Assembly: GCF_000517445.1 (NCBI RefSeq)
Contig: NZ_CP006965.1
Span: forward strand, 1,650,681-1,714,680
From: Thermococcus paralvinellae
GTDB lineage: Archaea; Methanobacteriota_B; Thermococci; Thermococcales; Thermococcaceae
DNA length: 64,000 nucleotides
Direction: 5' to 3'
In this document: one piece after another, positions 1 to 64,000 of the stretch
How positions within the stretch are numbered: the first letter of the stretch is position 1
Layout of the letters: every line of letters begins with the position of its first letter
Position numbers and translations under genes: made by a program
Notes under the pieces: model-generated
The model's input: the letters and a program-made list of their open reading frames with translations, nothing else
Told to the model about the DNA's origin: nothing
The model's database searches: none

Positions 1-75
1 GAACTGGGATATATTCATTATATGTCTTAAAATTTCGTCCACATTTATTTTTGCTTCTTTAAGAAACTCCCTCAT
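1..75 (-). CDS. N-terminal fragment of an unidentified protein (cut by window edge)
   Basis: An open frame starts at ATG (position 75, minus strand) and stays open for 25 codons to the window edge (MREFLKEAKINVDEILRHIM...). A GGTGGT ribosome site lies 3 bases before the ATG, and a TATA-like ACTTAAATAG lies near 105-114, so this is a real gene start. The visible part is a charged amphipathic helix, too short to assign a family or function. Confidence 0.55.
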   Translation of the reverse strand, partial: MREFLKEAKINVDEILRHIMNISQF

Positions 76-132
76 AATACCACCAAAAGAAATTTGGAAA
101 GAACTATTTAAGTTACTCGTTTAATTGTAGCG

Positions 133-1197
133 TTAGCCCCAAGTAATATGTCTGTTAACTAAGAACCTAACGATGAACGAAAACCCAATTCCGATTAAGT
201 TCGCTATTAGATAATGCATGCCAAGATAAACAAGGGCTCCAAATATTACCCACTGGACAACAGCTCCAGTTAAAGCGGCCAAGTGGAAGCTGAAGAGCCT
301 CTTGTAAATAGGTTTGTTCTTCAAATCTTTAAACGTCCACAAATCATTCCATGTGAAATTGTTAAGAATCGCAAGCTCAGTCGCAAGAATGTTAGCAAGC
401 ATTAAATTAGTAATACCTCCACCGAGAATATTTGCAAAAAGCCACAAGAAAAACTGATTTACAACTATTCCACTCATTCCCACAATTGAAAACTTAATCA
501 AACGGTCAATCTCGCCCTCCCACTTCATTAAACGATAGAGATGCCTCAAATAGTTGAAAATCTGCTTTTGGCTCAACTTACTCTCCCCACTCTTTCTTAA
601 GCCAAATGTGTACGGAACCTCAACGACCTTGCTGTATTTCCCCTTTATGAGAACCTCAAGGAGAATTTTAAAGCCCACTGGGTTCAGCTCAACATTTTCA
701 ACAACCTCTCTTCTGAGGGCAAAGAATCCACTCACCGGGTCTTTTATGTTCCTAATTTTTGGCAACGCAACACGACCGATCATTATTGCACCTTTTGAGA
801 TTAACTTCCTCCACCAGTACCAGTTCTCAACCTTTCCACCCTTTACATAGCGGGAACCAATTGCAATGTCAGCTCCACTCTCAATTGCCTCAATGAGCCT
901 TGGAATTACCTCCGGAGGATGCTGCAAATCAGCATCCATAACAACAAAAATATCGCCCTTAGCCTCTTTAAACCCCCTAATCACGGCAGAAGACAATCCT
1001 TTCTCCTCTGTCCTTCTAATCACTCTAACTGGGTATTTTTGCGCTAATTCCTGTGCTTTTTCCCACGTTTTATCTGGAGAATCATCATCAACGATTATAA
1101 TTTCAAACTCATAACCTTTCAATGCTTTGCTTATTCTACTCACGAGCTCCTCAAGATTTTCCCGCTCGTTGTACGTTGGTACTATAATTGAGATCAT
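133..1197 (-). CDS. Dolichol-phosphate mannosyltransferase-like GT2 with GtrA-type membrane domain
   Basis: A family 2 glycosyltransferase of 354 residues. The N-terminal GT-A domain has the nucleotide-sugar and metal motifs VDDDSPD (residues 36-42) and DADLQHPPE (88-96), typical of enzymes that move a sugar from a nucleotide donor to dolichyl or polyprenyl phosphate on the cytoplasmic face. From about residue 235 to the end there are four hydrophobic segments of GtrA type, ending in VRFLVNRHITWG. This two-part layout is common in archaeal Dpm1/DPG synthase-like proteins that feed N-glycosylation or cell-surface glycans. The donor cannot be read from sequence. GGAAGGGATT precedes the ATG. The start is divergent from the tRNA-Pro promoter. 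Confidence 0.9.
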   Translation of the reverse strand: MISIIVPTYNERENLEELVSRISKALKGYEFEIIIVDDDSPDKTWEKAQELAQKYPVRVIRRTEEKGLSSAVIRGFKEAKGDIFVVMDADLQHPPEVIPRLIEAIESGADIAIGSRYVKGGKVENWYWWRKLISKGAIMIGRVALPKIRNIKDPVSGFFALRREVVENVELNPVGFKILLEVLIKGKYSKVVEVPYTFGLRKSGESKLSQKQIFNYLRHLYRLMKWEGEIDRLIKFSIVGMSGIVVNQFFLWLFANILGGGITNLMLANILATELAILNNFTWNDLWTFKDLKNKPIYKRLFSFHLAALTGAVVQWVIFGALVYLGMHYLIANLIGIGFSFIVRFLVNRHITWG

Positions 1198-1237
1198 GGC
1201 AATCCCTTCCTAATTTTTCATCTTTTTACTGCGAAAT

Positions 1238-1246
1238 CTTTATAAC
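1238..1246 (+). promoter_or_regulatory. TATA box of the tRNA-Pro gene
   Basis: CTTTATAAC preceded by purine-rich GCGAAAT (BRE-like) is centred about 30 bases before the tRNA 5' end, the expected spacing for an archaeal tRNA promoter. Confidence 0.6.
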
Positions 1247-1271
1247 AATTTCCTTGAAGTTCATTCTCGAG

Positions 1272-1348
1272 GGGCCGTGGGGTAGCTTGGCCTATCCTTC
1301 CGGCTTCGGGAGCCGGGGACCCGGGTTCAAATCCCGGCGGCCCCACCA
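1272..1348 (+). tRNA. tRNA-Pro (anticodon CGG), CCA encoded
   Basis: The acceptor stem GGGGCCG (1272-1278) pairs perfectly with CGGCCCC (1338-1344). The anticodon stem CCGGC/GCCGG encloses the loop TTCGGGA, which gives anticodon CGG reading CCG proline codons. The T arm is CCGGG-TTCAAAT-CCCGG (1321-1337), followed by discriminator A and genome-encoded CCA. There is no intron in the anticodon loop. The D stem is partly non-Watson-Crick. Confidence 0.96.
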
Positions 1349-1776
1349 TCTTAAGTTTTCTGATAAGTTCTGGCGGTTCTTCATCAAAGAAAACTCATCT
1401 CGCCATTTGATTGAAAATTTAGACTTGTTAATGGCTAAGGCGTTCATAGCATTGACTACTGAAGGTCGAAAGACCATTATAAATTTCGTCGTGACTTATA
1501 CAATGGCTTAGATTACTTTAACTTGAAGGTTAGCATTCTTAAGTCTCTATACGATGAACAATAGCACGAACACTTTCTTAACAATAACTCTTCTCACTAT
1601 AATATATGGATACTTTACATTATCGTAGATTTTCTAAAATATTTTTTGGAAAATTAGCGAAAGTTTGTAAGTCTTACAAAATATAACTGTGGAATATTCT
1701 AATGGTTTTACAATAACAATTACATACGTAAAATATTTTAGGAGTTAGTGTGAAGGCATTACTTGGAGGGTCCCAC
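1349..1776. other. 428-base gap after tRNA-Pro with no supportable gene
   Basis: This AT-rich gap contains short open frames that lack ribosome sites or run through the tRNA. No repeat of the tRNA 3' end was seen elsewhere in the window, so there is no evidence for a tRNA-targeted integrated element. TATA-like runs near 1690-1740 probably serve the DUF257 gene. Confidence 0.4.
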
Positions 1777-2400
1777 ATGAAGGGAGTTATTGATAGAATT
1801 TGGAGTAGTCTTAAGTTTGGGGAGACTGTTTTAATAGAGCATGACCCACACACTAGTCCAGCGTTAGGAGTTTATCATTTGGTAAAATGGGCTAAAGAAA
1901 AAGGCTACAATGTGCTTGTAGATGATATTTTGGACACCCTCTACGTGTATAAGGCCCATCTAAAGTTAGCTGGACTTGATCCGGATATTTTAAGTGATGT
2001 CAAAGTCATAAAACTTGGTGGAAGATTAAATGTTGGACAAGTTGTTGGTCACCTTCACATTAAAGAGCCAATAATCCGAGAGAGCGAGTACAGAACACTC
2101 TTAGATTCATTATCAAAGGAGCGGGTAATAAACCCTGTTTTGGGCTTTGAGAAACTCTTCCTATTGGTTGAATCCGAGAGAGAATTGTTTGAACTTGTAA
2201 ATTCGATTTTTTCTTTTATTGACGACGAGAGAAGGATTGCATTTTATTTCATCAACACAGACTTGTTAAAAAAGAAGTCACATGTTTTATCATTGCTTGA
2301 GGAGCTTGCAACTACAGTAGTTAGGGTAACCAAGCACGGAAAAAGTTTTTCCATGAAAGTCGTGAGGTCAGTGAACGATGAAATCGACGGAGTAGAGTGA
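1777..2400 (+). CDS. DUF257 family protein
   Basis: A 207-residue protein of the DUF257 family, found almost only in Thermococcales and of unknown function. The recognisable core is FGETVLIEHD near the start, then alternating strands and helices with LVDDILDTLYVY and VIKLGGRLNVG. This looks like a RecA/KaiC-type core without a Walker A loop. The frame extends upstream to a GTG at 1750, but the ATG at 1777 has GGAGG 7 bases before it and is the better start. Two paralogues are encoded at 54955-55626 and 55660-56331. The next gene is a KaiC-like protein that also lacks a P-loop, which suggests a shared but unknown role. Confidence 0.8.
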   Translation: MKGVIDRIWSSLKFGETVLIEHDPHTSPALGVYHLVKWAKEKGYNVLVDDILDTLYVYKAHLKLAGLDPDILSDVKVIKLGGRLNVGQVVGHLHIKEPIIRESEYRTLLDSLSKERVINPVLGFEKLFLLVESERELFELVNSIFSFIDDERRIAFYFINTDLLKKKSHVLSLLEELATTVVRVTKHGKSFSMKVVRSVNDEIDGVE

Positions 2401-2662
2401 ACATCTGACCTCTTTCCTGCCCTAAAGAGTAGGACTTTCAAAAGAAAAAGCAATTTTCAAATCTTTCTCTATCTATATTATAACAATTAACAGTGTCTGC
2501 TATTAGTAATTGTGATTTTTCTGAGAGTTAGGTACTCATGAAATCCCACTTTGTAGTTTTGTTATTTTTTAGAAATCTTAGAATTGTTGCAATTTTTTGA
2601 AAATTGGTAATAAATAAATTTTTATTAATCATGCCATAATAAGTAACAAGAGGTGATTTAAA
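2401..2662. other. Intergenic region before the KaiC-like gene
   Basis: AT-rich sequence of 262 bases with no supportable gene. The TTTTTATTAA tract near 2620-2630 is the likely TATA element of the following gene, about 35-40 bases before its ATG. Confidence 0.35.
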
Positions 2663-3409
2663 ATGGTGAGCGAAGTTATTAAGACGGGAATACGTGAGAT
2701 AGATGAAGCCTTGGGAGGAGGGCTAATTAACCGTGGAACTTTGCTAATCTCCTACGACAAGAGGTCTTTAGGATGGGTAATTGCAGGAAGGGTACTCAAA
2801 AACTTGATGAAGTATGATGCAGTTGGTGTGATATTCAACGTTACTTTACCTCTCTCAAAACTTATGTTGAGGGCAAAGTATCTTGGCATAGACATTGATG
2901 AGGAGGGAGAAAAAGGGAATCTCTACATAGTTGATCTTTTTGGGTCAAAACATGGGATTTTATATGATAAGCAATACGTTTACCAAATAACTGATTGGCA
3001 TGATGAAACAGCACTTCCGAAGTTGATAAGATTAAGCCAAGAAATCTTTTCTAGGATACCCAAAAATAAGCTAATTGTTGTTATTGTAGTCACTTTGGAG
3101 GGGTTATACCATGAGTTTGGAGAAGAGTTCATGAATAATGCAATCAAAGCTGCATTTGCAGGTTTCGAGAAAGGACAACTTGACGGGCTAAACATGGTTA
3201 TGATTTCACTTTTAAACAGAGAAGCGGTTCCTGATACTATCAACGCATGGCTTTATACTATCAATGATCAAGTTATAGAGTTCACATCACATCTAACTCC
3301 CGAGGGATTCGAAGAAACTATCCTAATACCTAAGTCCTCGATTCCTGGCTTTAAGGTAAAATGCTATACAACGAAAATTGCAGAAAAAGAAGACATTAAC
3401 ATCTTCTGA
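2663..3409 (+). CDS. KaiC/RecA-superfamily protein with degenerate P-loop
   Basis: A 248-residue protein. It opens like archaeal KaiC/RadA-type proteins (TGIREIDEALGGGLINRGTLL, residues 8-28), but where GxxGxGKT should follow it reads SYDKRSLGW (30-38). The catalytic lysine and Gly-rich loop are therefore absent and ATP hydrolysis is unlikely. The later strand IVVIVVTLEGLYHEFG sits where Walker B would be. It is probably a scaffold or sensor protein of the RecA fold. AGAGGTGAT precedes the ATG. It lies downstream of the DUF257 gene on the same strand, but a 262-base gap suggests its own promoter. Confidence 0.7.
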   Translation: MVSEVIKTGIREIDEALGGGLINRGTLLISYDKRSLGWVIAGRVLKNLMKYDAVGVIFNVTLPLSKLMLRAKYLGIDIDEEGEKGNLYIVDLFGSKHGILYDKQYVYQITDWHDETALPKLIRLSQEIFSRIPKNKLIVVIVVTLEGLYHEFGEEFMNNAIKAAFAGFEKGQLDGLNMVMISLLNREAVPDTINAWLYTINDQVIEFTSHLTPEGFEETILIPKSSIPGFKVKCYTTKIAEKEDINIF

Positions 3410-3849
3410 ATTTTCCCTATTTTAGAATGATTTAGGCTATTCAAGTACAGAGCCCCTTATCCTTCCCCAACACTTATTGGAACCCTTTTCTCATTACGGA
3501 CAAAGATCCCAAGAACAGACTTTCAATTCTTTAAGTCTTATTGAAATCAAGATAATTTCGCCCATTTCACCAATAAGGCCATAAAAGCGCTTAATTATAC
3601 AAAGTTTTTTGCTGAAGGGGTGATAGAAAAGATGAAATAGATCTTCAAGTCATGGTATTTCTACGCCTTGTTAACCAACCAATGCTTGTAATCAATTTTA
3701 ATCGACGTATAATGATGTTTCCATGGGAAAACAAGTAATTACTAAAAAACTTCCAAAGAACTCGCAAACCATTATTTTGAGAGTAGCCAACTTTAACAGT
3801 CAAGAACTGCAAAATAGAAAAATAAGCAAGAATCGAAAAATCTTCAGAA
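3410..3849. other. 440-base gene-poor region
   Basis: Neither strand carries an open frame with a ribosome site and archaeal-like coding character. Short frames with several stops could be the remains of a decayed gene, but nothing is recognisable. It lies between the end of the KaiC-like gene and the convergent end of the binding-protein gene. Confidence 0.35.
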
Positions 3850-4926
3850 TCATCCTTGCCTCTCTTTAATTATCTCTTCCGGAGTTTTGCCCTCGATCAT
3901 GAGCTTTGTCCACTCTTCGAGCCATCTTGAGTAGTTCTGCTCAATTTCTTTTGGATCAAGAGTTACAAGCTTATCTGGCTTAACTGCATACTTGAAAACA
4001 TCTGGAAGCTGGACGTTCTTGTTCACTGGGAACATCCAGTTTGTGAGTGGAATCTCCTTCTGGAAGTCCTCACTGAGAACAAACTCAATGAACTTCTTGG
4101 CCAAATCTGGGTGCTTTGCTCCTTTAACAAGACCAATTCCCTCAATCTGTGGGTAACCTCCTTCCTTAAAGATTATTGCCCCAATGTCTGGCTCTTTTCC
4201 TGACGAATAAGCGGAATATGCTGGGTCTGTTGCATAGCTGACAAACAGCGGAGCTTCGCCTTTGTCCCACATCTCCCATCCGGCGTCCCAGCCCTTGGTT
4301 ATTTGATAGATGTTCGGCTTAAGCTTTTCCCAGAAGTAGAGCCATCCTGGGTCTCCATAGACAGCAATTGTCCACAGCAAGAATGCCGCTCCTGTTGAAC
4401 TTGTTCTCGGGTCTTCGACAATCAAGCTCTTTTTCCATTCAGGCTTTGTTAGGTCATCAAAGCTCTGTGGTGGATTTGAAACCTCACTCTTTTTGTACAC
4501 AACTGCAATGAATCCATAGTCAAATGGGACCACGTGATACGTTGGATCAAGTGCGTCTATTAGATCTTTTGGAACGACATCAATGTTCTTTGGTTTGTAG
4601 GGTTCAAGAACCCCAGCTTCAATTGCTTTCGCTATAAGGTTGTTGTCAATCCCAATGACAACATCTGCCCTTGGATTGTCTTTTTCTAAAATGAGTCTGT
4701 TCAAAACCTCTCCAGCATCTCCAACTGTGATTATCTTAACTTTGACGTTGTATATCTTCTCAAACTTTGGTATCGTTGCATTTGCCAATCCCCAGCTGAC
4801 GAAGCTGTCATAAGCGTAAACAACAAGCTCTGGGGTTTCTGTTGTTGTTTGTTCTTTATTATTGCTGATGCATCCCAATCCACCGACTATGATCATCAAA
4901 GCTAAAATTAAAGCAACCTTTTTCAT
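3850..4926 (-). CDS. thiB: Thiamine-type ABC transporter substrate-binding lipoprotein
   Basis: A 358-residue extracytoplasmic binding protein. The signal peptide ends in lipobox VGGLGC with the lipid-anchored Cys at residue 19, followed by a Thr/Glu-rich linker. The mature protein matches the ThiB/TbpA branch of iron/thiamine-type type II binding proteins (LVVYAYDSFVSWG, NPRADVVIGIDNNL, PFDYGFIAVVYKK, GIGLVKGAKHPDLAKKFIEF). No permease or ATPase gene adjoins it, so its transporter partner is elsewhere. The ligand (thiamine or phosphate ester) is inferred from family resemblance. GGTGGTGAATT precedes the ATG, and a short inverted repeat lies just upstream. Confidence 0.8.
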   Translation of the reverse strand: MKKVALILALMIIVGGLGCISNNKEQTTTETPELVVYAYDSFVSWGLANATIPKFEKIYNVKVKIITVGDAGEVLNRLILEKDNPRADVVIGIDNNLIAKAIEAGVLEPYKPKNIDVVPKDLIDALDPTYHVVPFDYGFIAVVYKKSEVSNPPQSFDDLTKPEWKKSLIVEDPRTSSTGAAFLLWTIAVYGDPGWLYFWEKLKPNIYQITKGWDAGWEMWDKGEAPLFVSYATDPAYSAYSSGKEPDIGAIIFKEGGYPQIEGIGLVKGAKHPDLAKKFIEFVLSEDFQKEIPLTNWMFPVNKNVQLPDVFKYAVKPDKLVTLDPKEIEQNYSRWLEEWTKLMIEGKTPEEIIKERQG

Positions 4927-4952
4927 AATTCACCACCTACAACTTATTTTTG

Positions 4953-4966
4953 AACTTTCATAAGTT
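4953..4966. promoter_or_regulatory. Inverted repeat upstream of thiB-like gene
   Basis: AACTT-TCAT-AAGTT lies between the TATA-like AAGTTTTAAACC (about 4976-4987, minus-strand sense) and the ATG at 4926. It would overlap the transcription start, a common repressor position. The arms are short and could be chance. Confidence 0.25.
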
Positions 4967-5012
4967 AGTAATAAAAGAGGGTTTAAAACTTTATTGGGAC
5001 AAAAATGAGAAA

Positions 5013-5927
5013 TTATAATTGAGAATAGAGGAAATACGCGTAGATCATCAATAGAACAGCACTTGTTCCTCTGCTCACCTTATTCGTTAATCTAAGAGAT
5101 AAAGTCAGGATCCCCATAACCAACAATGTGAGAGGCATAGTAAATGAGAATATGCTCTCATCAACTGTTATTGGTCGTATTATCGAGGCTATTCCAATGA
5201 CCATAAGAATATCGAGAATATTTGCCCCAACAATGTTTCCAACACTTATATTGGGTATCTTCTTTAATGTTGCAGTCAGAGAGTTTGCAAGCTCTGGAAG
5301 AGATGTTCCAATAGAGACCAATGTCAAACCAATAACAACTTCTGGAATTTCCAAGGTCCTCGCTATAGTAACAGCACTTGTAACAACCATTCTCGCACCA
5401 ACTACAACGACAATACCGCTTAAAAATAGGATTACAACATCTCTCTTTACGTTTTTACCATTGCTCCTTCCAACTTCTTCGAGGGCGATGTGCTTTTTAT
5501 AGAGATAGTAAAGGAAGATAAGATAAATCATGATCAGTGAAAATCCCTCAAATCTTGAAATTGTCATATCTCTCATCAAAAACCAAGCGTAAAAAGTCAC
5601 AGCAAGCATGAAGAGGGAATTCCTCCAAGCTATTTCATCAACCTTGAGAGGCATAATCATTGCAGAAACTCCCAAAATTAACGCTATATTTGCCAATGCA
5701 CTACCAACAGCATTTCCCAAAGCAATCCCACTATTACCTTCATAAGCAGCAATTGCAGACACTGTAACCTCTGGAAGAGTCGTCGCTATGCTCGCTAACA
5801 CAAGAGCTATTAAGAATTCACTGACACCAAAACCTTTAGCAACTCTACTTCCAGCTTCAACGAACTCGTCGCTACCTTTGATTAGCAATGTCAGACCTAT
5901 TATGAACATAATGAACTCTTGTATCAT
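5013..5927 (-). CDS. Sodium/calcium exchanger family (CaCA) membrane protein
   Basis: An integral membrane antiporter of about 304 residues in the YrbG-like branch of the CaCA superfamily. The two alpha repeats are visible: LASIATTLPEVTVSAIAAYEG with GLAVGSALANI-type sequence in the first half, and LVSIGTSLPELANSL with VGNIVGANILDIL in the second. The glutamates in the TLPE and SLPE motifs are the expected cation ligands. About ten membrane segments are present, with a short charged loop (YKKHIALEEVGRSNGKN) between halves. It would exchange Na+ (or H+) for Ca2+ or a related cation. Two close ATGs exist (5933 and 5927); the second has a slightly better upstream spacing. Confidence 0.88.
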   Translation of the reverse strand: MIQEFIMFIIGLTLLIKGSDEFVEAGSRVAKGFGVSEFLIALVLASIATTLPEVTVSAIAAYEGNSGIALGNAVGSALANIALILGVSAMIMPLKVDEIAWRNSLFMLAVTFYAWFLMRDMTISRFEGFSLIMIYLIFLYYLYKKHIALEEVGRSNGKNVKRDVVILFLSGIVVVVGARMVVTSAVTIARTLEIPEVVIGLTLVSIGTSLPELANSLTATLKKIPNISVGNIVGANILDILMVIGIASIIRPITVDESIFSFTMPLTLLVMGILTLSLRLTNKVSRGTSAVLLMIYAYFLYSQL

Positions 5928-5969
5928 TGTCATCGCCGGTATTCTGTAAAAATTGTAGGATTTAAAAAG

Positions 5970-6500
5970 CTATGCTTTATGTTCTCTATGGTCTTTCTCG
6001 TAGCCTACTCCTTCCCCTCTACCTTCCATCCTAATTACATAATCTGCTGCATTCTGCAAAGCAACACTGAAGCCTGGTTCAATACCAACTACAATAGTCT
6101 CTTTACCCCTTCTCTTGGCCTCGCTGATTATTGGGAGAAAATCGGCATCTCTTGTTGCTATTGCAATTATATCCACATCAGAGTTATATATTAGTTCCAT
6201 CGCCTCTATGGCAATCCTAACATCGGTATCTCCAGCCACAATGATTGGCTCAAAACCCTGATTCACAACAGCCTCAATAAGCCCTTGAGGGGCATATTGA
6301 TTTAGAACAACTTTTGCAACCCTAATCTTCCCAATCCTCTCAAGAGCTTCCTTTATATCCTCTAATCTAATCCCGAATTCTTTTCTAAGAATGTTTGGTC
6401 CATCAATGATGAGTCCAATTGTTTTTCTAGGTTCTTCACCCTTTTCCTTAGCCTCTCTTTCCTCTCTTTTTAGAATTCTGAATATCTTTTCTTTCACCAC
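5970..6500 (-). CDS. NYN-domain protein (TIGR00288-like), acidic residues intact
   Basis: A PIN-like NYN domain protein of the LabA/DUF88 type. Numbered from the upstream GTG at 6509 (179 residues) it has IDGPNIL with Asp36, GDTD with Asp94 and Asp96, and TRDADFLP with Asp121 and Asp123. These are the acidic residues expected to bind metal in RNA-cleaving NYN proteins. A GTG at 6500, 5 bases after GGGGTGG, is the likelier start and gives 176 residues. The gene begins inside the 3' end of its paralogue (overlap about 50-60 bases), so the pair is probably translated from one message. An RNase role is inferred from fold and motifs; the substrate is unknown. Confidence 0.75.
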
Positions 6501-7005
6501 TCTCTCCACCCCGTGGGGTCAAAATGATAACGTAATCAGCCCCATGCTTCAAAGCAGCACTAAATCCCGGCTCAACCCCAATTATCACAGTTTCCTTACC
6601 CTTCTCTTTTGCTTTGAGAATTATAGGCAAAAATTCAGCGTTTCTTGTTGCCAAAGCAATTATGTCAATGTTTGGATTATATATCTCACGCATAGCCTCA
6701 ACTGCCAGCTTAACTCCCGTTTCTCCGGGAACAATTATCGGTTCAAAACCTTGATTAGCTACAGCTTCAATTAAACCTTGAGGAGCATATTGATTAAGAA
6801 TAACTTTGGCAACTCTAATATTTCCAAGTTGCTCAAGCGCTTCAACAATATCCTCAAGGTGGATGTTGAACTCTTTCCTCAAAATGTTGGGACCATCAAT
6901 CAGAAGAGCAATCCTTTTGCCCCTCCGCATTTTGCGCTTCATCATTGCTATACTTCGCATTCCCTCCTTTGTAATCGCCATTATCCTCTCCCAATTGCTG
7001 GGCAT
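6448..7005 (-). CDS. NYN-domain paralogue with substituted active-site acids
   Basis: A 185-residue paralogue of the neighbouring NYN protein, closely alignable through [28 protein letters not shown] and [15 protein letters not shown]. The start at ATG 7005 follows GGTGATTGGA; upstream is TTTTATAAAC near 7042-7051. The first motif IDGPN keeps its Asp, but GDTD has become GETG and TRDADF has become TRNAEF. Two Asp are Glu, one is Gly and one is Asn. It may therefore be a weak or inactive nuclease acting as partner or regulator of the intact copy. The C-terminal tail is basic (NSKKRGKRG). Confidence 0.72.
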
Positions 7006-7041
7006 TCCAATCACCATCGATGTAATGCAGCATCGTTAAGA

Positions 7042-7051
7042 TTCCTAGTTT
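7042..7051 (-). promoter_or_regulatory. TATA box of the NYN gene pair
   Basis: Read on the minus strand, TTTTATAAAC lies 37 bases upstream of the ATG at 7005. It is the only promoter-like element before the overlapping NYN genes. Confidence 0.45.
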
Positions 7052-7078
7052 ATAAAATGCACTTAAAGTATAAAAAAG

Positions 7079-9532
7079 TTAGCTGGAAAAGCCCTTGATT
7101 ATGTGCTTATAGTAATACCAGAGCCCTCTGATTATGTCCCTCACTTCTATCATTGTGAAGAGAGGAGTTCTGTCAATGAACTTAGCAGTTTCTTCCCAAG
7201 TGTGAGCCTGAAGAACACGGTAAATCAAGAGTAAAATTTGACGTTCATCCAAATAGGGTCTCATCCAGCCATCAAGGAAGTAGAGCTTCACTATTGGCTT
7301 CACTGCATCAACAACAGTATCATAGGTAAGGACTTTACCAACAAACATTTCCAGTCTTCTTATCTGAGTTTTTGTCAGATGTACTGGATAATCAACCGCC
7401 TCACCAAAGGGACTCTCAAAGAGCCATCTTGCAATCTCTGGCTCCAAATCTCTGTGAGTGTCTCCCAGCCAGTCTAACAGTCTAATCCTGAACTCTGCAT
7501 TTGCCTGCTTCACTATCTGCTTGGCCTTTTCACTTATGGGCTTAATTACTATTGCCGTATATTCACCGCTAACTGGGTTTCTTGAAGGACTCAGGTGAAC
7601 GACAGCAAAGCCGTTTCTAATCCAGAACCTAATCAGCTCTTCACTAGCCCCAAAGCCTGAGCCAACCCAGTCGTAGCCTTTCTCTTCAGCTTCTTTTATG
7701 AGTAGCTCGAGAGCTTTGCTTCCAAGCCCCATGTCCATAGCGTCTGGATGCGTAGCAATTCTCACGACTCTGTATCCTTTGAGCTTTGCAAATTCTTTGG
7801 CATAGTGGTGCTTGACCATCATATCTGGGATTATGTTTCCTCTCGGCTTGTAGCCCTTTGCCATCTTTTCAATTACACCCTTCGGAATTCCTCCCTCTTT
7901 TGCAATTTGAATGGCACACACTATCTTGCCATTTTTCAATCTCAGTACACGAGCCTCATGGTGCGGAGCATCTGCAAGTAAAGCTACATCGCTTGGTCTG
8001 TTGCGGTAGTGAGCTAGAACATAAATCCCGACGAAGTGCTTCAAATCCTCCCTGTCATTCTCGAACCAGTCATCTAAATCTGGCTCCTCGAAGTAAACTT
8101 CCTTTTTTCTAATCAGCTCATAATCCTCTTCCGTTAACGGCACTGGCTCAGCATCCAGCAAAAGTACATCAAAGAGCCACTTTTCAATTGGGTCTCCGCT
8201 GGAGTATCTGATTGGAACTGACAAGTGGATTTCTCTAAATTCTCGCTTTTCCTTCGCTTTCTTTAGGAATTTAACAGAGAAGCCCCTTCCTGCACCCTCG
8301 TAACCATGAATGGTTGAGGAATAAATAACTTTTGGCTTTTCAAGATATTTGTGAAGAATTGGAACGTGAATACCAGCGGCTTCGTCAAGAACGTAAACAT
8401 CAGCATTTTTCTTGTATCCTTGAGTTGGTGGATAGTATCTCAACCCAATGCCTTTGGCATAGAGCTCCTTTATGAGGTTCTTCTCCGTAACGACTTTGAC
8501 TTTATAGCCAAGAATTTCCAAGCTCTTCTTTGCAAATCTGAATAAGCTCTGCACGTTCTCCAATTCGGGAGCTGTTATTACTGCCCTGAATCTCCTCCTC
8601 TTTGAAGACAAGGCTAAGCCGACAACACCAATACCAACGCTCACACTTTTTCCTCTTCCTCTATCAGCTGTGAGAACGACCATGCCATCATTTTCTATTA
8701 GCTCCTCAAGATTCCTGAGAACCTCAACTTGGCCATTTGTGAGGCACAGTTCATAAAGCTCTCTTGGAAATCTAGTCTCTTCTGGGATCTCAATTTTTTC
8801 CCTCTCTGGAAGCTTTGCCTGGCTCTTGTTTTTCTCTGGCTTCTTCAGAAGCTTTTGATTTTCAGCATTCACTATGTATATTCCCTCATGCTCCTCAAAT
8901 TTTCTGATTAATCTCCTATTAAAGCGCTTCTTGACATCATCAATGGTGTATGGAGGGGTTACGAGGTTCTTGTGGAAGCCAGTCCACATATTTTTCCATT
9001 TTTCAAACGGATTAGTGAGAACGAAGATTAGCCCTCCTCCCCTAACGGTCTCAATTATCCTGCCCAAATCGTTGGGAGAGAAGTCATAACTCAAATCGAG
9101 AATTAGCAAATCAAACGTCCTGCCGAGAATATCGCTCGTATATTTGAACGTGACCTTTGTAAGTTCAGCATTCTCACCAGCCAAGATGTCAAAATGCTTC
9201 CTGAACTCCTCATAGCGGGCTCTTCCAAACGTTCCTTCTCCAAGAGCATCAGTAGCATATAAAACCTCAACCTTCCCCTCGCTCTCATCTCTCAGCTTTC
9301 TCGCGATTAATTCATCAATCAGGGAAGATAAAACCTTTGCAGAGGCTCCAGCCAAAATTCCAGCCAGCTTTGCTTTGTTCATGCTCTCTCCTTGAAGAAC
9401 AATCATCCTCCTGTGAAAGTTCTCCAATGCCTCAGCCAAAGCCGTTTCAGTGAGTTTTAAAAGTGAATCTTTGACCTTCTCTCCCTTTGCATACTCTCTC
9501 ACTTCTTTGTCAAATCTAATTTTTACCGTCAT
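7079..9532 (-). CDS. tmcA: tRNA(Met) cytidine acetyltransferase TmcA
   Basis: An 817-residue enzyme that makes N4-acetylcytidine in RNA using acetyl-CoA and ATP. The order of domains fits TmcA: an N-terminal DUF1726-like region, a RecD-like helicase module with the P-loop TADRGRGKSVSVG (about residues 285-300) and DEAAGI (Walker B), then a GNAT acetyltransferase core with THPDAMDMGLGSKALELL near residue 620, and a C-terminal RNA-binding tail. In Thermococcales the homologue acetylates many sites in rRNA and tRNA, which helps growth at high temperature (established for T. kodakarensis). The start has a strong GGAGGTGAGAGA site. Length is typical. Confidence 0.95.
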   Translation of the reverse strand: MTVKIRFDKEVREYAKGEKVKDSLLKLTETALAEALENFHRRMIVLQGESMNKAKLAGILAGASAKVLSSLIDELIARKLRDESEGKVEVLYATDALGEGTFGRARYEEFRKHFDILAGENAELTKVTFKYTSDILGRTFDLLILDLSYDFSPNDLGRIIETVRGGGLIFVLTNPFEKWKNMWTGFHKNLVTPPYTIDDVKKRFNRRLIRKFEEHEGIYIVNAENQKLLKKPEKNKSQAKLPEREKIEIPEETRFPRELYELCLTNGQVEVLRNLEELIENDGMVVLTADRGRGKSVSVGIGVVGLALSSKRRRFRAVITAPELENVQSLFRFAKKSLEILGYKVKVVTEKNLIKELYAKGIGLRYYPPTQGYKKNADVYVLDEAAGIHVPILHKYLEKPKVIYSSTIHGYEGAGRGFSVKFLKKAKEKREFREIHLSVPIRYSSGDPIEKWLFDVLLLDAEPVPLTEEDYELIRKKEVYFEEPDLDDWFENDREDLKHFVGIYVLAHYRNRPSDVALLADAPHHEARVLRLKNGKIVCAIQIAKEGGIPKGVIEKMAKGYKPRGNIIPDMMVKHHYAKEFAKLKGYRVVRIATHPDAMDMGLGSKALELLIKEAEEKGYDWVGSGFGASEELIRFWIRNGFAVVHLSPSRNPVSGEYTAIVIKPISEKAKQIVKQANAEFRIRLLDWLGDTHRDLEPEIARWLFESPFGEAVDYPVHLTKTQIRRLEMFVGKVLTYDTVVDAVKPIVKLYFLDGWMRPYLDERQILLLIYRVLQAHTWEETAKFIDRTPLFTMIEVRDIIRGLWYYYKHIIKGFSS

Positions 9533-9636
9533 TCTCTCACCTCCGTAAAAAGATGGAAAGGAAGTTTAAAAAGTTGTTTAGATCATGCAATTTTAATTGG
9601 TTAGCTCATTTTAAGACAAATATCGAAGCGCTAAAG

Positions 9637-9646
9637 TTTTATATAA
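9637..9646 (+). promoter_or_regulatory. TATA box of the first S9 peptidase gene
   Basis: TTTTATATAA preceded by CGCTAAAG lies 28-37 bases before the ATG at 9674. A short leader then carries GGTGAT 6 bases before the start. Confidence 0.55.
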
Positions 9647-9673
9647 ACGAACCCAAGTTTTTGCGGTGATTTT

Positions 9674-11599
9674 ATGAAAAAGATTGATATTAAAGATTTG
9701 GGAAAATTCAAACTCGTTGGTGGACTGGATGTTTACAAAAGCAAAACAGCTTTCACAGTTACAGAGATAAGCCTTGAAAAAGACGACTATTTTTCAAGAA
9801 TCTATCTCTATGATGGCAGAAAAGTTTTGCAATTCACTTCTGGACCTAAAGATTCAAATCCAAAGTCCTCGCCAGACGGAAAGTTCATAGCATTCACTTC
9901 AAAGAGAGACAAAGAGAGCAAAGAGGTCGAGCTTTACTTGATTCCAACGACAGGCGGAGAAGCTAAGCTTTTAACTAGGTTTAAATATGGAATCAACGAC
10001 TTTGAATTCTCTCCCGATGGGAAAGCTCTCGCCGTTATTTCACCAGTAGAGGTTGAAAGAGAACGCAAAAAGGAAAAGGATGATGTCCACATAATCAAAG
10101 AGATACCATTCTGGTTCAACGGGATAGGCTGGATTTACGGAAAGAGAGCTCAAATTTTCTTAGTTAACACAGAGAGCGGGCGAAAGAGAAAGCTAATTAA
10201 GGGAAAGCTAAACATCCTAACTCTCAAGTGGAGCGACGATGGAAGTAAAATCTACTTTGTTGCTCAAGAAGACAGAGAAAGGAAGCCAATGATAAGCGAC
10301 CTTTACGTTTTAGATGTTAAGAGCAAGAAGATTGAAAAGCTCACCGATTCTAAGTGGCGCATTGGAGACTTTGTGATAATTGATGAAAAGCACTTTGTTT
10401 TAAGAATGAGCACCCTTGAGCGCGGTATTGCTACAAACATGCACCTCTACCTCTTTAACGTCAAGACAAAGGGGATTAAAAAGCTCACCGAAAAGCTCGA
10501 TCGCTCAGCATACAACTCACTTAACTGCGATGTGAGAGGAAAGTCAAGAAATCCGCTGATTTACAAGGATGGCTGGGTTTACTACATAGCAACAGATGGA
10601 CCGAGGGCGAACCTCTTTAGAGTAGATTTGGAAGGAAACATTGAGCGTGTTATTGCCGGTGATAGGAGTATTGAAACTTTTGGAATTGGAAACTACATAG
10701 CGTTTATTGCTCAAGATGCAGTAACTCCAACAGAACTGTACATTCTAAGAGACGGCAAAGAGAAGAAGGTTACGAACTTCAACGAGTGGATCAAGGAGTA
10801 TAAGCTTTCAAAACCTGAGCACTTCAAAGTTAAGGCAAGCGATGGCGTAGAAATTGATGCATGGATAATGAGACCAGTGGACTTTAAAGAAGGCAAAAAG
10901 TATCCTGCCATTCTCGAAATCCATGGAGGTCCAAAGACGGCCTATGGCTACTCCTTCATGCATGAGTTCCACGTTTTAACCTCTAGAGGGTTTGTAGTAA
11001 TATTCAGCAATCCAAAAGGAAGCGACGGCTACGGGGAGGAGTTTGCAGACATTAGGGAGCACTACGGCGAAAGGGACTATCAAGATTTAATGGAAGTTGT
11101 GGATGAAGCCTTGAAGCGCTTTGACTTCATTGATGCTGAAAGAATTGGAGTTACCGGCGGTTCTTATGGCGGCTTCATGACGAACTGGATAGTTGGACAC
11201 ACGAATAGATTTAAGGCAGCAGTAACCCAGCGCTCCATTTCCAACTGGGTGAGCTTCTTTGGAACGACTGATATAGGCTACTACTTCGCTCCAGATCAAA
11301 TCGGAGAAGACCCATGGAGCAATTTTGAAGGGTACTGGGAGAAATCGCCTCTAAAATATGCTCCCAACGTTGAAACACCGCTTTTGATAATCCACTCAGT
11401 TGAGGACTACCGCTGCTGGCTTCCAGAGGCATTGCAGCTTTTCACAGCACTAAAGTATTTTGGAAAAACTGTTGAGCTGGCAGTCTTTCCAAGAGAAAAT
11501 CATGACTTATCAAGGAGTGGAAAGCCGAAACATAGAGTCAAGAGGCTTGAGCTAATTGTTGGGTGGTTTGAGAGATGGCTCAAAAAAGGAAAGAATTAA
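9674..11599 (+). CDS. S9 family peptidase (acylaminoacyl/prolyl oligopeptidase type)
   Basis: A 641-residue cytoplasmic serine peptidase. The N-terminal half has beta-propeller blades with Asp-box-like repeats (SPDGKFIAFTS, SPDGKALAVIS, SDDGSKIYFVA). The C-terminal alpha/beta hydrolase domain carries GGSYGGF with nucleophile Ser497, Asp578 in VEDYR and His610 in ENHDL. The oxyanion segment HGGPKTAYGY is present. It would remove acylated or ordinary N-terminal residues from short peptides, feeding the peptide-fermenting metabolism typical of Thermococcales. A paralogue lies at 35893-37791. No signal peptide is seen. Its stop codon shares bases with that of the convergent ATPase gene. Confidence 0.93.
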   Translation: MKKIDIKDLGKFKLVGGLDVYKSKTAFTVTEISLEKDDYFSRIYLYDGRKVLQFTSGPKDSNPKSSPDGKFIAFTSKRDKESKEVELYLIPTTGGEAKLLTRFKYGINDFEFSPDGKALAVISPVEVERERKKEKDDVHIIKEIPFWFNGIGWIYGKRAQIFLVNTESGRKRKLIKGKLNILTLKWSDDGSKIYFVAQEDRERKPMISDLYVLDVKSKKIEKLTDSKWRIGDFVIIDEKHFVLRMSTLERGIATNMHLYLFNVKTKGIKKLTEKLDRSAYNSLNCDVRGKSRNPLIYKDGWVYYIATDGPRANLFRVDLEGNIERVIAGDRSIETFGIGNYIAFIAQDAVTPTELYILRDGKEKKVTNFNEWIKEYKLSKPEHFKVKASDGVEIDAWIMRPVDFKEGKKYPAILEIHGGPKTAYGYSFMHEFHVLTSRGFVVIFSNPKGSDGYGEEFADIREHYGERDYQDLMEVVDEALKRFDFIDAERIGVTGGSYGGFMTNWIVGHTNRFKAAVTQRSISNWVSFFGTTDIGYYFAPDQIGEDPWSNFEGYWEKSPLKYAPNVETPLLIIHSVEDYRCWLPEALQLFTALKYFGKTVELAVFPRENHDLSRSGKPKHRVKRLELIVGWFERWLKKGKN

Positions 11600-13572
11600 G
11601 CTTCCCAAATGTTATATATGCGTTTTCTATTTTCAAACGCTTCTTTCCCACCTTCCATTATATTAACAATCTGTTTTTGAATTTCTTTTTTATCTATACT
11701 ACCTTGATCAGGGTAGAAACTGTTATCCTCATTTTTACATATAATGACATTATCACTGTCTCCCAAAACCACTATATTGGAATTATGGGTGGCAAAAATG
11801 AATTGCTGAGTTTGTTTCTTTTCTAATACTTTTTTTATAATGGCATCATAAATGGTATTATTGTCAATGTCATCCTCTGGCTGATCGATGATAACTGGTG
11901 AATTGCTTTCTAACAGTACTAAAGATAATAATGCTGTCGCTCTTTGGCCTATGGAGAGTTTTTCAATGTTCTTAAACTTCCCATCACTAGTCTTGTATTC
12001 TATTACAACTTTATCCGGAGGTTGATACGTAAGAAGTTTAAAAAGTGCTTCGTTATCCTCGAGCTTCTTTTTTAATTTAGATAACTCGTTTTGCGTCAGG
12101 ATGGATTTAATTCTGTCAGTTTCATTTATAAGTGAATTACAGAGAGACCTTCCATCCTTGAATTGTTCAACAAGTACCATTCTTTTTGATTCACGCAAGC
12201 CTGTACCTCTAAAGAGGTCTTCAACAAATCTACTAAAGCTTACCTTGTCCCCTTTATGCTCAACTGAAATCCTAATAACGGAAATACTCTCGTTAATTTT
12301 TGATGAATATTCCTTTCTAAGTTTGTATATTTCCCAACGGATATTAGCTAGTTCATCAAGTTTCTTATTAAGCTCTTCACTTAACTGGCGTTTCTCTTGT
12401 AATTTAGCTTCTAAATCGTTAATTTTCGTGCCTATACGTTCTAGTTCCCGCTCTAGATCCAAATAATAGTTGGTATCAATATCCTCAGCATCAAGAGATT
12501 TTTTAATCTCATGAAGCTCTTCTCGTATTTTCATGAATTCTCTATTGAACTGTGCAAACTCTTCTGTTTCTATACTCTTTTGTATTGCTTCAATCTCATT
12601 TAGAATTTCATCTAATTTCAGGAGAACAATTTCCCTGAGTTTTGAATACTTTTCCTTCCAAGTAGGTCTGAACTTTGTTAATTCAGACCCAAGTATACGA
12701 TCAAATGTGTCCTTTACATTAGTTTTGATATCTAGTATATTATCCCTAATCTTTTGTACCATTCTAGTTATGCTCCTAAATCTCTCATCCTCTCTTTCAT
12801 AAACAGCTTGCTGCTCTAATTTTTCACTAACTCCCCTCTGGTCAAAAAATTTTTTCCTCTCTTCTAACTTGGCTTTTTCCTGTTTTAATTCATTTAGTTC
12901 CCCCTCCACATTTTTGAGTTCTTGTAGTTTTTTGACAAGCTCCTTTACTTCCTTTAACTTTGCTTGTTCCTTAGAGCGTAATTTAATAAGCTCTGTGCCA
13001 ATGAAATTATCAATAAGTTCAACTAATTTTTGCGGATTTTGTCCATAATAGGACAAATCATTTTGTCCGTAATAATAGACATCAAATATTCCGCCCAGAT
13101 CTCGTAATTCCGTTAGTCTACCAGTATAATCATAAACATAAAGCGTATTGTCTTCAATGCTTTTCTCTATTAAATATTTCTGACCGTTATTACCCACTAG
13201 CTCAACTTGAACTTTACCAGTGTTTCCAAGCACGTATTTGATAATATTCTGTTTATACTGATCATCACTAATAGGTGATTTCCCAAGAACCCACCGAATT
13301 ATCTCAATCAATGCCGATTTTCCACTGCCTCTTACGCCTATTATTGAGTTCAATCCCTCATTAAAGTATATTTCAGTGTTTTTGAAAAACTTTCCGTCTC
13401 TAACCTTAATACTCAGTATCCTTGGGTGAGTATATTCAATAGGTTCTAACTTTATTCTGATTTCATGCATTTGAAATGCTAGTTTAAGAGCTCTAAAATC
13501 ATAGTCTCCAATTTTTATGAATGTCTTCCTTTTTCCAATTTCATCTATACATTTAGGATCTGAAAAGGACAC
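11596..13572 (-). CDS. SMC/RloC-like ATPase portion of a TrlF-like PHP-ATPase (frame-separated)
   Basis: The ATPase part, 658 residues from a GTG at 13572. Walker A is GVRGSGKS (79-86, Lys85). A long coiled coil follows (about 195-430), then the signature SIGQRATALLSL, Walker B PVIIDQPEDDID and H-loop ATHNSN. This head-coil-head plan matches ATPases of the TrlF, RloC and SbcC type. The reading frame stays open 22 codons upstream of the GTG, with plausible protein (FKDGYWKYLPAYVSFSDP), back to a stop at 13639-13641, and the GTG has no good ribosome site. The GTG is thus unlikely to be a real start. The upstream PHP frame and this one look like one gene broken by a one-base loss. Confidence 0.8.
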   Translation of the reverse strand: MSFSDPKCIDEIGKRKTFIKIGDYDFRALKLAFQMHEIRIKLEPIEYTHPRILSIKVRDGKFFKNTEIYFNEGLNSIIGVRGSGKSALIEIIRWVLGKSPISDDQYKQNIIKYVLGNTGKVQVELVGNNGQKYLIEKSIEDNTLYVYDYTGRLTELRDLGGIFDVYYYGQNDLSYYGQNPQKLVELIDNFIGTELIKLRSKEQAKLKEVKELVKKLQELKNVEGELNELKQEKAKLEERKKFFDQRGVSEKLEQQAVYEREDERFRSITRMVQKIRDNILDIKTNVKDTFDRILGSELTKFRPTWKEKYSKLREIVLLKLDEILNEIEAIQKSIETEEFAQFNREFMKIREELHEIKKSLDAEDIDTNYYLDLERELERIGTKINDLEAKLQEKRQLSEELNKKLDELANIRWEIYKLRKEYSSKINESISVIRISVEHKGDKVSFSRFVEDLFRGTGLRESKRMVLVEQFKDGRSLCNSLINETDRIKSILTQNELSKLKKKLEDNEALFKLLTYQPPDKVVIEYKTSDGKFKNIEKLSIGQRATALLSLVLLESNSPVIIDQPEDDIDNNTIYDAIIKKVLEKKQTQQFIFATHNSNIVVLGDSDNVIICKNEDNSFYPDQGSIDKKEIQKQIVNIMEGGKEAFENRKRIYNIWEA

Positions 13573-14216
13573 GTATGCAGGAAGATACTTCCAATATCCA
13601 TCCTTAAAACGTTGTCTAAGTCCATCCTCAAACTGTCTCTAAAATAATCGTTTATGTCCTGGAATGCAATTATCTTCTCTCTCAATAATCGTCGTTCTGC
13701 AAGATTAACAATCCTTCCAATCTTAAAAGACTTAAAAAGGCCTTTGTTGTTACTCACGTGTGCCATTATCAGGAGATATTCCTTGCCAAATTTATCAAGT
13801 TTCTCAATTAATTGTTCCAAGTTAACTGCACTAGGCTTGGGACGTCCTTCATCATCGAATCGTTCTCTTCCCTCAAAGCATAGCGTGATAAAGTCAGATA
13901 CAAAATCTCTTGCTGTAATCTCGCTATCATCAAAGATTATTAACGCATGAATACCCTCTTTCCCATCATTCACAGATAATTCAACTCCAGGCAACAACCA
14001 TATCCCCCTTTTACTCGCCAAATGGCGTAACCTAAGAAATTCATTATAATTAAACTTGTTGTGATTAGTTATTGCGGCAATTTTTATATTTTCATCTTCA
14101 AGCTTTTTGATGAAGTCTTCTTCAAAATTTGTTCCAGAATACTTAAACTCTCTATCAGATACTGTGTGGAGGTGGAGATCTATCCTAACCCACTGACTTC
14201 CTTTGTAGAATTCCAT
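13545..14216 (-). CDS. PHP-domain portion of a TrlF-like PHP-ATPase (frame-separated)
   Basis: The N-terminal portion, 223 residues from ATG after GGTGATACT. PHP motifs in order are RIDLHLHT (HxH, near residue 15), AITNHN, LPGVELSV and MAHVSNN, which supply the His, Asp and Glu metal ligands of PHP phosphoesterases. The last part, from about the codon at 13638, no longer resembles the family and ends at TAG 13545, while the ATPase frame resumes sensible sequence at the same place. Joining the two needs a -1 shift between about 13638 and 13547. An intact protein would be about 890 residues. PHP plus SMC-type ATPase proteins are often found in phage-defence neighbourhoods. This copy is probably disrupted, unless the break is a sequence error. 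Confidence 0.75.
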   Translation of the reverse strand: MEFYKGSQWVRIDLHLHTVSDREFKYSGTNFEEDFIKKLEDENIKIAAITNHNKFNYNEFLRLRHLASKRGIWLLPGVELSVNDGKEGIHALIIFDDSEITARDFVSDFITLCFEGRERFDDEGRPKPSAVNLEQLIEKLDKFGKEYLLIMAHVSNNKGLFKSFKIGRIVNLAERRLLREKIIAFQDINDYFRDSLRMDLDNVLRMDIGSIFLHTCPFQILNV

Positions 14217-14237
14217 AGTATCACCATCTATAGTTTG

Positions 14238-14271
14238 ACAGTAATATTTAAAAAACAGTAATATTTAAAAA
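14238..14271. repeat. Perfect 17-base tandem direct repeat in divergent promoter
   Basis: ACAGTAATATTTAAAAA occurs twice without spacing (14238-14254 and 14255-14271). Read on the minus strand each unit contains TTTAAATA, an exact archaeal TATA consensus, 29 and 46 bases before the PHP gene ATG. The duplication thus doubles the TATA box or a factor site. Confidence 0.8.
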
Positions 14272-14278
14272 TTTCTTC

Positions 14279-14288
14279 TATTATAAAA
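14279..14288 (+). promoter_or_regulatory. TATA-like element for the nuclease-like gene
   Basis: CTATTATAAA lies about 55 bases before the ATG at 14340, on the opposite face of the 14.2-14.3 kb divergent region. A leader of about 30 bases would carry the GAGGGGAT ribosome site. Confidence 0.4.
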
Positions 14289-14339
14289 CATAATTACTTA
14301 GACTATAGACTAATTGAGTTATCTAAAGAGGGGATACCT

Positions 14340-15455
14340 ATGAACCCAGAAATATTAGAGGTCTTATATAGATACACCCAGATAGCATTGACAGATGAAT
14401 TTCAAAAACATGTTCATAAGCTTTCTGAAAGATTAGAAAAAGGTATTAAAAGGGGATATTCAAAAAAGAAAAGAGAGGAGAAAATAGTGAGTATGATAGA
14501 AAACATAGTAAATTCTATTGGCAGTTTTAGTACTACTGGTCATGAGCCTAATTCATTTTTGATAAGCACAGAATCAATATTTATACATGGGCAAAAGTCA
14601 ATAGTAGAATTTGATTATTATGGGAATAGGACACAGAGAGAATTCGGTGACATAATTTTCATAGTATCTGTAGTATACAAAAACAAAAAGTTTTTTGAAA
14701 AAATGACAATAAACCAAGTCAAAAAAGCAAATAAGAATCCGTCGTCTTGGAGTTTTTCAAGTAAGGAAAATCTTGAACAACTATATCTTCTTTCAAGATT
14801 CCCTCCATTTAAAGGTGTTTCAGGGATAATTCCGAAGAAAAAAATCTGGCTACCTAACTACTCAAAATGTCTGGGTACTCATGGTCTATTATATCCTCCT
14901 GGAGATTTTGCAGTAATAAGTTCAAGGTTATTAGAGAGAATAATACCTTCAAAGAGAACTATAAAATTAGCAGACCTAGTTAATTTACATAGAGTCGAAC
15001 TTTATTCACCCATAGGCTTTAATAATTGTATAGATGACTGGATAGAACTTTGTATCCATTTATGCCTTAAAGGATGCCTCCCTACCCTCTGTTCTTCTAA
15101 CTGTTGGGGCAGGCTTCCAGTCTTGAGTTCTTCCTGTATAGCTTACAACATACTAGAATTTGCTGAAAAATATTTACTGTCTCTCATCGGAGAGCTGATA
15201 TATGGTTATAGCATCAACTACAATAAACAGGCCTTTGAATTTTTGCATTCTATAATGAGTACTATCAAAACCCTCGCGAGTAAAGAGGACACATGGGGAA
15301 AGTACAGCCAGTTAGTAGACCTATTTTATAAGTACAAATATGCCAAGAATAATGGTATTAATCCCGACCCGAATATCCAGTTTAATGACTTACCCATAGA
15401 TGGTGGAGGCATAGGAATAGTTTACACAACAATAAGCCTAGGAAGAGAATTATAA
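14340..15455 (+). CDS. Unrecognised protein with possible PD-(D/E)xK nuclease core and Cys cluster
   Basis: A 371-residue protein with no confident family. Visible pattern: predicted helices up to about residue 62, then IVEFDYYGNRTQREFGDIIF (89-108), and KMTINQVKK (121-129). The set Glu101, Asp104 and Gln126-x-Lys128 fits the D...(E/Q)xK core of PD-(D/E)xK nucleases. It is followed by ENLEQLYLLSRFPPF (143-157), a Q/LY/P-F pattern I associate with uncharacterised proteins of accessory regions. Residues 230-266 hold seven cysteines (230, 238, 242, 246, 251, 255, 266), possibly a metal site. It is divergent from the PHP-ATPase gene and shares its AT-rich composition. GAGGGGAT precedes the ATG. 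Nuclease function is inference only. Confidence 0.5.
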   Translation: MNPEILEVLYRYTQIALTDEFQKHVHKLSERLEKGIKRGYSKKKREEKIVSMIENIVNSIGSFSTTGHEPNSFLISTESIFIHGQKSIVEFDYYGNRTQREFGDIIFIVSVVYKNKKFFEKMTINQVKKANKNPSSWSFSSKENLEQLYLLSRFPPFKGVSGIIPKKKIWLPNYSKCLGTHGLLYPPGDFAVISSRLLERIIPSKRTIKLADLVNLHRVELYSPIGFNNCIDDWIELCIHLCLKGCLPTLCSSNCWGRLPVLSSSCIAYNILEFAEKYLLSLIGELIYGYSINYNKQAFEFLHSIMSTIKTLASKEDTWGKYSQLVDLFYKYKYAKNNGINPDPNIQFNDLPIDGGGIGIVYTTISLGREL

Positions 15456-15504
15456 TTGCTTAAATTTTCTATTTTTCAAATGATAGGTAAAGAGCGAGAG
15501 GGCA

Positions 15505-15966
15505 TCAAAGCGTATAATCCAGAACCTTTCCAGCCTCTTCAATGTGCTCTGGGTAAACATTCTTAACCTCTGGGTGCAAAGCCTTGATAACTCTTCCAAC
15601 AAGTACAAACAGCGTTCCTGTTATAATGGGCAACTCGTTAACAACCTCCTCGTCAAGCGGCAGATCAGAGGGTATCTTCTTAAGAACAAACTTCCTTATC
15701 GGCTCAATTTCAACTTTCTCATCCTCAATGACAGCTCTAAAGAGATTCATTGAATTCTTGAATCCTTTTGTTAGCGGAAGGTGTCTGAGCTTTATTATTC
15801 CAGTATTCTCCGCTTTTGCGTTCTCATAGGCTACTTCAAAGAGATCACTGAGCTTCTTCTCAACTATCTCCATCATCTCCTCCGCTCTTGGCTTTATTAC
15901 TGCCAACTCACATGTTCTCTCAAGAATCTTCTTGAGTTGAGGATATGGTATTATCATCTCTGCCAT
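15505..15966 (-). CDS. DUF1931 family histone-fold protein
   Basis: A 153-residue protein of the DUF1931 family, which adopts a tandem histone-fold-like structure in bacterial and archaeal members. It starts at ATG 15966 ([15 protein letters not shown]), 4 bases after GGAGGTGAGA. Helical sequence covers the whole protein, with [27 protein letters not shown] resembling a central long histone helix. Function is unknown; DNA binding is only suggested by the fold. It stands alone, with its own AT-rich promoter region near 15990-16010. Confidence 0.78.
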
Positions 15967-16015
15967 CGCTCTCACCTCCGACAATATTTTAGTAACTATA
16001 AGTATATAAAATTTT

Positions 16016-16345
16016 CTACCCTAAGAAAAAGAGGACAACAATCAACAACGCCGCAAAGATGAGTGGACCAAAAAGGAACATCGCAATGGCGCTCTCCTTG
16101 GTGGGCTTTTCTGGTCCCACTTTCTGAACAAACCAGAGACTGAACGGGAAGCCGACGATAGCGCCGAGGAACCAACCAAGGAGCTCACCGAGGCGGTACC
16201 TCGCGTAGTTCAAGGTTATCATGGCCAAGAACAGTATGGTCACTCCCAAAGTAGCCTTCCAGATGCTCTTCTGCTTCTCCACGATCACAAAAAAGCCCGC
16301 CCATATCAAGGTGAAAAGGAAACCTACTGTAAACTCCGCCAACAT
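16016..16345 (-). CDS. Small membrane protein of unknown function
   Basis: A 109-residue protein with four likely membrane segments ([75 protein letters not shown]). The ATG at 16345 sits 7 bases after GGTGA; a GTG at 16354 overlaps that site and is less likely. No conserved catalytic motif is visible and no family is recognised. Its base composition looks more GC-rich than neighbouring genes. Confidence 0.6.
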
Positions 16346-16392
16346 GACATTCACCTAATCTAATTACGATGGGAAGTATAAAAGCTTGATGA

Positions 16393-17823
16393 TCACCCCA
16401 AGAATCCCCTAATGCTCGCTGCTTTGATTATTAACTCTTCATTAATCTCACCATGCAAGATTTTGCTTGTAATTTCACAGTGTTCCTCATTTCTCTCAAA
16501 TTCAAACAATTGGCTCATTTTCAGAATGTCCCTTAGGAATTTAAATTTCTCAGCTGATTTAGGGTTGAAATAACTGAATGCGAAGCTTAAATCTTTGTAA
16601 ATGCCCTTGTAAACTTCTCCCACAACTTCAATGTCCTTTTCGCTAAGTGCATTTAATCCAAGAACCTCTGGAGGTATGCCAAGGGAATAAAGAGATGCAG
16701 TGAACTTTATTGCTCTTGGAAGTGCAAAACCATTAACGTCCCTAGCATAACCAAATAGTCCAATGTGGAGCTTTCTCTTTCTCCTAGAGGGAACAAACTT
16801 AGCAACCTCTCTTATCAACATTGCCAAAGCTTTAATCTGCTTGGAATATTCAATTTCATATTTTCGGAGAATTGAGAGGATTTGCTCATCAATTGGCTCA
16901 GCTTCTTTTCTCTTTGAGCTTTTAATTTTCTCAACGGCTTTTATGACTTCCTTTGGTGGATTATCATACTTAAATGAACTTTGAATTGTAAACGTCTGAG
17001 CCCCTCTATACTCTTCCAGAACATTGTCAACATTTTCAGGGACAAGATGACCTCTAAAAGGCGCACTGCCAACACCAATTATCGGATAAATATCAACACT
17101 CTCCTCATCTTCAAGCTTCTGAAGCTTAAAGAGAGCATATTTATCATAGATAACGGCGCTTAACAGGCCATAGTTCATGGCAGGATCACTTCTTGCCAGG
17201 AAAACACGCTGGTATTCAAAGTCCTTCCCATACAAGTACTCTCTCAATATTTCAGCTGAGTTTAGTATTGCCTCTTTTGTTTCAAAGAGAGGTATTACAT
17301 TAATCTCCCCAGGAAAGAATTCCCCAATCCACTCGTAGAGCTTTATGTCGTAGATCCTCTTGTACTGCTTTCCAACAATATAACGTTTGTACAGCTCGTA
17401 GACTCTGTTAATTTCGTTTGCTGAAGTTGTCATTGGAAGGATAACTTCAAATATCGGAGCAGTCTCCTCTTCGTAAAATATCTTCGAATAATCAGCTGAA
17501 CGGGGAATACTTTCGAGTGTTTCAAGCAAAAGCTTTGCTTCGGCTTTCTCAACACTTGGATTTGGGACTCTTGGAGTTAACCTAAAATCCCTTCCAAGCT
17601 TGTGCTTTCGGAAGAAGTGAGGGTATCTCTCCAGAAGCTTTTTAACAACAAACTCGTCAACCTCTTTTCCTTCGAAGTCCCACATTTGTTCTTCTATTCC
17701 TAGAACACTGAAAGCATAAAACGCTTCAATTATTTCATCCTCACCACTTAATTGAGGCTCCTGAGCAAAGAAAGGTATATACACATTGTCAGGATGTTGA
17801 GTGCTCATAGTTCTTGGTATCAT
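16393..17823 (-). CDS. ppcA: Archaeal-type phosphoenolpyruvate carboxylase
   Basis: A 476-residue enzyme of the short archaeal PEPC family (about half the size of the bacterial enzyme). It converts PEP and bicarbonate to oxaloacetate and phosphate, replenishing C4 acids. The N-terminal signature MIPRTMSTQHPDN is diagnostic. Further family segments are FLARSDPAMNYG, GVGSAPFRGHL (PEP and bicarbonate site), and HIGLFGYARDVNG near the end. The ATG at 17823 follows GGTGGGCAAA. It is divergent from the MobA-like gene, with the promoters in the AT-rich space 17836-17930. Confidence 0.95.
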   Translation of the reverse strand: MIPRTMSTQHPDNVYIPFFAQEPQLSGEDEIIEAFYAFSVLGIEEQMWDFEGKEVDEFVVKKLLERYPHFFRKHKLGRDFRLTPRVPNPSVEKAEAKLLLETLESIPRSADYSKIFYEEETAPIFEVILPMTTSANEINRVYELYKRYIVGKQYKRIYDIKLYEWIGEFFPGEINVIPLFETKEAILNSAEILREYLYGKDFEYQRVFLARSDPAMNYGLLSAVIYDKYALFKLQKLEDEESVDIYPIIGVGSAPFRGHLVPENVDNVLEEYRGAQTFTIQSSFKYDNPPKEVIKAVEKIKSSKRKEAEPIDEQILSILRKYEIEYSKQIKALAMLIREVAKFVPSRRKRKLHIGLFGYARDVNGFALPRAIKFTASLYSLGIPPEVLGLNALSEKDIEVVGEVYKGIYKDLSFAFSYFNPKSAEKFKFLRDILKMSQLFEFERNEEHCEITSKILHGEINEELIIKAASIRGFLG

Positions 17824-17936
17824 TTTGCCCACCAAAAATGCACAAATGTGACTAATTTAAGTTTTTTGTAAAAATTTTTGATTAAATGACGAAAACTGAC
17901 AAAAATCTTTTTAAATTCTCATTATATCCGTATTTC

Positions 17937-18542
17937 ATGCGCGCTTATATTTTAGCATTCCCAGAAAGAAGATGGGACAACTATCTGATACCTTTAGCTG
18001 AGGAACCTCTAGTTAGAATAGTTGAGCAAAGGCTTAGAATGACAAAGAGGATTGATGGAGTTTACACAATAATAAGAAAAGGACAGTTGAGAAGATTCTC
18101 CCTCCACATCTCAAATCCCGTTGAAGTTAAAGCGAAGAACAAAATTGAAGCACTTTACAAAGTTTTACCAACTTCTGAAGAGCTATTCCTTGTTGAAGGA
18201 AATATGCCGCTAGTAATGCCTTTCCTAGTGAATTATCTCTCAACACTGTTTTTAGATTCAGATGCCGATGCATTAATTCCTTCATGGAGCGATGGAACAT
18301 TAGAGGTTACACATGCGTTTTATGATGCAAAGGCATTAAAGAGTGCACTAGAAGCTTGCTTGGCAGAAAACGAGAGAAAGCTGAGCTGTATTGCAAAGTA
18401 TTTAGACTATGAAACAATTAGCATCGAGGAGCTAGCTAAGAGAAATCCCAAAGTAACGCTAAGCTTCTTTAAAATTAAGAGCAGCTTTGATTTGAGATTC
18501 GCTGAAGAAACACTCAAAAAACTTGAAAGAAAAGAGCTTTAA
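17937..18542 (+). CDS. MobA-like nucleotidyltransferase-fold protein, degenerate
   Basis: A 201-residue protein resembling molybdenum-cofactor guanylyltransferase (MobA/IspD-like) folds, but the usual nucleotide loop LAGGxSxRMG is replaced by ILAFPERRWDNYLIPLAEEPLV. Catalysis by the normal mechanism is doubtful. ALIPSWSDGTLEVTHAFYDAKAL matches the family's middle region. The ATG at 17937 lies about 25 bases downstream of the TATA-like CTTTTTAAAT (17907-17916), so the message is probably leaderless; upstream in-frame starts would be inside the promoter. Function is uncertain. No molybdopterin gene adjoins it. Confidence 0.6.
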   Translation: MRAYILAFPERRWDNYLIPLAEEPLVRIVEQRLRMTKRIDGVYTIIRKGQLRRFSLHISNPVEVKAKNKIEALYKVLPTSEELFLVEGNMPLVMPFLVNYLSTLFLDSDADALIPSWSDGTLEVTHAFYDAKALKSALEACLAENERKLSCIAKYLDYETISIEELAKRNPKVTLSFFKIKSSFDLRFAEETLKKLERKEL

Positions 18543-19054
18543 ATAACCCCAGATTTTTTCACCCTGTCCGCAACCACCACAGCAATCCCAGCTTTTATCA
18601 GGTCGATTATTATAAATGGTGCAACACCCACTACAAAGGCTTTTTCAAAGTTTCTTCCGAAGTAGAGACCCAGTCTAAGCCAACCAAGGAAGTAAATTAC
18701 TGAAATTCCAACTATTGAGGCAATTACATAACCAATTATGTCATTTTTATTCTCACTTATCAAGCCAACCAAAAATGCAGCTACTGGGAAGGCTATTAGA
18801 TATCCTCCCGTTGGACCATAGAGATAAACAAACCCACCTTTAAGTCCCGCAAAAACAGGCAGTCCAATAGCACCCATCAGAAGATATATCACCTGACTTA
18901 GAAAACCTAAACGCGCTCCTAAAATCAATCCGCTGAGCAAAACAAAGAGAACCTGCAAAGTTACCGGCACTTCTCCAATTGGAATGCTTATTTGAGCTCC
19001 AACTGCAGTTAAGGCAGCGAATAAAGCTGAGTAAGCAATCTCCCTTGCCTTCAT
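18539..19054 (-). CDS. bioY: Biotin transporter substrate-binding subunit BioY
   Basis: A 171-residue, six-segment membrane protein, the S component of an energy-coupling factor biotin importer. Family marks include AREIAYSALFAALTAVGAQI, IPIGEVPVTLQVLFVLL and GGYLIAFPVAAFLVG. It captures biotin outside and passes it in with EcfT and EcfA; ecfA-ecfT lie 2.4 kb away on the other strand. The ATG at 19054 follows GGAGGCAATTAAA. It is divergent from birA, and the shared spacer holds repeated GGTTAAC sites, which suggests BirA-controlled expression. The stop overlaps the end of the convergent MobA-like gene. Confidence 0.92.
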   Translation of the reverse strand: MKAREIAYSALFAALTAVGAQISIPIGEVPVTLQVLFVLLSGLILGARLGFLSQVIYLLMGAIGLPVFAGLKGGFVYLYGPTGGYLIAFPVAAFLVGLISENKNDIIGYVIASIVGISVIYFLGWLRLGLYFGRNFEKAFVVGVAPFIIIDLIKAGIAVVVADRVKKSGVI

Positions 19055-19092
19055 TTTAATTGCCTCCACTGTTTTTATGGCCTAATTCGTTT

Positions 19093-19120
19093 GGTTAACT
19101 TTAAAATTTTTATGGTTAAC
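19093..19120. promoter_or_regulatory. Candidate BirA operator in bioY-birA divergent promoter
   Basis: GGTTAAC occurs at 19093-19099 and again at 19114-19120, two helical turns apart, in the 113-base gap between the divergent starts. The palindromic GTTAAC cores flank TATA-like TTTAAAATTT. This lies where binding would affect both genes. Biotin operators bound by BirA are established in bacteria and predicted in archaea; this particular site is inference. Confidence 0.45.
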
Positions 19121-19167
19121 GAAAATGCTTTTTAACGCTTGAAGCATAGTAAAATCACGTGAGAAAG

Positions 19168-19920
19168 ATGCCAAGAAAAGTGCTCAAAGATAGCAGAATA
19201 AAAAGAGAGCTCTTAAAGACTCTTCGCGAAGGTGACGTTGTCTCAGGCGATGAAATAGGGGAAACGCTCAGCATCTCACGAGTTGCTGTGTGGAAGCACG
19301 TGAGAGAACTTATTGAGCTTGGCTATGAGATAGAATCGACACCAAAGGGATATAAACTTCTGAAAGAGCCTAATAAACCATATCCCTGGGAGCTAGATGT
19401 CAAAGCCTACTATTACTTAAGCGTTAATTCAACCATGAACGTTGCCAAAGAGCTCGCTGAAAAAGGAGAAGAGGAGTGGACCTTTATAATTGCAGAAGAA
19501 CAAACTGCCGGAAGAGGGAGACTAAAAAGGTCATGGGTATCTCAAAAAGGGGGCTTATACTTCTCTGTAATCTTAAGACCAAAGATTAAGCTCACAGAGA
19601 TTGAGAAGATTTTAATACCATCATCCCTCGCAGTTGCCAGGACTATTCAAGAATATGGATTAACTCCTCAAGTTAGTCAAGCCGGGGATGTTTTTATCAA
19701 TGGAAAAAAGGTTTCTGGGTTATTGGTCGAAGCTGAAGGGGAACTTGATATGGTTGATTTTCTCATACTTGGGATAGGTGTGAATGTTAATAATGAAGTC
19801 CCAGGGGAGTTTAATGCAACTTCTTTAAAAAGAGAACTTGGAAAAGAAATTAATCTTCTTGAATTTTCGCGGAAATTATTTGCTAATCTTAGAAGAGAGC
19901 TGAAAGAACATGATCTCTGA
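19168..19920 (+). CDS. birA: Biotin-protein ligase and biotin repressor BirA
   Basis: A 250-residue two-part protein. The N-terminal winged helix (about residues 10-65, with SISRVAVWKHVRELIELGYEI) would bind DNA. The ligase domain has EEQTAGRGRLKRSW (113-126 from ATG 19168), the biotin/ATP loop, and KKVSGLLVEAEGE. It joins biotin to the carboxylase carrier protein through biotinyl-AMP and probably represses bioY when loaded. A GTG at 19159 is an alternative start. The presence of the HTH separates it from the ligase-only forms found in many archaea. Confidence 0.9.
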   Translation: MPRKVLKDSRIKRELLKTLREGDVVSGDEIGETLSISRVAVWKHVRELIELGYEIESTPKGYKLLKEPNKPYPWELDVKAYYYLSVNSTMNVAKELAEKGEEEWTFIIAEEQTAGRGRLKRSWVSQKGGLYFSVILRPKIKLTEIEKILIPSSLAVARTIQEYGLTPQVSQAGDVFINGKKVSGLLVEAEGELDMVDFLILGIGVNVNNEVPGEFNATSLKRELGKEINLLEFSRKLFANLRRELKEHDL

Positions 19921-20017
19921 CCCTCTAACATTTGGTAATCTGTCATTACTAAAATAGATTGAGAGCATAGAATAAAGCAATATAACTGCTTTAGCAGTTG
20001 AAATTGGAGGGAGATTT

Positions 20018-21382
20018 ATGAAAAAAATAGTAAGTTTAGCGATTATATTTTTATTTCTAGCGAGCAGCATCGGATTTGTTAGTTTTTCGGAAGTTTCTGC
20101 CCAGAGCAAAATAAGAATCCTCTGGTTTGCTGCATACACTAGAGAAGGAGGGTTTACAGGAGGAATAACAGCAAGTAGGCTACTTCCGAACTCTTCGATA
20201 TTAGCTCAGTATCCTAATTTTGAAGTAACCATTGTAACAGATGCTAGCAATCTTCCAAGTGACTGGTATGAATATGATATCTTGCTTATTGCAGATACTG
20301 GATTTCCAGAGAACTTAACTGAATTTAAAGGCAAACTTTTAATAACCCTAGATTCAGCTATTGCACCGTTCTTTTATTGGTTTACCGGAAGTAATCAATA
20401 TAGAGTACTATGGGACTATACATCACGCTCCCCTCAGAAATGGATTTCTCCGTATACTGACATTGAAGTTGTCACATCAGGTGATTCAGTTATATATAAG
20501 GAGAAAATTGAAGAAATTAGTTGGCTTAAGACTCGCTTTGATGTTGCGTATGCAGTATTAGTTGAGAACGAAAGCAAAATAACTGTTGCTCTGTTTGAAG
20601 TCAACAAAAGTAATATTAAATTCTATTGGCTTCACATGGGGCCTTATGACGCTTGGCATTCAGAAACCCCCAATAGACAGACATTCCTAAGCATGGAGCT
20701 CTCAGAAATAGTTCTGAAATTATCAGCTAAGAAAAAAGTTGAGTATTTTGACTACGCTATGATGAATTACATCTGGTACATGCTTTACAACAAATACACC
20801 GAAAAATTCGATGAAATGTACGAGAGTGTTGCTCAGTACAACATAACAAATGCAACAATGCCTCAAGTGAGAGAATACAAGTCATTGGCAGAATATCACT
20901 ACCAAAAAGGCTGGCAGTACGGACATCCGATTAGGGGACGCATACAGGCTTTGCCACATATGAGGAGGGCTTACATAAATGTAAAGAAAGCCTATGTTCT
21001 GCTTGATTATTCATTAAGAGGCCTTAAACACTGGCAGGCGTTGGAAGACAATGATTTAGCGGCTTTAATGCAACAGAATGCTGAGAATTCAACCCTCTAC
21101 TGGATAGGAGGACCGCTCAACGGTACATACAATGGAGTAAGCGAGATAGAGGCAACATGGAGCAAATTCTTTGCAGGGACCAATGTAATAGATGTTGGAA
21201 TATACAATATAACGCTCGCAAAAAGCGAAGAGGGCATGACAGGAATAAAAGCAATTGTCATAGTAACAACACAAGAAGGAAAACAAATCCCATTGAGATA
21301 CGAGATTTACTTCAAAGGTGACGAGATAATTGAAGAATGGTGGACAATTGACCTATCAGTGCTCAAAACCATAAGCGGTTGA
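20018..21382 (+). CDS. Secreted protein of unknown function
   Basis: A 454-residue exported protein with signal peptide (KKIVSLAIIFLFLASSIGFV, cleavage probably after VSAQ). The first mature domain (about 30-130, IRILWFAAYTREGGFTGGIT...YDILLIADTGFPENL) resembles a Rossmann or glutamine-amidotransferase-like fold. The middle is helical and rich in Tyr/Trp. The last 100 residues (QNAENSTLYWIGGPLNGTYNG... to WWTIDLSVLK) look like an NTF2-like cone fold. No catalytic motif is certain. Eight or more N-x-S/T sites fit a glycosylated surface protein. GGAGGGAGATTT precedes the ATG. It sits between birA and ecfA, but whether it is linked to biotin uptake is unknown. Confidence 0.6.
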   Translation: MKKIVSLAIIFLFLASSIGFVSFSEVSAQSKIRILWFAAYTREGGFTGGITASRLLPNSSILAQYPNFEVTIVTDASNLPSDWYEYDILLIADTGFPENLTEFKGKLLITLDSAIAPFFYWFTGSNQYRVLWDYTSRSPQKWISPYTDIEVVTSGDSVIYKEKIEEISWLKTRFDVAYAVLVENESKITVALFEVNKSNIKFYWLHMGPYDAWHSETPNRQTFLSMELSEIVLKLSAKKKVEYFDYAMMNYIWYMLYNKYTEKFDEMYESVAQYNITNATMPQVREYKSLAEYHYQKGWQYGHPIRGRIQALPHMRRAYINVKKAYVLLDYSLRGLKHWQALEDNDLAALMQQNAENSTLYWIGGPLNGTYNGVSEIEATWSKFFAGTNVIDVGIYNITLAKSEEGMTGIKAIVIVTTQEGKQIPLRYEIYFKGDEIIEEWWTIDLSVLKTISG

Positions 21383-21406
21383 TTCTTTGCTTCTTTTCTC
21401 TTTTTG
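21383..21406 (+). terminator. T-rich terminator after the secreted protein gene
   Basis: A pyrimidine tract (TTCTTTGC, TTCTTTTCTC, TTTTTG) follows the stop directly. Such T-runs without a hairpin are the usual archaeal termination signal. Confidence 0.45.
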
Positions 21407-21453
21407 TTAATCCTTAGTCACTTTTTTAAGCTCTCAGCTCAAATGCAGATACG

Positions 21454-22248
21454 ATGATTGAAGTCAGAAATCTTTGGCACATTTACGAAGGCAGAAAAAT
21501 TGCCCTGAGAGATGTTAGCCTTACTATTGAAAATGAAATCCTTGCCCTAGTTGGTCCTAACGGTTCTGGAAAAACAACTTTAGCAAAGCATCTCAATGGA
21601 CTTTTAAAGCCAACGAAGGGAGAAATAATTGTTGATGGGATAAATACCAAAGAAGCTAGTGTTGCTGAGCTTTCCAGAATTGTTGGTTATGTTTTTCAAA
21701 ATCCTGAGCACATGTTCTTTGAAGAAAACGTTTTCAAAGAAGTTGCATTTGGTCCTAAAAACTTAGGATTAAGCAAAGAGGAAATTGAAGAAAGGGTAAG
21801 ATGGGCATTAAAATCCGTAAATTTGGAAGGTTATGAAGACAGAAGTCCATATTCTTTAAGCGGAGGCGAAAAACAGCGCCTAGCGATTGCATGCGTACTG
21901 GCAATGAAGCCAAAGTACCTTATCCTAGATGAACCAACCACTGGTTTAGATGAAAAAAGCGCTGAAAGTGTAAAGGAAGTCATCAGAAAGTTGAGGAGAG
22001 AAGGTCATGGAATAATGCTGATAACTCATGATATGGAGCTTGTCCTAGAATTAGCGGAGAGAGTTGTTCTGCTTTACGATGGAACTAAAGTTTTTGACGG
22101 TTCTGTTGATGAATTCTTCCGGCTTAATTTGAGAAATTACGACTTAGAAAAGCCTGAACTTCTTAGGATCAGCGAATCCCTTGGCATCGGCCTTGTGAGA
22201 AGTGTTGATGAGTTCGTGAATTCGCTCTTAGAGAGGGTGAGAACATGA
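21454..22248 (+). CDS. ecfA: Energy-coupling factor transporter ATPase
   Basis: A 264-residue ABC ATPase of the CbiO/EcfA group. Walker A is GPNGSGKT (34-41), the Q-loop is VFQNPEHMFFEENVF, typical of EcfA, the signature is LSGGEKQRLAIA, Walker B is YLILDEPTTGLD and the H-loop is ITHDME. It powers vitamin import with the EcfT protein encoded next, whose start overlaps its stop by 4 bases. Only one ATPase gene is present, so a homodimer is likely. The ATG is about 25 bases after CTTTTTTAAGC, suggesting a leaderless message. BioY nearby is the likely, perhaps not the only, substrate subunit. Confidence 0.93.
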   Translation: MIEVRNLWHIYEGRKIALRDVSLTIENEILALVGPNGSGKTTLAKHLNGLLKPTKGEIIVDGINTKEASVAELSRIVGYVFQNPEHMFFEENVFKEVAFGPKNLGLSKEEIEERVRWALKSVNLEGYEDRSPYSLSGGEKQRLAIACVLAMKPKYLILDEPTTGLDEKSAESVKEVIRKLRREGHGIMLITHDMELVLELAERVVLLYDGTKVFDGSVDEFFRLNLRNYDLEKPELLRISESLGIGLVRSVDEFVNSLLERVRT

Positions 22249-23003
22249 TGTACAACCTCTATATTGAGAGGGATTCATTCCTCCACCGCTTAGATCCAAG
22301 GGTCAAAATAATTTCCTCACTTCTAGGCATTCTAGCCATGATTCTCTTTAATTCTCCGTATCTGCTCTTCATACTCTTTGCCCTGCTTTCCCTTTCTCTC
22401 AAATTCCTTGGAAAAATTAGCTTTAAGGAGCAGATAAAGGTGTTGAAGCCACTAACTCCTCTGATAATCATAACAATCGTGATCTGGCCTTTTATTTTAG
22501 AACCAAAGACATTTGGACTCTTTATTGGCTTGGGATACGCTTTAAGATTAGCTTCAATGGCCATGATAACTTTTGGCCTTTTAATGACAACAACCCAGAG
22601 AGAGCTGATCTTAGGCTTCATAAAGCTTAAAATGCCCTATGAGATTGGACTAACCCTCACAATAGCTCTGAGATACATCCCAACTCTTTTTAACTTAGCC
22701 CAGACAATAATTGATGCACAAAAATCAAGAGGCCTTGAGCTAGAAAAGGGTAGCTTTTTCTCAAGGATTAGGAAGACAGTACCCATCTTAATTCCTTTGA
22801 TAATTGCATCAATAAAAACAGCCCACGAGCTGAGCATAGCTTTAGAAAGCAGAGCATTTGGGGCGAATAAAGAGAGAACTTTCTTATACACAATCGAGAT
22901 GAATAGAAAAGACTATGTGGCACTGATTATTGTGTTTCTGCTGTTTGGCTTAGCCTTATATGCAAGATACCAGCTTGGAATTGGATATGTGAAGCTATAC
23001 TAA
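22245..23003 (+). CDS. ecfT: Energy-coupling factor transmembrane protein EcfT
   Basis: A 252-residue membrane scaffold linking substrate subunits to the EcfA ATPase. It has the N-terminal HRLDPRVKI motif, five to six membrane segments, and two coupling-helix motifs with the Ala-Arg-Gly pattern: AQKSRGLELEKGS and ALESRAFGANKERT. Overlap with ecfA (ATGATG/TGA) shows translational coupling. The 3' end overlaps by 9 bases with the convergent gene at 22995. It probably serves BioY and possibly other S components elsewhere in the genome. Confidence 0.92.
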   Translation: MMYNLYIERDSFLHRLDPRVKIISSLLGILAMILFNSPYLLFILFALLSLSLKFLGKISFKEQIKVLKPLTPLIIITIVIWPFILEPKTFGLFIGLGYALRLASMAMITFGLLMTTTQRELILGFIKLKMPYEIGLTLTIALRYIPTLFNLAQTIIDAQKSRGLELEKGSFFSRIRKTVPILIPLIIASIKTAHELSIALESRAFGANKERTFLYTIEMNRKDYVALIIVFLLFGLALYARYQLGIGYVKLY

Positions 23004-23645
23004 AAAGAGCTTAGCTTTTTTGTCAATTGGAATGCTGTGCTCCCCAATATTTTTCACAAATTCCAGTGGAGCTTTAAGGACGCTGATATTCATTCGGTAA
23101 TGTCCCCTATATCCACTTGTCCTCAAAACCAAGAGATGTTCAAACAGCTCGGGAATGCTGAACAGCCTTCTGAATTCAGAATTTAGGTCTAGTTCGTTTA
23201 TTTCAAGGGTATTATGTGACAAAACTAAGAATAACCCCTTTTCATCAACTGTCTTTCTCATCTTAATCAGCTTTTCCTTTGACTGATTCTCAAGAATTGA
23301 GAAATTTGAGACAAAGACAAATGAATTATCCTCAACAAGCTCCAAAGCGGAGGATAGCTCATCTAAAGTGTAAATTTTGCCCAGGAATAAGTTCTCAGTG
23401 TTTTCAGAAAGCTTACTCAGAAGTTTCAAGGAGAACCCGTTGGTTGGCTCAAGATAGTAAGCAGTTATTCCAGAGTTAAGAGCATTTGCAAGAGAAGAAT
23501 ACTGGAGAATTGTCTGTGCAAGAGCATCAGTAGTTACTACAGCCGCCATGCTCCCTTCTTCTAGCTCACCAACTAATGGTGAAAGCTCTTCAATGAGACC
23601 CACTCTTTTCTTATCTTCACCAGCTGGCTTGAAGAACATTGGCAT
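22995..23645 (-). CDS. Unrecognised RecA-fold-like protein without P-loop
   Basis: A 216-residue soluble protein. Alternating hydrophobic strands (MAAVVTTD, GITAYYLEP, SFVFVSNFSIL, GLFLVLSHNT, LLVLRTSGY) have the order of a RecA/RadB-like core, but no Walker A loop is present. It resembles in outline, not in clear sequence, the DUF257 and KaiC-like proteins of this window. The ATG at 23645 is about 30 bases downstream of TTATAAATATTTG, so the message may be leaderless. Function is unknown. Confidence 0.55.
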   Translation of the reverse strand: MPMFFKPAGEDKKRVGLIEELSPLVGELEEGSMAAVVTTDALAQTILQYSSLANALNSGITAYYLEPTNGFSLKLLSKLSENTENLFLGKIYTLDELSSALELVEDNSFVFVSNFSILENQSKEKLIKMRKTVDEKGLFLVLSHNTLEINELDLNSEFRRLFSIPELFEHLLVLRTSGYRGHYRMNISVLKAPLEFVKNIGEHSIPIDKKAKLFLV

Positions 23646-23708
23646 CAAAGGATTAATTCTAAATTCAAATATTTATAATTTGCGAAAATAGTGAAAAAAT
23701 AAAAAGTT

Positions 23709-24086
23709 TCAAAGAGCGGCTAAAAGAGAAAGGCCAACTATTACACCAATTATTATCATTAGGATTATGGCTATCACTATTGCAAAGAGCCATGCTATTA
23801 TCGCTTTGCCCCAATCTGTATTAAAAACTGTTTTAACAATCCAGAGGAATGCTATTAATCCAAGCAGTCCTCCAATATAGGGGATTACTGCACCAACAAT
23901 GGCTGAAACTATGAACCCACCAAGTGTTGCAATGAAAGCTTTTCCAAAGCTTGCATCTTCGATTTTTGCAAACTTAGCACCCAACCAAAGGAAGACTGAG
24001 TCTATTGCTATCACAACCAAAAATACAACTATTGCCATAGCTCCAAGAGCTCCAAACATTGCCATTGGTCCAGCTGGTGGCATCAT
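23709..24086 (-). CDS. Small four-helix membrane protein of unknown function
   Basis: A 125-residue, very hydrophobic protein with four membrane segments and few charged residues outside KFAKIEDASFGKAF and WIVKTVFNTDWGKA. A regular Ile/Val/Gly-rich pattern runs throughout. AAGGTGATTT precedes the ATG pair at 24086. No family is recognised with confidence. It stands alone between two divergent or convergent units. Confidence 0.65.
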   Translation of the reverse strand: MMPPAGPMAMFGALGAMAIVVFLVVIAIDSVFLWLGAKFAKIEDASFGKAFIATLGGFIVSAIVGAVIPYIGGLLGLIAFLWIVKTVFNTDWGKAIIAWLFAIVIAIILMIIIGVIVGLSLLAAL

Positions 24087-24201
24087 AAATCACCTTATTT
24101 TGAAATAAACACTTCAAAGTTTATTAAGGTTTTTAATTTTCCAAAGAAACTTTCTGCGAAAAAGCTTTAAGCATTCTTCCTTAGGTGTTGAGGGGATTAA
24201 A

Positions 24202-24996
24202 ATGCTCGAATCAATTAGGGAATTTTTATGGATTTACTTCATAAGGCCTATGTACACAAGGGAAGGATACAATCCATACAACACCCTCGTCTACGCAATT
24301 CTTCTAGGCTTAGGTGTCATATATTCCTATAAGTATATAATCAAACCTCTCAAGATTAAAGTTGATGAAAAGCTCTTCTGGGCTGTTACTCCCATGGTCG
24401 TCTTTGGAGCAACTGTCAGAGCGTTAGTTGATGGTGGAGTGCTGAAGCCAAATCCTCTGATTTTAACACCTGGGATATTCTTCACAGCATTTTTCCTGAT
24501 TGTTCCTGCTTTGATAGCTGATGCAAAACTGAAAACATACCCAAAAGTCACAATAGCTTGGGGCACAATTTTGGCATTGTATGCAAACTATCTCCTTGTA
24601 ACACACGTTAAAAGCTGGAAGCCTTATGAGCTTACAATTTTCTGGACGATAGTTTTTGTGCTCCCAGTTCTTGTTTTCTACAAGTTTAAGCCCTTTGAGA
24701 AGCTTTACCTATACCCTGTCTTAGCTCACCTCTTTGACATAGGTTCAACAGTTGTGGCAATACACTATTACGGCTACAGAGAAGTACACTGGCTTGAAAA
24801 TATCCTCGTTACAAAATTTGGGGCATTCATTTACTACCCATGGATACTCTTTATCCTAATAGTCGTTTATTATGGGCTCAAGTGGCTTGTACCAGATGGG
24901 GAAGAAAGGAGATACTGGTATCTGGCAATTTACATTCTCGGCCTAGGCCCAGCAATAAGAGACCCAGCACAGATGATTTTACAGCTTGCAGGTTAG
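24202..24996 (+). CDS. DUF63 family archaeal membrane protein
   Basis: A 264-residue protein of the archaeal DUF63 family, with seven or eight membrane segments. Family features visible are FIRPMYTREGYNPYNT at the N terminus, FGATVRALVDGG near residue 75 and HLFDIGSTVVAIHYYGYREVHWLEN in the second half; the Asp, His and Glu residues lie at predicted membrane edges and resemble the charged residues of intramembrane enzymes or carriers. Function is unknown. GAGGGGATTAAA precedes the ATG. The 3' end meets the convergent helicase gene with a 4-base overlap. Confidence 0.82.
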   Translation: MLESIREFLWIYFIRPMYTREGYNPYNTLVYAILLGLGVIYSYKYIIKPLKIKVDEKLFWAVTPMVVFGATVRALVDGGVLKPNPLILTPGIFFTAFFLIVPALIADAKLKTYPKVTIAWGTILALYANYLLVTHVKSWKPYELTIFWTIVFVLPVLVFYKFKPFEKLYLYPVLAHLFDIGSTVVAIHYYGYREVHWLENILVTKFGAFIYYPWILFILIVVYYGLKWLVPDGEERRYWYLAIYILGLGPAIRDPAQMILQLAG

Positions 24997-27497
24997 TCTT
25001 TTCTTAACTTTCTCCCCTCTTCTAGCTCTCTTCTCAAAGTCCTTGCCTCAAACTCTGCATTCTTAACCCTAAACACCTTTGCAATTCTCTCGACTGCTTC
25101 AAGCTTTCTAATTATGCCATCAAGCCACGTAAAGATGTCCCCGGGATAAAGAATCAGACCATATATCTTTCTGAAATACTCACTTATCTGAGTTGGATGC
25201 TTCCCTTCTCTCCTCAGCTCTATGATGCGGTCGCTTATTCTATGCATCGCATACTCAGTGCACTCTTTTTCTTCACACATAAAGAAATCTTGATAAATCG
25301 TGAAGAGCCTCTCTTGAGCATTTGGACTCAGCTCTGGGATAACTTTTTCAAGCTCCTCTAAAATCGAAGCAAAGCTTGGAGAAAAGATGTTAGCACTCAG
25401 CCTTCCTCTAACCGCCCCTTCCAGTTCTCTTTGCAAAGTTCCGCTTAAATAGACATTTTCAAAAGGCAAAAGCGTGATTGCAATCTCTCTTGGACTTTTC
25501 TTAGCTAAGTTTTCTCTAATGAACTGAGCTTCACTTGGCAGTAAAAAGCTCATGCTGACAGCTCTTCCGTAAGGTGTAACATTCACGAGCTTACCTCTGA
25601 GTTTAACAAAATCATACTCCTCAAGCTTTTCCAAAACCTTTTCAGCGCTTTGATTTGCGCCCAAACATTTGTTTTGAACTTCTTCTATATCATCCAAATA
25701 TGAAAAAACACATGAGTGTGCCAAGACCTGATCCTGCTCAAGCTCATCGCTCCACTCAACATAAACAGGTTCAATAGGTGCTGTTAACAGCTTAAATGCA
25801 ACTTCATCTTCCGTGCTTTCCATTTGAGCTGAGTATTTCTTCCCAGGCTCAATTATGAGATAAACCTTGCCCTTTTCATGATAGAGAGGTCTCCCAGCTC
25901 TTCCAAGCATCTGGTGAAACTCTCTAACGCTCAGCCACTTATTGCCCATTGCCAGGCTTTCAAAGATTACCTGACTCGCTGGAAAATCAACCCCAGCTCC
26001 TAAAGCCGCTGTAGTTACAACAACATCAAGCATCTGAGCTTGAAACTCCATCTCTGTGAGCTTTCTTTGATGATAAGGCAAGCCAGAGTGATAGGGTTTT
26101 GCTTTCAATCCTCTGCTTGTTAAAAATGCAGCTAGCTCATGGCATCTCTTCCTTGAAAAGGTGAAAACTATAGTCTGGCCTTTATAGCCCTGCTTCGACT
26201 TTCTCATAGCCTCAGCTTTAGCCAATTGGGCTATGTAGCGCCATTTTTCACTTTCATTTCTCGCTAAAATGACGTGCCTCTCTAAAGCCACTGGTCTCTC
26301 ATCATAGACAACTAACTTAAGCCCAAGCTCCTTTGAAAGTTCTTCAGGATTTCCAATTGTAGCACTCAGCCCAATGAACTGAGCTTTTGGATAGAGCTTT
26401 CTTAATCTCGCTATGAGGCCATCCAATCTTGCTCCTCTCTCCTCGTCATCAATCATGTGAATTTCATCAATGACAATAGTCCCAACTTTTCCAATTTTTC
26501 TGCCAGCTCTCAATAAGTAGTCGATTCCCTCATAAGTTCCAACAATTATGTCGGCATCAATTCCCGTATCCACAACGACGAGCTCGTCTTTAGTCTTAAT
26601 TCTGCTCATACCAACTCTAATCGCCACTCTTAAGCCAAGCTTAGAATATCTCCTTTTGAAATCCTCATATTTTTGATTTGCCAAGGCCACAAGGGGAACC
26701 AAAAAAAGCATTTTCTCTCCTTTTAACGCCTTAGTAACTCCAGCTAGTTCCCCTATAAGGGTTTTCCCGCTCGCTGTGGCTGAAACAATAAGAAGGTTCT
26801 CTCCTTTTAACAGACCATGCTGAATAGCTAAGCTCTGAACTGGTATAAGCTCCTTTACACCTTCTTTCTTCAACACATCTTTGAACTCTTCTGGAATTTT
26901 AAGCTCGTCAATACTTAGCTTTTTGACTTTAATTCTCTTCGGCTTAAGCTCATCCCATTTTGTAACTTCAGGATTTTTAGTTGGGTCAAATCTTGGATCA
27001 AAAACCATCAAAACTTTATCCAAATCCCTAAATCGTTGCAAAAGCTTCTTTGCTTGGTCAAACATTCCTAAACTCCTAAAGCGATACCGGAGCTCATTTT
27101 TAAGCTCTTCCTCTGCACACTTCTCACATATGTACTCGCTATGGAATTTTATTCTATTTCCTTCAGTTAATACCGTTATCTTTCCGTTAAGGAGGCAAAA
27201 ACGGCAGAGGTGAGCTTTTTCGACCCTCTTATTTTGAAGCCTTACTCTAAAATATCCCTCCCACTCATCTGCATCTACTAAAACAATTCTCGCCTGTCTA
27301 AGCAGCTTTTCAATCTCTTTAGGATTTCTATATTGGCTTCCCTCAAGAACTTTAAACAAACGGTTGTCTCTCATAATTAACCGATAAATCCTATCAGCTT
27401 TCAAATTCTGCATTTGAGAAAGTTTCTCGGGTTCTTTCGCAATGTAATATGCTTCAAGCTCATTCTTTTTCCTGCCTTTTCTGATTACAAACAGCAT
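24993..27497 (-). CDS. Ski2-like DEAD/DEAH-box helicase with N-terminal zinc-binding region
   Basis: An 834-residue superfamily 2 helicase of a type seen across Thermococcales. The N-terminal 170 residues hold CRFCLLNG and CEKCAEEEL, a four-Cys zinc site. Helicase motifs follow: SATASGKT (I), IDEIHMID (II), LSATIGNP (III) and HQMLGRAGRP (VI). A C-terminal helical region carries MCEEKECTEYAMHRISDRI and a winged-helix-like part. This order is like Hel308/Ski2 enzymes, but the front end differs. Substrate (DNA or RNA) is unknown. ATG 27497 follows AGGTGATTTCA. It lies just downstream of an Lrp-type regulator gene on the same strand. Confidence 0.85.
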   Translation of the reverse strand: MLFVIRKGRKKNELEAYYIAKEPEKLSQMQNLKADRIYRLIMRDNRLFKVLEGSQYRNPKEIEKLLRQARIVLVDADEWEGYFRVRLQNKRVEKAHLCRFCLLNGKITVLTEGNRIKFHSEYICEKCAEEELKNELRYRFRSLGMFDQAKKLLQRFRDLDKVLMVFDPRFDPTKNPEVTKWDELKPKRIKVKKLSIDELKIPEEFKDVLKKEGVKELIPVQSLAIQHGLLKGENLLIVSATASGKTLIGELAGVTKALKGEKMLFLVPLVALANQKYEDFKRRYSKLGLRVAIRVGMSRIKTKDELVVVDTGIDADIIVGTYEGIDYLLRAGRKIGKVGTIVIDEIHMIDDEERGARLDGLIARLRKLYPKAQFIGLSATIGNPEELSKELGLKLVVYDERPVALERHVILARNESEKWRYIAQLAKAEAMRKSKQGYKGQTIVFTFSRKRCHELAAFLTSRGLKAKPYHSGLPYHQRKLTEMEFQAQMLDVVVTTAALGAGVDFPASQVIFESLAMGNKWLSVREFHQMLGRAGRPLYHEKGKVYLIIEPGKKYSAQMESTEDEVAFKLLTAPIEPVYVEWSDELEQDQVLAHSCVFSYLDDIEEVQNKCLGANQSAEKVLEKLEEYDFVKLRGKLVNVTPYGRAVSMSFLLPSEAQFIRENLAKKSPREIAITLLPFENVYLSGTLQRELEGAVRGRLSANIFSPSFASILEELEKVIPELSPNAQERLFTIYQDFFMCEEKECTEYAMHRISDRIIELRREGKHPTQISEYFRKIYGLILYPGDIFTWLDGIIRKLEAVERIAKVFRVKNAEFEARTLRRELEEGRKLRKD

Positions 27498-27520
27498 TGA
27501 AATCACCTGAACTTATTGCA

Positions 27521-28012
27521 CTACCTTCTCCTTCTTGAACGCCTTTCCTTATACAGGACAACCCCATTCTCCTTAAAAGCATCTATGATAACTGAGACTT
27601 TAGCCCTTTTCATGTTCTTTCCAAGGTATTTCGCAGAAAGATTCCTTACAAACTCTTTAAGCTGAGGGACGTCTTTAAAGTTTGCCCTTATTAAAATTTG
27701 GAATTCTCCAGTTTTTCTATAAACTCCAACAACATTGTCAAGCTGACTTATGTTGTATAACATTTTATCGACAGTTTCATTATCAACGAGAAGCTCAACT
27801 TCAATTATTGCCTGAACAAATTCGTTCAAAAAGGTTGGATCAACTATTGCAGAATACCCCTTAATAGCACCCAAATTCTCAAGTTTTTCTATTCTGTTCT
27901 TTATACTTGCCGGTGAAAGTCCAATTTTTCTTCCTAGCTCTGTCAGAGTAGCTCTGCCATTCTTCCGGAGCTCCCTGAGAATTTCTTCATCTTTTTCGTC
28001 TATGCCTACCAT
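27521..28012 (-). CDS. Lrp/AsnC family transcriptional regulator
   Basis: A 163-residue regulator. The N-terminal winged helix (residues 3-62) has DEEILRELRKNGRATLTELGRKIGLSPASIKNRIEKLENLGAIKGY cut by typical Lrp positions, and the C-terminal RAM domain has the beta-alpha-beta-beta pattern (IIEVELLV, VVGVYRKTGEFQILIRA). The tail RRSRRRR is strongly basic and unusual, perhaps adding DNA contacts. The effector is unknown. It precedes the helicase gene by 24 bases and may be cotranscribed with it. Confidence 0.88.
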   Translation of the reverse strand: MVGIDEKDEEILRELRKNGRATLTELGRKIGLSPASIKNRIEKLENLGAIKGYSAIVDPTFLNEFVQAIIEVELLVDNETVDKMLYNISQLDNVVGVYRKTGEFQILIRANFKDVPQLKEFVRNLSAKYLGKNMKRAKVSVIIDAFKENGVVLYKERRSRRRR

Positions 28013-28056
28013 TTTCACCCAAACAAAATAGAAAGAGAAAGGTTATTATTTTTTCG

Positions 28057-28755
28057 CTATTCGATTGTATGGACTTGAGGTAAAGTAGAGAGTTTAATGG
28101 GAGCACCGAAAGCCCTGTCACCAGCATCTCCTAAGCCAGGCAAGATGTAGCCGTGGTCATTTAATTCCCTATCAATCTTTGCTACAAATATTTCTACCTC
28201 AGGATATGCTTCTTTAATCCTGCTTATTCCCTCTGGTGCTGCTAGAACTCCGAGAACAATCAAGCGCTTTGGAGTCCCGTACTTTTTAATCTCTTCAATT
28301 ACCTTAAGCAAGGTTGAACCAGTTGCAATCATTGGATCAGTTATTATAACCGTGTCCTCTGGTTTTATCTGGGGTATCTTAACGTAGTTCATCTCTATCT
28401 CAAACTTTGGTGCCTTACCTCTTGATGCTGAAATTATACCAACTCTAGCATGTTCAAAAACCTTTATCAGCCCCTCCATAAGTGGAATTGCTGCTCTCAA
28501 GACCGTAACAATTACAACGTTCTTTCTATCCTTAACAATGATACCTTCCGTCTCTTCAAGAGGAGTTTCAACTTTAATTTTCTCTACTTCCATTGTTTTC
28601 GTTAATTCGTATCCCATGTACCTTCCTAGTTTTACTAATCCTTTTCTAAATGCTATTGAGTCCGTGTTTTTATCCCTAAGCTCTGTAAGAACCTCCATCA
28701 AAAAGGAGGAGTCCTCAAATGAGTAAACACCACTCCATCTTTTGTCCTCAATCAT
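28057..28755 (-). CDS. upp: Uracil phosphoribosyltransferase
   Basis: A 232-residue salvage enzyme that converts uracil and PRPP to UMP. The PRPP-binding loop is [13 protein letters not shown], and the uracil-binding C-terminal segment is [16 protein letters not shown]. The ATG at 28755 follows GGTGAGGGTA; the start region overlaps the end of the uracil permease gene, so uptake and salvage are coupled in one operon. Confidence 0.95.
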
Positions 28756-28760
28756 TACCC

Positions 28761-30032
28761 TCACCCCAAAACTTGATCTAAGATTATAGCAGTTAGAGCC
28801 CCAACGGCCATGCCGGATTCCAAAATGCTGGCTATGATTTTAGGGAAGTGCTCCAAAAATTCCGGAGGCAATTGAGGAGCACCCAATCCAACTATTAAAG
28901 CACTTGCAATTATGAGCATATTCCTATCATTTAACTCAACCTTATCCTTTATTAGCCTAAGCCCAGTAACGCTTATCATTCCGTACAACGCTATGGTTAA
29001 TCCTCCTAAAACTGGTGCTGGAATTGAAGCTAAAATTCCCGAAAACTTTGGAATCAACGAGAGTAAGATTAGTATTAATCCGCCAATTTGAACAACCTGC
29101 CTGCTTGCCACTTTGGTTAAGGCAACCAAACCAATGTTCTCTGAGTAGCTCGTGGTTCCACATGCTCCTAAAAGACCAGCAATTGAACACGCTATGCCCT
29201 CGCTCATTATTCCCATATTGATGTTTTTGTTTGTTATGGGAGCTTCGCTTATGGCTGAGATTGCATGGTAATCTCCAACACTCTCGATTATGCTGACCAT
29301 GAAGGCAAAGAGTAGTGTAACCACTGCAGTTATGTCGAAGACTGGAGCACCCCAAGGCAAAGGCTTTGGAATGCTGAAGAGTGGAAGCTCCTTTACCAAG
29401 CTTAGGTCAGCCATTCCCAACGCCAGACTTACTGAATAGCCAACGAGAGCTCCGACTATAACTGGCATTGCTCTCAGGGAACCTTTAGCCTTTAGAGCAA
29501 CGTAAACTGTGGTTGCAAAGGTTATTAAGGCCACTAAGAAAGCCTTTGGAACGCTTTGCCCAGAGGGATCTGCAAAGTAGTTGAAAGTATATTTTACTGC
29601 AACATGAGCCAAGCTGAAGCCTATGAGCATTATTGTAACCCCTGTAACTACTGGAGAGAAGAGCCTCTTAATTCTCCCAACTATGCCCAAGCCACCAATT
29701 AATGCTTCTATAATCCCCCCAACAATCAATGCACCTTCCACAGCTGCTAGGCCTAAGCTCTTGCCAATGCTTATAATCCCTGGGATGAAGGCAAAGCTTG
29801 AGCCCTGAACAATTGGATATCTTGAACCTATTGTTGTTTGTAGGAGTGTTGCTATACCCATTGCCAAAAGAACCGCTTGTATCATCAGTGCAATTTCCTC
29901 AACGCTGAGCCCTATTGCAGTTCCAACAACAAGGGGCACTGTAACAGTTGCTCCAAACATTGCAAGAACGTGCTGGAAGCCCAAAAGAACTGCCCTCTTA
30001 GTCTCAACCTTCTCCTTAATACCAACTCTCAT
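28761..30032 (-). CDS. uraA: Uracil/xanthine permease (NCS2 family)
   Basis: A 423-residue nucleobase:proton symporter with about 14 membrane segments. NCS2 marks include [16 protein letters not shown] at the N terminus, GSSFAFIPG in TM3, [11 protein letters not shown] (TM8 Glu) and [13 protein letters not shown] (TM10 Glu region). The position directly upstream of upp supports uracil as substrate. The ATG at 30032 follows GGGGGATGGA; ATG at 30044 is an alternative. The TATA-like AACTTTTTAAAC lies near 30075-30085 on the minus strand. Confidence 0.93.
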
Positions 30033-30116
30033 TCCATCCCCCATAAAAGCCCGCTCAATCTGTGTATGATTTTGTTTAAAAAGTTTTCGGATAATAAAAA
30101 AATTAACAAAAATATG

Positions 30117-30488
30117 TCAATCTCCTCTTTCCTCCGGAGGAACACTCTTCTCGGTTACAGGGATTATGCAGAGAAACTCAAAGGTCTCTGAATCTGGATT
30201 CTCATATCCGTGAGGCTCATTTGGAGGTATATACAGAAAGCTGCCCGGGACAACTTTCACTGTCTTTCTGCCGTTTGTTATGTAACCTTCCCCCTTAACT
30301 ACAAATATTTCATGCTCCCATGGATGTTGATGAATAGGTATCCTTCCATCCTTCTTAATTACAAAATACCTCATTGCAAAGTTCTTTGCTCCAACTTTCG
30401 GAGAAACGAGCCATCTAATTGTTGTTTTCTCAACCCCTTCTATTGTAACTTCCTTTTCTTCCACATCAAGATAATGCCCAACGAACAT
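30117..30488 (-). CDS. Cupin-fold protein
   Basis: A single-domain cupin of 123 residues. Motif 1 is PIHQHPWEHEIFVVKGEG and motif 2 is PGSFLYIPPNEPHGYEN; the three His and one Glu form the usual metal site. Small archaeal cupins are variously isomerases, dioxygenases or sensors, so the reaction cannot be told. ATG 30488 follows GGGTGACAGAA. It is divergent from the metallophosphoesterase gene. Confidence 0.85.
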   Translation of the reverse strand: MFVGHYLDVEEKEVTIEGVEKTTIRWLVSPKVGAKNFAMRYFVIKKDGRIPIHQHPWEHEIFVVKGEGYITNGRKTVKVVPGSFLYIPPNEPHGYENPDSETFEFLCIIPVTEKSVPPEERGD

Positions 30489-30545
30489 TTCTGTCACCCA
30501 AAGGTCTTTAAGTTTTGAACTACTTAAGGGTTTTTGGTGAAAAAC

Positions 30546-32210
30546 ATGAGAAAGCTTTTCGTGTTGCTTTTAATAGGACTAATTATCTTCTCAGCAGGAT
30601 GTACCCAGAAAGGAACAACTTCAACAGAGACTACTCAAATTGCAACCCAAGAAAAGTCAAGTGAGACACAAATAACAACTTCCACACCAACACAGACTCA
30701 AGCTCAAGGAATTAACTTCAAAGAGTACAAGCGTGGTGAGATAATCGGAAATTGGTGGAAGCTTTTTGATACAAGTGTAGTTTATGTCAGCAAGGGATAT
30801 GAAGACTTAGCAAAGCACTACTTTCCAAATGCTCAAATAAAACCTGCAAGTGAGTTTGATAAAGGAATTGCAATTTTAAGCCCAAAAGATGCAAGAGAGC
30901 TTTTGAGAGGAAAGCCAATGCTGATTACAATCAACGACTATTTCGGCTATGTCCTTTACAAAGTTGGATACAAGTTCGTTGGACAGGATATGGGGATGAT
31001 TGTGGCATACAAAGAAGACAACAAAGACAGGCTAATCTTTACAGGTAATGGAAAAGCCGGAACTGGAGCAGCATTGAAATATGCACTCGAAATTAAAGAT
31101 GGAAAAAGAGAGCCAAAGGCAACATATATTCTGAGAAGGGGAGATTTTGAGGGCGTTGTGCTGAAAGAAATAGGCGACAACAACTGGAATGGAATTCCGG
31201 AAAGTGGAGAATACTGGATAATCAACGAAATTTACTTTAAGGAGCCATTTATTTACAACTGGCGCATTGTTAATGGGAAAAATGTAACGGTTAGTGGAGG
31301 ATTCATCAGATACGTTAACGGCTCAAGAGTTTACATCTACGCTTTGAGCTTTAATGTGAGTGTTGAAGTTAAAAACGGAAATGGAGCAGAGATAACTTAC
31401 GTTATCGAAAACATAAACCCAAGTATTATGGAGATTCCAGAGAATGCAGAAACTGGGAATACTTGGATTAAGTTCACTACAAATGAGGAACACTTTGTAA
31501 TTCAAGCAAAGAATCTCGAAAACTTCACCTTCTTTGCTTTTGGTGACCACAGGCCTGGAAGTGGAAAGAAAGTCCCAGAGATGTTCTTGAAGGTTAGAGA
31601 TGCCATGAACAATGACAGTGGGATATTCATAATTGACGGCGGAGACTTAATTTATTCCGGAAAAGTTGAGGAGTGGGGAGAGCTGTTTAAAGCTTGGAAG
31701 TTCAATAAACCCGTTTTCATAGCAGTAGGCAACCACGAGTACCAGGGAGAAGGAGTTAACATATACCACAAATACTTTGGACCAACAGATTATTCCTTTA
31801 TCCTTGGAAACTACTACTTCATTTTCATGAACAATGTTCAAAATGGATACTCCCTGAGTGCTTCTCAGTGGAAATGGCTCGAAAATGAGCTTGAAAAAGC
31901 AAAGAAACTTAACAAGAAGCCAATAATTGTTATGCATACACCTCCAGTTGACCCAAGACCCGGAGGAGACCATTCAATGAAGCCAAGTGAGGGGGAGAAG
32001 TTACTTAATCTTATGAAAGAATACAACGCCTTTGGAATATTCAGCCACATTCACATCTACTGGTACGGAGAAAAGAACGGGGTCTACTTTGTAGTAACCG
32101 GTGGGGGTGGAGCTCCGCCATATGCTAAGCCTGACGAGGGAGGATTCTACCATTATGTCAAGATTTCTGTGGATGGGGGAATCCAGGTTGAACCTATAAA
32201 GGTCAGCTGA
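30546..32210 (+). CDS. Secreted metallophosphoesterase lipoprotein
   Basis: A 554-residue exported protein. The signal peptide ends in lipobox FSAGC (Cys19), followed by a Thr/Ser/Gln-rich linker of about 40 residues likely to be glycosylated. An N-terminal domain of unknown fold (60-300) precedes a calcineurin-like phosphoesterase domain with FGDHRPGS, DGGDLIYSG, VGNHEYQG, MHTPPVD and FSHIHIYW, which supply the two-metal site. It probably cleaves phosphomonoesters or diesters outside the cell. GGTGA lies 5 bases before ATG 30546. The genes just downstream (acidic microprotein, Pit permease, PhoU-like) suggest a phosphate-acquisition role. Confidence 0.88.
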   Translation: MRKLFVLLLIGLIIFSAGCTQKGTTSTETTQIATQEKSSETQITTSTPTQTQAQGINFKEYKRGEIIGNWWKLFDTSVVYVSKGYEDLAKHYFPNAQIKPASEFDKGIAILSPKDARELLRGKPMLITINDYFGYVLYKVGYKFVGQDMGMIVAYKEDNKDRLIFTGNGKAGTGAALKYALEIKDGKREPKATYILRRGDFEGVVLKEIGDNNWNGIPESGEYWIINEIYFKEPFIYNWRIVNGKNVTVSGGFIRYVNGSRVYIYALSFNVSVEVKNGNGAEITYVIENINPSIMEIPENAETGNTWIKFTTNEEHFVIQAKNLENFTFFAFGDHRPGSGKKVPEMFLKVRDAMNNDSGIFIIDGGDLIYSGKVEEWGELFKAWKFNKPVFIAVGNHEYQGEGVNIYHKYFGPTDYSFILGNYYFIFMNNVQNGYSLSASQWKWLENELEKAKKLNKKPIIVMHTPPVDPRPGGDHSMKPSEGEKLLNLMKEYNAFGIFSHIHIYWYGEKNGVYFVVTGGGGAPPYAKPDEGGFYHYVKISVDGGIQVEPIKVS

Positions 32211-32227
32211 TCCTTTTCCTATTTTTA
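32211..32227 (+). terminator. T-rich terminator after the phosphoesterase gene
   Basis: TCCTTTTCCTATTTTTA follows the stop codon directly, an archaeal poly-T termination signal. The microprotein gene therefore probably has its own promoter. Confidence 0.4.
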
Positions 32228-32283
32228 TTAACGAAAAGTTCTTAAAGTCATAATGCAGAAAAACAATAGGAGGAGGTGGGAAT

Positions 32284-32448
32284 ATGCAACCTCCAAAGAA
32301 AAAGAAAGTTGAAGAGATAGAGGAAGAAGAGTTCTTCGAGGAAGAGGAATTTGAAGATTGGGAAGAGGACTGGGAAGAAGAGTGGGAAGAGGAAGAATGG
32401 GAGGAGGATTGGGAAGAGGAGGAAGAGTGGGAAGAAGAGGAATGGTGA
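32284..32448 (+). CDS. 54-residue Glu/Trp repeat microprotein
   Basis: A short gene with a very strong ribosome site (GGAGGAGGTGG, about 5 bases before ATG). The product starts MQPPKKKKVEEIEEEEFF and continues with almost only Glu, Asp and Trp. Tryptophans fall at 26, 30, 34, 39, 43, 49 and 54, every four to six residues, so that a helix would carry a Trp stripe on a highly negative surface. About 35 acidic residues in 54 make it one of the most acidic proteins possible. T-rich sequence follows the TGA. I know no characterised family. Its place between a phosphoesterase and the Pit permease may hint at cation or polybasic-partner binding; that is speculation. Confidence 0.75.
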   Translation: MQPPKKKKVEEIEEEEFFEEEEFEDWEEDWEEEWEEEEWEEDWEEEEEWEEEEW

Positions 32449-32468
32449 GCTTTTTATTTTTGCACCTT
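32449..32468 (+). terminator. T-rich terminator after the microprotein gene
   Basis: GCTTTTTATTTTTGCACC directly follows the TGA. The T-runs suggest that the microprotein message ends here, before the Pit promoter. Confidence 0.4.
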
Positions 32469-32470
32469 TT

Positions 32471-32487
32471 CTATATAGTCTATATAG
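32471..32487. promoter_or_regulatory. Repeated CTATATAG palindromes upstream of the Pit gene
   Basis: CTATATAG occurs at 32471-32478 and 32480-32487, followed by the related GCTATATTC near 32501-32509. They lie upstream of the TATA-like CTATTTATATG (32522-32532) of the phosphate permease gene. The repetition suggests a regulator site, but simple AT-rich sequence is possible. Confidence 0.35.
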
Positions 32488-32563
32488 ATGAGTGTATTTA
32501 GCTATATTCTATTTCGACAACCTATTTATATGCTCCAACTGACGGTTTCTTGGGTGGGGATAA

Positions 32564-33787
32564 GTGCTCGAGACCCTTACAGATCCATGGCTTTTTATCA
32601 CGATCGCTGTTGGTCTTTTCATGGCCTGGGCAATAGGCGCAAATGATGCTGCAAATTCCATGAGCACTGCTGTTGGAGCTGGAGCAATAACCCCAAAGCA
32701 GGCGGTCATAATTGCTGGGATTTTAGAGTTCACTGGAGCTTATTTCTTTGGAAAGAGCGTTACAGAAACTATAAGAAAAGGTATAATCGACCTCTCCCAA
32801 ATAACAGAGCCAACCGTTCTAATCTACGGTTCGATAGCAGCTTTGCTTGCAGCTGCTTTGTGGCTTCTCATAGCAACAAAATTCGGGTTGCCAGTATCAA
32901 CAACACACTCTATCATTGGTGGAATAGTTGGATATGGGATTGTATATGCAGGTCTGGGGATAGTCAATTGGGGCAAGATGGCTCAAGTGGTTGCCAGCTG
33001 GATTCTCTCGCCAGTTTTTGGAGCAATAATGGCATTTGTAGTCTTTAAAGCGATCTCAAAGACAATCCTCCAAAGCTCTACTCCAGTAAAAAGTGCCAAA
33101 ACCCACTCTCCAATCTGGATTGGGTTAGCGTTCGTTGTGATTGGGGCAATGTTCTACATAAAAGTTATGCATGGGAAATCCTTGCTGACAGCAATCGTAA
33201 AGTTTGGAATTCCAGCAGGATTTGTAGCATTTATCATAAGTTTTGTGGTTTTAAGACGGAATTTCAAATCTGATGATCCATATATTGGAGTTGAGATGAT
33301 ATTTAAGAAAGTCCAAGTTCTAACATCAGCTTATGTTGCTCTATCCCACGGAGCCAATGACGTTGCCAACGCAATCGGCCCAGTGGCAGCTGTTTATGCT
33401 GTCGCCACAATGGGGCTAGCTGGAATGAAAGTCCCAGTGCCGAGATGGATTCTGGCAATGGGTGGTTTAGGAATTGCGGTTGGTGTTGCTACATACGGTT
33501 ACAGAGTCATGGAAACTGTAGGGAAGAAAATTACAGAGCTGACAAATACAAGAGGATTCAGCATTGACTTCTCAGCAGCAACTGTCGTTTTAATTGCATC
33601 ATGGCTTGGACTTCCAATTTCAACCACACACACAGTAGTTGGAGCAGTCATTGGTGTAGGGTTAGCAAGGGGAGTAAAAGCAATAAACAAGGACATTGTT
33701 AAAGATATAATAATTTCATGGTTTGTAACTGTGCCAATAGCCGCTATTGTCAGCGGGATAATATTTAAGATTTTGATGGTGATGTAA
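32564..33787 (+). CDS. pit: Inorganic phosphate transporter (Pit family)
   Basis: A 407-residue permease with about 10-11 membrane segments. The two inverted PHO4 repeats are clear: GANDAANSMSTAVGAGAI (near residue 27) and SHGANDVANAIGPVAAV (near 263), with the matching STTHSIIGG and STTHTVVGA motifs. It imports phosphate with Na+ or H+. The start is a GTG with GGTGGGG 4 bases before it. The next gene, a DUF47 PhoU-like protein, follows after 1 base and is a common partner of Pit carriers. Confidence 0.93.
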   Translation: MLETLTDPWLFITIAVGLFMAWAIGANDAANSMSTAVGAGAITPKQAVIIAGILEFTGAYFFGKSVTETIRKGIIDLSQITEPTVLIYGSIAALLAAALWLLIATKFGLPVSTTHSIIGGIVGYGIVYAGLGIVNWGKMAQVVASWILSPVFGAIMAFVVFKAISKTILQSSTPVKSAKTHSPIWIGLAFVVIGAMFYIKVMHGKSLLTAIVKFGIPAGFVAFIISFVVLRRNFKSDDPYIGVEMIFKKVQVLTSAYVALSHGANDVANAIGPVAAVYAVATMGLAGMKVPVPRWILAMGGLGIAVGVATYGYRVMETVGKKITELTNTRGFSIDFSAATVVLIASWLGLPISTTHTVVGAVIGVGLARGVKAINKDIVKDIIISWFVTVPIAAIVSGIIFKILMVM

Positions 33788-33788
33788 A

Positions 33789-34463
33789 ATGCAAGTTTGG
33801 ACTAAGCTCTTTGCGAAAAGCCCGTTTAAGCCTTTAATAAAGCACGCTGAAGTCGTGTTAGATACCGTGGAAACTCTTGAGAGAGCTCTTGAACTGTGGT
33901 ATGATAAAAAATATGACGAAATGGAAAAAGTAGCGATTGAAGTTGACAACTTGGAAGATATTGCAGATAGGATTAAAGAAGAAATTAGAGACAGCTTAAC
34001 AACAAAGCTCTTCATGCCAGTAAACAGAAATGACATTCTTGAGTATCTTCACATGCAAGATAAAATAGCAGATGCTGCTGAAGACACTGCAAAGTGGTTG
34101 CTCATAAAAAGGCCCAAAGAGATCCCAGAAGAAATCAAAGAAATTATCTTGAAGATGGGAAAGGAAAGCATTAAAGCTGCAAAGCTCGTCCACAAAGCAA
34201 TAGTCCAGATGGATACTGTAATTGAGAGCGGGTTTAGTGAAAAAGAAATCGAAAAGGAATATGAGCTGATAAAGGAGATAGAAAGTGTTGAGAACAAAAT
34301 AGATGGGCTTGACACAAAGCTCATGAAACTGGTTTTTGAGAACGAAGATAAACTCAGCTGGGGGGATGGGTTTTACATCTTAAATATAGCAAGAACGCTC
34401 AGCAACATCTCAGATAAGGCCAAGGACTCAGCAGAGAGAATAAGGCTTATGATGAACAAATGA
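33789..34463 (+). CDS. DUF47/PhoU-like phosphate transport regulator
   Basis: A 224-residue all-helical protein of the DUF47 (TIGR00153) family related to PhoU. Helices with E/D-x-x-D motifs (EKVAIEVDNLEDIADRIKEEI, DILEYLHMQDKIADAAEDTA) give the metal-cluster faces seen in PhoU proteins. It likely controls the adjacent Pit permease. GGTGATGTAAA, inside the end of the permease gene, serves as its ribosome site. Confidence 0.9.
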   Translation: MQVWTKLFAKSPFKPLIKHAEVVLDTVETLERALELWYDKKYDEMEKVAIEVDNLEDIADRIKEEIRDSLTTKLFMPVNRNDILEYLHMQDKIADAAEDTAKWLLIKRPKEIPEEIKEIILKMGKESIKAAKLVHKAIVQMDTVIESGFSEKEIEKEYELIKEIESVENKIDGLDTKLMKLVFENEDKLSWGDGFYILNIARTLSNISDKAKDSAERIRLMMNK

Positions 34464-34475
34464 AGAAGGAAAGCA

Positions 34476-34703
34476 TCAGATTGCAATCATTGTTGACGTC
34501 ATCTGTATTTCAGGCATTTTTCTTATTTTTTCTGTTATGAACTGGTCTAAGTCCTTGAGTGTGTCTGTCTCAACTTTAACAATCAAATCGTACTCTCCGT
34601 AAACCACGTAAGCTTCTTTAACTTCGGGCATTGCCAAAAGTTTCTCCATAACTTCTCTTTCCTTTCCAGCGGCTGTCACCATTAAAATAAATGCTGTCAC
34701 CAT
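34476..34703 (-). CDS. Stand-alone Lrp/AsnC ligand-binding (RAM) domain protein
   Basis: A 75-residue protein made only of the RAM effector domain (MVTAFILMVTAAGKEREVMEKL, VKEAYVVYGEYDLIVKVE). It has no DNA-binding domain. Such 'demi' Lrp proteins are known in Pyrococcus and form rings that bind amino acids; they can mix with full Lrp proteins to change their action. ATG 34703 follows GGTGGTAGAC. The 3' end is convergent with the DUF47 gene, 12 bases away. Confidence 0.88.
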   Translation of the reverse strand: MVTAFILMVTAAGKEREVMEKLLAMPEVKEAYVVYGEYDLIVKVETDTLKDLDQFITEKIRKMPEIQMTSTMIAI

Positions 34704-34828
34704 GTCTACCACCAATTTATAGTTTGTTTCCTGAGATATTTAAGGCTATCGGAAAAGTGAATACAGATTTATGAATCGTGTCAAAATTTAGCTGAATTCT
34801 TTAAAAATAGTACTAATTTAAGTCCAAA

Positions 34829-34838
34829 GATATATATT
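34829..34838 (+). promoter_or_regulatory. TATA box of the kinase-like gene
   Basis: GATATATATT, preceded by AAGTCCAAA, is 24-33 bases before ATG 34862. This spacing points to a leaderless message. Confidence 0.5.
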
Positions 34839-34861
34839 TCAAACCTAACTATCTACTGAAA

Positions 34862-35524
34862 ATGGGAAGTGCCATGATTGAGCATCTGATCAGCGGAGAA
34901 GAACTACAAGAGTTTGGGTATTTCATGAGAAAAAAAGGAATAGAAGAACTCATCTTTTATTCAAAGGGAACCACAAGCCTAGTTTTTCTTGGAAAATTCC
35001 AAGGAAAGAAGGTTGTTGTGAAGCTTGAGAGAGAAGACACTCCACGCAAGAATTTCAAAAGAGAGGCAGAGATCCTGAAATTGCTTGAGGGACATGACAT
35101 AACTCCAGAACTTATAGACTACGGAATCTTTAGGGGAAAGGAATACTTGGTGAGAGAGTTCGCTGAGGGAGAACCCCTCCTATATGCAGATGTTGAAAAA
35201 CACCATTTAATCGAAATTGCAAAGAAAACCCACAAGCTCGATGTTCTTGGTATAGATCATGGCCAAATTCAGGGGGGAAAGCATATTATAATTGGGAACG
35301 CTGTGTGGATAATTGACTTTGAAAAAGCCAGCACGAGGAGAAAGCCCAAGAACTTAACATCTGCCATGGCAATGCTGTTTTTGAATGAAAATGTTATATC
35401 AAAGAGAATTCGAGAGAAATTCAGGATAAATGATGAATTCCTAGTAGAATTGAAAAAAGCTTTGAAGGAATACAAAGAAAGCAAAAATGTCAAAAAGATT
35501 TTAACTCTTATTTCCAGCCTTTAA
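34862..35524 (+). CDS. Small protein-kinase-like fold protein (RIO/Bud32-like)
   Basis: A 220-residue compact kinase-fold protein. Visible features are TTSLVFLGKFQGKKVVVKLERE (the ATP-binding sheet with its Lys), an EAEILKLLEGHDITPELIDYG helix-linker region, YLVREFAEGEPL (hinge), and DHGQIQGGKHIIIG plus WIIDFEKAS in place of HRDxxxxN and DFG. The pattern DxxQ...DFE resembles RIO, Bud32 and LPS-kinase families. Activity on proteins or small molecules is unknown. The 3' end overlaps the convergent membrane gene by 24 bases. Confidence 0.72.
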   Translation: MGSAMIEHLISGEELQEFGYFMRKKGIEELIFYSKGTTSLVFLGKFQGKKVVVKLEREDTPRKNFKREAEILKLLEGHDITPELIDYGIFRGKEYLVREFAEGEPLLYADVEKHHLIEIAKKTHKLDVLGIDHGQIQGGKHIIIGNAVWIIDFEKASTRRKPKNLTSAMAMLFLNENVISKRIREKFRINDEFLVELKKALKEYKESKNVKKILTLISSL

Positions 35525-35818
35525 TCTGTCAACACCATATATTGCTAGAGGAATAACAACAGCCATTGCAATCAAACCTATTCTGGGATCTGCAAAATAC
35601 TCAAAAGCCAATATTACGAAAACTGTTAACCCCATCATTAAGAATAAATCCTTGTCAAACAGCCTTGACTTAGCCAAGATGTTCTGTTCCCTTGCTATAT
35701 ATGCTAGATAAAATGGAATCCCTAGAGCAGCAATGACAATTCCAGCATATGTTCTCAAGATTACCGAAACTATAAGACCAATGAATAGGATTAAACCAAT
35801 TCTATATTCTACCTTCAT
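35501..35818 (-). CDS. Small membrane protein of unknown function
   Basis: A 105-residue protein with about four membrane segments (IGLILFIGLIVSVILRTY, AGIVIAALGIPFYLAYIA, LFLMMGLTVFVILAFEYF, IGLIAMAVVIPLAIYGV). A basic loop (REQNILAKSRLFDKD) lies in the middle. GAGGTGG precedes the ATG. No family is recognised. It is convergent with the kinase-like gene. Confidence 0.62.
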   Translation of the reverse strand: MKVEYRIGLILFIGLIVSVILRTYAGIVIAALGIPFYLAYIAREQNILAKSRLFDKDLFLMMGLTVFVILAFEYFADPRIGLIAMAVVIPLAIYGVDRLKAGNKS

Positions 35819-35892
35819 ATTTTTTCCACCTCACAAAAAATGGTTAAATTTTAAATACTTTTAAAGATTCCCTAAATATAGGTGGTAACGTT

Positions 35893-37791
35893 ATGAGTAA
35901 AATCGAATGGAATGAGAAAACTTTTGCTAAGTTCTCTTATTTGAGCGATGTAAGAATCTCAAAGGACGGAAAGCAGATAGCATATGTTCTTACAAAAGCA
36001 AACCTCAAAGACAACAAATATGAGAACACAATCGTCATTGAAGACCTTGAAAGTGGAGTTAGAAAGTTTGTAGAAGATGCGTCAATACCTCGCTTCTCTC
36101 CAAGCGGGACAAAGATGAGCTTTGTAAGACCTAATGAAGAGAAAAAGATAAGCGAACTATGGCTTGTTGATTTAAGATCAATGAGCGCCAAGAAGCTCAT
36201 GGAGGTTAAGAATATCCTCAACGTAAGCTGGAGCGACGATGATAGGCGTTTGCTAATTACCGGCTTCAAGAGGAGAGAAGATGAGGACTTTATATTTGAG
36301 GATGACGTTCCAGTGTGGTTTGACAGTAAGGGCTTCTTCGATGGCGAAAAAACAACTTTCTGGATTTATGACACTGAAGGAGAAGAGATTTTAGACGAGT
36401 TCACAACTGATAAATTCTCCTCTGCAATCTGGCATGGAGATGAGATAATCTACAACGTTCCTCACAGAGAAAACAACAAGCCTCAGTTCTTCAAGTTCTA
36501 CGACATATACCGCTATAAAGATGGAGAGAGGGAAACGATATTCGAAAAAGTTTCATTTGCAGCAATTGACTCCAATGGAAAAGAAGTTTTGCTCATAGGG
36601 AAGCCAAGGAAGGAAAAAATCAGTGAGCATGATTACCTCTACCTTTGGGATGGTAAAGAAGTCAAGCCATTGACAGAGCGCTTTATTTACAACAACTGGG
36701 ACGGAAAGCTCGATGCTGAAGGAAACCTCTACTTCTTGAGTCCAAGAGAGGGGAGGGTTTCATTATATAAGCTCAGTGATGATGAGCTAACTCCAATAGT
36801 TGATGAGAACGCTTGGGTCATGCAGTTTGATGTGAGCAACGATGGAAAAGTTGTTCTTCTAAAGCAGACAGACACAAAGCTCAGCGAAGTGTTCCTCTGG
36901 GACGGAGAGCTCAAGCAAATAACTGATTACAATGGTCCAATTTTATCGAAGCTCAAAACGAGACCAATAAGGCACTTCCGCTTTAAGTCCCTTGATTTGG
37001 AGCTTGATGGATGGTATATCAAGCCTGACATCAAAGAAGGTGAAAAAGCTCCTGTTATAGTGTTCGTTCACGGCGGTCCAAAGGGGATGTACGGCTATTA
37101 CTTCAAATACGAAATGCAGTTAATGGCTGACAAAGGCTACTACATAGTTTTCGTCAACCCAAGAGGAAGTAACGGTTACGATGAAGATTTTGCCTTGAGA
37201 GTTCTCGAAAGGACAGGCTTAGAGGACTTTCAGGATATAATGAATGGAATTGAGGAATTCTTCAAACTTGAGCTCCAAGCTGACAAAGAGAGAGTAGGAA
37301 TCACGGGAATAAGCTACGGCGGCTTTATGACGAACTGGGCATTAACCCAGAGCGATTTGTTCAAAGCAGGAATAAGTGAAAACGGCATAAGCTACTGGTT
37401 GACAAGCTATGCCTTCTCAGACATAGGCTTATGGTTCGACAAGGAAGTTATCGGCGACAATCCACTCGAAAACGAGAACTACAAAAAGCTCAGCCCATTG
37501 TTCTATGCACAAAACGTTAAAGCACCAATACTAATCATCCACAGCCTCGAGGACTATCGCTGCCCACTCGACCAGTCGGTGATGTTTTATCATGTGCTTA
37601 AGGACTTGGGAAAAGAGGCTTACATTGCAATCTTCAAGAGAGGCGCTCATGGGCATAGCATAAGAGGTTCACCAAGACACAGGGCAAAGAGATACAAACT
37701 CTTCATGGAGTTCTTTGAGAGAAAGCTGAAGAAATATGAGGAAGGCTTCGACGTCGAGAAGATTTTGAAGGAAGAGAAGGGAGAGAATTGA
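35893..37791 (+). CDS. S9 family peptidase (acylaminoacyl-peptidase type)
   Basis: A 632-residue paralogue of the peptidase at 9674. It has the same propeller-plus-hydrolase plan. The catalytic triad is Ser474 (GISYGGF), Asp554 (LEDYR) and His586 (GAHGHS). The oxyanion region is HGGPKGMYGYY. It probably releases N-acylated or short-peptide N termini. Compared with its paralogue the His region is GAHGHSIRGSPRH rather than ENHDLSRSGKP, so specificity may differ. Its TATA-like TTTTAAATACT lies about 40 bases before the ATG, which follows GGTGGTAACGTT. Confidence 0.93.
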   Translation: MSKIEWNEKTFAKFSYLSDVRISKDGKQIAYVLTKANLKDNKYENTIVIEDLESGVRKFVEDASIPRFSPSGTKMSFVRPNEEKKISELWLVDLRSMSAKKLMEVKNILNVSWSDDDRRLLITGFKRREDEDFIFEDDVPVWFDSKGFFDGEKTTFWIYDTEGEEILDEFTTDKFSSAIWHGDEIIYNVPHRENNKPQFFKFYDIYRYKDGERETIFEKVSFAAIDSNGKEVLLIGKPRKEKISEHDYLYLWDGKEVKPLTERFIYNNWDGKLDAEGNLYFLSPREGRVSLYKLSDDELTPIVDENAWVMQFDVSNDGKVVLLKQTDTKLSEVFLWDGELKQITDYNGPILSKLKTRPIRHFRFKSLDLELDGWYIKPDIKEGEKAPVIVFVHGGPKGMYGYYFKYEMQLMADKGYYIVFVNPRGSNGYDEDFALRVLERTGLEDFQDIMNGIEEFFKLELQADKERVGITGISYGGFMTNWALTQSDLFKAGISENGISYWLTSYAFSDIGLWFDKEVIGDNPLENENYKKLSPLFYAQNVKAPILIIHSLEDYRCPLDQSVMFYHVLKDLGKEAYIAIFKRGAHGHSIRGSPRHRAKRYKLFMEFFERKLKKYEEGFDVEKILKEEKGEN

Positions 37792-37793
37792 TA

Positions 37794-38645
37794 TCACCCA
37801 AATTTCCTCCCCACAACGCCCAAAGCTTCCTCTACCCTCTTCACATTTTTGAAGCCAACTTTTCTCAACCTTTCCATAACTCCTCTCTGCAAATCTTTTC
37901 TCCTAAATTTCTTTCCGGGGTTGCCGACATAGTGGAAAATCCTTCCTCCAGGCTTAAGAACTCTAAAGAGTTCAGCATAAAACTCCTCACTGTAAAGCTC
38001 ACCAGCCAATGAAAATCGCGGCGGATCGTGGATAATCACATCAAACGTCTCATCCTTAAACTTTCTGATAACCTCAAAAACATCTCCTTGAATTACTTGA
38101 ATGTTTTGGGAGTGAAAGACCTCATAGCTCCAAGGATTTAGCTTAGCAAGCTCAATAACGTTTGGGTCTTTTTCTACAGTTATCACATAAGCCCCCCTCT
38201 TTGCGCTCTCTATTGCTGTGTAGCCCAATCCCATGCAGGTGTCAAGGACAAATTCGTCTTCCTTTGGCTCAACAGCTTTAATTTTAGCCCTTGTATCCCA
38301 AAGAGGATTTGTATCCTTAGTGCGATGCATCCTTATTCCATTAATCTCTATCGTTGGCGGGATCGTTGGAACAAGCTTGTAGAAGTGCTCGCCAGCAATA
38401 GCAGCTTTAAAAACATGTCCATTCTTCACGAAATAAACTGTGCCATCATCTTTTGCTATCTTCTCGATGATTTCCTTCTCAACTTCACTCCCATCAGGAA
38501 AAATTATCCTGTCTTCTTCAACTTTTATGACAAAAGTTCTGTTTGTTTTCCTCAAATCGAGGTTTAACCTAACCTCGCCCTTTGAGAGCAGAAGCCTACG
38601 TGCCTCCCTAAATGTTAAAAAATAGGCTTGAAACTCAGGCTTCAA
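37794..38645 (-). CDS. Class I SAM-dependent methyltransferase (COG2521-like)
   Basis: A 283-residue protein. An N-terminal domain of about 110 residues precedes a Rossmann methyltransferase with motif I VLDTCMGLGYTAIESA, acidic post-I VITVEKDP and motif IV IIHDPPRF. DPPR resembles the DPPY/NPPY motif of N-methyltransferases acting on nucleic acid or protein, but with Arg in place of Tyr. The substrate is unknown. A TTG at 38645 has GGTGATTTAC before it; the GTG at 38654 overlaps that site. Confidence 0.8.
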   Translation of the reverse strand: MKPEFQAYFLTFREARRLLLSKGEVRLNLDLRKTNRTFVIKVEEDRIIFPDGSEVEKEIIEKIAKDDGTVYFVKNGHVFKAAIAGEHFYKLVPTIPPTIEINGIRMHRTKDTNPLWDTRAKIKAVEPKEDEFVLDTCMGLGYTAIESAKRGAYVITVEKDPNVIELAKLNPWSYEVFHSQNIQVIQGDVFEVIRKFKDETFDVIIHDPPRFSLAGELYSEEFYAELFRVLKPGGRIFHYVGNPGKKFRRKDLQRGVMERLRKVGFKNVKRVEEALGVVGRKFG

Positions 38646-38693
38646 GTAAATCACCTTAGAAAAACAAAAGAGGGGAAGTTTAAAAATCCATCC

Positions 38694-39629
38694 CTAACCA
38701 ACAACCCTTTCAAAAACCCTCTCGAAGTTCTTGAAAGCTATTGCTTCAATTTCCTTTTTGCTGAACCTCTCATTCAACTTTTCCAAAAGTACCGGGATTT
38801 TACTCTCATTCTCAAATCCTTCAACGCTCTCTCCTTTCCAGCCTTTCAGATAATACACAAAGTCAAAGCCCAGGCCAACATGCTTGTATCCGGCTAAATC
38901 AACCATGTAAGCGATGTGCTCAACATATTTATCAAGCGTTGGCTTTTCTTTGTCAACAAAGCTTGGAATCGCCACAGCTCCGATGACTCCGTCTCTCTCA
39001 GCTATCGCCTTAATCTGCTCATCTGTCAAATTCCTCTTATTGTTACAGAGAGCTTTTGCATTTGAATGAGAAGCTATAACTGGAAAGGCTGTCGTTTCAA
39101 GAGCATCCCAGAAGCCCTTCTCGTTTATGTGGCTTAAATCGATCACTATTCCAAGCTCCTCGGCTTTTCCAAGAACTTCAACTCCAAAGTTAGTCAAGCC
39201 ACCGTTAGTTCTCTCAAAGACACCATCCCCTATTGCATTTCTTAAGCTCCATGTTAATGTTAGAACCCTCAATCCAAGCTCGTAAAATATCTCAAGCAAG
39301 TCCAAGCTGTCTTCTATTGGCTCTCCACCCTCCAAGCCAAGCCATAGAGCAACCCTACCGTTTTTTATGGCATTTCTCATCTCTTCAACAGTGGTTACAA
39401 CTGCAAACTTTTCGCTTTCAAGGACATCTTTGTAGAGCTGGTTTATAACCTCAAGTCCATATCTCAAAGCTTGATGCCTTCTATCTGGTCTTGTCCAAAC
39501 TGCCATAACACGAGCTTTTATATGATCTCCAAAGAACTTCCCGAATTCACTATCAAGAACTCTATTCTTTCCTTCTTTTCGCATATCATAAATATAAGTG
39601 GGCAAATCAGAATGGGCATCAAAGATCAT
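38694..39629 (-). CDS. Membrane (renal)-type dipeptidase, M19 family
   Basis: A 311-residue metallopeptidase of the M19 family, with the amidohydrolase fold. Zinc ligands are expected in FDAHSDLP (HxD, residues 3-10), LGLEGGEPIEDS (Glu), DLSHINEKGF and VIASHSNAKALC (His). YKHVGLGFDFVYYLKG completes the site. It splits dipeptides and may act with the S9 peptidase next door in peptide breakdown. No signal peptide is present, so it is cytoplasmic. GGTGATAGC precedes the ATG. Confidence 0.92.
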   Translation of the reverse strand: MIFDAHSDLPTYIYDMRKEGKNRVLDSEFGKFFGDHIKARVMAVWTRPDRRHQALRYGLEVINQLYKDVLESEKFAVVTTVEEMRNAIKNGRVALWLGLEGGEPIEDSLDLLEIFYELGLRVLTLTWSLRNAIGDGVFERTNGGLTNFGVEVLGKAEELGIVIDLSHINEKGFWDALETTAFPVIASHSNAKALCNNKRNLTDEQIKAIAERDGVIGAVAIPSFVDKEKPTLDKYVEHIAYMVDLAGYKHVGLGFDFVYYLKGWKGESVEGFENESKIPVLLEKLNERFSKKEIEAIAFKNFERVFERVVG

Positions 39630-39780
39630 GCTATCACCAAGAGAAGAACGAGTTTGAAATATTTAACACTATACCTACAAAAGCAGCGATACCAATAAAC
39701 CACCACTCCTAAACACTCTTATAAACCCCTCAAAACTAATAGTATTTCCGAACACATCTAGCTGATAAACGGTGATAAAA

Positions 39781-40323
39781 ATGCTCACCTTAGCGTTATA
39801 CAACTCATATGACCCTAAGAGACTCCATGAGGCACATTTAAGGGCAATTGCCAGAGCAGCTCCAATTTGCTATGCATTCGATTTTCACTTAGCACTGGTT
39901 GGATTCCCATTTAATGAGAAACCTCTCGACTTGGCAGAGAGAATATCTGAAAATACAACAATTGGAGAAGGAGGAAAATACCTTCTTGAGCTTGCTAAGA
40001 AAAATAAGTTCCATCTGTTAGAATTTCCAAAAAGAGGGTTTCCACCCCAATTTGGCAATATAATAGCAACAACCAGAAAGCCCAATGAGGATAAAGAAAT
40101 AACTGCCATAGAAGTTGCTAAAAGAGCCCTAAAAGGAGAGAGCTTTATGTTGATTGTCGGCCTGGGAAGACACGGACTTCCAAAGGAAATCTTTAAGTTA
40201 GCCGAGTACCACTTGGATATAACAGATGGCAGAAGAATAAGCCTAGAAACATGCACTGCCATAGGAGCAATCCCGACTAAAATTAGAACCTTAATGGAGG
40301 CGCTAAAATGGATGAAAAGATAA
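39781..40323 (+). CDS. DUF531 family protein (SPOUT-like)
   Basis: A 180-residue archaeal DUF531 protein. The C-terminal half has GESFMLIVGLGRHGLPKEI and ISLETCTAIGAIPTKI, like the deep-knot SAM-binding loop of SPOUT methyltransferases. An RNA-methylating role is inferred only. The start ATG 39781 follows GGTGATAAAA. The signal peptidase gene starts within its last 16 bases, so they form an operon. Confidence 0.8.
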   Translation: MLTLALYNSYDPKRLHEAHLRAIARAAPICYAFDFHLALVGFPFNEKPLDLAERISENTTIGEGGKYLLELAKKNKFHLLEFPKRGFPPQFGNIIATTRKPNEDKEITAIEVAKRALKGESFMLIVGLGRHGLPKEIFKLAEYHLDITDGRRISLETCTAIGAIPTKIRTLMEALKWMKR

Positions 40324-40781
40324 AAAACTGGAAAAATGACCTTGCATTCATTATAATCTCACTAATTGTTGTATTTGCAATACATAACGGACTAAAAATA
40401 GTCCTGCACACCGATTCACCCCTTGTCATAGTTGTAAGCGGTTCAATGGAGCCCGTGTTTTATAGGGGCGATGTCGTGCTTCTCAAAGGGGTTAAGCCAG
40501 AGGATATAAAAATCGGTGATGTAGTTGTGTACAAAAGGCCATACACTAAGTATCCTATAATCCACAGGGTTAGGGCAATTGAAAAGCTTGTGTTGAATGG
40601 TAAGGAAGAGCTTTGTTTTGTTACTTGGGGAGACAACAACCCTGCACCTGATCCGTATCCATATGGTGGAAAAATTCTGCCGTGTGTTCCACAGGAGGCC
40701 GTTGAGGCAAAAGCTCTGCTCGTCTTTCCAAAGATTGGTCTGATTCCGCTGGAAATCAGGGAAAGGCTAGGCTTAACTTGA
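40308..40781 (+). CDS. Archaeal-type signal peptidase I
   Basis: A 157-residue S26B signal peptidase of SipW/ER type. One N-terminal membrane segment (LAFIIISLIVVFAIHNGL) anchors the catalytic domain outside. SGSMEPV supplies the nucleophile Ser46, and YPIIHRV has His86 in place of the bacterial Lys. WGDNNPAPD contains the conserved Asp109 and Asp115 region. It removes signal peptides from secreted proteins, of which several are encoded in this window. The start lies inside the DUF531 gene, where GGAGGCGCTAAA acts as ribosome site. Confidence 0.92.
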   Translation: MDEKIKNWKNDLAFIIISLIVVFAIHNGLKIVLHTDSPLVIVVSGSMEPVFYRGDVVLLKGVKPEDIKIGDVVVYKRPYTKYPIIHRVRAIEKLVLNGKEELCFVTWGDNNPAPDPYPYGGKILPCVPQEAVEAKALLVFPKIGLIPLEIRERLGLT

Positions 40782-40787
40782 ATATTT

Positions 40788-40844
40788 CGGGATGATGTGA
40801 GGGTAGGTAGCTGAGCTGTGATGACCTAATCGGCCCCTGACCGC
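40788..40844 (+). ncRNA. C/D box guide sRNA (plus strand)
   Basis: The box order is C ATGATGT (40792-40798), 12-base guide, D' CTGA (40811-40814), 3-base spacer, C' GTGATGA (40818-40824), 12-base guide CCTAATCGGCCC, and D CTGA (40837-40840). Spacing is exactly that of archaeal C/D sRNAs. Only the last base of box C departs from consensus. GG/CC flanks can form a short terminal stem. The D guide would direct 2'-O-methylation at the fifth base, complementary to C in GGGCCGATTAGG. This resembles, from memory, a segment of archaeal 16S rRNA. It lies just after the signal peptidase stop and may be made from that transcript. Confidence 0.85.
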
Positions 40845-40898
40845 TCAGTGGTGACCGCTTTCATCACCCTTCAGAAGGGCTTAGGCTTCATCATCGCA
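40841..40898 (-). ncRNA. C/D box guide sRNA (minus strand), convergent with its neighbour
   Basis: On the minus strand: C ATGATGA (40888-40894), 13-base guide AGCCTAAGCCCTT, D' CTGA (40871-40874), 3-base spacer, C' GTGATGA (40861-40867), 12-base guide AAGCGGTCACCA, and D CTGA (40845-40848). All four boxes match consensus. Its D box is only 4 bases from the D box of the plus-strand sRNA, so the two RNAs meet tail to tail. A TATA-like TTAAAAAGAA about 30 bases upstream (near 40920-40932) could drive it. The predicted targets should be sought in rRNA and tRNA. Confidence 0.83.
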
Positions 40899-40940
40899 CA
40901 TCTTTTTAAGCTCTAAATTCTTTTTAATTTTGGTGATATA

Positions 40941-41690
40941 ATGAGGTTCATTCCACTAATTATCGCCCGTCCTGAAGTTCAAATGGCAATTGACGAAGCC
41001 ATAATGAGAGCCCGCATAGAAGGAAGAGTCGAAGACACTGTTAGATTGTATGTTTTCAAGCCAAGCTCAATAACTATCGGCAGATTTCAGAGTGTTGAGC
41101 ATGATGTTAACTTAGAGAAATGCCAAGAGCTTAACATTCCAGTTGTGAGGAGGATAACCGGCGGAGGGAGTGTTTTCCACGACGCTTATGGAGAGATAAC
41201 TTACAGTGTTGTAGTTAGCGAGGATTTGCATTCAGATTTAAGAGATATATACAAAAGCTATCGCTTGCTAGCTTCTCCCTTAGTTGAAGCTTTGAAGGAA
41301 CTTGGAGTTAAAGCTGAGTTTTCTGGATTGAATGACATAACAGCAAATGGGAAGAAAATCAGCGGTTCTGCACAAACGAGGAGAAAAGGAGTCATTCTGC
41401 AGCATGGAACCTTTATGTATGCAACGAGGCTTGATATTCTAGCCTCAGTGCTGAAAGTCTCAAAGAAAAAGCTTGCCGATAAAGGAGTAAAGAGTATCTG
41501 GGAGAGGGTTACGACGCTTGAGAGGGAAGGGATAAAGCTCAGCAGAAACGATGCTTATGAGCTTTTAAAGGAGAAGTTTTTCGAAGAATTTCCGCTTGAA
41601 GAAGGTGAACTTACAGATTATGAGCTTGAACTCGCTGAAAAACTGATTGAAGAGCGTTATGGGAGAGATGAGTGGAACTTCATGAAATAA
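40941..41690 (+). CDS. lplA: Lipoate-protein ligase/octanoyltransferase-like protein
   Basis: A 249-residue LplA-family catalytic domain. Lipoate-binding motifs are RRITGGGSVFHDAYGEI (71-87), with the conserved NGKKISGSAQ around the acyl-AMP lysine (Lys139). It attaches lipoate or octanoate to carrier proteins such as GcvH or E2-like partners. The accessory domain of bacterial LplA is absent, as usual in archaea. The next gene is a radical SAM protein, which fits lipoyl assembly on the carrier. The start lies after GGTGATATA; TATA-like TTTTTAA is near 40902-40930. Confidence 0.88.
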   Translation: MRFIPLIIARPEVQMAIDEAIMRARIEGRVEDTVRLYVFKPSSITIGRFQSVEHDVNLEKCQELNIPVVRRITGGGSVFHDAYGEITYSVVVSEDLHSDLRDIYKSYRLLASPLVEALKELGVKAEFSGLNDITANGKKISGSAQTRRKGVILQHGTFMYATRLDILASVLKVSKKKLADKGVKSIWERVTTLEREGIKLSRNDAYELLKEKFFEEFPLEEGELTDYELELAEKLIEERYGRDEWNFMK

Positions 41691-41703
41691 AGAGGTATGC
41701 TCC

Positions 41704-42531
41704 ATGAAAAAGCTCAAAATTTACATTCCGGGCATTAAATTTCCCTCAATTTCACTCACTGGAAACTATTGTTCATTAAACTGTGCCCATTGCGGGAAAC
41801 ATTACTTGGAGGGAATGCTGAAGGTTACCCGCTCATCTTTAGTTGAATACTGCAAAAGCCTGGAAAGAGAAGGCTATGTAGGCTGTCTTCTCAGCGGAGG
41901 GCTTGATAATAGATTAAAAGTCCCCCTTGACAAGTTTGCTGAGGAGATAAAAGCTGTTAAGAAGAAAACCAAATTAAAACTCAATGCTCACGTTGGCTTC
42001 ATTGATGAAAAAGATTTAGAGTGGATTAAATACGTTGATGCAGTCTCTCTGGATTTCGTCGGGGCTGATGAAGTGATAAAAAGAGTATACAAAATTGACA
42101 AAACTGTCAAAGATTATCTCAAAATTTTAGACATCTTAACAGAAAACGACGTTAGAGTTGCACCGCATATAACCATCGGACTCGACTTTGGAAAAATTTG
42201 GTGGGAGTATAAAGCAATAGACATGCTCGCTGAATATCCAATAGATGTCCTCGTTTTGGATGTGCTGATTCCAACGAAAGGAAGTGAAATGAAAAACGTT
42301 GAAAAGCCAAGCGTTGAAGAGAGTTTAAAAGTTGTTAAGTATGCAAGGGAAAAGTTTGATGGAGAGCTAAGCATCGGCTGCATGCGCCCTCTTGGAAAAT
42401 GGCGCTTAGAGTTCGACAAAGGTGCAATTTCAGCCGGAATTGATAGAATAACGAATCCTCCGAGAAAAGTTATTGAATGGGCTAAAACCATTAGAGATGT
42501 TGAGATAATCTACGAATGTTGCGTGATGTAG
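41704..42531 (+). CDS. Radical SAM protein, probable archaeal lipoyl synthase component (LipS-like)
   Basis: A 275-residue radical SAM enzyme. The cluster motif is Cys23-x3-Cys27-x2-Cys30 (NYCSLNCAHC). GGLDNR (near residue 66) is the SAM-binding GGE-like segment. The C terminus ends in a Cys pair (ECCVM), and IGCMRP has another Cys, candidates for an auxiliary cluster. It resembles the COG1856 group, related to the LipS1/LipS2 pair shown to insert sulfur into octanoyl groups in Thermococcus. The adjacent lplA-like gene supports this. Which of the two LipS proteins it is cannot be settled, and the second is not in the window. It starts 13 bases after lplA. Confidence 0.75.
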   Translation: MKKLKIYIPGIKFPSISLTGNYCSLNCAHCGKHYLEGMLKVTRSSLVEYCKSLEREGYVGCLLSGGLDNRLKVPLDKFAEEIKAVKKKTKLKLNAHVGFIDEKDLEWIKYVDAVSLDFVGADEVIKRVYKIDKTVKDYLKILDILTENDVRVAPHITIGLDFGKIWWEYKAIDMLAEYPIDVLVLDVLIPTKGSEMKNVEKPSVEESLKVVKYAREKFDGELSIGCMRPLGKWRLEFDKGAISAGIDRITNPPRKVIEWAKTIRDVEIIYECCVM

Positions 42532-42543
42532 GAGGTGAAAAAC

Positions 42544-43176
42544 ATGCCCTACCTAATCATTGAGCATCTTGAGGAGATAAGCGAGTGGCTCTGGCTTGAA
42601 TACAAGCATGTAAGCGAGTGGTGGAAGGACAAGCTGATATTCACCAATGTTAGAGAAGATGAGAGGGAAAAGCTCGCAAAATTGGGAAGTGTTTTGACAG
42701 AAAGCGTTACAAAATTTCCCTTTGATAGGTCAAAGATTATAGTTCTGGATTTGCAGGCAGAGGAAGAGCTCAAGCCCGAAGATATAGAAGAGGACACAAT
42801 AATCGTTGTCGGAGGGATTCTAGGAGATGCAGTACCGAGGGGAAGGACAAAGGAGTTCATAACTTCAAAGATGGAAGGCGTGAAAGTCAGACACATCGGA
42901 AAGCCGCAGTATTCAATTGATGGAGCTTCAATAGTTGCAAAGCTGATTGCTGAGGGGAAAAGACTTGAAGAGATTGAATACAAGGAAAATCCAACGATAA
43001 AGCTTGATGAATTCAGTGAAATCACTCTGCATTATGCCGTCCCAAAGCTGAATGGAAAGCTTTTGCTTACGCCGGGGTTGATAGAGCTACAAAAGAGGGA
43101 ACTTGGATATTTTGATGAAGAAGAAATTAGCGACGAGGAGCTTGAGGAGTTCTTTGAAGGGAAGAGAGAGCTTTAA
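42544..43176 (+). CDS. SPOUT methyltransferase family protein (Sfm1-like, COG2428)
   Basis: A 210-residue protein related to the Sfm1/DUF431 SPOUT family. IIVVGGILGDAVPRGRTKEFI (near residues 88-108) is the SAM-knot loop. IGKPQYSIDGASIVAKLIAEG continues the knot. The yeast relative methylates ribosomal protein Rps3; the archaeal substrate is unknown. The acidic C-terminal tail (DEEEISDEELEEFFEGK) is distinctive. GGAGGTGA is 5 bases before ATG 42544, just after the radical SAM gene, so the three genes form one operon. Confidence 0.82.
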   Translation: MPYLIIEHLEEISEWLWLEYKHVSEWWKDKLIFTNVREDEREKLAKLGSVLTESVTKFPFDRSKIIVLDLQAEEELKPEDIEEDTIIVVGGILGDAVPRGRTKEFITSKMEGVKVRHIGKPQYSIDGASIVAKLIAEGKRLEEIEYKENPTIKLDEFSEITLHYAVPKLNGKLLLTPGLIELQKRELGYFDEEEISDEELEEFFEGKREL

Positions 43177-43466
43177 GATTTCTTCCACTTCTCACTAATC
43201 CTCTCTATCTCCTCACTAACCCTTTTTCTGTCTTTCTTATCAACAACCAAGAAAATTTCCTGAACACTGCCATCGCTCTTCGCTAAAAGCTTTAATCCTG
43301 TCAGTGTTTCTCTGACAACCTTAATCTCAAAGCCCCGAGAATCACTTGCGTAGATTCTCCCCGGGATTACTTTCTTAACTCCCTCTATCTCTGCAATCTC
43401 TTCCAGGACCGGCAGAATACCTTTGAGGAGATGATGTTCAAGCTTTACCTTGAACTTTCTTCCCAT
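43173..43466 (-). CDS. DUF2103-like small protein
   Basis: A 97-residue basic protein (GRKFKVKLEHHLLKGILPVL...). It fits the DUF2103 family, described as possible metal-binding proteins; His11-His12 and the Glu pairs may be ligands. Function is unknown. GGGTGC precedes the ATG. The end overlaps the convergent SPOUT gene by 4 bases. Confidence 0.65.
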   Translation of the reverse strand: MGRKFKVKLEHHLLKGILPVLEEIAEIEGVKKVIPGRIYASDSRGFEIKVVRETLTGLKLLAKSDGSVQEIFLVVDKKDRKRVSEEIERISEKWKKS

Positions 43467-43560
43467 TTTGCACCCTCCAATAGTAAATATGTTTTAAATT
43501 AATTTGAAATTGACGACACTTTTATAAAGGATAAGTGGAGTCATTTTTATGGTGGTGTGA

Positions 43561-44829
43561 ATGTTCCAAAAAAGGCATGTGTTCACCACATTAATAATGT
43601 TTCTGCTTGCACTATCTGCAATTCCTGGTGTGAATGCCTTTAACGGCAATACCATAATGCTCAAGATAGAGTCTAAGCCCAGCAATGCAGTTGTTATTAT
43701 TGAAGGCATTAACAAAACGTTTAAGACCCCAGCAGTAATCGAGCTTCCAGCAAGAAGCTGGATAATAAAGATCTCCAGTGGCAATTATACTGTTTTGTAC
43801 AATTTAACCCCATCTCGGGGTGAAAGGTTCATTAAGATGGTCGTTTATTTCGGAAGGATAGATTTAGCAGTAAAAGGCCCTTTTAAAAATATAACCGTAA
43901 AATACGGCTTCAACATAACAGTGCCAACAAAAGAGGAGGAATATGTACCTCCAGTTGCTGCCCCATTTTGGGATGAAGAGGTATGCGGTGGAATAATAAT
44001 GTTCGGGCCGAGGAATCCCCCCATGGTCATATACAAATATGACAACAGAGATCCATATTATCAGCTCTTCCTCAATAGCACTCCTTCAATTGAAGAGTAC
44101 AGAGGGAGAAAAGGCTGCAAAATGATAGAGATGATATACTACTTCGGCAATGACAGCGCGATGGCAAGAGGCTTTCCTTACCGCAAGGCAAGTTTCATAG
44201 TGCACAATTCTTTACTCTCCATAGACACTCAACCTGAAAATGCCACCGCATATATCTTTGACTTTCATCGATTTGGAGAGTGGTTCACTCCTTTTGATGT
44301 TTTAGTTCCTGTGATAATGGAGCCACAGCGGAATGTTAGCCTAGTTCACTACGACTTTGAACTTAGAAACCTCACCACCACTGTAATCCCCCACATCCCT
44401 GAACTCCACACCTACAAGATTTCCCTAGGCCACAATGGTTATCCTTTCTTTGAGGGATGGGTCGAACTAAGGCCTGACCAAAGCTATAACATAGGCGTAA
44501 ACTTCAACATCCTTAAGTCCGCTCTAACTGTGAATGGAAACGAAGTGGAGATGCAGGTCCCAAAAACGAAGAAAATCAAATACTACCTCCCAAACACTAC
44601 TCTGCTGGTTATTAATTCCACCGTCGCATTGGACGTATATATTGACGGAAGCTACGTCGGAAAAACACCATTTAAAGATGAAGTTCCCAGCGGAGAACAC
44701 GATATACTCCTAAAATTTGGAAGCTACGTAGTATACCACAAGAAACTTAATATCGGTTATGGAGGGCGGTTCAGGCTAACGGTTTACACGGCTTACCTAG
44801 AGAGAGCCTTGAAGATAGTGCCATCATGA
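43561..44829 (+). CDS. Secreted PEGA-domain protein
   Basis: A 422-residue exported protein. A signal peptide (LIMFLLALSAIPGVNA) is followed by a PEGA domain (KIESKPSNAVVIIEGI..FKTPAVIELPA) and, at the C terminus, a second one (VALDVYIDGSYVGKTPFKDEVPSGEH). The middle has no recognised domain. It has a single Cys pair (VCGG, KGCKM), which could form a disulfide. PEGA proteins are surface-layer associated. ATG follows GGTGGTGTGA, and TATA-like CTTTTATAAA lies near 43519. It is convergent with the CGP-CTERM gene. Confidence 0.75.
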   Translation: MFQKRHVFTTLIMFLLALSAIPGVNAFNGNTIMLKIESKPSNAVVIIEGINKTFKTPAVIELPARSWIIKISSGNYTVLYNLTPSRGERFIKMVVYFGRIDLAVKGPFKNITVKYGFNITVPTKEEEYVPPVAAPFWDEEVCGGIIMFGPRNPPMVIYKYDNRDPYYQLFLNSTPSIEEYRGRKGCKMIEMIYYFGNDSAMARGFPYRKASFIVHNSLLSIDTQPENATAYIFDFHRFGEWFTPFDVLVPVIMEPQRNVSLVHYDFELRNLTTTVIPHIPELHTYKISLGHNGYPFFEGWVELRPDQSYNIGVNFNILKSALTVNGNEVEMQVPKTKKIKYYLPNTTLLVINSTVALDVYIDGSYVGKTPFKDEVPSGEHDILLKFGSYVVYHKKLNIGYGGRFRLTVYTAYLERALKIVPS

Positions 44830-44994
44830 TATTCATAAGAAAACCGTCGTGCTTTGCCTTCTTTTTGTTAATTTTGTCCAAGCCAGCCACAATGAGGCCA
44901 AATCTATTAGAGTTGGACGTGGAGAGGAATTCTACAACCAACGTACTCTTCTCTTTTAATAAAGGTCAAAGACATACTAAAAATTTAAAGGCTT

Positions 44995-46104
44995 TTATTG
45001 TTTTCTTTTCAAAATCAAGAGACTCAGAAAAAGTAGCAAACCCGGACCGCATATTTTGTTGTTCGCACGAGAGGCATTTGCTTCTGAGGAAGTTCTGACT
45101 GGACATGGACATTCGCTCTTGATGACAACTTTTGGAGCCAATGGCTTGAAGTATTTCCCATCTGGGAGAAAAAGAGGAATTGGCTTGAGGGTTCCATTGT
45201 ACAGGAATGCATAGACTGGTTTAAACTCGCTCAGCTTGAAGTCATAGACCACGAATTCCGAGTTGGACAAGGGGGAGGTGAAGCTTAGTTTGCTTGAAAA
45301 CGTGCCGTTGTAAATGCAGTATTCATAATTCATCGTTGGAGGAAGAATTAGCAGAGCATCTTTCATGAAGACGCCAGTTAAAAACTTCAACTCCTTAGAA
45401 TCGTAAAGATAGGGCAAAAGTTCTTTGGAAGGTATTTTATAAGTTCTGCTACCATTCGAAAACACCAGTATATCGTTCTCAAGCTTTCCCTGAGTTACAG
45501 ACGGTCGTTTGGTTCCCAATACAACCCATCTTTTCACAACAGGAACCTCAATCATTTCCGAATCGCTTAAAGCGAACCTCCTCGTCCCGTTGGGACAGCT
45601 GACTATAAGGTTTCTTGAGCTCAAGTCAAACGTGCACTTTGATGTTACAGGTACTTCTCCGATTTTTCTCATGGTGCAGCCCAGATGGTAAATGGTAAGT
45701 TTATTTGATGTCATGGTAGCAATGTATGGAAAAACGAACTTAGACTTCCCTGGTACATCCCCGAGCCTTTGAAAGCAGCCATTGTATGCCCTATAAATCA
45801 CACCCGAGAATAGATACGTCCCATTTTCAGAGGCAAAAGCCTTGACATTGTAAGCATATGTCACGTAGTAGACACCACTGTCGTTTGCATAGAAAACGAT
45901 GTAGTGGCAACAGTCCTCTGGAACCTCATTGTAGCAGCAAGGCTGGGGAGCACACAGAGGGTCTATCATGGTCGGAGTCCACTCAATGAGGATTATAACA
46001 TCGTTACCAGTTCCCACAATTGAGGAATACACATAAGAAAAGCCGTCAGCTGAGGACAGCGGAACTATAAGAAGAACGAGCAGAGTAGGAACTAATCTAT
46101 TCAT
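44995..46104 (-). CDS. Secreted CGP-CTERM protein, Cys-rich
   Basis: A 369-residue surface protein. The signal peptide is NRLVPTLLVLLIVPLSSADG. The C terminus carries the Thermococcales sorting signal ICGPGLLLFLSLLILKRKQ: CGPG, a hydrophobic segment and a basic tail, which is probably cut and replaced by a lipid or surface anchor. A Cys-rich patch near the N terminus (CAPQPCCYNEVPEDCCHY) suggests disulfides. The body has repeated strand pairs like a beta-propeller. The function is unknown. ATG 46104 follows GGTGGTAAC. Upstream in-frame starts lack a signal peptide and are rejected. Confidence 0.8.
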   Translation of the reverse strand: MNRLVPTLLVLLIVPLSSADGFSYVYSSIVGTGNDVIILIEWTPTMIDPLCAPQPCCYNEVPEDCCHYIVFYANDSGVYYVTYAYNVKAFASENGTYLFSGVIYRAYNGCFQRLGDVPGKSKFVFPYIATMTSNKLTIYHLGCTMRKIGEVPVTSKCTFDLSSRNLIVSCPNGTRRFALSDSEMIEVPVVKRWVVLGTKRPSVTQGKLENDILVFSNGSRTYKIPSKELLPYLYDSKELKFLTGVFMKDALLILPPTMNYEYCIYNGTFSSKLSFTSPLSNSEFVVYDFKLSEFKPVYAFLYNGTLKPIPLFLPDGKYFKPLAPKVVIKSECPCPVRTSSEANASRANNKICGPGLLLFLSLLILKRKQ

Positions 46105-46237
46105 GTTACCACCATTCGGCATTGAAGTATAGCATAGGTTAAAAATTTTGGTAAAAAGGTAGGTAGTCAACATACTCAAACATTCAAATTCTGCCTCAGA
46201 GATATTCTTAACTTACATTTCTTTTCAGCAAAGAGCA

Positions 46238-47947
46238 CTAGGCCCTCTTCTTTACCTTTACTGCAACTCCTCTTCTCGCTTTAACCATCTCTTCACCGCT
46301 TAGAACAGCCTTTCCAACTGCAACAACCTGTTCATCTCTCACAACAGCAACCAAATCATCCGGTCTTATTTTGCTATCAGCCTCATTCACACCAACGGCA
46401 AACACGTCTCCCCTCAAATCGAAGTCAATCCTAACATAATAGCTCTTTGTCGCATCATATATCCTTTGCATTCCATAAGGAGCTATGCTTATCACACCAT
46501 CTTGGAATGTTCCAGTTTGCCTGCCCTCGACGAAAATCCTCAGCATCCTTGAGCCTTTAATTTGAGCATCATCTGGAAGAACAGCAGCTCCAGCCCCAAT
46601 ACCGAAGTAGAAGTCAAAGATCTTCCTAATGTTCTCATAGAACCGATAAGTTCTATCTTCTTTTCCAGCCTTTAAATCTAAGCCGAGTTCTTCAAGGGTT
46701 TTCTTCAAAGCATTTAGACTTTCTCTTGACGTTGTGCCATTTTTAACGGGGACAAAAATTATTTCCTTTCCGCTCATTTCGCTTGCTCTCTTTGCAATCT
46801 CAACGTAAGCCTCATCGAGGTGAGCAACTATTGGAATATCAGGATACTTCTCAAGGGTTTTCGCCAAAAGCTCTGCTGCTGAGCTTATCTCTTCCTCACT
46901 CCAGTGCCCAGTGACAACTATATCGTACTTAGCTAGCCACTCCCACTCCCTTGGAACAACGCCGAAAGGACTCGTCAAGATGAGCTCGTGAATTTTATAA
47001 ATTCCAGAACCTAAAGCCTCTTGTAGAGCTTTTCTGTATAGAGTGTGGCTCCTTGACCTTGAATAAGGCTTTTTAGCCGAGCATGGGAACAAAAGCAGAA
47101 GCTCAGCTTTTGGAGGGTAAAATCTTTCTATCACTCTCTGGTGCCACCTTTTAACTTCGGGTCTGCTTTGAGAAGCATCACTGATAAAATAGACAGTTTC
47201 CTTTTGAATTGGGGTGTACTTTTCGAGATAGTCGCTATGCTCTTTATCAGCTATCCTTAAAATTCCTGCATGGCTTTGGGTGTAGAAGAAGTTCTCAACT
47301 AAATATCTCAGCTTGCCTTCTTCAAGGGCTTTTCTCACAAGGGATATAACTTTTTCAGCAAACTCTAAAGAATTTTCCCCTTCTTCCCAGAGCAAAGGTG
47401 AATACATAGTGAAAGCTTTTTTGTGAAAATCATACAGCTTTAGAGAGCGGGTGTCAAAGGCATCAACACCAAGATAAACTGCCAAAGGATAAAAGAAAGG
47501 TTCTAAATCAGTGATTATCATTAAATTAGGATCTTTTTCCCTAATCATCCTCAAAGTCTGCACAAATCTGCGGTAGTCTTTAACCAAAATCTTTGAATTG
47601 CCCAAATAGACGGCGTCAAAGCTGTTGTTAGCTAAAATTTCATCTAAAAACCTCTCAAGCCTTTCAACATCTCTAATCGCTGGGAGATAAAAAGCGTTGA
47701 AGTTTGAATAATCAATGTTAGTTAAACGAGAAAACGCTTTTTCCACAATCTCGCTTGGCGTGTAAAAGCTTATCGGAATGGAAGGGGCTAGGTTGAAGTC
47801 ATATTCAGAAAAGTCTTTCGGATAGAAGTAGGAATTGAAGGGAGATAATGTAAAGTCTACATTCACCAAAGCAGGTGTTCTGAAAGATTTATCCTTTAAC
47901 CTAACTAACCCTAACCTTCCAGGACCTTCGTGTTTGAGGATTTCCAT
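46238..47947 (-). CDS. arcS: Archaeosine synthase ArcS (alpha subunit)
   Basis: A 569-residue enzyme of archaeosine (G+) synthesis at tRNA position 15. It follows archaeal Tgt, adding lysine or ammonia-derived nitrogen to preQ0. FPCSAKKPYSRSRSH (around residue 288) is the diagnostic motif. The N-terminal TGT-like barrel is degenerate, and the C terminus is a PUA RNA-binding domain (VRIDFDLRGDVFAVGVNEADSK cut at its typical turn). GGTGTGATTC precedes the ATG. It lies 3 bases downstream of the coiled-coil gene, so the two are cotranscribed. Confidence 0.93.
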   Translation of the reverse strand: MEILKHEGPGRLGLVRLKDKSFRTPALVNVDFTLSPFNSYFYPKDFSEYDFNLAPSIPISFYTPSEIVEKAFSRLTNIDYSNFNAFYLPAIRDVERLERFLDEILANNSFDAVYLGNSKILVKDYRRFVQTLRMIREKDPNLMIITDLEPFFYPLAVYLGVDAFDTRSLKLYDFHKKAFTMYSPLLWEEGENSLEFAEKVISLVRKALEEGKLRYLVENFFYTQSHAGILRIADKEHSDYLEKYTPIQKETVYFISDASQSRPEVKRWHQRVIERFYPPKAELLLLFPCSAKKPYSRSRSHTLYRKALQEALGSGIYKIHELILTSPFGVVPREWEWLAKYDIVVTGHWSEEEISSAAELLAKTLEKYPDIPIVAHLDEAYVEIAKRASEMSGKEIIFVPVKNGTTSRESLNALKKTLEELGLDLKAGKEDRTYRFYENIRKIFDFYFGIGAGAAVLPDDAQIKGSRMLRIFVEGRQTGTFQDGVISIAPYGMQRIYDATKSYYVRIDFDLRGDVFAVGVNEADSKIRPDDLVAVVRDEQVVAVGKAVLSGEEMVKARRGVAVKVKKRA

Positions 47948-47950
47948 GAA

Positions 47951-48892
47951 TCACACCAAGTTGTATCTCTGCAGCAGCAGAATTTCATCCAACGTGAGCT
48001 TTTCACCGCGCTTGAACTTCTCCAATGCCTCAACGGCTTTCTCGAATGTTGCGTCTCTCTTTGCTCTCATTCTTGCAACGAGCTTGTAAGCAATTAATTC
48101 CTTGTGCTTTTCATCGTATTCCATTATCCTTCTTTCGACTTCTCTGAGCTGTCTTCTGATTTCTCTTATTTTCTCTCTAAGTTCAACAACCTTCTGGTGG
48201 TATTCATCTGCTTCCTTCTTTATCTCATCTGCTTGCTGATAAGCTTTAATCATCTGCTCATGGAACTGCTGGCTTTGATTTGCTAGTTTCTGGATCTCCA
48301 AGCTTATTGCTCTTCTTGCCTTCTTCAAGCTCTCAACTTTTTTCCTAGTCTCCTGAAGCTTCTGATGAAATCTCTCAGCTTGCTGGATTATCTCAAGCTC
48401 CGTCGCTAAAACCTGAATCTGATCAACAATCTGCTTTTCTCTCTCGGGAGTTATGTTGGGATTAGTTTGCAACTCCCATTCGAGCTTCTCAATTCTCTCC
48501 TCAATTTTCTCCTTGGGCATTCTAAGCCTTCTCAGCTGATTATATTCATCTCTCTTAGTTCTATACTCAAGGATCTCCTGATAAAGAAGGTCAAGCTTTG
48601 CATTGATTTCTTCCCTGTTCTTCTTAAGCTCTTGTATCTGTTTGTTTACTTCATCTCTCTTTTGCTTGTATTCTCTAGCCTTTTGTCTAAGCTGCTTAAC
48701 CTCATTATTCTTTTCATCTCTCTTCTGTATCCAAATATTCAACTCCTTTTGAAGCTCCTCAAGCTTGGCTTGAATTTCTCTCTTCTCCTTTTCAAGAGCT
48801 TCAATCTCTGCTTTTATTCTCTTAATTTCCTCTGGATCTACTTTTACTTGCATGGTATCTTCCCCTTCCCCAATTTTAGAACAGTTACTCAT
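47951..48892 (-). CDS. Long coiled-coil protein (COG1340/Bfr1-like)
   Basis: A 313-residue protein that is almost entirely a coiled coil (about 20-275), rich in Lys, Glu, Gln and Arg. A short globular tail ends ...LDEILLLQRYNLV. It belongs to the COG1340 group, sometimes mislabelled as phosphoserine phosphatase, and related in outline to yeast Bfr1, an RNP/ribosome-associated factor. The start MSNCSKIGE at 48892 follows GGGTGAGAGA. Its place before arcS suggests an RNA-linked role, by inference only. Confidence 0.78.
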   Translation of the reverse strand: MSNCSKIGEGEDTMQVKVDPEEIKRIKAEIEALEKEKREIQAKLEELQKELNIWIQKRDEKNNEVKQLRQKAREYKQKRDEVNKQIQELKKNREEINAKLDLLYQEILEYRTKRDEYNQLRRLRMPKEKIEERIEKLEWELQTNPNITPEREKQIVDQIQVLATELEIIQQAERFHQKLQETRKKVESLKKARRAISLEIQKLANQSQQFHEQMIKAYQQADEIKKEADEYHQKVVELREKIREIRRQLREVERRIMEYDEKHKELIAYKLVARMRAKRDATFEKAVEALEKFKRGEKLTLDEILLLQRYNLV

Positions 48893-49091
48893 TCTCTCAC
48901 CCTTATTTAAGCCTCGCTATGTGAAAAGTAAGAAGTAAATAAAAACTTTTTGGCTCCAAATGGAGAGTTTATAAATTTGGTTAATCTAAAACTGCCAGAG
49001 TAAGGTTTATTTTATATTATTTACACTGAGCTTTCTGTTGTTAAAGAATAAGCAGAAGTAATGCTTTAAAAAGTTAAAAGCGCTAAAAAGC

Positions 49092-50042
49092 TCACTCTTT
49101 GACAATTTGAGTTCCAGTTTTGCCCTCCAATGCTTCAACTGCTTTATCAAGTGCAGCAATGACAGCTCTTTCACCGCCCCATTCTACAAATCTTATTGCT
49201 GCAAGAACTTTAGGCCCCATACTGCCCTTCTTGAAGTGTCCCTCTTCATAATACTTTTTGAGCTCATCAACTGTAACTTTATGGAGCCATTTTTCATTCG
49301 GCTTTCCATAGTTTATTGCTGCCCCATTCACATCCGTGAGAATCATGAAGATATCGGCATTAACAACCTCAGCCAACTTTTCTCCTGCCAAATCCTTATC
49401 AATTACAGCCTCAACACCTTTGAGCTGTCCGTTTTCCTCTATGACAGGAATTCCTCCACCACCGGAGGCTATGACAATGAAACCCTTTTTGACCAAATCT
49501 CTGATTATGTCCTTCTCAATTATATCCTTGGGATCCGGTGATGGAACAACCCTTCTCCATCCCCTACCAGCATCTTCTACAATAACCCATCCCTTCTCTT
49601 TGGCAAGCTTTCTGGCTGTTTCCTCATCGTAGAATGGCCCAACTGGCTTAGAGGGGTTTTGGAAAGCCGGATCGTTTTTATCAACCAAAACCTGGGTTAC
49701 AACTGTTGCAACAGGCTTGTAAATCCCTCTCCGCTTAAGCTCGTTGGTTATAGCCTGTTGTATCATATAACCTATCTGCCCCTGAGTCATAGCCCCAGCA
49801 ACATCCATTGGCTGAGCCGGAATTCCATACAGTTGTTGCCCAGCATCCATGTGGAGAAGCAAAGCCCCAACCTGAGGACCGTTCCCATGAGTGATTACAA
49901 CCTCATAATTGTTGTCAAGAATTATATCAACAATCTGCTTTGCAGTTTTTCTTACATTTTCCATTTGTTCTTCATAAGTTCCCTTTTGACCCCTCTGAAG
50001 AATAGCGTTTCCGCCTAGTGCGATGACGACTCTCTTTCTCAT
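49092..50042 (-). CDS. cpkA: Carbamate kinase (carbamoyl-phosphate-forming)
   Basis: A 316-residue amino-acid-kinase-fold enzyme. [10 protein letters not shown] at the N terminus, [17 protein letters not shown] and [11 protein letters not shown] are the substrate and phosphate loops. In Pyrococcus the homologue makes carbamoyl phosphate from carbamate and ATP, supplying arginine and pyrimidine synthesis. ATG 50042 follows GAGGTGAGTATT. It stands alone, with an AT-rich promoter region near 50060-50110. Confidence 0.93.
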
Positions 50043-50162
50043 AATACTCACCTCTGAATAGATTTTCAAAATATTTGATAAAAGAGTTTGTTAGCGATAA
50101 AATGTTTCATTTAGAAAAAAGTTCGAAAAATTTGCAGAAAGCTTTACAAAGGTTAAGAAAAT

Positions 50163-51422
50163 TCAGAGGTACCATTCATCGAATCTTCCAACCCCAAGCT
50201 TTTGAAGAACTCTCATGACCCCCAAAGCTATTCCTTCAACTTCTATTCCGCCATCACCTTTGTTGGCATCCCCAACGATGTAAACATTCTCCATTGGAAA
50301 GTCTAAATGCTGACCAGATGCTACTCTGTTGACAGGGTTTCTATCAAGATAAGTCTGTATGAGCAGAATCTCTCCCTCCCTGTCAAGCTCCGAGAAGAGG
50401 TAATATACGTCTTCAATGCCTAGCTTTTGCTCTTTCTTTATGTTTCTGCTTTTTAAAGCTTGGTGAGTCATGATCAGGGTGTAGTCTTCCTTAGTCAGTT
50501 CTGGACTTAAAGCTGAAGGCTCATTGTAACCATTAATTCTCTTTGTATCAAGGGTGAACACTACTGTATTTCCAATCCTTGGCTTTCCTTTCAGTGCAAC
50601 GTTAATTTTAATTCCTTCAGCAGGCCTTAAAGAATCGAGCTTTTTGAGGTATTCCTTATCAAAGTTCTCTCTTCCAAAGAGTTCAACCGTCTCTTTAATT
50701 CCAATGTTCGAAATTAGGATGTCATAAGAGTACTCTTCACCATCGGCTGTAACAACTTTATTGTCTTCAGCCTCAACGACCTTTTTTCTCATTATTATCT
50801 CGCCGCCATTTTCCCTAACAATCCTAGCTAACTCATCCGTCACAGCTTTACAGCCGCCCTTTATCAGCCCCGGTCCTCCCCACTTGAGTGTAGCCTTAAT
50901 CTCTTTAGCCAGTTCAATCGCCGGAACTTCCTCTGGGGTTAAGCTCACAGCCCATCCGAGAAAACTCTTTATGAAGAGATAAACAAATTCATTCTCCCCA
51001 ATTTTATTGCTCAGCCACTCCCAAGCATTCATCTGGGCCTCTTCTCCTTTTGGCAGGCGGTTTGCCCTTATCTCCGCCAGAAGCTTCATTGCTTTGGCTT
51101 TCTCCTTAAAGCTGAGATACTTCCACCCTTCTCTGTAGTGATAGAGCTTTCCATCAATAAAGAATCTTCCTTTTGGGTTTGAGTTCACTATTTCCACATT
51201 GGCATTAAGGAGTCTGAGGAGATGAGCTAACGGTCCGTCCTCACCGTGAGGAACCATATGCAAAGCTCCAGTTGAGAGCTGAAAACCCTTGTACGGTAAG
51301 TTCGTGAATCTACCCCCAATAAAAGATGATTTCTCTAGGACAATTACCTCATGACCAGCTTTTGCTAAAAATGCTGAAGTTAAAAGACCTCCAAGACCAG
51401 CACCAACTGTTACAACTCTCAT
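50163..51422 (-). CDS. FAD-dependent amine oxidase/phytoene-desaturase-like oxidoreductase
   Basis: A 419-residue flavoprotein. The dinucleotide-binding fold is VGAGLGGLLTSAFLAKAGHEVIVLEK split by the usual GxGxxG at residues 8-13. The last part NVYIVGDANKGDGGIEVEGIALG is the FAD C-terminal motif. Members range from carotenoid desaturases and isomerases to isoprenoid reductases; which one cannot be told. The start overlaps by a few bases with coaD, its upstream neighbour (GAGGTGATAAA before ATG 51422), so the two are probably cotranscribed. Confidence 0.85.
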   Translation of the reverse strand: MRVVTVGAGLGGLLTSAFLAKAGHEVIVLEKSSFIGGRFTNLPYKGFQLSTGALHMVPHGEDGPLAHLLRLLNANVEIVNSNPKGRFFIDGKLYHYREGWKYLSFKEKAKAMKLLAEIRANRLPKGEEAQMNAWEWLSNKIGENEFVYLFIKSFLGWAVSLTPEEVPAIELAKEIKATLKWGGPGLIKGGCKAVTDELARIVRENGGEIIMRKKVVEAEDNKVVTADGEEYSYDILISNIGIKETVELFGRENFDKEYLKKLDSLRPAEGIKINVALKGKPRIGNTVVFTLDTKRINGYNEPSALSPELTKEDYTLIMTHQALKSRNIKKEQKLGIEDVYYLFSELDREGEILLIQTYLDRNPVNRVASGQHLDFPMENVYIVGDANKGDGGIEVEGIALGVMRVLQKLGVGRFDEWYL

Positions 51423-51426
51423 TTTA

Positions 51427-51897
51427 TCACCTCTTGGGATTTCCAAATGGATCAATAAGACCTGCCCTTATGAGGGATGAACTTATTTTGCACCCTAATC
51501 GGCTCTTAACTATCCCTATTTTTACGATTGCTAAAGGCTTTAATCCTTTTTCTTCTCTCGCTTTATTAACTATCAGCGCACCCTTATAGGTTTCTTCACT
51601 AACGACAATTGCTTCTAAGCTTTTCAGCTTGTCAGCAAATCCTATCGCATTGTTAATTTTTATTATGCGATAATTTCTGTACCCATTAACTTCAAAGAAC
51701 TTAATCAAATCTCTCAAGCGAATTTCATAAGGAAGAATTTTTTCAGCATAAGGCTTATTTTTAATCATCTCATCAGATGTTAAACCAATGTAGACATATT
51801 TTCCAACTTCAAAGGCTTTCCTAAGTAAAGCTTTATGCCCCAAATGCAATCTATCGAAAGTCCCGCCAACTACAACTTTTTTGTATCTCATGTTCAT
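51427..51897 (-). CDS. coaD: Archaeal phosphopantetheine adenylyltransferase
   Basis: A 156-residue nucleotidyltransferase that makes dephospho-CoA from phosphopantetheine and ATP. VGGTFDRLHLGHK holds the HxGH motif, and KISSSLIR is the second nucleotide motif (ISSTxIR type). It belongs to the archaeal and eukaryotic PPAT branch rather than bacterial CoaD. Two ATGs (51897 and 51891) are possible. The next gene follows after 4 bases. Confidence 0.92.
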   Translation of the reverse strand: MNMRYKKVVVGGTFDRLHLGHKALLRKAFEVGKYVYIGLTSDEMIKNKPYAEKILPYEIRLRDLIKFFEVNGYRNYRIIKINNAIGFADKLKSLEAIVVSEETYKGALIVNKAREEKGLKPLAIVKIGIVKSRLGCKISSSLIRAGLIDPFGNPKR

Positions 51898-51962
51898 CCC
51901 TTCAACATTTGAACCAATAAATTTTTGTATCCACTTACAAAAAGTTTAGGGAGGTGAGAAAA

Positions 51963-53060
51963 ATGAGAAAGAGCATTGTGCTTGTTCTAATGTTCATCAC
52001 TGCACTGAGTTTTGCAAATCAAGCTTTTGCTTACGAACCGCAAAGGCTTTTTGATATAGAGATGTACATAACAGTTTATCCTAGCGGAACTGCAATGGTT
52101 AAAATAAACGCTAAGCTGATAGACCCCGCATTTATTGCATATTTTACTAATTTAAACAATTCAAATCCCCAAAATGCTAACAATGAGTTCCGAAAGATGG
52201 TCTACTCTCTCATTTATGGAAACTTCAAAAGAGAAGTGGAAAAAAAATCCAAAGAGGCTATGATTGTCATCCCAGAGGTAGGTTTTATTAAAATTGGCAA
52301 GAACTGGACCGCAGTTGTGAATTTCAAAATATACAATTTCCTCGTTGAGAAAAACCAAACACTTCAGAGCTCCGTATATGGTCCAATGAGCTTCTTATTC
52401 AAAAACCATGTCTTTGAATACACATGGAAAAAGCTGACACTTGTATTTCCAAAAGACATGTATGTTGTAAATCTAGCCCCAGCTCCAAAAGAGCTAACAG
52501 AAAATGTTGCAGTTTGGGAAAATGGAAACTATCTCCCGATAATCGTGCTCACATTTAATGAGACAGTATTCCAGCAAGAGAGAACGAAAAAGACTAAAAT
52601 AATTCCATTCGAAGAGTTCTTGAACAACAGTACTAAACTCATATACCTAACATATGACCCATTTGCTGGAACGGTAACATTTAATGGAAGTATCACTGGA
52701 GTAAAACCGGAGCAGTATCACATTGCAAAGATCATTGACGAATTTAACAGAACAATGGATTTAATAAAATTTGATATAAAAAGCACCGAAAATGGTGTGA
52801 CTTTTTCTGGAGAAGCAAAGCCAATGCTTCAGTATAAAGAAACATTGACAAAAAAGATGTGGAACGTTACAATAAAACTGCCATTCAGGTTTGACAAAGT
52901 TAATATTGAATCGCCAAAGGGACAGAATGTTGAAATGATATATAGCAAAACCGATGGAACCGCTGTAAACATGGTGTTTGAGGAAAAGAAAATCTGTGGG
53001 CCGGGAATTATTGTGGGATTGGCTATACTTCCACTGCTTCTGAAGAAACGTAGGAGGTGA
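51963..53060 (+). CDS. Secreted CGP-CTERM protein of unknown function
   Basis: A 365-residue exported protein. Signal peptide KSIVLVLMFITALSFANQAFA is followed by a beta-rich body with repeated VxVNFxIYN-type strands. The C terminus ICGPGIIVGLAILPLLLKKRRR (read in two parts, CGPG plus hydrophobic run plus basic tail) is the Thermococcales CGP-CTERM signal. Many N-x-S/T sites suggest glycosylation. GGAGGTGA is 5 bases before ATG 51963. The ADP-forming acyl-CoA synthetase alpha gene follows after 4 bases, using a ribosome site within this gene's last codons, but a functional link is doubtful. Confidence 0.8.
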   Translation: MRKSIVLVLMFITALSFANQAFAYEPQRLFDIEMYITVYPSGTAMVKINAKLIDPAFIAYFTNLNNSNPQNANNEFRKMVYSLIYGNFKREVEKKSKEAMIVIPEVGFIKIGKNWTAVVNFKIYNFLVEKNQTLQSSVYGPMSFLFKNHVFEYTWKKLTLVFPKDMYVVNLAPAPKELTENVAVWENGNYLPIIVLTFNETVFQQERTKKTKIIPFEEFLNNSTKLIYLTYDPFAGTVTFNGSITGVKPEQYHIAKIIDEFNRTMDLIKFDIKSTENGVTFSGEAKPMLQYKETLTKKMWNVTIKLPFRFDKVNIESPKGQNVEMIYSKTDGTAVNMVFEEKKICGPGIIVGLAILPLLLKKRRR

Positions 53061-53064
53061 ATTA

Positions 53065-54396
53065 ATGAATTTAGACTTTTTCTTTTATCCTTCTTCTGTC
53101 GCTGTATTCGGTTCTTTCAAAAAAGGGGCAATAGCTTATGAGATTTTAAAAAACATTGTTGAAGGAGGTTTTGAAGGAAGAATAATGCCTATTAACCCAA
53201 GGGGAGGAGAAGTAGAAATTTCTGGAAAAAAATTTGAGATAAAGAAAAAACTCGACGAACAAGTGGATGTAGCGATAATAGCAATACCCGCAAAGCTTGT
53301 TCCGAGTTTAATTGAAGAGATTGGAGACAAAATTAAAGGTGCCGTTGTTATTTCTGCCGGTTTTAGTGAAGTCGGCAATATTGAGCTTGAGAGAGAATTA
53401 GTTAAAAAAGCAAGAGAGAAGGAAGTTAGAATTATAGGCCCCAACTGTGCTGGAATCTTTGGAGTTCATGGCAAATTCTTCGGTTCCTTTGAGATTAGGG
53501 TTAAAAAAGGAGGCTTAGCTTTAATTTCTCAAAGCGGAGCCTTTGGTGGGGCAGCCTTAGCAATGGGAAATGAAGAAGGAATCGGATTCTCCGCTTTTGT
53601 ATCTTACGGAAACGCAGCAGATTTAACAGAGAGTGACTTTCTAAGATACTTCGCTGATGACGAAAATACTAGGATAATAGCTCTGTACATTGAAGGAGTG
53701 AAAGATGGAAGAACTTTTATTGAAGCTTTGAAATATGCCACATCCAAGAAACCTGTGGTAATTTTAAAAGCTGGAAAGAGCGAGAGCGGTTCAAAGGCTG
53801 CTCAGAGTCATACCGGTTCATTAGCTGGCAGTTATGAAATTTACAAAGCAGCATTTAACCAGTTTGGTGCAATAGAAGTTGAAGAGATGGAAGAGCTTTT
53901 TGATGCTGCTAAGGCCTTTGAGATGTATGAGAAAGCTGGAAAGAGGATAGCGATTATAACAAATTCCGGTGGACCAGGAGTTTTAGCAACGGACAAAGCT
54001 GAACGCCTAGGCTTAGAGATTGCAAAGCTTAGTGAAGAAACTATAAAAGCTCTCAGAGAATTTCTACCACCTCAGTGTTCCGTTAAGAATCCAATAGACT
54101 TAATCGCAGATGCAGATTATGAGAGATACAAGAGAACAGTTGAGATCGTTGGAAAAGATGAAAACGTTGATGCCCTGCTTGTAATCTGTGTGCCCCCAAT
54201 TTTCATCCCAAGTGAAGAGATAGCGAAAGCTGTAATTGATGCAAAATGCGAGAAGCCAATAATAGTGAACTTCATGGCTGGAGAGCTCGTTAGAGAAGGA
54301 GTTAAGCTTCTGGCAGAGAGAGGAATTAAGAACTTTCCAACACCCGAAAGGGCGGCAAAAGCACTGTATTGGCTCAGCTTGAGGGAAAAGATTTAA
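53065..54396 (+). CDS. ADP-forming acetyl/acyl-CoA synthetase, alpha subunit
   Basis: A 443-residue alpha subunit of the archaeal ADP-forming acyl-CoA synthetase. Domains are a CoA-binding Rossmann fold (SVAVFGSFKKGAIAYEI), a middle ligase domain (LISQSGAFGGAALAMG) and a phospho-His domain with SHTGSLAGSYE, where His249 is the phosphorylated residue. With a beta subunit, encoded elsewhere, it makes ATP from acyl-CoA during peptide and sugar fermentation, a hallmark of Thermococcales energy metabolism. Which acid it prefers is unknown, since the order has several alpha isoforms. Confidence 0.92.
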   Translation: MNLDFFFYPSSVAVFGSFKKGAIAYEILKNIVEGGFEGRIMPINPRGGEVEISGKKFEIKKKLDEQVDVAIIAIPAKLVPSLIEEIGDKIKGAVVISAGFSEVGNIELERELVKKAREKEVRIIGPNCAGIFGVHGKFFGSFEIRVKKGGLALISQSGAFGGAALAMGNEEGIGFSAFVSYGNAADLTESDFLRYFADDENTRIIALYIEGVKDGRTFIEALKYATSKKPVVILKAGKSESGSKAAQSHTGSLAGSYEIYKAAFNQFGAIEVEEMEELFDAAKAFEMYEKAGKRIAIITNSGGPGVLATDKAERLGLEIAKLSEETIKALREFLPPQCSVKNPIDLIADADYERYKRTVEIVGKDENVDALLVICVPPIFIPSEEIAKAVIDAKCEKPIIVNFMAGELVREGVKLLAERGIKNFPTPERAAKALYWLSLREKI

Positions 54397-54951
<555 letters not shown>

Positions 54952-54954
54952 AAC

Positions 54955-55626
54955 TCAAAAATAAATGACATCTGTATTTTTAAACTCCGGGTATATTGTT
55001 TTCTTTATGCGGATCCTATTAGAACCAATGACATCACCAATAAAAAGCACGAGTTCCTCAAAGTAACTTGGAACGAAAGGTTTCAGCTGATTCCAAAGTT
55101 CTGAGTTCACGAACAGTAAATGCCTAATATCAATCCCTGAAGCCGTAAAGTACTTGATTATATCATGGATTGCTTGCAACCTCTCTTTATGATTTATCAT
55201 TCCCAAATACTTCTCGACCCCCAGATAAACATTAAATACCGGCTTTTCTTCATAAACTTGAAAGATTACCTTTTTAAATCCTTTGTATGCCTTCTTTTTA
55301 TCTATTGAATAAACCAATGAGACTTCAATCGTCTTAACAACATTCCCAATCTTAGCTTTCCCACTAACTTTTAAAACAGGAACGTCTTTTAAAATTCTCT
55401 TAGTGTCTATGTTGAAACTCCTAGCTTGGTAATCCATTATAACTAAAGTATCAAAAACATCAATAAGGACAACTTCAACGTCTCCTTTGATATCCTTTAA
55501 TTTTTCTAAGAGCCCAAAAAGTATAACTCCTGGATGAAAGTATGAGGAATATCTAATGAGCCCTATCGTCTTTGGAATAAACAAGTTAATAACCTCTTCC
55601 ATAGAAACTTCTTGAAAAGTGTCCAT
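54955..55626 (-). CDS. DUF257 family protein
   Basis: A 223-residue DUF257 protein. The conserved opening SSYFHPGVILFGLLEKL, the strand VEVVLIDVFDTLVIMDYQ and VPVLKVSGKAKIGNV match the copy at 1777 and the next gene. It lacks a Walker A loop. ATG 55626 follows GGTGGTTAAA. It lies 34 bases downstream of the second DUF257 gene, and the two are probably cotranscribed. Function is unknown. Confidence 0.78.
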   Translation of the reverse strand: MDTFQEVSMEEVINLFIPKTIGLIRYSSYFHPGVILFGLLEKLKDIKGDVEVVLIDVFDTLVIMDYQARSFNIDTKRILKDVPVLKVSGKAKIGNVVKTIEVSLVYSIDKKKAYKGFKKVIFQVYEEKPVFNVYLGVEKYLGMINHKERLQAIHDIIKYFTASGIDIRHLLFVNSELWNQLKPFVPSYFEELVLFIGDVIGSNRIRIKKTIYPEFKNTDVIYF

Positions 55627-55659
55627 TTTAACCACCAAGCCATACTTCTGCTGAGTTCC

Positions 55660-56331
55660 CTAGAAGTGGATCACCTTTCCAACTAGTTCCTTATCAATTG
55701 CCTTTAAGACCTTTACATTGGTTGAATCAATCATCTCACCTATGAAGAGCATAACCTCCTCAAAGCACTCTGGAACATAGGGCTTCAATTGAGTCCAAAG
55801 TGTTGTGTTTATCACCCAAATATCTCTAATATCAAAAGTCTTTGTCGTCACGTAATTTATGATGTCATGAACTTGAACGAGCCTTTCTCTCTCATCAAGA
55901 AGCATTAAAAATTTATCCAATCCAATGTGGATTACAACTATAAATTCTCTATCTGAAAATTCAGACAAGACTTTTTCTAAAGCAACGTTGAATTTTCCCC
56001 TATGAATCACATAAGCACCAGAAAGCCCTATCTTTGCTTTTACATCCCCAACATCCAATGAGCCACCGACTTTCAAAATTTTTACACCATTTAGTACAGA
56101 ATTAAAGTCAAATCCACAAGCTTCAACTTGGTATTGTATTATACCCAAATTGTCAAGCATATCTATAATCACAACACCAACTCTTTCATTATAGTAATGC
56201 TTTATTTTCCTTAAGAATTCGTAAACTAAAATTCCAGGGTGATTGTAGCTTGAATATTTTAGCATCATCGTTTCCTTTGGTCTTACTCTCATAATGATAT
56301 CCTTCACAGTAACAACCTCAATCCCTTTCAT
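55660..56331 (-). CDS. DUF257 family protein
   Basis: A 223-residue DUF257 paralogue. The core YSSYNHPGILVYEFLRKI, VGVVIIDMLDNLGIIQYQ and VKILKVGGSLDVGDV aligns with its neighbour, as does the tail YVPECFEEVMLFIGEMIDS. A tandem duplication is likely. ATG 56331 follows GGATGGGATGAGA. It is divergent from kae1; the 200-base gap holds both promoters. Confidence 0.78.
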   Translation of the reverse strand: MKGIEVVTVKDIIMRVRPKETMMLKYSSYNHPGILVYEFLRKIKHYYNERVGVVIIDMLDNLGIIQYQVEACGFDFNSVLNGVKILKVGGSLDVGDVKAKIGLSGAYVIHRGKFNVALEKVLSEFSDREFIVVIHIGLDKFLMLLDERERLVQVHDIINYVTTKTFDIRDIWVINTTLWTQLKPYVPECFEEVMLFIGEMIDSTNVKVLKAIDKELVGKVIHF

Positions 56332-56527
56332 TCTCATCCCATCCATCGTCCTATTGGATAGTTTCGGTTATTTATCGAGATTATTAAATGTTTTTTAACA
56401 ATATATCAAGAATTCAGAAAAAAACTAACATAAGTAGCATAAAATTTCTAAAAATTGACACCATTGCAGACAAGAATTGGCCCCAAGATTAAACCCAATG
56501 CTTTTAAAACAAACTTTAGAATGATAA

Positions 56528-58248
<1,721 letters not shown>

Positions 58249-58255
58249 TAATATC

Positions 58256-59092
58256 TCAAAACTTCTTTTTGATTTTCAAAGTGTACTTTGGATATATCTC
58301 CCTAGAAAAGCGAACAAATTTAGTTTTTCTTGGAGACTTTTTAATGGTTATTTCAACTTCTGGGCTTAAGTAGGTATAAAATTGACCATCAATTGCCAAA
58401 ATGACATTCCTAGTCAGTGTCATTATTCTAATATCAATTTTGGACGTTGCTGGAACTACCATCGGGCGAGAACTTAACGCTATAGGTGCCAAGGGAGCTA
58501 TAATAACGCCATCAATTCGTGGGTCCAAGAAAGGCCCACCTGCAGACATTGCATAACCAGTTGAACCAGTTGGTGTTGAAATTATCAGACCATCAGAACG
58601 AACTTCATCTGCCAATCCATCATCAACATAGTATTTTAGGTGAACAATTTTGCCGGGAATTCCAGTCAAAATCGCAACTTCATTTAACGCATCAGGAACT
58701 GTGTTTTCTCCATTTAAATAGGTTCTTAACTTTATCCTTTCATCAATATAATAATCACCCTCAATCAGCTTATTTATCGCAAAAAATGCTTCATTGGGCT
58801 CAACCTCAGTTAAAAAGCCCAGTGTTCCCATATTAATCCCCAAAATAGGGATATCCTTTTTGGTGCGGTGCTCAATTCTTAGGATAGTCCCATCTCCTCC
58901 AATGGCAATTATAAAATCAACATCCATATTTTCAAGCGGAATAACGTCTTCCTCATTAAAATAGGGAAAGTGTTTATGGGTTTCAGTATCTACAAAAACC
59001 TCAAATCCACTAACCCTAAGGAAATCGTAAACCCTATATGCCAACTTTAATGCTGCTTCTTTATCTCTTCTCGCTACAACACCAAACTTCAT
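58256..59092 (-). CDS. nadK: NAD kinase
   Basis: A 278-residue enzyme that makes NADP from NAD and ATP or polyphosphate. [17 protein letters not shown] has the GGDG motif, [13 protein letters not shown] the NAD site, and [17 protein letters not shown] the conserved loop. The archaeal enzyme is homotetrameric. It starts at ATG 59092, after GTGAG, and overlaps the 3' part of the Trm112-like gene by about 32 bases. Confidence 0.95.
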
Positions 59093-59249
59093 TAACACTC
59101 ACCACAAGCTGAGGAATACCATCAATGAGGGGATATTTTAGATTACAGCGTTCACAAAATAAATAGTTTTCTTTAAGGTCTAGCTTACCGCCACAGCAAG
59201 GACAGGCTAGGATGTTAAGATTTTTCTTTAGTACCTCCACTTTTAACAC
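59061..59249 (-). CDS. Trm112-like zinc protein
   Basis: A 62-residue zinc-binding protein of the Trm112/UPF0434 type. The ligands are Cys16-Pro-Cys18-Cys19 and Cys32-x2-Cys35, and [11 protein letters not shown] is the conserved tail strand. Trm112 activates several methyltransferases for RNA and release factors in archaea and eukaryotes. A start at GTG 59249 or GTG 59240 is possible, both inside the 3' end of the flippase-like gene. The gene is squeezed between, and overlaps, both neighbours, so it is translated by coupling. Whether it is the main Trm112 of this cell or a paralogue is unknown. Confidence 0.72.
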
Positions 59250-60240
59250 CCAAATAAATGCTTAAAGCTCCACCTGCTATGCTTGGAAGCCAGAAGGAGA
59301 TAAATCTATCAATTACTGTTGCAGTAACAGCTAAACTCTTATTTATGCTCAAGCTTAAGTAGAGAGCCGAATTTACTGTCTCCGTTATACCAATTCCTCC
59401 AGGAAGAATGCTTATCATTCCCAAGGCGATTCCAGCCATTTGAACCATTAGAATCTTGTAAAGCTCAAGAGGATATCCTATGCTCTCAAAGACAAAATAC
59501 GTTCTGAGAATCATAAAACCCCAGACAGCAAATGAGTAAAACAGCGTCTTTATCAAAACTACTTTGTCTGTTGATAGCTCCATTAATGTTTCTCTGAATT
59601 CAAATATTGACTTTTTAAGCTTCTCCTCAAGCTTCTCTTCTATGTTCTCAAACTTCTTGGGGAAAACTCTTTTTAAAATGCCTATGATCCACTTAAGGAA
59701 CTTCATAGCAAGCTTCTCATTGAAGGACAGAAGAATTGAAACAGTTAGAATTATCATTAGTGAAACTGTCGAGATTGAAAGAACTAAAAGCAAAATGTGT
59801 ATCTTCAAGCTTAAGGCATATTTAAAAGCTATAAACGTAAACACCATGACTGGAATGACATCAAGAATTCTGTCTGCCATTATAGTTGCAAAAACTTGCC
59901 CATAACCACTTTTAGATTTAGCTTTTTTGCTAATAACAACCATTCTTGCAGGTTCCCCACCAGCTCTCGCTCCAGGGGTTATGTTGTTGAAAAACACACC
60001 AATAAAAGTGGCTATAAGTATCTGACCAAATCCAATTTCAACGCCCGCTTTCTTGAGAAATACCCTCCATCTCAAAGCCCATGCCAGAGTAGCCAAGAGT
60101 TGCATCACCAAAGCTAGGAGAAGATAGTTAATATCAGCACCCCTCACTAACCTTATAGTTTCATCTATCCCTGCCCACCAGATGAGAGCAAATATCAGCA
60201 GAATTCCAAGAACTATCATTGGAATCCTTTTTTTCTTCAT
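59215..60240 (-). CDS. Flippase-like membrane protein (UPF0104/LPG synthase-TM type)
   Basis: A 341-residue integral membrane protein with about eight segments. The marks are ITPGARAGGEPARMVVISKK, GYGQVFATIMADRILDVIPV and SILPGGIGITETVNSALYLSL, which define the UPF0104 family. Relatives include the membrane part of lysyl-phosphatidylglycerol synthases and dolichol-phosphate glycan flippase-like proteins. A central basic coil (about 190-220) lies in the cytoplasm. GGTGAGAGA precedes the ATG; the gene overlaps the preceding NSUN-type gene by 4 bases. Confidence 0.85.
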   Translation of the reverse strand: MKKKRIPMIVLGILLIFALIWWAGIDETIRLVRGADINYLLLALVMQLLATLAWALRWRVFLKKAGVEIGFGQILIATFIGVFFNNITPGARAGGEPARMVVISKKAKSKSGYGQVFATIMADRILDVIPVMVFTFIAFKYALSLKIHILLLVLSISTVSLMIILTVSILLSFNEKLAMKFLKWIIGILKRVFPKKFENIEEKLEEKLKKSIFEFRETLMELSTDKVVLIKTLFYSFAVWGFMILRTYFVFESIGYPLELYKILMVQMAGIALGMISILPGGIGITETVNSALYLSLSINKSLAVTATVIDRFISFWLPSIAGGALSIYLGVKSGGTKEKS

Positions 60241-61391
60241 TCTCTCACCTTCCTCAGCTTTGCTATGAAAAACCCTTGCGTCAAATGTTTGTGAGGATAA
60301 AAGCGCTGTACCTCCTTGATACCTATTCCTGGAGAGCCTATAAAGATTGATTGCTTTTCAAGCTTCAATCCCTTTTTGAGCATATATTTAACGTTCCCCT
60401 CGTTCTCCTCATAGCTAAGAGTGCATGTTGAATATACTAAAATCCCATTTTTCCTTAAGCTCTTTATTGCAGCATTTATAAAGTGCCTCTGATAGCGAGC
60501 TGTTGCCATTATATCTTTTGGCGTTCTAGTTTCCCAGAGCTTGGGTCTAACCCCTAAAGCTGTGCACGGAGCATCTAGCAAAATCTTGTCAGCTTTTAAG
60601 CCAAGCTCCGGCAAATTCCTCGAGTCCATGTGAACTAATTTAACATTCTTAACCCCCAACCGCTTTAAGGTTTCCTCCATTTTCTTAAGCCTATTTTTGG
60701 ATTTATCAATTGCAATGATTTCTCCCCTGTTCTGCATAAGCTGAGATAAATGAGTGGTTTTACCGCCCGGAGCAGCTGCCATGTCGATGATTAAATCATC
60801 TTCATTAGGTTCAAGAATCCTAGCTGTTATCATGGATGGCAAGCTTTGAGGATAGAAATAACCTTTCTCAAAGCTTTTAAGCTCACTCAAGCTTGGAAGC
60901 TTGAACTTGGGCAAAGTTACTTCAACAGCAACCCCTCTGGTAGCTTTTATCATCTCCTTTGCGTTCATCTTTGCTATCCCAATTCCAACCAAAAGGCCCT
61001 TTGGATCTCTTATCTGGACTTCGTCACCTTCTTTAATACTCTTATCTGCTTTGAGAACGCCAGGAGCATAGAGCATAGCACCTTGATACACACTTTCAGA
61101 GGCATACTTGTTTGCAACAACAATTGGGAGATTTGGGTTGTAATCATCAGAAAAATTTGGACCTTCTCTCTCAAAATAAATGGCCTCTTCAAGATAAGGA
61201 CTTCTCTTGGGTTTAAGTCCATCCCTCCGAAGTTCTTCAATCAATTTATCTCTGCTGATCTTAAGCGTATTAACCCTTATGTAATATTTTTCAACGGGTT
61301 CTCTGAGCTTCTGCATTATTATCTCAGCTTCTTCTCCAAAGAGCTTTCTGTAATACTCTTGGAGTTCTTCTGGAAATGCCTCAAGATACAT
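60237..61391 (-). CDS. NSUN-type RNA m5C methyltransferase with PUA domain
   Basis: A 384-residue enzyme. The N-terminal part contains a PUA domain (YASESVYQGAMLYAPGVLK to IGIAKMNAKEMIKATRGVAVEV, about 105-180) inserted before the RsmB/NOP-type methyltransferase. SAM and catalytic motifs are AAAPGGKTTHLSQL, LLDAPCTALGVRP (Cys, release) and YSTCTLSYEENE (catalytic Cys in TCT). It makes 5-methylcytosine in rRNA or tRNA; PUA-bearing archaeal relatives are known. AAGGTGATATC precedes the ATG. It heads the operon with the flippase-like, Trm112-like and nadK genes. Confidence 0.9.
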   Translation of the reverse strand: MYLEAFPEELQEYYRKLFGEEAEIIMQKLREPVEKYYIRVNTLKISRDKLIEELRRDGLKPKRSPYLEEAIYFEREGPNFSDDYNPNLPIVVANKYASESVYQGAMLYAPGVLKADKSIKEGDEVQIRDPKGLLVGIGIAKMNAKEMIKATRGVAVEVTLPKFKLPSLSELKSFEKGYFYPQSLPSMITARILEPNEDDLIIDMAAAPGGKTTHLSQLMQNRGEIIAIDKSKNRLKKMEETLKRLGVKNVKLVHMDSRNLPELGLKADKILLDAPCTALGVRPKLWETRTPKDIMATARYQRHFINAAIKSLRKNGILVYSTCTLSYEENEGNVKYMLKKGLKLEKQSIFIGSPGIGIKEVQRFYPHKHLTQGFFIAKLRKVRE

Positions 61392-61400
61392 GATATCACC

Positions 61401-61913
61401 TTAAAGATCAAAGAGACGGTATTTTTTGACAAGCTCAATAAAATCAAAGAGATACCTTTCTAGTTCTTTAACGGTCAGCTCACCAACTTCGAAGTTTATA
61501 AGCTCTTCTTCACTCCCTTTTATTTCCTCAAACACTCTATCTGGCTCTTTCGGATGTTGATAGTTGTAAAAATCTTCAAGGAAATTCTCGCTTCCATAGA
61601 TGTAGGATTTTTTGAATTTTTGGATAAATTCTTCCACAAACTCCTCGGTTATCTTCTCTTTAAGAATGCCAAACACAAAGTAAAATCCCTGCAGAGTGGC
61701 CCCAACTTCCCCTCCAGGCTTTATCTCAAATGCGGGATGAGGATATAGCATCTCTCTCCATTCCCCATCGAGGTAAATGTAAGCGTTGAAAACTTCCTCA
61801 ACCGGCTCAACTTTAAACCCGAGAGGCTTGAGCTTTCTCGCAAGCTCTTCATTAATTCTGAGAGTCTCACCCCAGATAAAGTTGAGTAAGTTGTGAACAT
61901 CAAGTAAATTCAT
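61401..61913 (-). CDS. Unrecognised archaeal protein (possibly DUF3201)
   Basis: A 170-residue acidic soluble protein. It has an alpha/beta N-terminal half (INEELARKLKPLGFKVEPVEEVFNAYIYLDGEWREMLYPHPAFEIK split by the family turn) and a helical C-terminal half (LTVKELERYLFDFIELV). I associate it tentatively with DUF3201. No catalytic motif is visible. GGTGGAGGTT precedes ATG 61913. It ends 10 bases before the NSUN-type gene, on the same strand, so it may lead that operon. Confidence 0.6.
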   Translation of the reverse strand: MNLLDVHNLLNFIWGETLRINEELARKLKPLGFKVEPVEEVFNAYIYLDGEWREMLYPHPAFEIKPGGEVGATLQGFYFVFGILKEKITEEFVEEFIQKFKKSYIYGSENFLEDFYNYQHPKEPDRVFEEIKGSEEELINFEVGELTVKELERYLFDFIELVKKYRLFDL

Positions 61914-61959
61914 AACCTCCACCCCCCCAGAAAAGAAAAAGGTAAAAGAAATTTAAAGT

Positions 61960-62853
61960 TTAGCTTTTAAGTTTAAGCATTGAATTGAGTTGATCAATGA
62001 TATCTGTCTTAATTTTCTCATGGACATCTGCTACTTTAATCTTAAGCTCTTTGTTAAGTATGTTAGCTTTCAAGTACATCGTAATTCCCAAATCACTCTC
62101 CTCTCCACGTTTTATATGCTCAGCCCAAACCTTTGGCAGAACTGCAGTGTCAATGAGAGTTTTAACTTTTACAATTCCATAGCCATTTGCTGGAATTACT
62201 GTATTCTCAATGAGTTCTCCAGAGGCAACTTGATTTTCATTTATGTTAATATTAAACTGTATTCCAGACACTGGAATTGGGAAATTGTTTGGATTGTATA
62301 GCTTGACATCACTATATACTGTAATGTAATCATCGGTTATTGGTCCCCATCTTGAGGAAATCCCCTCAATTGCAGGCGTTTTAACTAAATCTCCACTACT
62401 CTCTGTTTTTATGTTAAAATAAGACAAAATATTTGTCTCAACTTCTTGAGTAAACTCTCTCTTGAACACTCGTATTCCAAAGATTGATGCTTGAACACTT
62501 ATCTTTGCATAGCTTTTCTCTCCATTCTTTATGTGATTTTTCAAAGCTTCAATTGCTTTGTAGTTGTCAAGAACTAAAACACCATCGACTCTATCCTGCA
62601 TAAAGCCAAGCTTCATGTTTTCAATTCTTCCAATTTTAACTCCAGCCCACTCAATTGTCACGTCATTAACACTAACTGAAATTGGGAGACTTCCGCCCAA
62701 ATAAATGTGCAACCATATCTCAGTTGTTTTGTCGTCAATATGACCCCATTCAGCAGTTATTTTTGGTTTTAAGTTCATGGCAGCATACCCTAAATATCCA
62801 AGCCACACTATCAAAATAAGTAATACTGCAAGTACTATCTTAACAATTCTCAT
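61960..62853 (-). CDS. Membrane-anchored LEA14/WHy-domain protein
   Basis: A 297-residue protein with one N-terminal membrane anchor (IVKIVLAVLLILIVWLGYLGYAA). Two Water-stress/Hypersensitive-response (LEA type 2) beta-sandwich domains follow: about 35-150 (TEIWLHIYLGGSLPISVSVND) and 175-285 (ITVYSDVKLYNPNNFPIPVSG). The NPNNFPIPV motif is typical. Such proteins sit outside the membrane in archaea; the role is unknown. ATG 62853 follows GGTGAAGACA. It is downstream of the surface-protein gene on the same strand. Confidence 0.8.
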   Translation of the reverse strand: MRIVKIVLAVLLILIVWLGYLGYAAMNLKPKITAEWGHIDDKTTEIWLHIYLGGSLPISVSVNDVTIEWAGVKIGRIENMKLGFMQDRVDGVLVLDNYKAIEALKNHIKNGEKSYAKISVQASIFGIRVFKREFTQEVETNILSYFNIKTESSGDLVKTPAIEGISSRWGPITDDYITVYSDVKLYNPNNFPIPVSGIQFNININENQVASGELIENTVIPANGYGIVKVKTLIDTAVLPKVWAEHIKRGEESDLGITMYLKANILNKELKIKVADVHEKIKTDIIDQLNSMLKLKS

Positions 62854-62921
62854 TGTCTTCACCTACAAACATAATCATCACTAAGATCGTTTAAAGTTTT
62901 CTAAAAAGGAAAATGAAGAAA

Positions 62922-64000
62922 TTACTCCCTTCTCTTTAGATAGGTAATAACAACCGCCAAAACCACCAATATACCCACACCGATACCAAGATACTTTAAT
63001 GTGTGTGCTTGCTTTGTATTTTCCTGAACTGGTATTTTTACGCTATCTTCAAAAACATAAACGTTGTCATCTCCACTTTCTTTATCTCCGACCGCTCTCA
63101 TCCTAATTTGGACAACATAAGTCTTTGGTACTGCATCTCTGTCTATGCTTAGCTCTATAACGCCTTCTCCGCTTTGTCCAGGTTTTAGATTTCCAATGTA
63201 ATCAGTCCTCTTTGTCAATGTGAAAGGCTGTGATGACTTCACGACACCTTCAATCATCACATTTTCTGCTTTTTCTCCCCCAATGTTTTTCACTGTAATG
63301 TAAACTCTCACTTCTTCGCCCTGCATTGGGGTCTTGTCAAAGCGAACATTTTCAACAACAAGCTTTGGCTTTTCGTGAATTATTATTGGAACATTCAGCA
63401 TGATTTTCTGGCTGTTTCCAAGAGAGTCTTTATACTGAATCTCCACGGGGATTTTATAACTCCCACCTTTTGCATCCTCATTAACGTTGATCCTAAAGAC
63501 AGCGTTTGCTGAATCTCCTTGCCTCAGCGTCCCAAGGTTTATTATCTGCTCGCTTGTATCGCTAAGCTCAAACGGGCTTTGAGGCTTCGGAATAAGTAGC
63601 ACATACTTAGCCTCTCCGCTCCCAATGTTTTCAACACTTAAACTAATTTCAACATTGTGCGTTCCTGGGTAAACTCTGCTCGGCGAAGTTGAGACTTTTG
63701 AAATTATGAGTTGCTCCTTTCCGAGAACATTGATGCCAATCAAGCGCTCATCGCTAATTTTTGAATCATCTGGAGATGAAAGGTACTCAATACCTATTCT
63801 TAATGGATAAATTCCACTTTCAAGCCTGTTGTTTGCCTTTAGATGGAATGTCAACGTTACCTCTTGATTTGGAGCAATCTCTGGAACATACTTAACATTA
63901 TCCTCTCCAATAGGTAAGAATGCATCAACATTTCTCTTTGCAAGCTCTTTTAATATTTGGTTTAATGCCTCCTGGAGGTTCTCACTTATAGATTGGCTAC
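62922..64000 (-). CDS. COG1361-type S-layer/CARDB repeat membrane protein (5' part outside window)
   Basis: The frame is open to the window edge, and the visible 359 residues are the C-terminal part of a larger protein. Three beta-sandwich repeats of CARDB/NEW3 type are seen (VEISLSVENIGSGEAKYV, VRVYITVKNIGGEKAENV and the NANRLESG-type repeat further upstream). A single membrane segment (LGIGVGILVVLAVVITYL) and tail KRRE anchor the C terminus. COG1361 proteins often pair with ABC exporters or act in the envelope. An internal TTG at 63854 is not a true start, since coding continues upstream. Confidence 0.82.
   Translation of the reverse strand, partial: SQSISENLQEALNQILKELAKRNVDAFLPIGEDNVKYVPEIAPNQEVTLTFHLKANNRLESGIYPLRIGIEYLSSPDDSKISDERLIGINVLGKEQLIISKVSTSPSRVYPGTHNVEISLSVENIGSGEAKYVLLIPKPQSPFELSDTSEQIINLGTLRQGDSANAVFRINVNEDAKGGSYKIPVEIQYKDSLGNSQKIMLNVPIIIHEKPKLVVENVRFDKTPMQGEEVRVYITVKNIGGEKAENVMIEGVVKSSQPFTLTKRTDYIGNLKPGQSGEGVIELSIDRDAVPKTYVVQIRMRAVGDKESGDDNVYVFEDSVKIPVQENTKQAHTLKYLGIGVGILVVLAVVITYLKRRE

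Follow-up and report, generated by a model that had tools for sequence, protein, structure and literature searches.

The micro-ORF and its signals in the Thermococcus paralvinellae window

The window, a 64,000-nt stretch of the T. paralvinellae genome, carries a forward-strand micro-ORF (32284..32448) that runs from ATG to TGA without an internal stop and encodes 54 aa: an MQPPKKKK start followed by an acidic-aromatic tail with a terminal Trp. A protein of this length does not fall under every gene caller's limit. Among the 388 window ORFs of at least 35 aa, it alone reaches 40% or more Asp plus Glu. The initial annotation put its composition at about 35 Glu/Asp and seven Trp; the count is 31 Glu and 3 Asp, i.e. 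34 acidic residues (63%), and indeed seven Trp, at positions 26, 30, 34, 39, 43, 49 and 54 (the last residue). On the same strand lie a calcineurin-like metallophosphoesterase gene upstream (30534..32210, Pfam PF00149, E 2.1e-9) and a PHO4-family phosphate permease gene downstream (32564..33787, Pfam PF01384, E 1.3e-115).

The micro-ORF has expression signals of its own, all read on the + strand. A conserved ACGAAAAGTTCTTAAAG block (32231..32247), unchanged in all five aligned sequences from the same genus, is probably its archaeal BRE/TATA promoter. The translation signal had been described as excellent, and the AGGAGGAGGTGGGAATATG upstream is a good Shine-Dalgarno sequence; the Shine-Dalgarno-like AGGAGGAGGTGG is at 32268..32279. 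Across the family, loose patterns, used without a shuffled control, picked out a Shine-Dalgarno-like string no more than 20 nt from the start in 66 of the 68 distinct members; TATA-like strings were picked out in 64 of the 68. The T-rich run reported 3' of the stop is present (32450..32472, directly after the stop), is kept in five aligned sequences of the genus and may be an archaeal U-tract terminator; a scan for bacterial-style terminators found none, as expected of a U-tract without a hairpin. Further downstream, a conserved CGACAA-CTATTTATAT block in the own-genus alignment (32515..32531) is probably a separate promoter of the PHO4 gene, so that the micro-ORF is unlikely to control PHO4 by read-through.

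Between micro-ORF and PHO4 we also observed CTATATAGTCTATATAG (32471-32487), two 8-bp self-palindromes with one base between them. Allowing up to 2 mismatches, the window has no second site of this kind (chance 0.01). The five aligned sequences of the genus keep it, with one change in L006; it is possibly an operator of the phosphate permease.

Coding selection and distribution in Thermococcaceae

The micro-ORF family is clearly under purifying selection at the protein level. Forty-nine ungapped pairs (equal length, at least 80% identity) gave pS 0.487 and pN 0.047, with 75, 113 and 575 of their 763 differences at codon positions 1, 2 and 3, and 17 disjoint pairs (equal length, at least 75% identity) gave pS 0.369 and pN 0.036. 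The pS/pN ratio of about 10, which the identity filter on pairs inflates, compares with 2.0 (sd 1.2) for simulated unconstrained change. Close relatives tell the same story: the window and L003 encode identical proteins with 5 nucleotide differences, all at position 3, and 17 of the 19 differences from L004 fall there. A purine-rich non-coding repeat, open by chance, would fit the GA-rich composition and the other open frames (sense +1 in 43 of 68 members, antisense in 39-58 of them), but these codon data refute it, and we give it next to no credence.

A protein search followed by profiles found relatives in 89 of 94 Thermococcaceae genomes, one of which (G068) counts through a divergent neighbouring ORF that has a single Trp. 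The five genomes without a relative (G010, G046, G051, G052 and G062) are all 73-86% complete, and none of the 74 genomes with at least 90% completeness and at most 5% contamination lacks a family member. The initial annotation had proposed a protein-coding gene and named a lack of conservation in relatives as what would refute it; codon-level selection supports the gene, near-universal presence in the family contradicts such a lack, and we regard the gene and its family as real with near certainty.

Members are 41-61 aa long, and most begin M-Q-P-P-K-K-K-K and end in Trp. This MQPPKKKK lineage occurs in 77 genomes, a figure that includes the MQP[KR]KK variant of genus g3 (7 of 9 genomes; G012 has its own version) and further copies read at individual loci in G021, G042, G064, G068, G076 and G085. 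A second lineage, M(Y)YPPKKKVxPK..EEFEPL..EEAYED..W (the MYPPKKK type, group B), occurs in 21 genomes; its pattern matched 22, of which G047 was left out of group B as a weak match to an MQPP-type ORF. Both lineages are present in 9 genomes. The MYPPKKK lineage stands alone in 12, and with just one of the two lineages to deal with there, genetics can reach the microprotein. Some copies are irregular: the group-B copy of G029 contains 2 stops; G015 carries the MYPP type, and its MQPP-type copy beside the RuvC-like gene (L165:2680-3020) reads PPRKKKREDEFEEELEEEVWELEDEDW, with no ATG at the usual place; and a pattern match in G051 is a 13-aa ORF that was left out of the counts.

In 21 genomes that belong to the phylum but not to the family, neither the profile (E up to 10) nor the strict start pattern found a match. 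A scan of genome contigs with the single protein found 1 locus among 252 stretches, a result that says little on absence elsewhere, since related genomes later yielded further members. Pfam (queried with all 24 members of A2), NCBIfam, PHROGs and PADLOC hold no family for the microprotein. Nor did a search of mostly open literature, by peptide string and by descriptions of small archaeal proteins that are acidic or rich in Trp, find this family, and the available parts of the T. gammatolerans proteome paper (PMC2718504) contain nothing specific to it. A viral origin was rejected: scanning viral contigs with A2 gave 21 pattern stretches and no relatives, and PHROGs gave none. Presence in all 74 better-quality genomes of this much-studied family of heat-loving archaea, yet outside the four family libraries searched, marks the gene as a likely core component.

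Genomic neighbourhoods

The most common neighbour is a gene that we call RuvC-like from its AIDPGERPGLSV motif, no library naming the protein; it is present in 91 of 94 genomes, and the MQPP type lies 73-446 nt from it in 61 of 77. Its product, of about 254 aa at L139:3112-3921, where it stands beside CDC48, matched nothing in Pfam, NCBIfam or PADLOC. The CDC48 ATPase gene comes after the RuvC-like gene, and MoeA is often on the opposite side, in the regions read, which cover part of the 61 genomes. The 20 context regions were hand-picked to span genera, not drawn at random.

Other positions recur. A second locus, by an MFS transporter gene and a threonine-synthase-like gene, is occupied in g5 and G089 by an MQPP-like copy and in g4 by the MYPPKKK lineage; the two lineages there look like divergent orthologues. 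Of the 22 group-B loci, 16 have an MFS gene downstream, called by eye from its start, and 2 have a fragment of one; the other 4 are ambiguous or at a contig end. The g3 copy is flanked by a DHPS-like gene and a NIP7-like PUA gene. The position beside PHO4 was found only in 5 of 7 genomes of the window's own genus and in G093 (G088 and G091 are fragmentary there). G093 has both a PHO4 copy and a RuvC-like copy, and G000 and G087 have none at the RuvC-like locus, which suggests duplication followed by loss.

Two features of these regions are recorded separately. At L150:4045-5217 a convergent DERLIDV gene enters the micro-ORF antisense and thereby acquires a tail rich in Ser, Gln and His (SSSSQSSSSH); the L141 relative of this gene ends before the micro-ORF. 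At the second locus, a 476-aa protein with an SGGKES motif (L142:6414-7841) adjoins DUF1611 and matched nothing in Pfam or NCBIfam.

These neighbourhoods bear on two proposals. The first, made in the initial annotation, tied the microprotein to the phosphate system around it. That link is a local feature of the window's genus: the micro-ORF stands beside PHO4 only there and in G093, it is absent from the RuvC-like locus in the two own-genus genomes read (L159 and L160), and elsewhere the neighbours are RuvC-like/CDC48/MoeA, MFS, or DHPS-like/NIP7-like genes, so a phosphate role as the general function was discarded. The second is a regulatory leader peptide whose translation would sense Trp-tRNA, Mg2+ or ribosome state and so control the downstream MoeA, MFS, PHO4 or NIP7-like gene. 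With seven Trp codons and runs of Glu, attenuation or nascent-chain effects come to mind; the downstream MFS genes of group B suit the idea, and 13 of the 20 regions have a gene on the same strand no more than about 150 nt downstream. The remaining 7 (L139, L141, L147, L149, L150, L151 and L155) have no such gene, however, and the downstream genes are mutually unrelated; amino acids are conserved over the whole length while third positions are free, which a codon-counting leader does not need; and PHO4 in the window has its own conserved promoter-like block. We therefore consider a leader peptide improbable.

Protein architecture, candidate function and known systems

Members of the family are free-standing proteins that conserve three elements: an N-terminal basic anchor (M-x-P-P-K-K-K), a hydrophobic patch of a few residues (FF/LF/LL or EPL), and a Glu/Asp tail in which a lone Trp or Phe recurs every 4-6 residues. 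Statistics were taken over 62 MQPP-type members, omitting 6 of the 68 distinct sequences (MYPP and MPPKRR types). Sixty of the 62 end in Trp (EW or DW), and net charge ranges from -20 to -35 (mean -27). The near-regular Trp spacing that had been noted in the window protein extends to the family, with 3-5 acidic residues between aromatics far more often than in shuffles: aromatic-[DE]3/4/5-aromatic occurs 115/113/74 times vs 37.9/28.5/21.1 in shuffled tails, and aromatic gaps of 1 and 2 occur less often than in shuffles (1 and 15 times vs 68.8 and 51.2). Trp-to-Trp distance is 5 or 6 in 158 of 293 cases. Such regularity weighs against a reading of the protein as a cation or metal buffer, its Glu/Asp cluster binding Mg2+, Ca2+, Mn2+ or polyamines; the share of acidic residues would suit a buffer, which has no need for conserved regular Trp, a terminal Trp or the PPKKK start, and we think this role very improbable.

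The same spacing had been drawn as a Trp-striped helix. AlphaFold2 does draw the window protein as one helix over residues 5-53 (mean pLDDT 87.6, pTM 0.51; five-model pLDDT range 87.6 to 61.5), which counts against a disordered tail; E-rich repeats are often drawn helical by structure prediction. The stripe itself was rejected, since Trp positions show no excess phase at 100 degrees over the 62 members. Trp spacing that varies among orthologues and the absent helical phase suggest a tail that is flexible and not a rigid helix.

Our preferred reading, held tentatively and at somewhat less than even confidence, is that the microprotein may be flexible and bind basic/hydrophobic protein surfaces as a multivalent acidic-aromatic ligand, with a DSS1/Sem1-like way of working. 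Of the ligand for a basic protein, for metal or for the phosphate system that the initial annotation imagined, the first stays the best guess, and the phosphate system falls away with a neighbour confined to the window's genus and G093. Tail Trp side chains would dock into hydrophobic pockets rimmed by basic residues, while the Lys patch might bind nucleic acid, engage another partner or fold back onto the tail itself. With the RuvC-like gene as most common neighbour, followed by CDC48, unfoldase/ubiquitin-like turnover and DNA/RNA metabolism would be the first areas in which to look for partners, an argument weakened by two genera in which the gene lies elsewhere. Archaeal Cdc48a has been tied to the ubiquitin-like SAMP1 in Haloferax (PMC10470531); the tie makes a CDC48-side partner worth considering and does not demonstrate one. 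A bolder form of the ligand reading, which we rate as a long shot, would make the microprotein a miniature DSS1-like, family-universal hub whose disordered acidic-Trp sites link CDC48/proteasome or RuvC-like/RPA machinery to SAMP-type proteins, with two interchangeable paralogue lineages.

Several known systems invite comparison. The family profile scored weakly (E 0.02-1) against the linker KPRKKKKVEIEEE of a protein of the same organisms that we take to be ScpA/kleisin-like; the likeness is a Lys run and then Glu, but that linker lies within a protein of about 220 aa and has no Trp tail, and after reading five loci we judged these matches to be chance. A search of PDB sequences (hmmsearch with A1) gave 3 matches, best E 0.84, none of them DSS1/Sem1; these too are chance, one being to the PPKKK of a peptide from SV40 large T antigen.

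Acidic-aromatic tails of histone chaperones and acidic activation domains resemble the microprotein in exposing aromatics within an acidic, probably flexible chain; they are parts of larger proteins, however, and the likeness is one of description only. DNA mimics such as Ocr are likewise small and highly acidic. In a nucleic-acid role of this kind, the acidic tail would shield the basic face of archaeal histones, Alba, RPA or RNA polymerase, with the Lys patch in contact with DNA; this is a particular version of the acidic-aromatic ligand reading, with another partner. The strong negative charge with regular aromatics and the conserved RuvC-like neighbour speak for it; no PDB sequence match backs it, and classic mimics are folded, whereas the microprotein is of low complexity with a basic start. 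We consider it rather unlikely, though less so than a leader peptide.

The closest comparison for the preferred ligand reading is DSS1/Sem1/Rpn15, also small and very acidic, with Trp/Phe amid Glu/Asp; its acidic-Trp stretches also bind RPA. In studies of Dss1, the disordered ubiquitin-binding motif (DisUBM) is written X{W}XXX{W}X with acidic X (PMC9381478), the stretches rely on Trp and negative charge at loose positions (PMC9381478, PMC4232310), and they bind a hydrophobic patch flanked by basic regions (PMC4232310). As pattern matches, aromatic-[DE]3-aromatic occurs in 53 of 62 MQPP-type members and an acid-flanked aromatic gap of 2-3 in 56 of 62; the window protein has three such W-acidic(3)-W units (WEEDW, WEEEW and WEEDW). 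Trp-to-Trp distances of 3-4 suit the motif, however, whereas those in the family are mostly 5 or 6. Schizosaccharomyces pombe Dss1 has a transient C-terminal helix (F55-K66) after its acidic-Trp region (PMC4232310), while the microprotein lacks a comparable C-terminal helix and ends inside its acidic tail. It further differs in its PPKKKK start, more numerous Trp (4-8), wider average spacing and terminal Trp. With two defining features failing, DSS1/Sem1 would serve as a working likeness only, and not as a demonstrated homologue. If the likeness is true, archaea would have an acidic-aromatic adaptor class so far described, to our knowledge, in eukaryotes alone, and the identity of its partner would reveal the place of the microprotein in ubiquitin-like turnover or nucleic-acid handling.

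Follow-up and report, generated by a model that had tools for sequence, protein, structure and literature searches.

The 159-base gap between two open reading frames (40782-40940) in the window, the whole 64-kb stretch of DNA analyzed here, from an archaeon of the Thermococcus family, holds two genes that are very probably ordinary archaeal C/D box 2'-O-methylation guide RNAs, each tied to its own neighbor gene. The plus-strand RNA is sR36, and the minus-strand RNA is the positional counterpart of Pyrococcus sR44 with one guide changed. Their D ends face each other and touch, a contact that looks like a by-product of the attachment of each RNA to its gene, not a regulatory device. This reading draws on box anatomy, orthology, conservation, guide complementarity and the neighboring genes; the transcription, processing, methylation and promoter use described below are predicted from these features.

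Two C/D box sRNA genes with facing D ends

Two complete C/D double-guide sRNAs can be read from the sequence on opposite strands, at 40788-40842 (plus) and 40898-40843 (minus). The original prediction had described a full C-guide-D'-spacer-C'-guide-D series on both strands and only 4 bases between the two D boxes; the first description proved exact to the base, with 3-base D'-C' spacers (GCT in the plus-strand RNA, AGG in the minus-strand RNA), and the second was equally accurate:

40841..40844, no strand: CCGC, the 4 bases between the two D boxes, comprising two bases of each sRNA end; site of repeat DNA in relatives

The mature RNAs were taken to extend two bases beyond box D, which gives lengths of 55 and 56 bases. 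Both strands show the anatomy of archaeal C/D guide sRNAs, with boxes C, D', C' and D in order, guides within 9-16 bases and a short D'-C' spacer. A scan of the window for this double-guide pattern returned two matches, precisely these two RNAs, and the same scan of 100 dinucleotide shuffles of the window returned none. The original prediction had proposed searching the guides against rRNA and tRNA: three of the four have a complementary match next to box D or D', all on 16S rRNA, and the D' guide of the minus-strand RNA was left without a target. Taken together, the sequence features support both genes as C/D box guide sRNAs.

The plus-strand RNA is sR36

The plus-strand RNA scores above the curated cut-off of the sR36 covariance model and is sR36. 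It is like the Rfam family over its whole length, including both guides and all boxes, and unlike it at scattered single bases only. Its parts are as follows, with the boxes taken from the sequence:

40788..40842, plus strand: C/D box guide sRNA sR36 (Rfam RF01124, 78.5 bits against a cut-off of 55; conserved across the family)
40792..40798, plus strand: box C, ATGATGT
40799..40810, plus strand: D' guide, pairing with 16S rRNA 115-124, predicted Cm117 (score 10.4)
40811..40814, plus strand: box D', CTGA
40818..40824, plus strand: box C', GTGATGA
40825..40836, plus strand: D guide, pairing with 16S rRNA 232-243, predicted Cm235 (12 consecutive Watson-Crick pairs)
40837..40840, plus strand: box D, CTGA

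The unbroken duplex of the D guide bears out the 16S match that the original prediction had suggested. One detail is corrected: the target on 16S rRNA reads CGGCCGATTAGGT, which leaves the base beside box D unpaired and places the 12 pairs after it. On 16S rRNA, the score of the D guide was equalled by 1 of 150 and 0 of 300 shuffled guides and that of the D' guide by 2 of 150 and 3 of 300, these counts, like our E-values, being small-sample figures. The duplex of the D' guide contains a mismatch or a G-U pair, internal or terminal. With these guides, sR36 would direct fibrillarin to the two predicted 16S positions.

The minus-strand RNA and Pyrococcus sR44

The minus-strand RNA scored below the cut-off for every Rfam family, the values being 39.4 bits for sR1 and 37.4 bits for sR44 (RF01129) against a cut-off of 45. 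Its features, with the boxes again read from the sequence, are:

40843..40898, minus strand: C/D box guide sRNA, orthologous to Pyrococcus sR44 except for the sequence of its D' guide (position beside lplA; D half aligned to sR44)
40888..40894, minus strand: box C, ATGATGA
40875..40887, minus strand: D' guide, conserved, no target found among the RNAs searched (mean majority 0.95 in 37 rows)
40871..40874, minus strand: box D', CTGA
40861..40867, minus strand: box C', GTGATGA
40849..40860, minus strand: D guide, pairing with 16S rRNA 500-512, predicted Gm504 (score 10.4)
40845..40848, minus strand: box D, CTGA

We assign this RNA to sR44 because of a shared position: sR44 scores above the cut-off in nine genomes of genus g3, taken to be Pyrococcus from the sR44 match itself, and in 9/9 it lies divergent from and just upstream of lplA, as here. 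Box C', the D guide (AAAGCGGTCACC versus AAAGTGGTCACC), box D and the ends match as well; the D' guides are unlike (AGCCTAAGCCCTT versus ATCGGTCTTGT). Among the RNAs searched, 16S 500-512 is the best match for the D guides of both sR44 and the sR44-like RNA. For the latter, the score was equalled by 2 of 150 and 0 of 300 shuffled guides, and the duplex contains a mismatch or a G-U pair, internal or terminal. The sR44-like RNA would thereby direct fibrillarin to the predicted Gm504.

The D' guide gave no above-chance target on 16S or 23S rRNA, where 98 of 150 shuffled guides scored equally, and no convincing target among 44 tRNAs, 5S RNA, SRP RNA and RNase P RNA. Position 15 of SRP RNA, the best candidate for the Thermococcus version, was rejected on account of internal mismatches.

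The D' guide of sR44, ATCGGTCTTGT, is also present in the window's own genome, where a different C/D sRNA (G000:C1:749005-749063, L246) carries it as D guide; guide modules have thus passed from one RNA to another. The same guide exchange is seen in genome G088 (L225). From these comparisons, the minus-strand RNA is best described as a positional ortholog of Pyrococcus sR44 with an almost unchanged D guide and a different D' guide. Rfam misses the Thermococcus-side sR44 because one guide has been exchanged; its identification offers a clean comparative case of guide-module turnover.

Neighboring genes and promoters

The two RNAs are flanked by the following genes and putative promoter elements:

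40308..40781, plus strand: signal-peptidase-like open reading frame with sR36 at its 3' end (Peptidase_S26 match weak at 20.2 bits, the curated cut-off being 22.9)
40902..40909, plus strand: probable TATA box of lplA, flanked by the sR44-like RNA's own TATA box on one side and its start on the other (conservation)
40920..40927, minus strand: probable TATA box of the sR44-like RNA, TTAAAA, TATA-like, centered ~26 bases upstream of its 5' end
40941..41690, plus strand: lplA-like lipoate ligase gene, divergent neighbor of the sR44-like RNA (Pfam LplA-B_cat, 187 bits)

Upstream of the signal-peptidase-like gene and sR36 lies a DUF531 gene (39772-40323, 264 bits) with a weak match to SPOUT methyltransferases; judged from this match, its product is perhaps an RNA methylase encoded beside a methylation guide. 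No promoter of its own was obvious for sR36, and the likeliest source of the RNA would be the 3' end of the transcript that covers DUF531 and the signal-peptidase-like gene.

For the sR44-like RNA, a separate promoter is most likely. In the four examined genomes of genus g5, lplA comes straight after sR36 and the sR44-like gene is missing. The TATA-like TTAAAA is present in every aligned row with the sR44-like RNA and absent from these four rows, and the lplA TATA-like box is kept with and without the RNA. Loss of the one element together with the RNA and retention of the other is good evidence that the sR44-like RNA would be transcribed from a promoter of its own, interleaved with that of lplA. 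The two divergent promoters occupy 40898-40941 of the window.

This interleaving raises the alternative that regulation lies at this end of the locus, with the sR44-like and lplA promoters competing for or sharing TBP and so linking guide output to lipoate ligase. The position of the lplA TATA box would suit such coupling, as would the conservation of the divergent neighborhood, including in the nine genomes of the Pyrococcus-like genus. We nevertheless consider it unlikely, as the lplA TATA box is retained where the sR44-like RNA is missing and small genomes often have compact divergent promoters.

Arrangement and spacing in relatives

At least one of the two sRNAs was found in 75 of 94 genomes of the family, and 60 stretches from 51 relatives were sampled for comparison. 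In almost every locus sR36 lies after the signal-peptidase-like gene, often beginning at the end of that reading frame. The sR44-like gene is conserved in dozens of relatives and, wherever found, precedes lplA even when unlinked from sR36, with the exception of locus L105 (G018). There it is reduced to its 3' half and joined to unrelated DNA, and is probably a broken copy. When both sRNA genes are on one stretch they are always convergent, and several genomes keep them unlinked, up to tens of kilobases apart.

Among the genomes examined, zero spacing occurs in only four: the window's and G089, G090 and G093. The last belongs to another genus, and its abutting sR44-like partner has diverged and lies ~1.8 kb from lplA. 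In 26 other genomes, 31-974 bp separate the two sRNAs, measured from the CTGACC end of sR36 to the GCTCAG of its partner. Since the genes abut in four genomes and are separated by spacer DNA in 26, the abutment is dispensable.

The DNA between the two sRNAs (loci L066-L068, L071-L092 and L125) is a patchwork of palindromic blocks. Its hairpins, AAACTTTGC-NNNN-GCAAAGTTT and GGGGGCTCCGCCCCC among them, recur elsewhere in the same genomes. The AAACTTTGC-NNNN-GCAAAGTTT pattern, allowing up to 2 mismatches, gave 18 matches in G026, and control matches numbered 0 in 12 genomes. By crude ORF calling, 6 of 20 palindromic repeats lie between convergent genes. A literature search on palindromic intergenic repeats of Thermococcales yielded nothing specific, and an Rfam search of the loci with repeat DNA matched sR36 alone.

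Box C, the D guide and the terminal bases are kept on both flanks of the repeat DNA. This speaks against one or both sRNAs being chance motifs or decayed relics, a reading that the scores of the sR44-like RNA below the Rfam cut-offs and its one orphan guide might otherwise encourage. Given also that the boxes and D guide of that RNA show an average majority base of 0.80-0.99 in 37 rows, and that the shuffled windows contained no such pattern, we regard this reading as extremely improbable.

In a tree of the DUF531 and signal-peptidase-like proteins, some forks of which are open, G093 falls near the window's genus. Abutment may therefore be old in the window's group, and the repeat DNA may have been inserted afterwards. 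The close relatives G026 and G029 have spacers of 702 bp and 31 bp, respectively, as would be expected if the short form had arisen by recombination between terminal hairpins.

RNA ends and mutual complementarity

The original prediction held that each RNA would have to stop at once at its 3' end, or the two would be complementary over their tails, with possible mutual antisense control. The complementarity of longer RNAs stands: read-through precursors would be complementary, and if each tail is extended by 14 bases, the 28 bases that then overlap form a predicted duplex of -64.9 kcal/mol. A special stop signal does not appear to be required, since the orthologs share no common sequence beyond box D +2 and, in the mutational work on Sulfolobus acidocaldarius as summarized in PMC7994747, flanking sequence could be changed with maturation unaffected. 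The lack of shared sequence accords with the RNP-protected trimming outlined in the same review.

Mutual control is unsupported by the spacing described above, given the genomes with separated or unlinked genes, and equally by pairing: as delimited at 55 and 56 bases, the RNAs share no positions, and their mutual complementarity was weaker than that of 485 of 500 shuffles. We therefore rate as very unlikely the possibility that the contact is a control device, in which read-through from either gene would be antisense to the other and set the ratio of the two guides. The strong duplex of the extended tails and the lack of an obvious promoter for sR36 would fit such a device, and seven snoRNAs of T. 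kodakarensis are convergent to antisense RNAs (PMC4247193). However, the abutment is confined to four genomes, both RNAs persist when spaced or unlinked, the delimited RNAs pair worse than shuffles, and the tail sequence is not conserved. That converging read-through couples the two 16S methylation guides by antisense RNA specifically in the zero-spacing lineages seems, if anything, slightly less probable still.

Instead, we favor two ordinary guide RNAs, each of which would be cleaved and then trimmed back to the part that L7Ae, Nop5 and fibrillarin shield. In this reading, their meeting follows from their attachments, sR36 to the left-hand gene and the sR44-like RNA to lplA on the other side; with no repeat DNA in between, the two would simply abut. 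If the RNA ends are set by the RNP, packing as tight as this is to be expected. The abutting pair is thus a natural test of whether the 3' ends of archaeal C/D sRNAs need sequence past box D, and the relatives suggest that they do not.

Among 44 matches to a general C/D profile in the window's genome (1.96 Mb, a single contig), mostly below the cut-off, sR36 and the sR44-like RNA form the one tail-to-tail pair. A tandem C/D sRNA pair in the same genome (G000:C1:1122953-1123066, L248) is separated by ~1 base according to profile coordinates, so such close packing occurs elsewhere too. For T. kodakarensis, most of the circular sRNAs on record have 60-71 bases (PMC9014305), more than the 55 and 56 bases taken here, and mature ends could hence overlap by a few bases.

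Comparison with known systems

The convergent snoRNA/antisense pairs of T. kodakarensis (PMC4247193) are like the window in that a transcript converges on a C/D RNA. They differ in that the converging gene in the window is itself a guide RNA, and in that the two genes abut with no spare base. C/D sRNA genes that overlap the 3' end of a gene, with the sRNA made from the upstream transcript, are common in archaea according to the account of Tripp et al. 2017 given in PMC7994747, and there, as proposed for sR36, the sRNA is expected to come from a longer transcript. In contrast to the overlapping genes as that account describes them, the window has a short spacer between the stop codon and sR36, a feature that also sets it apart from the many Thermococcus loci in which sR36 starts at the end of the reading frame.
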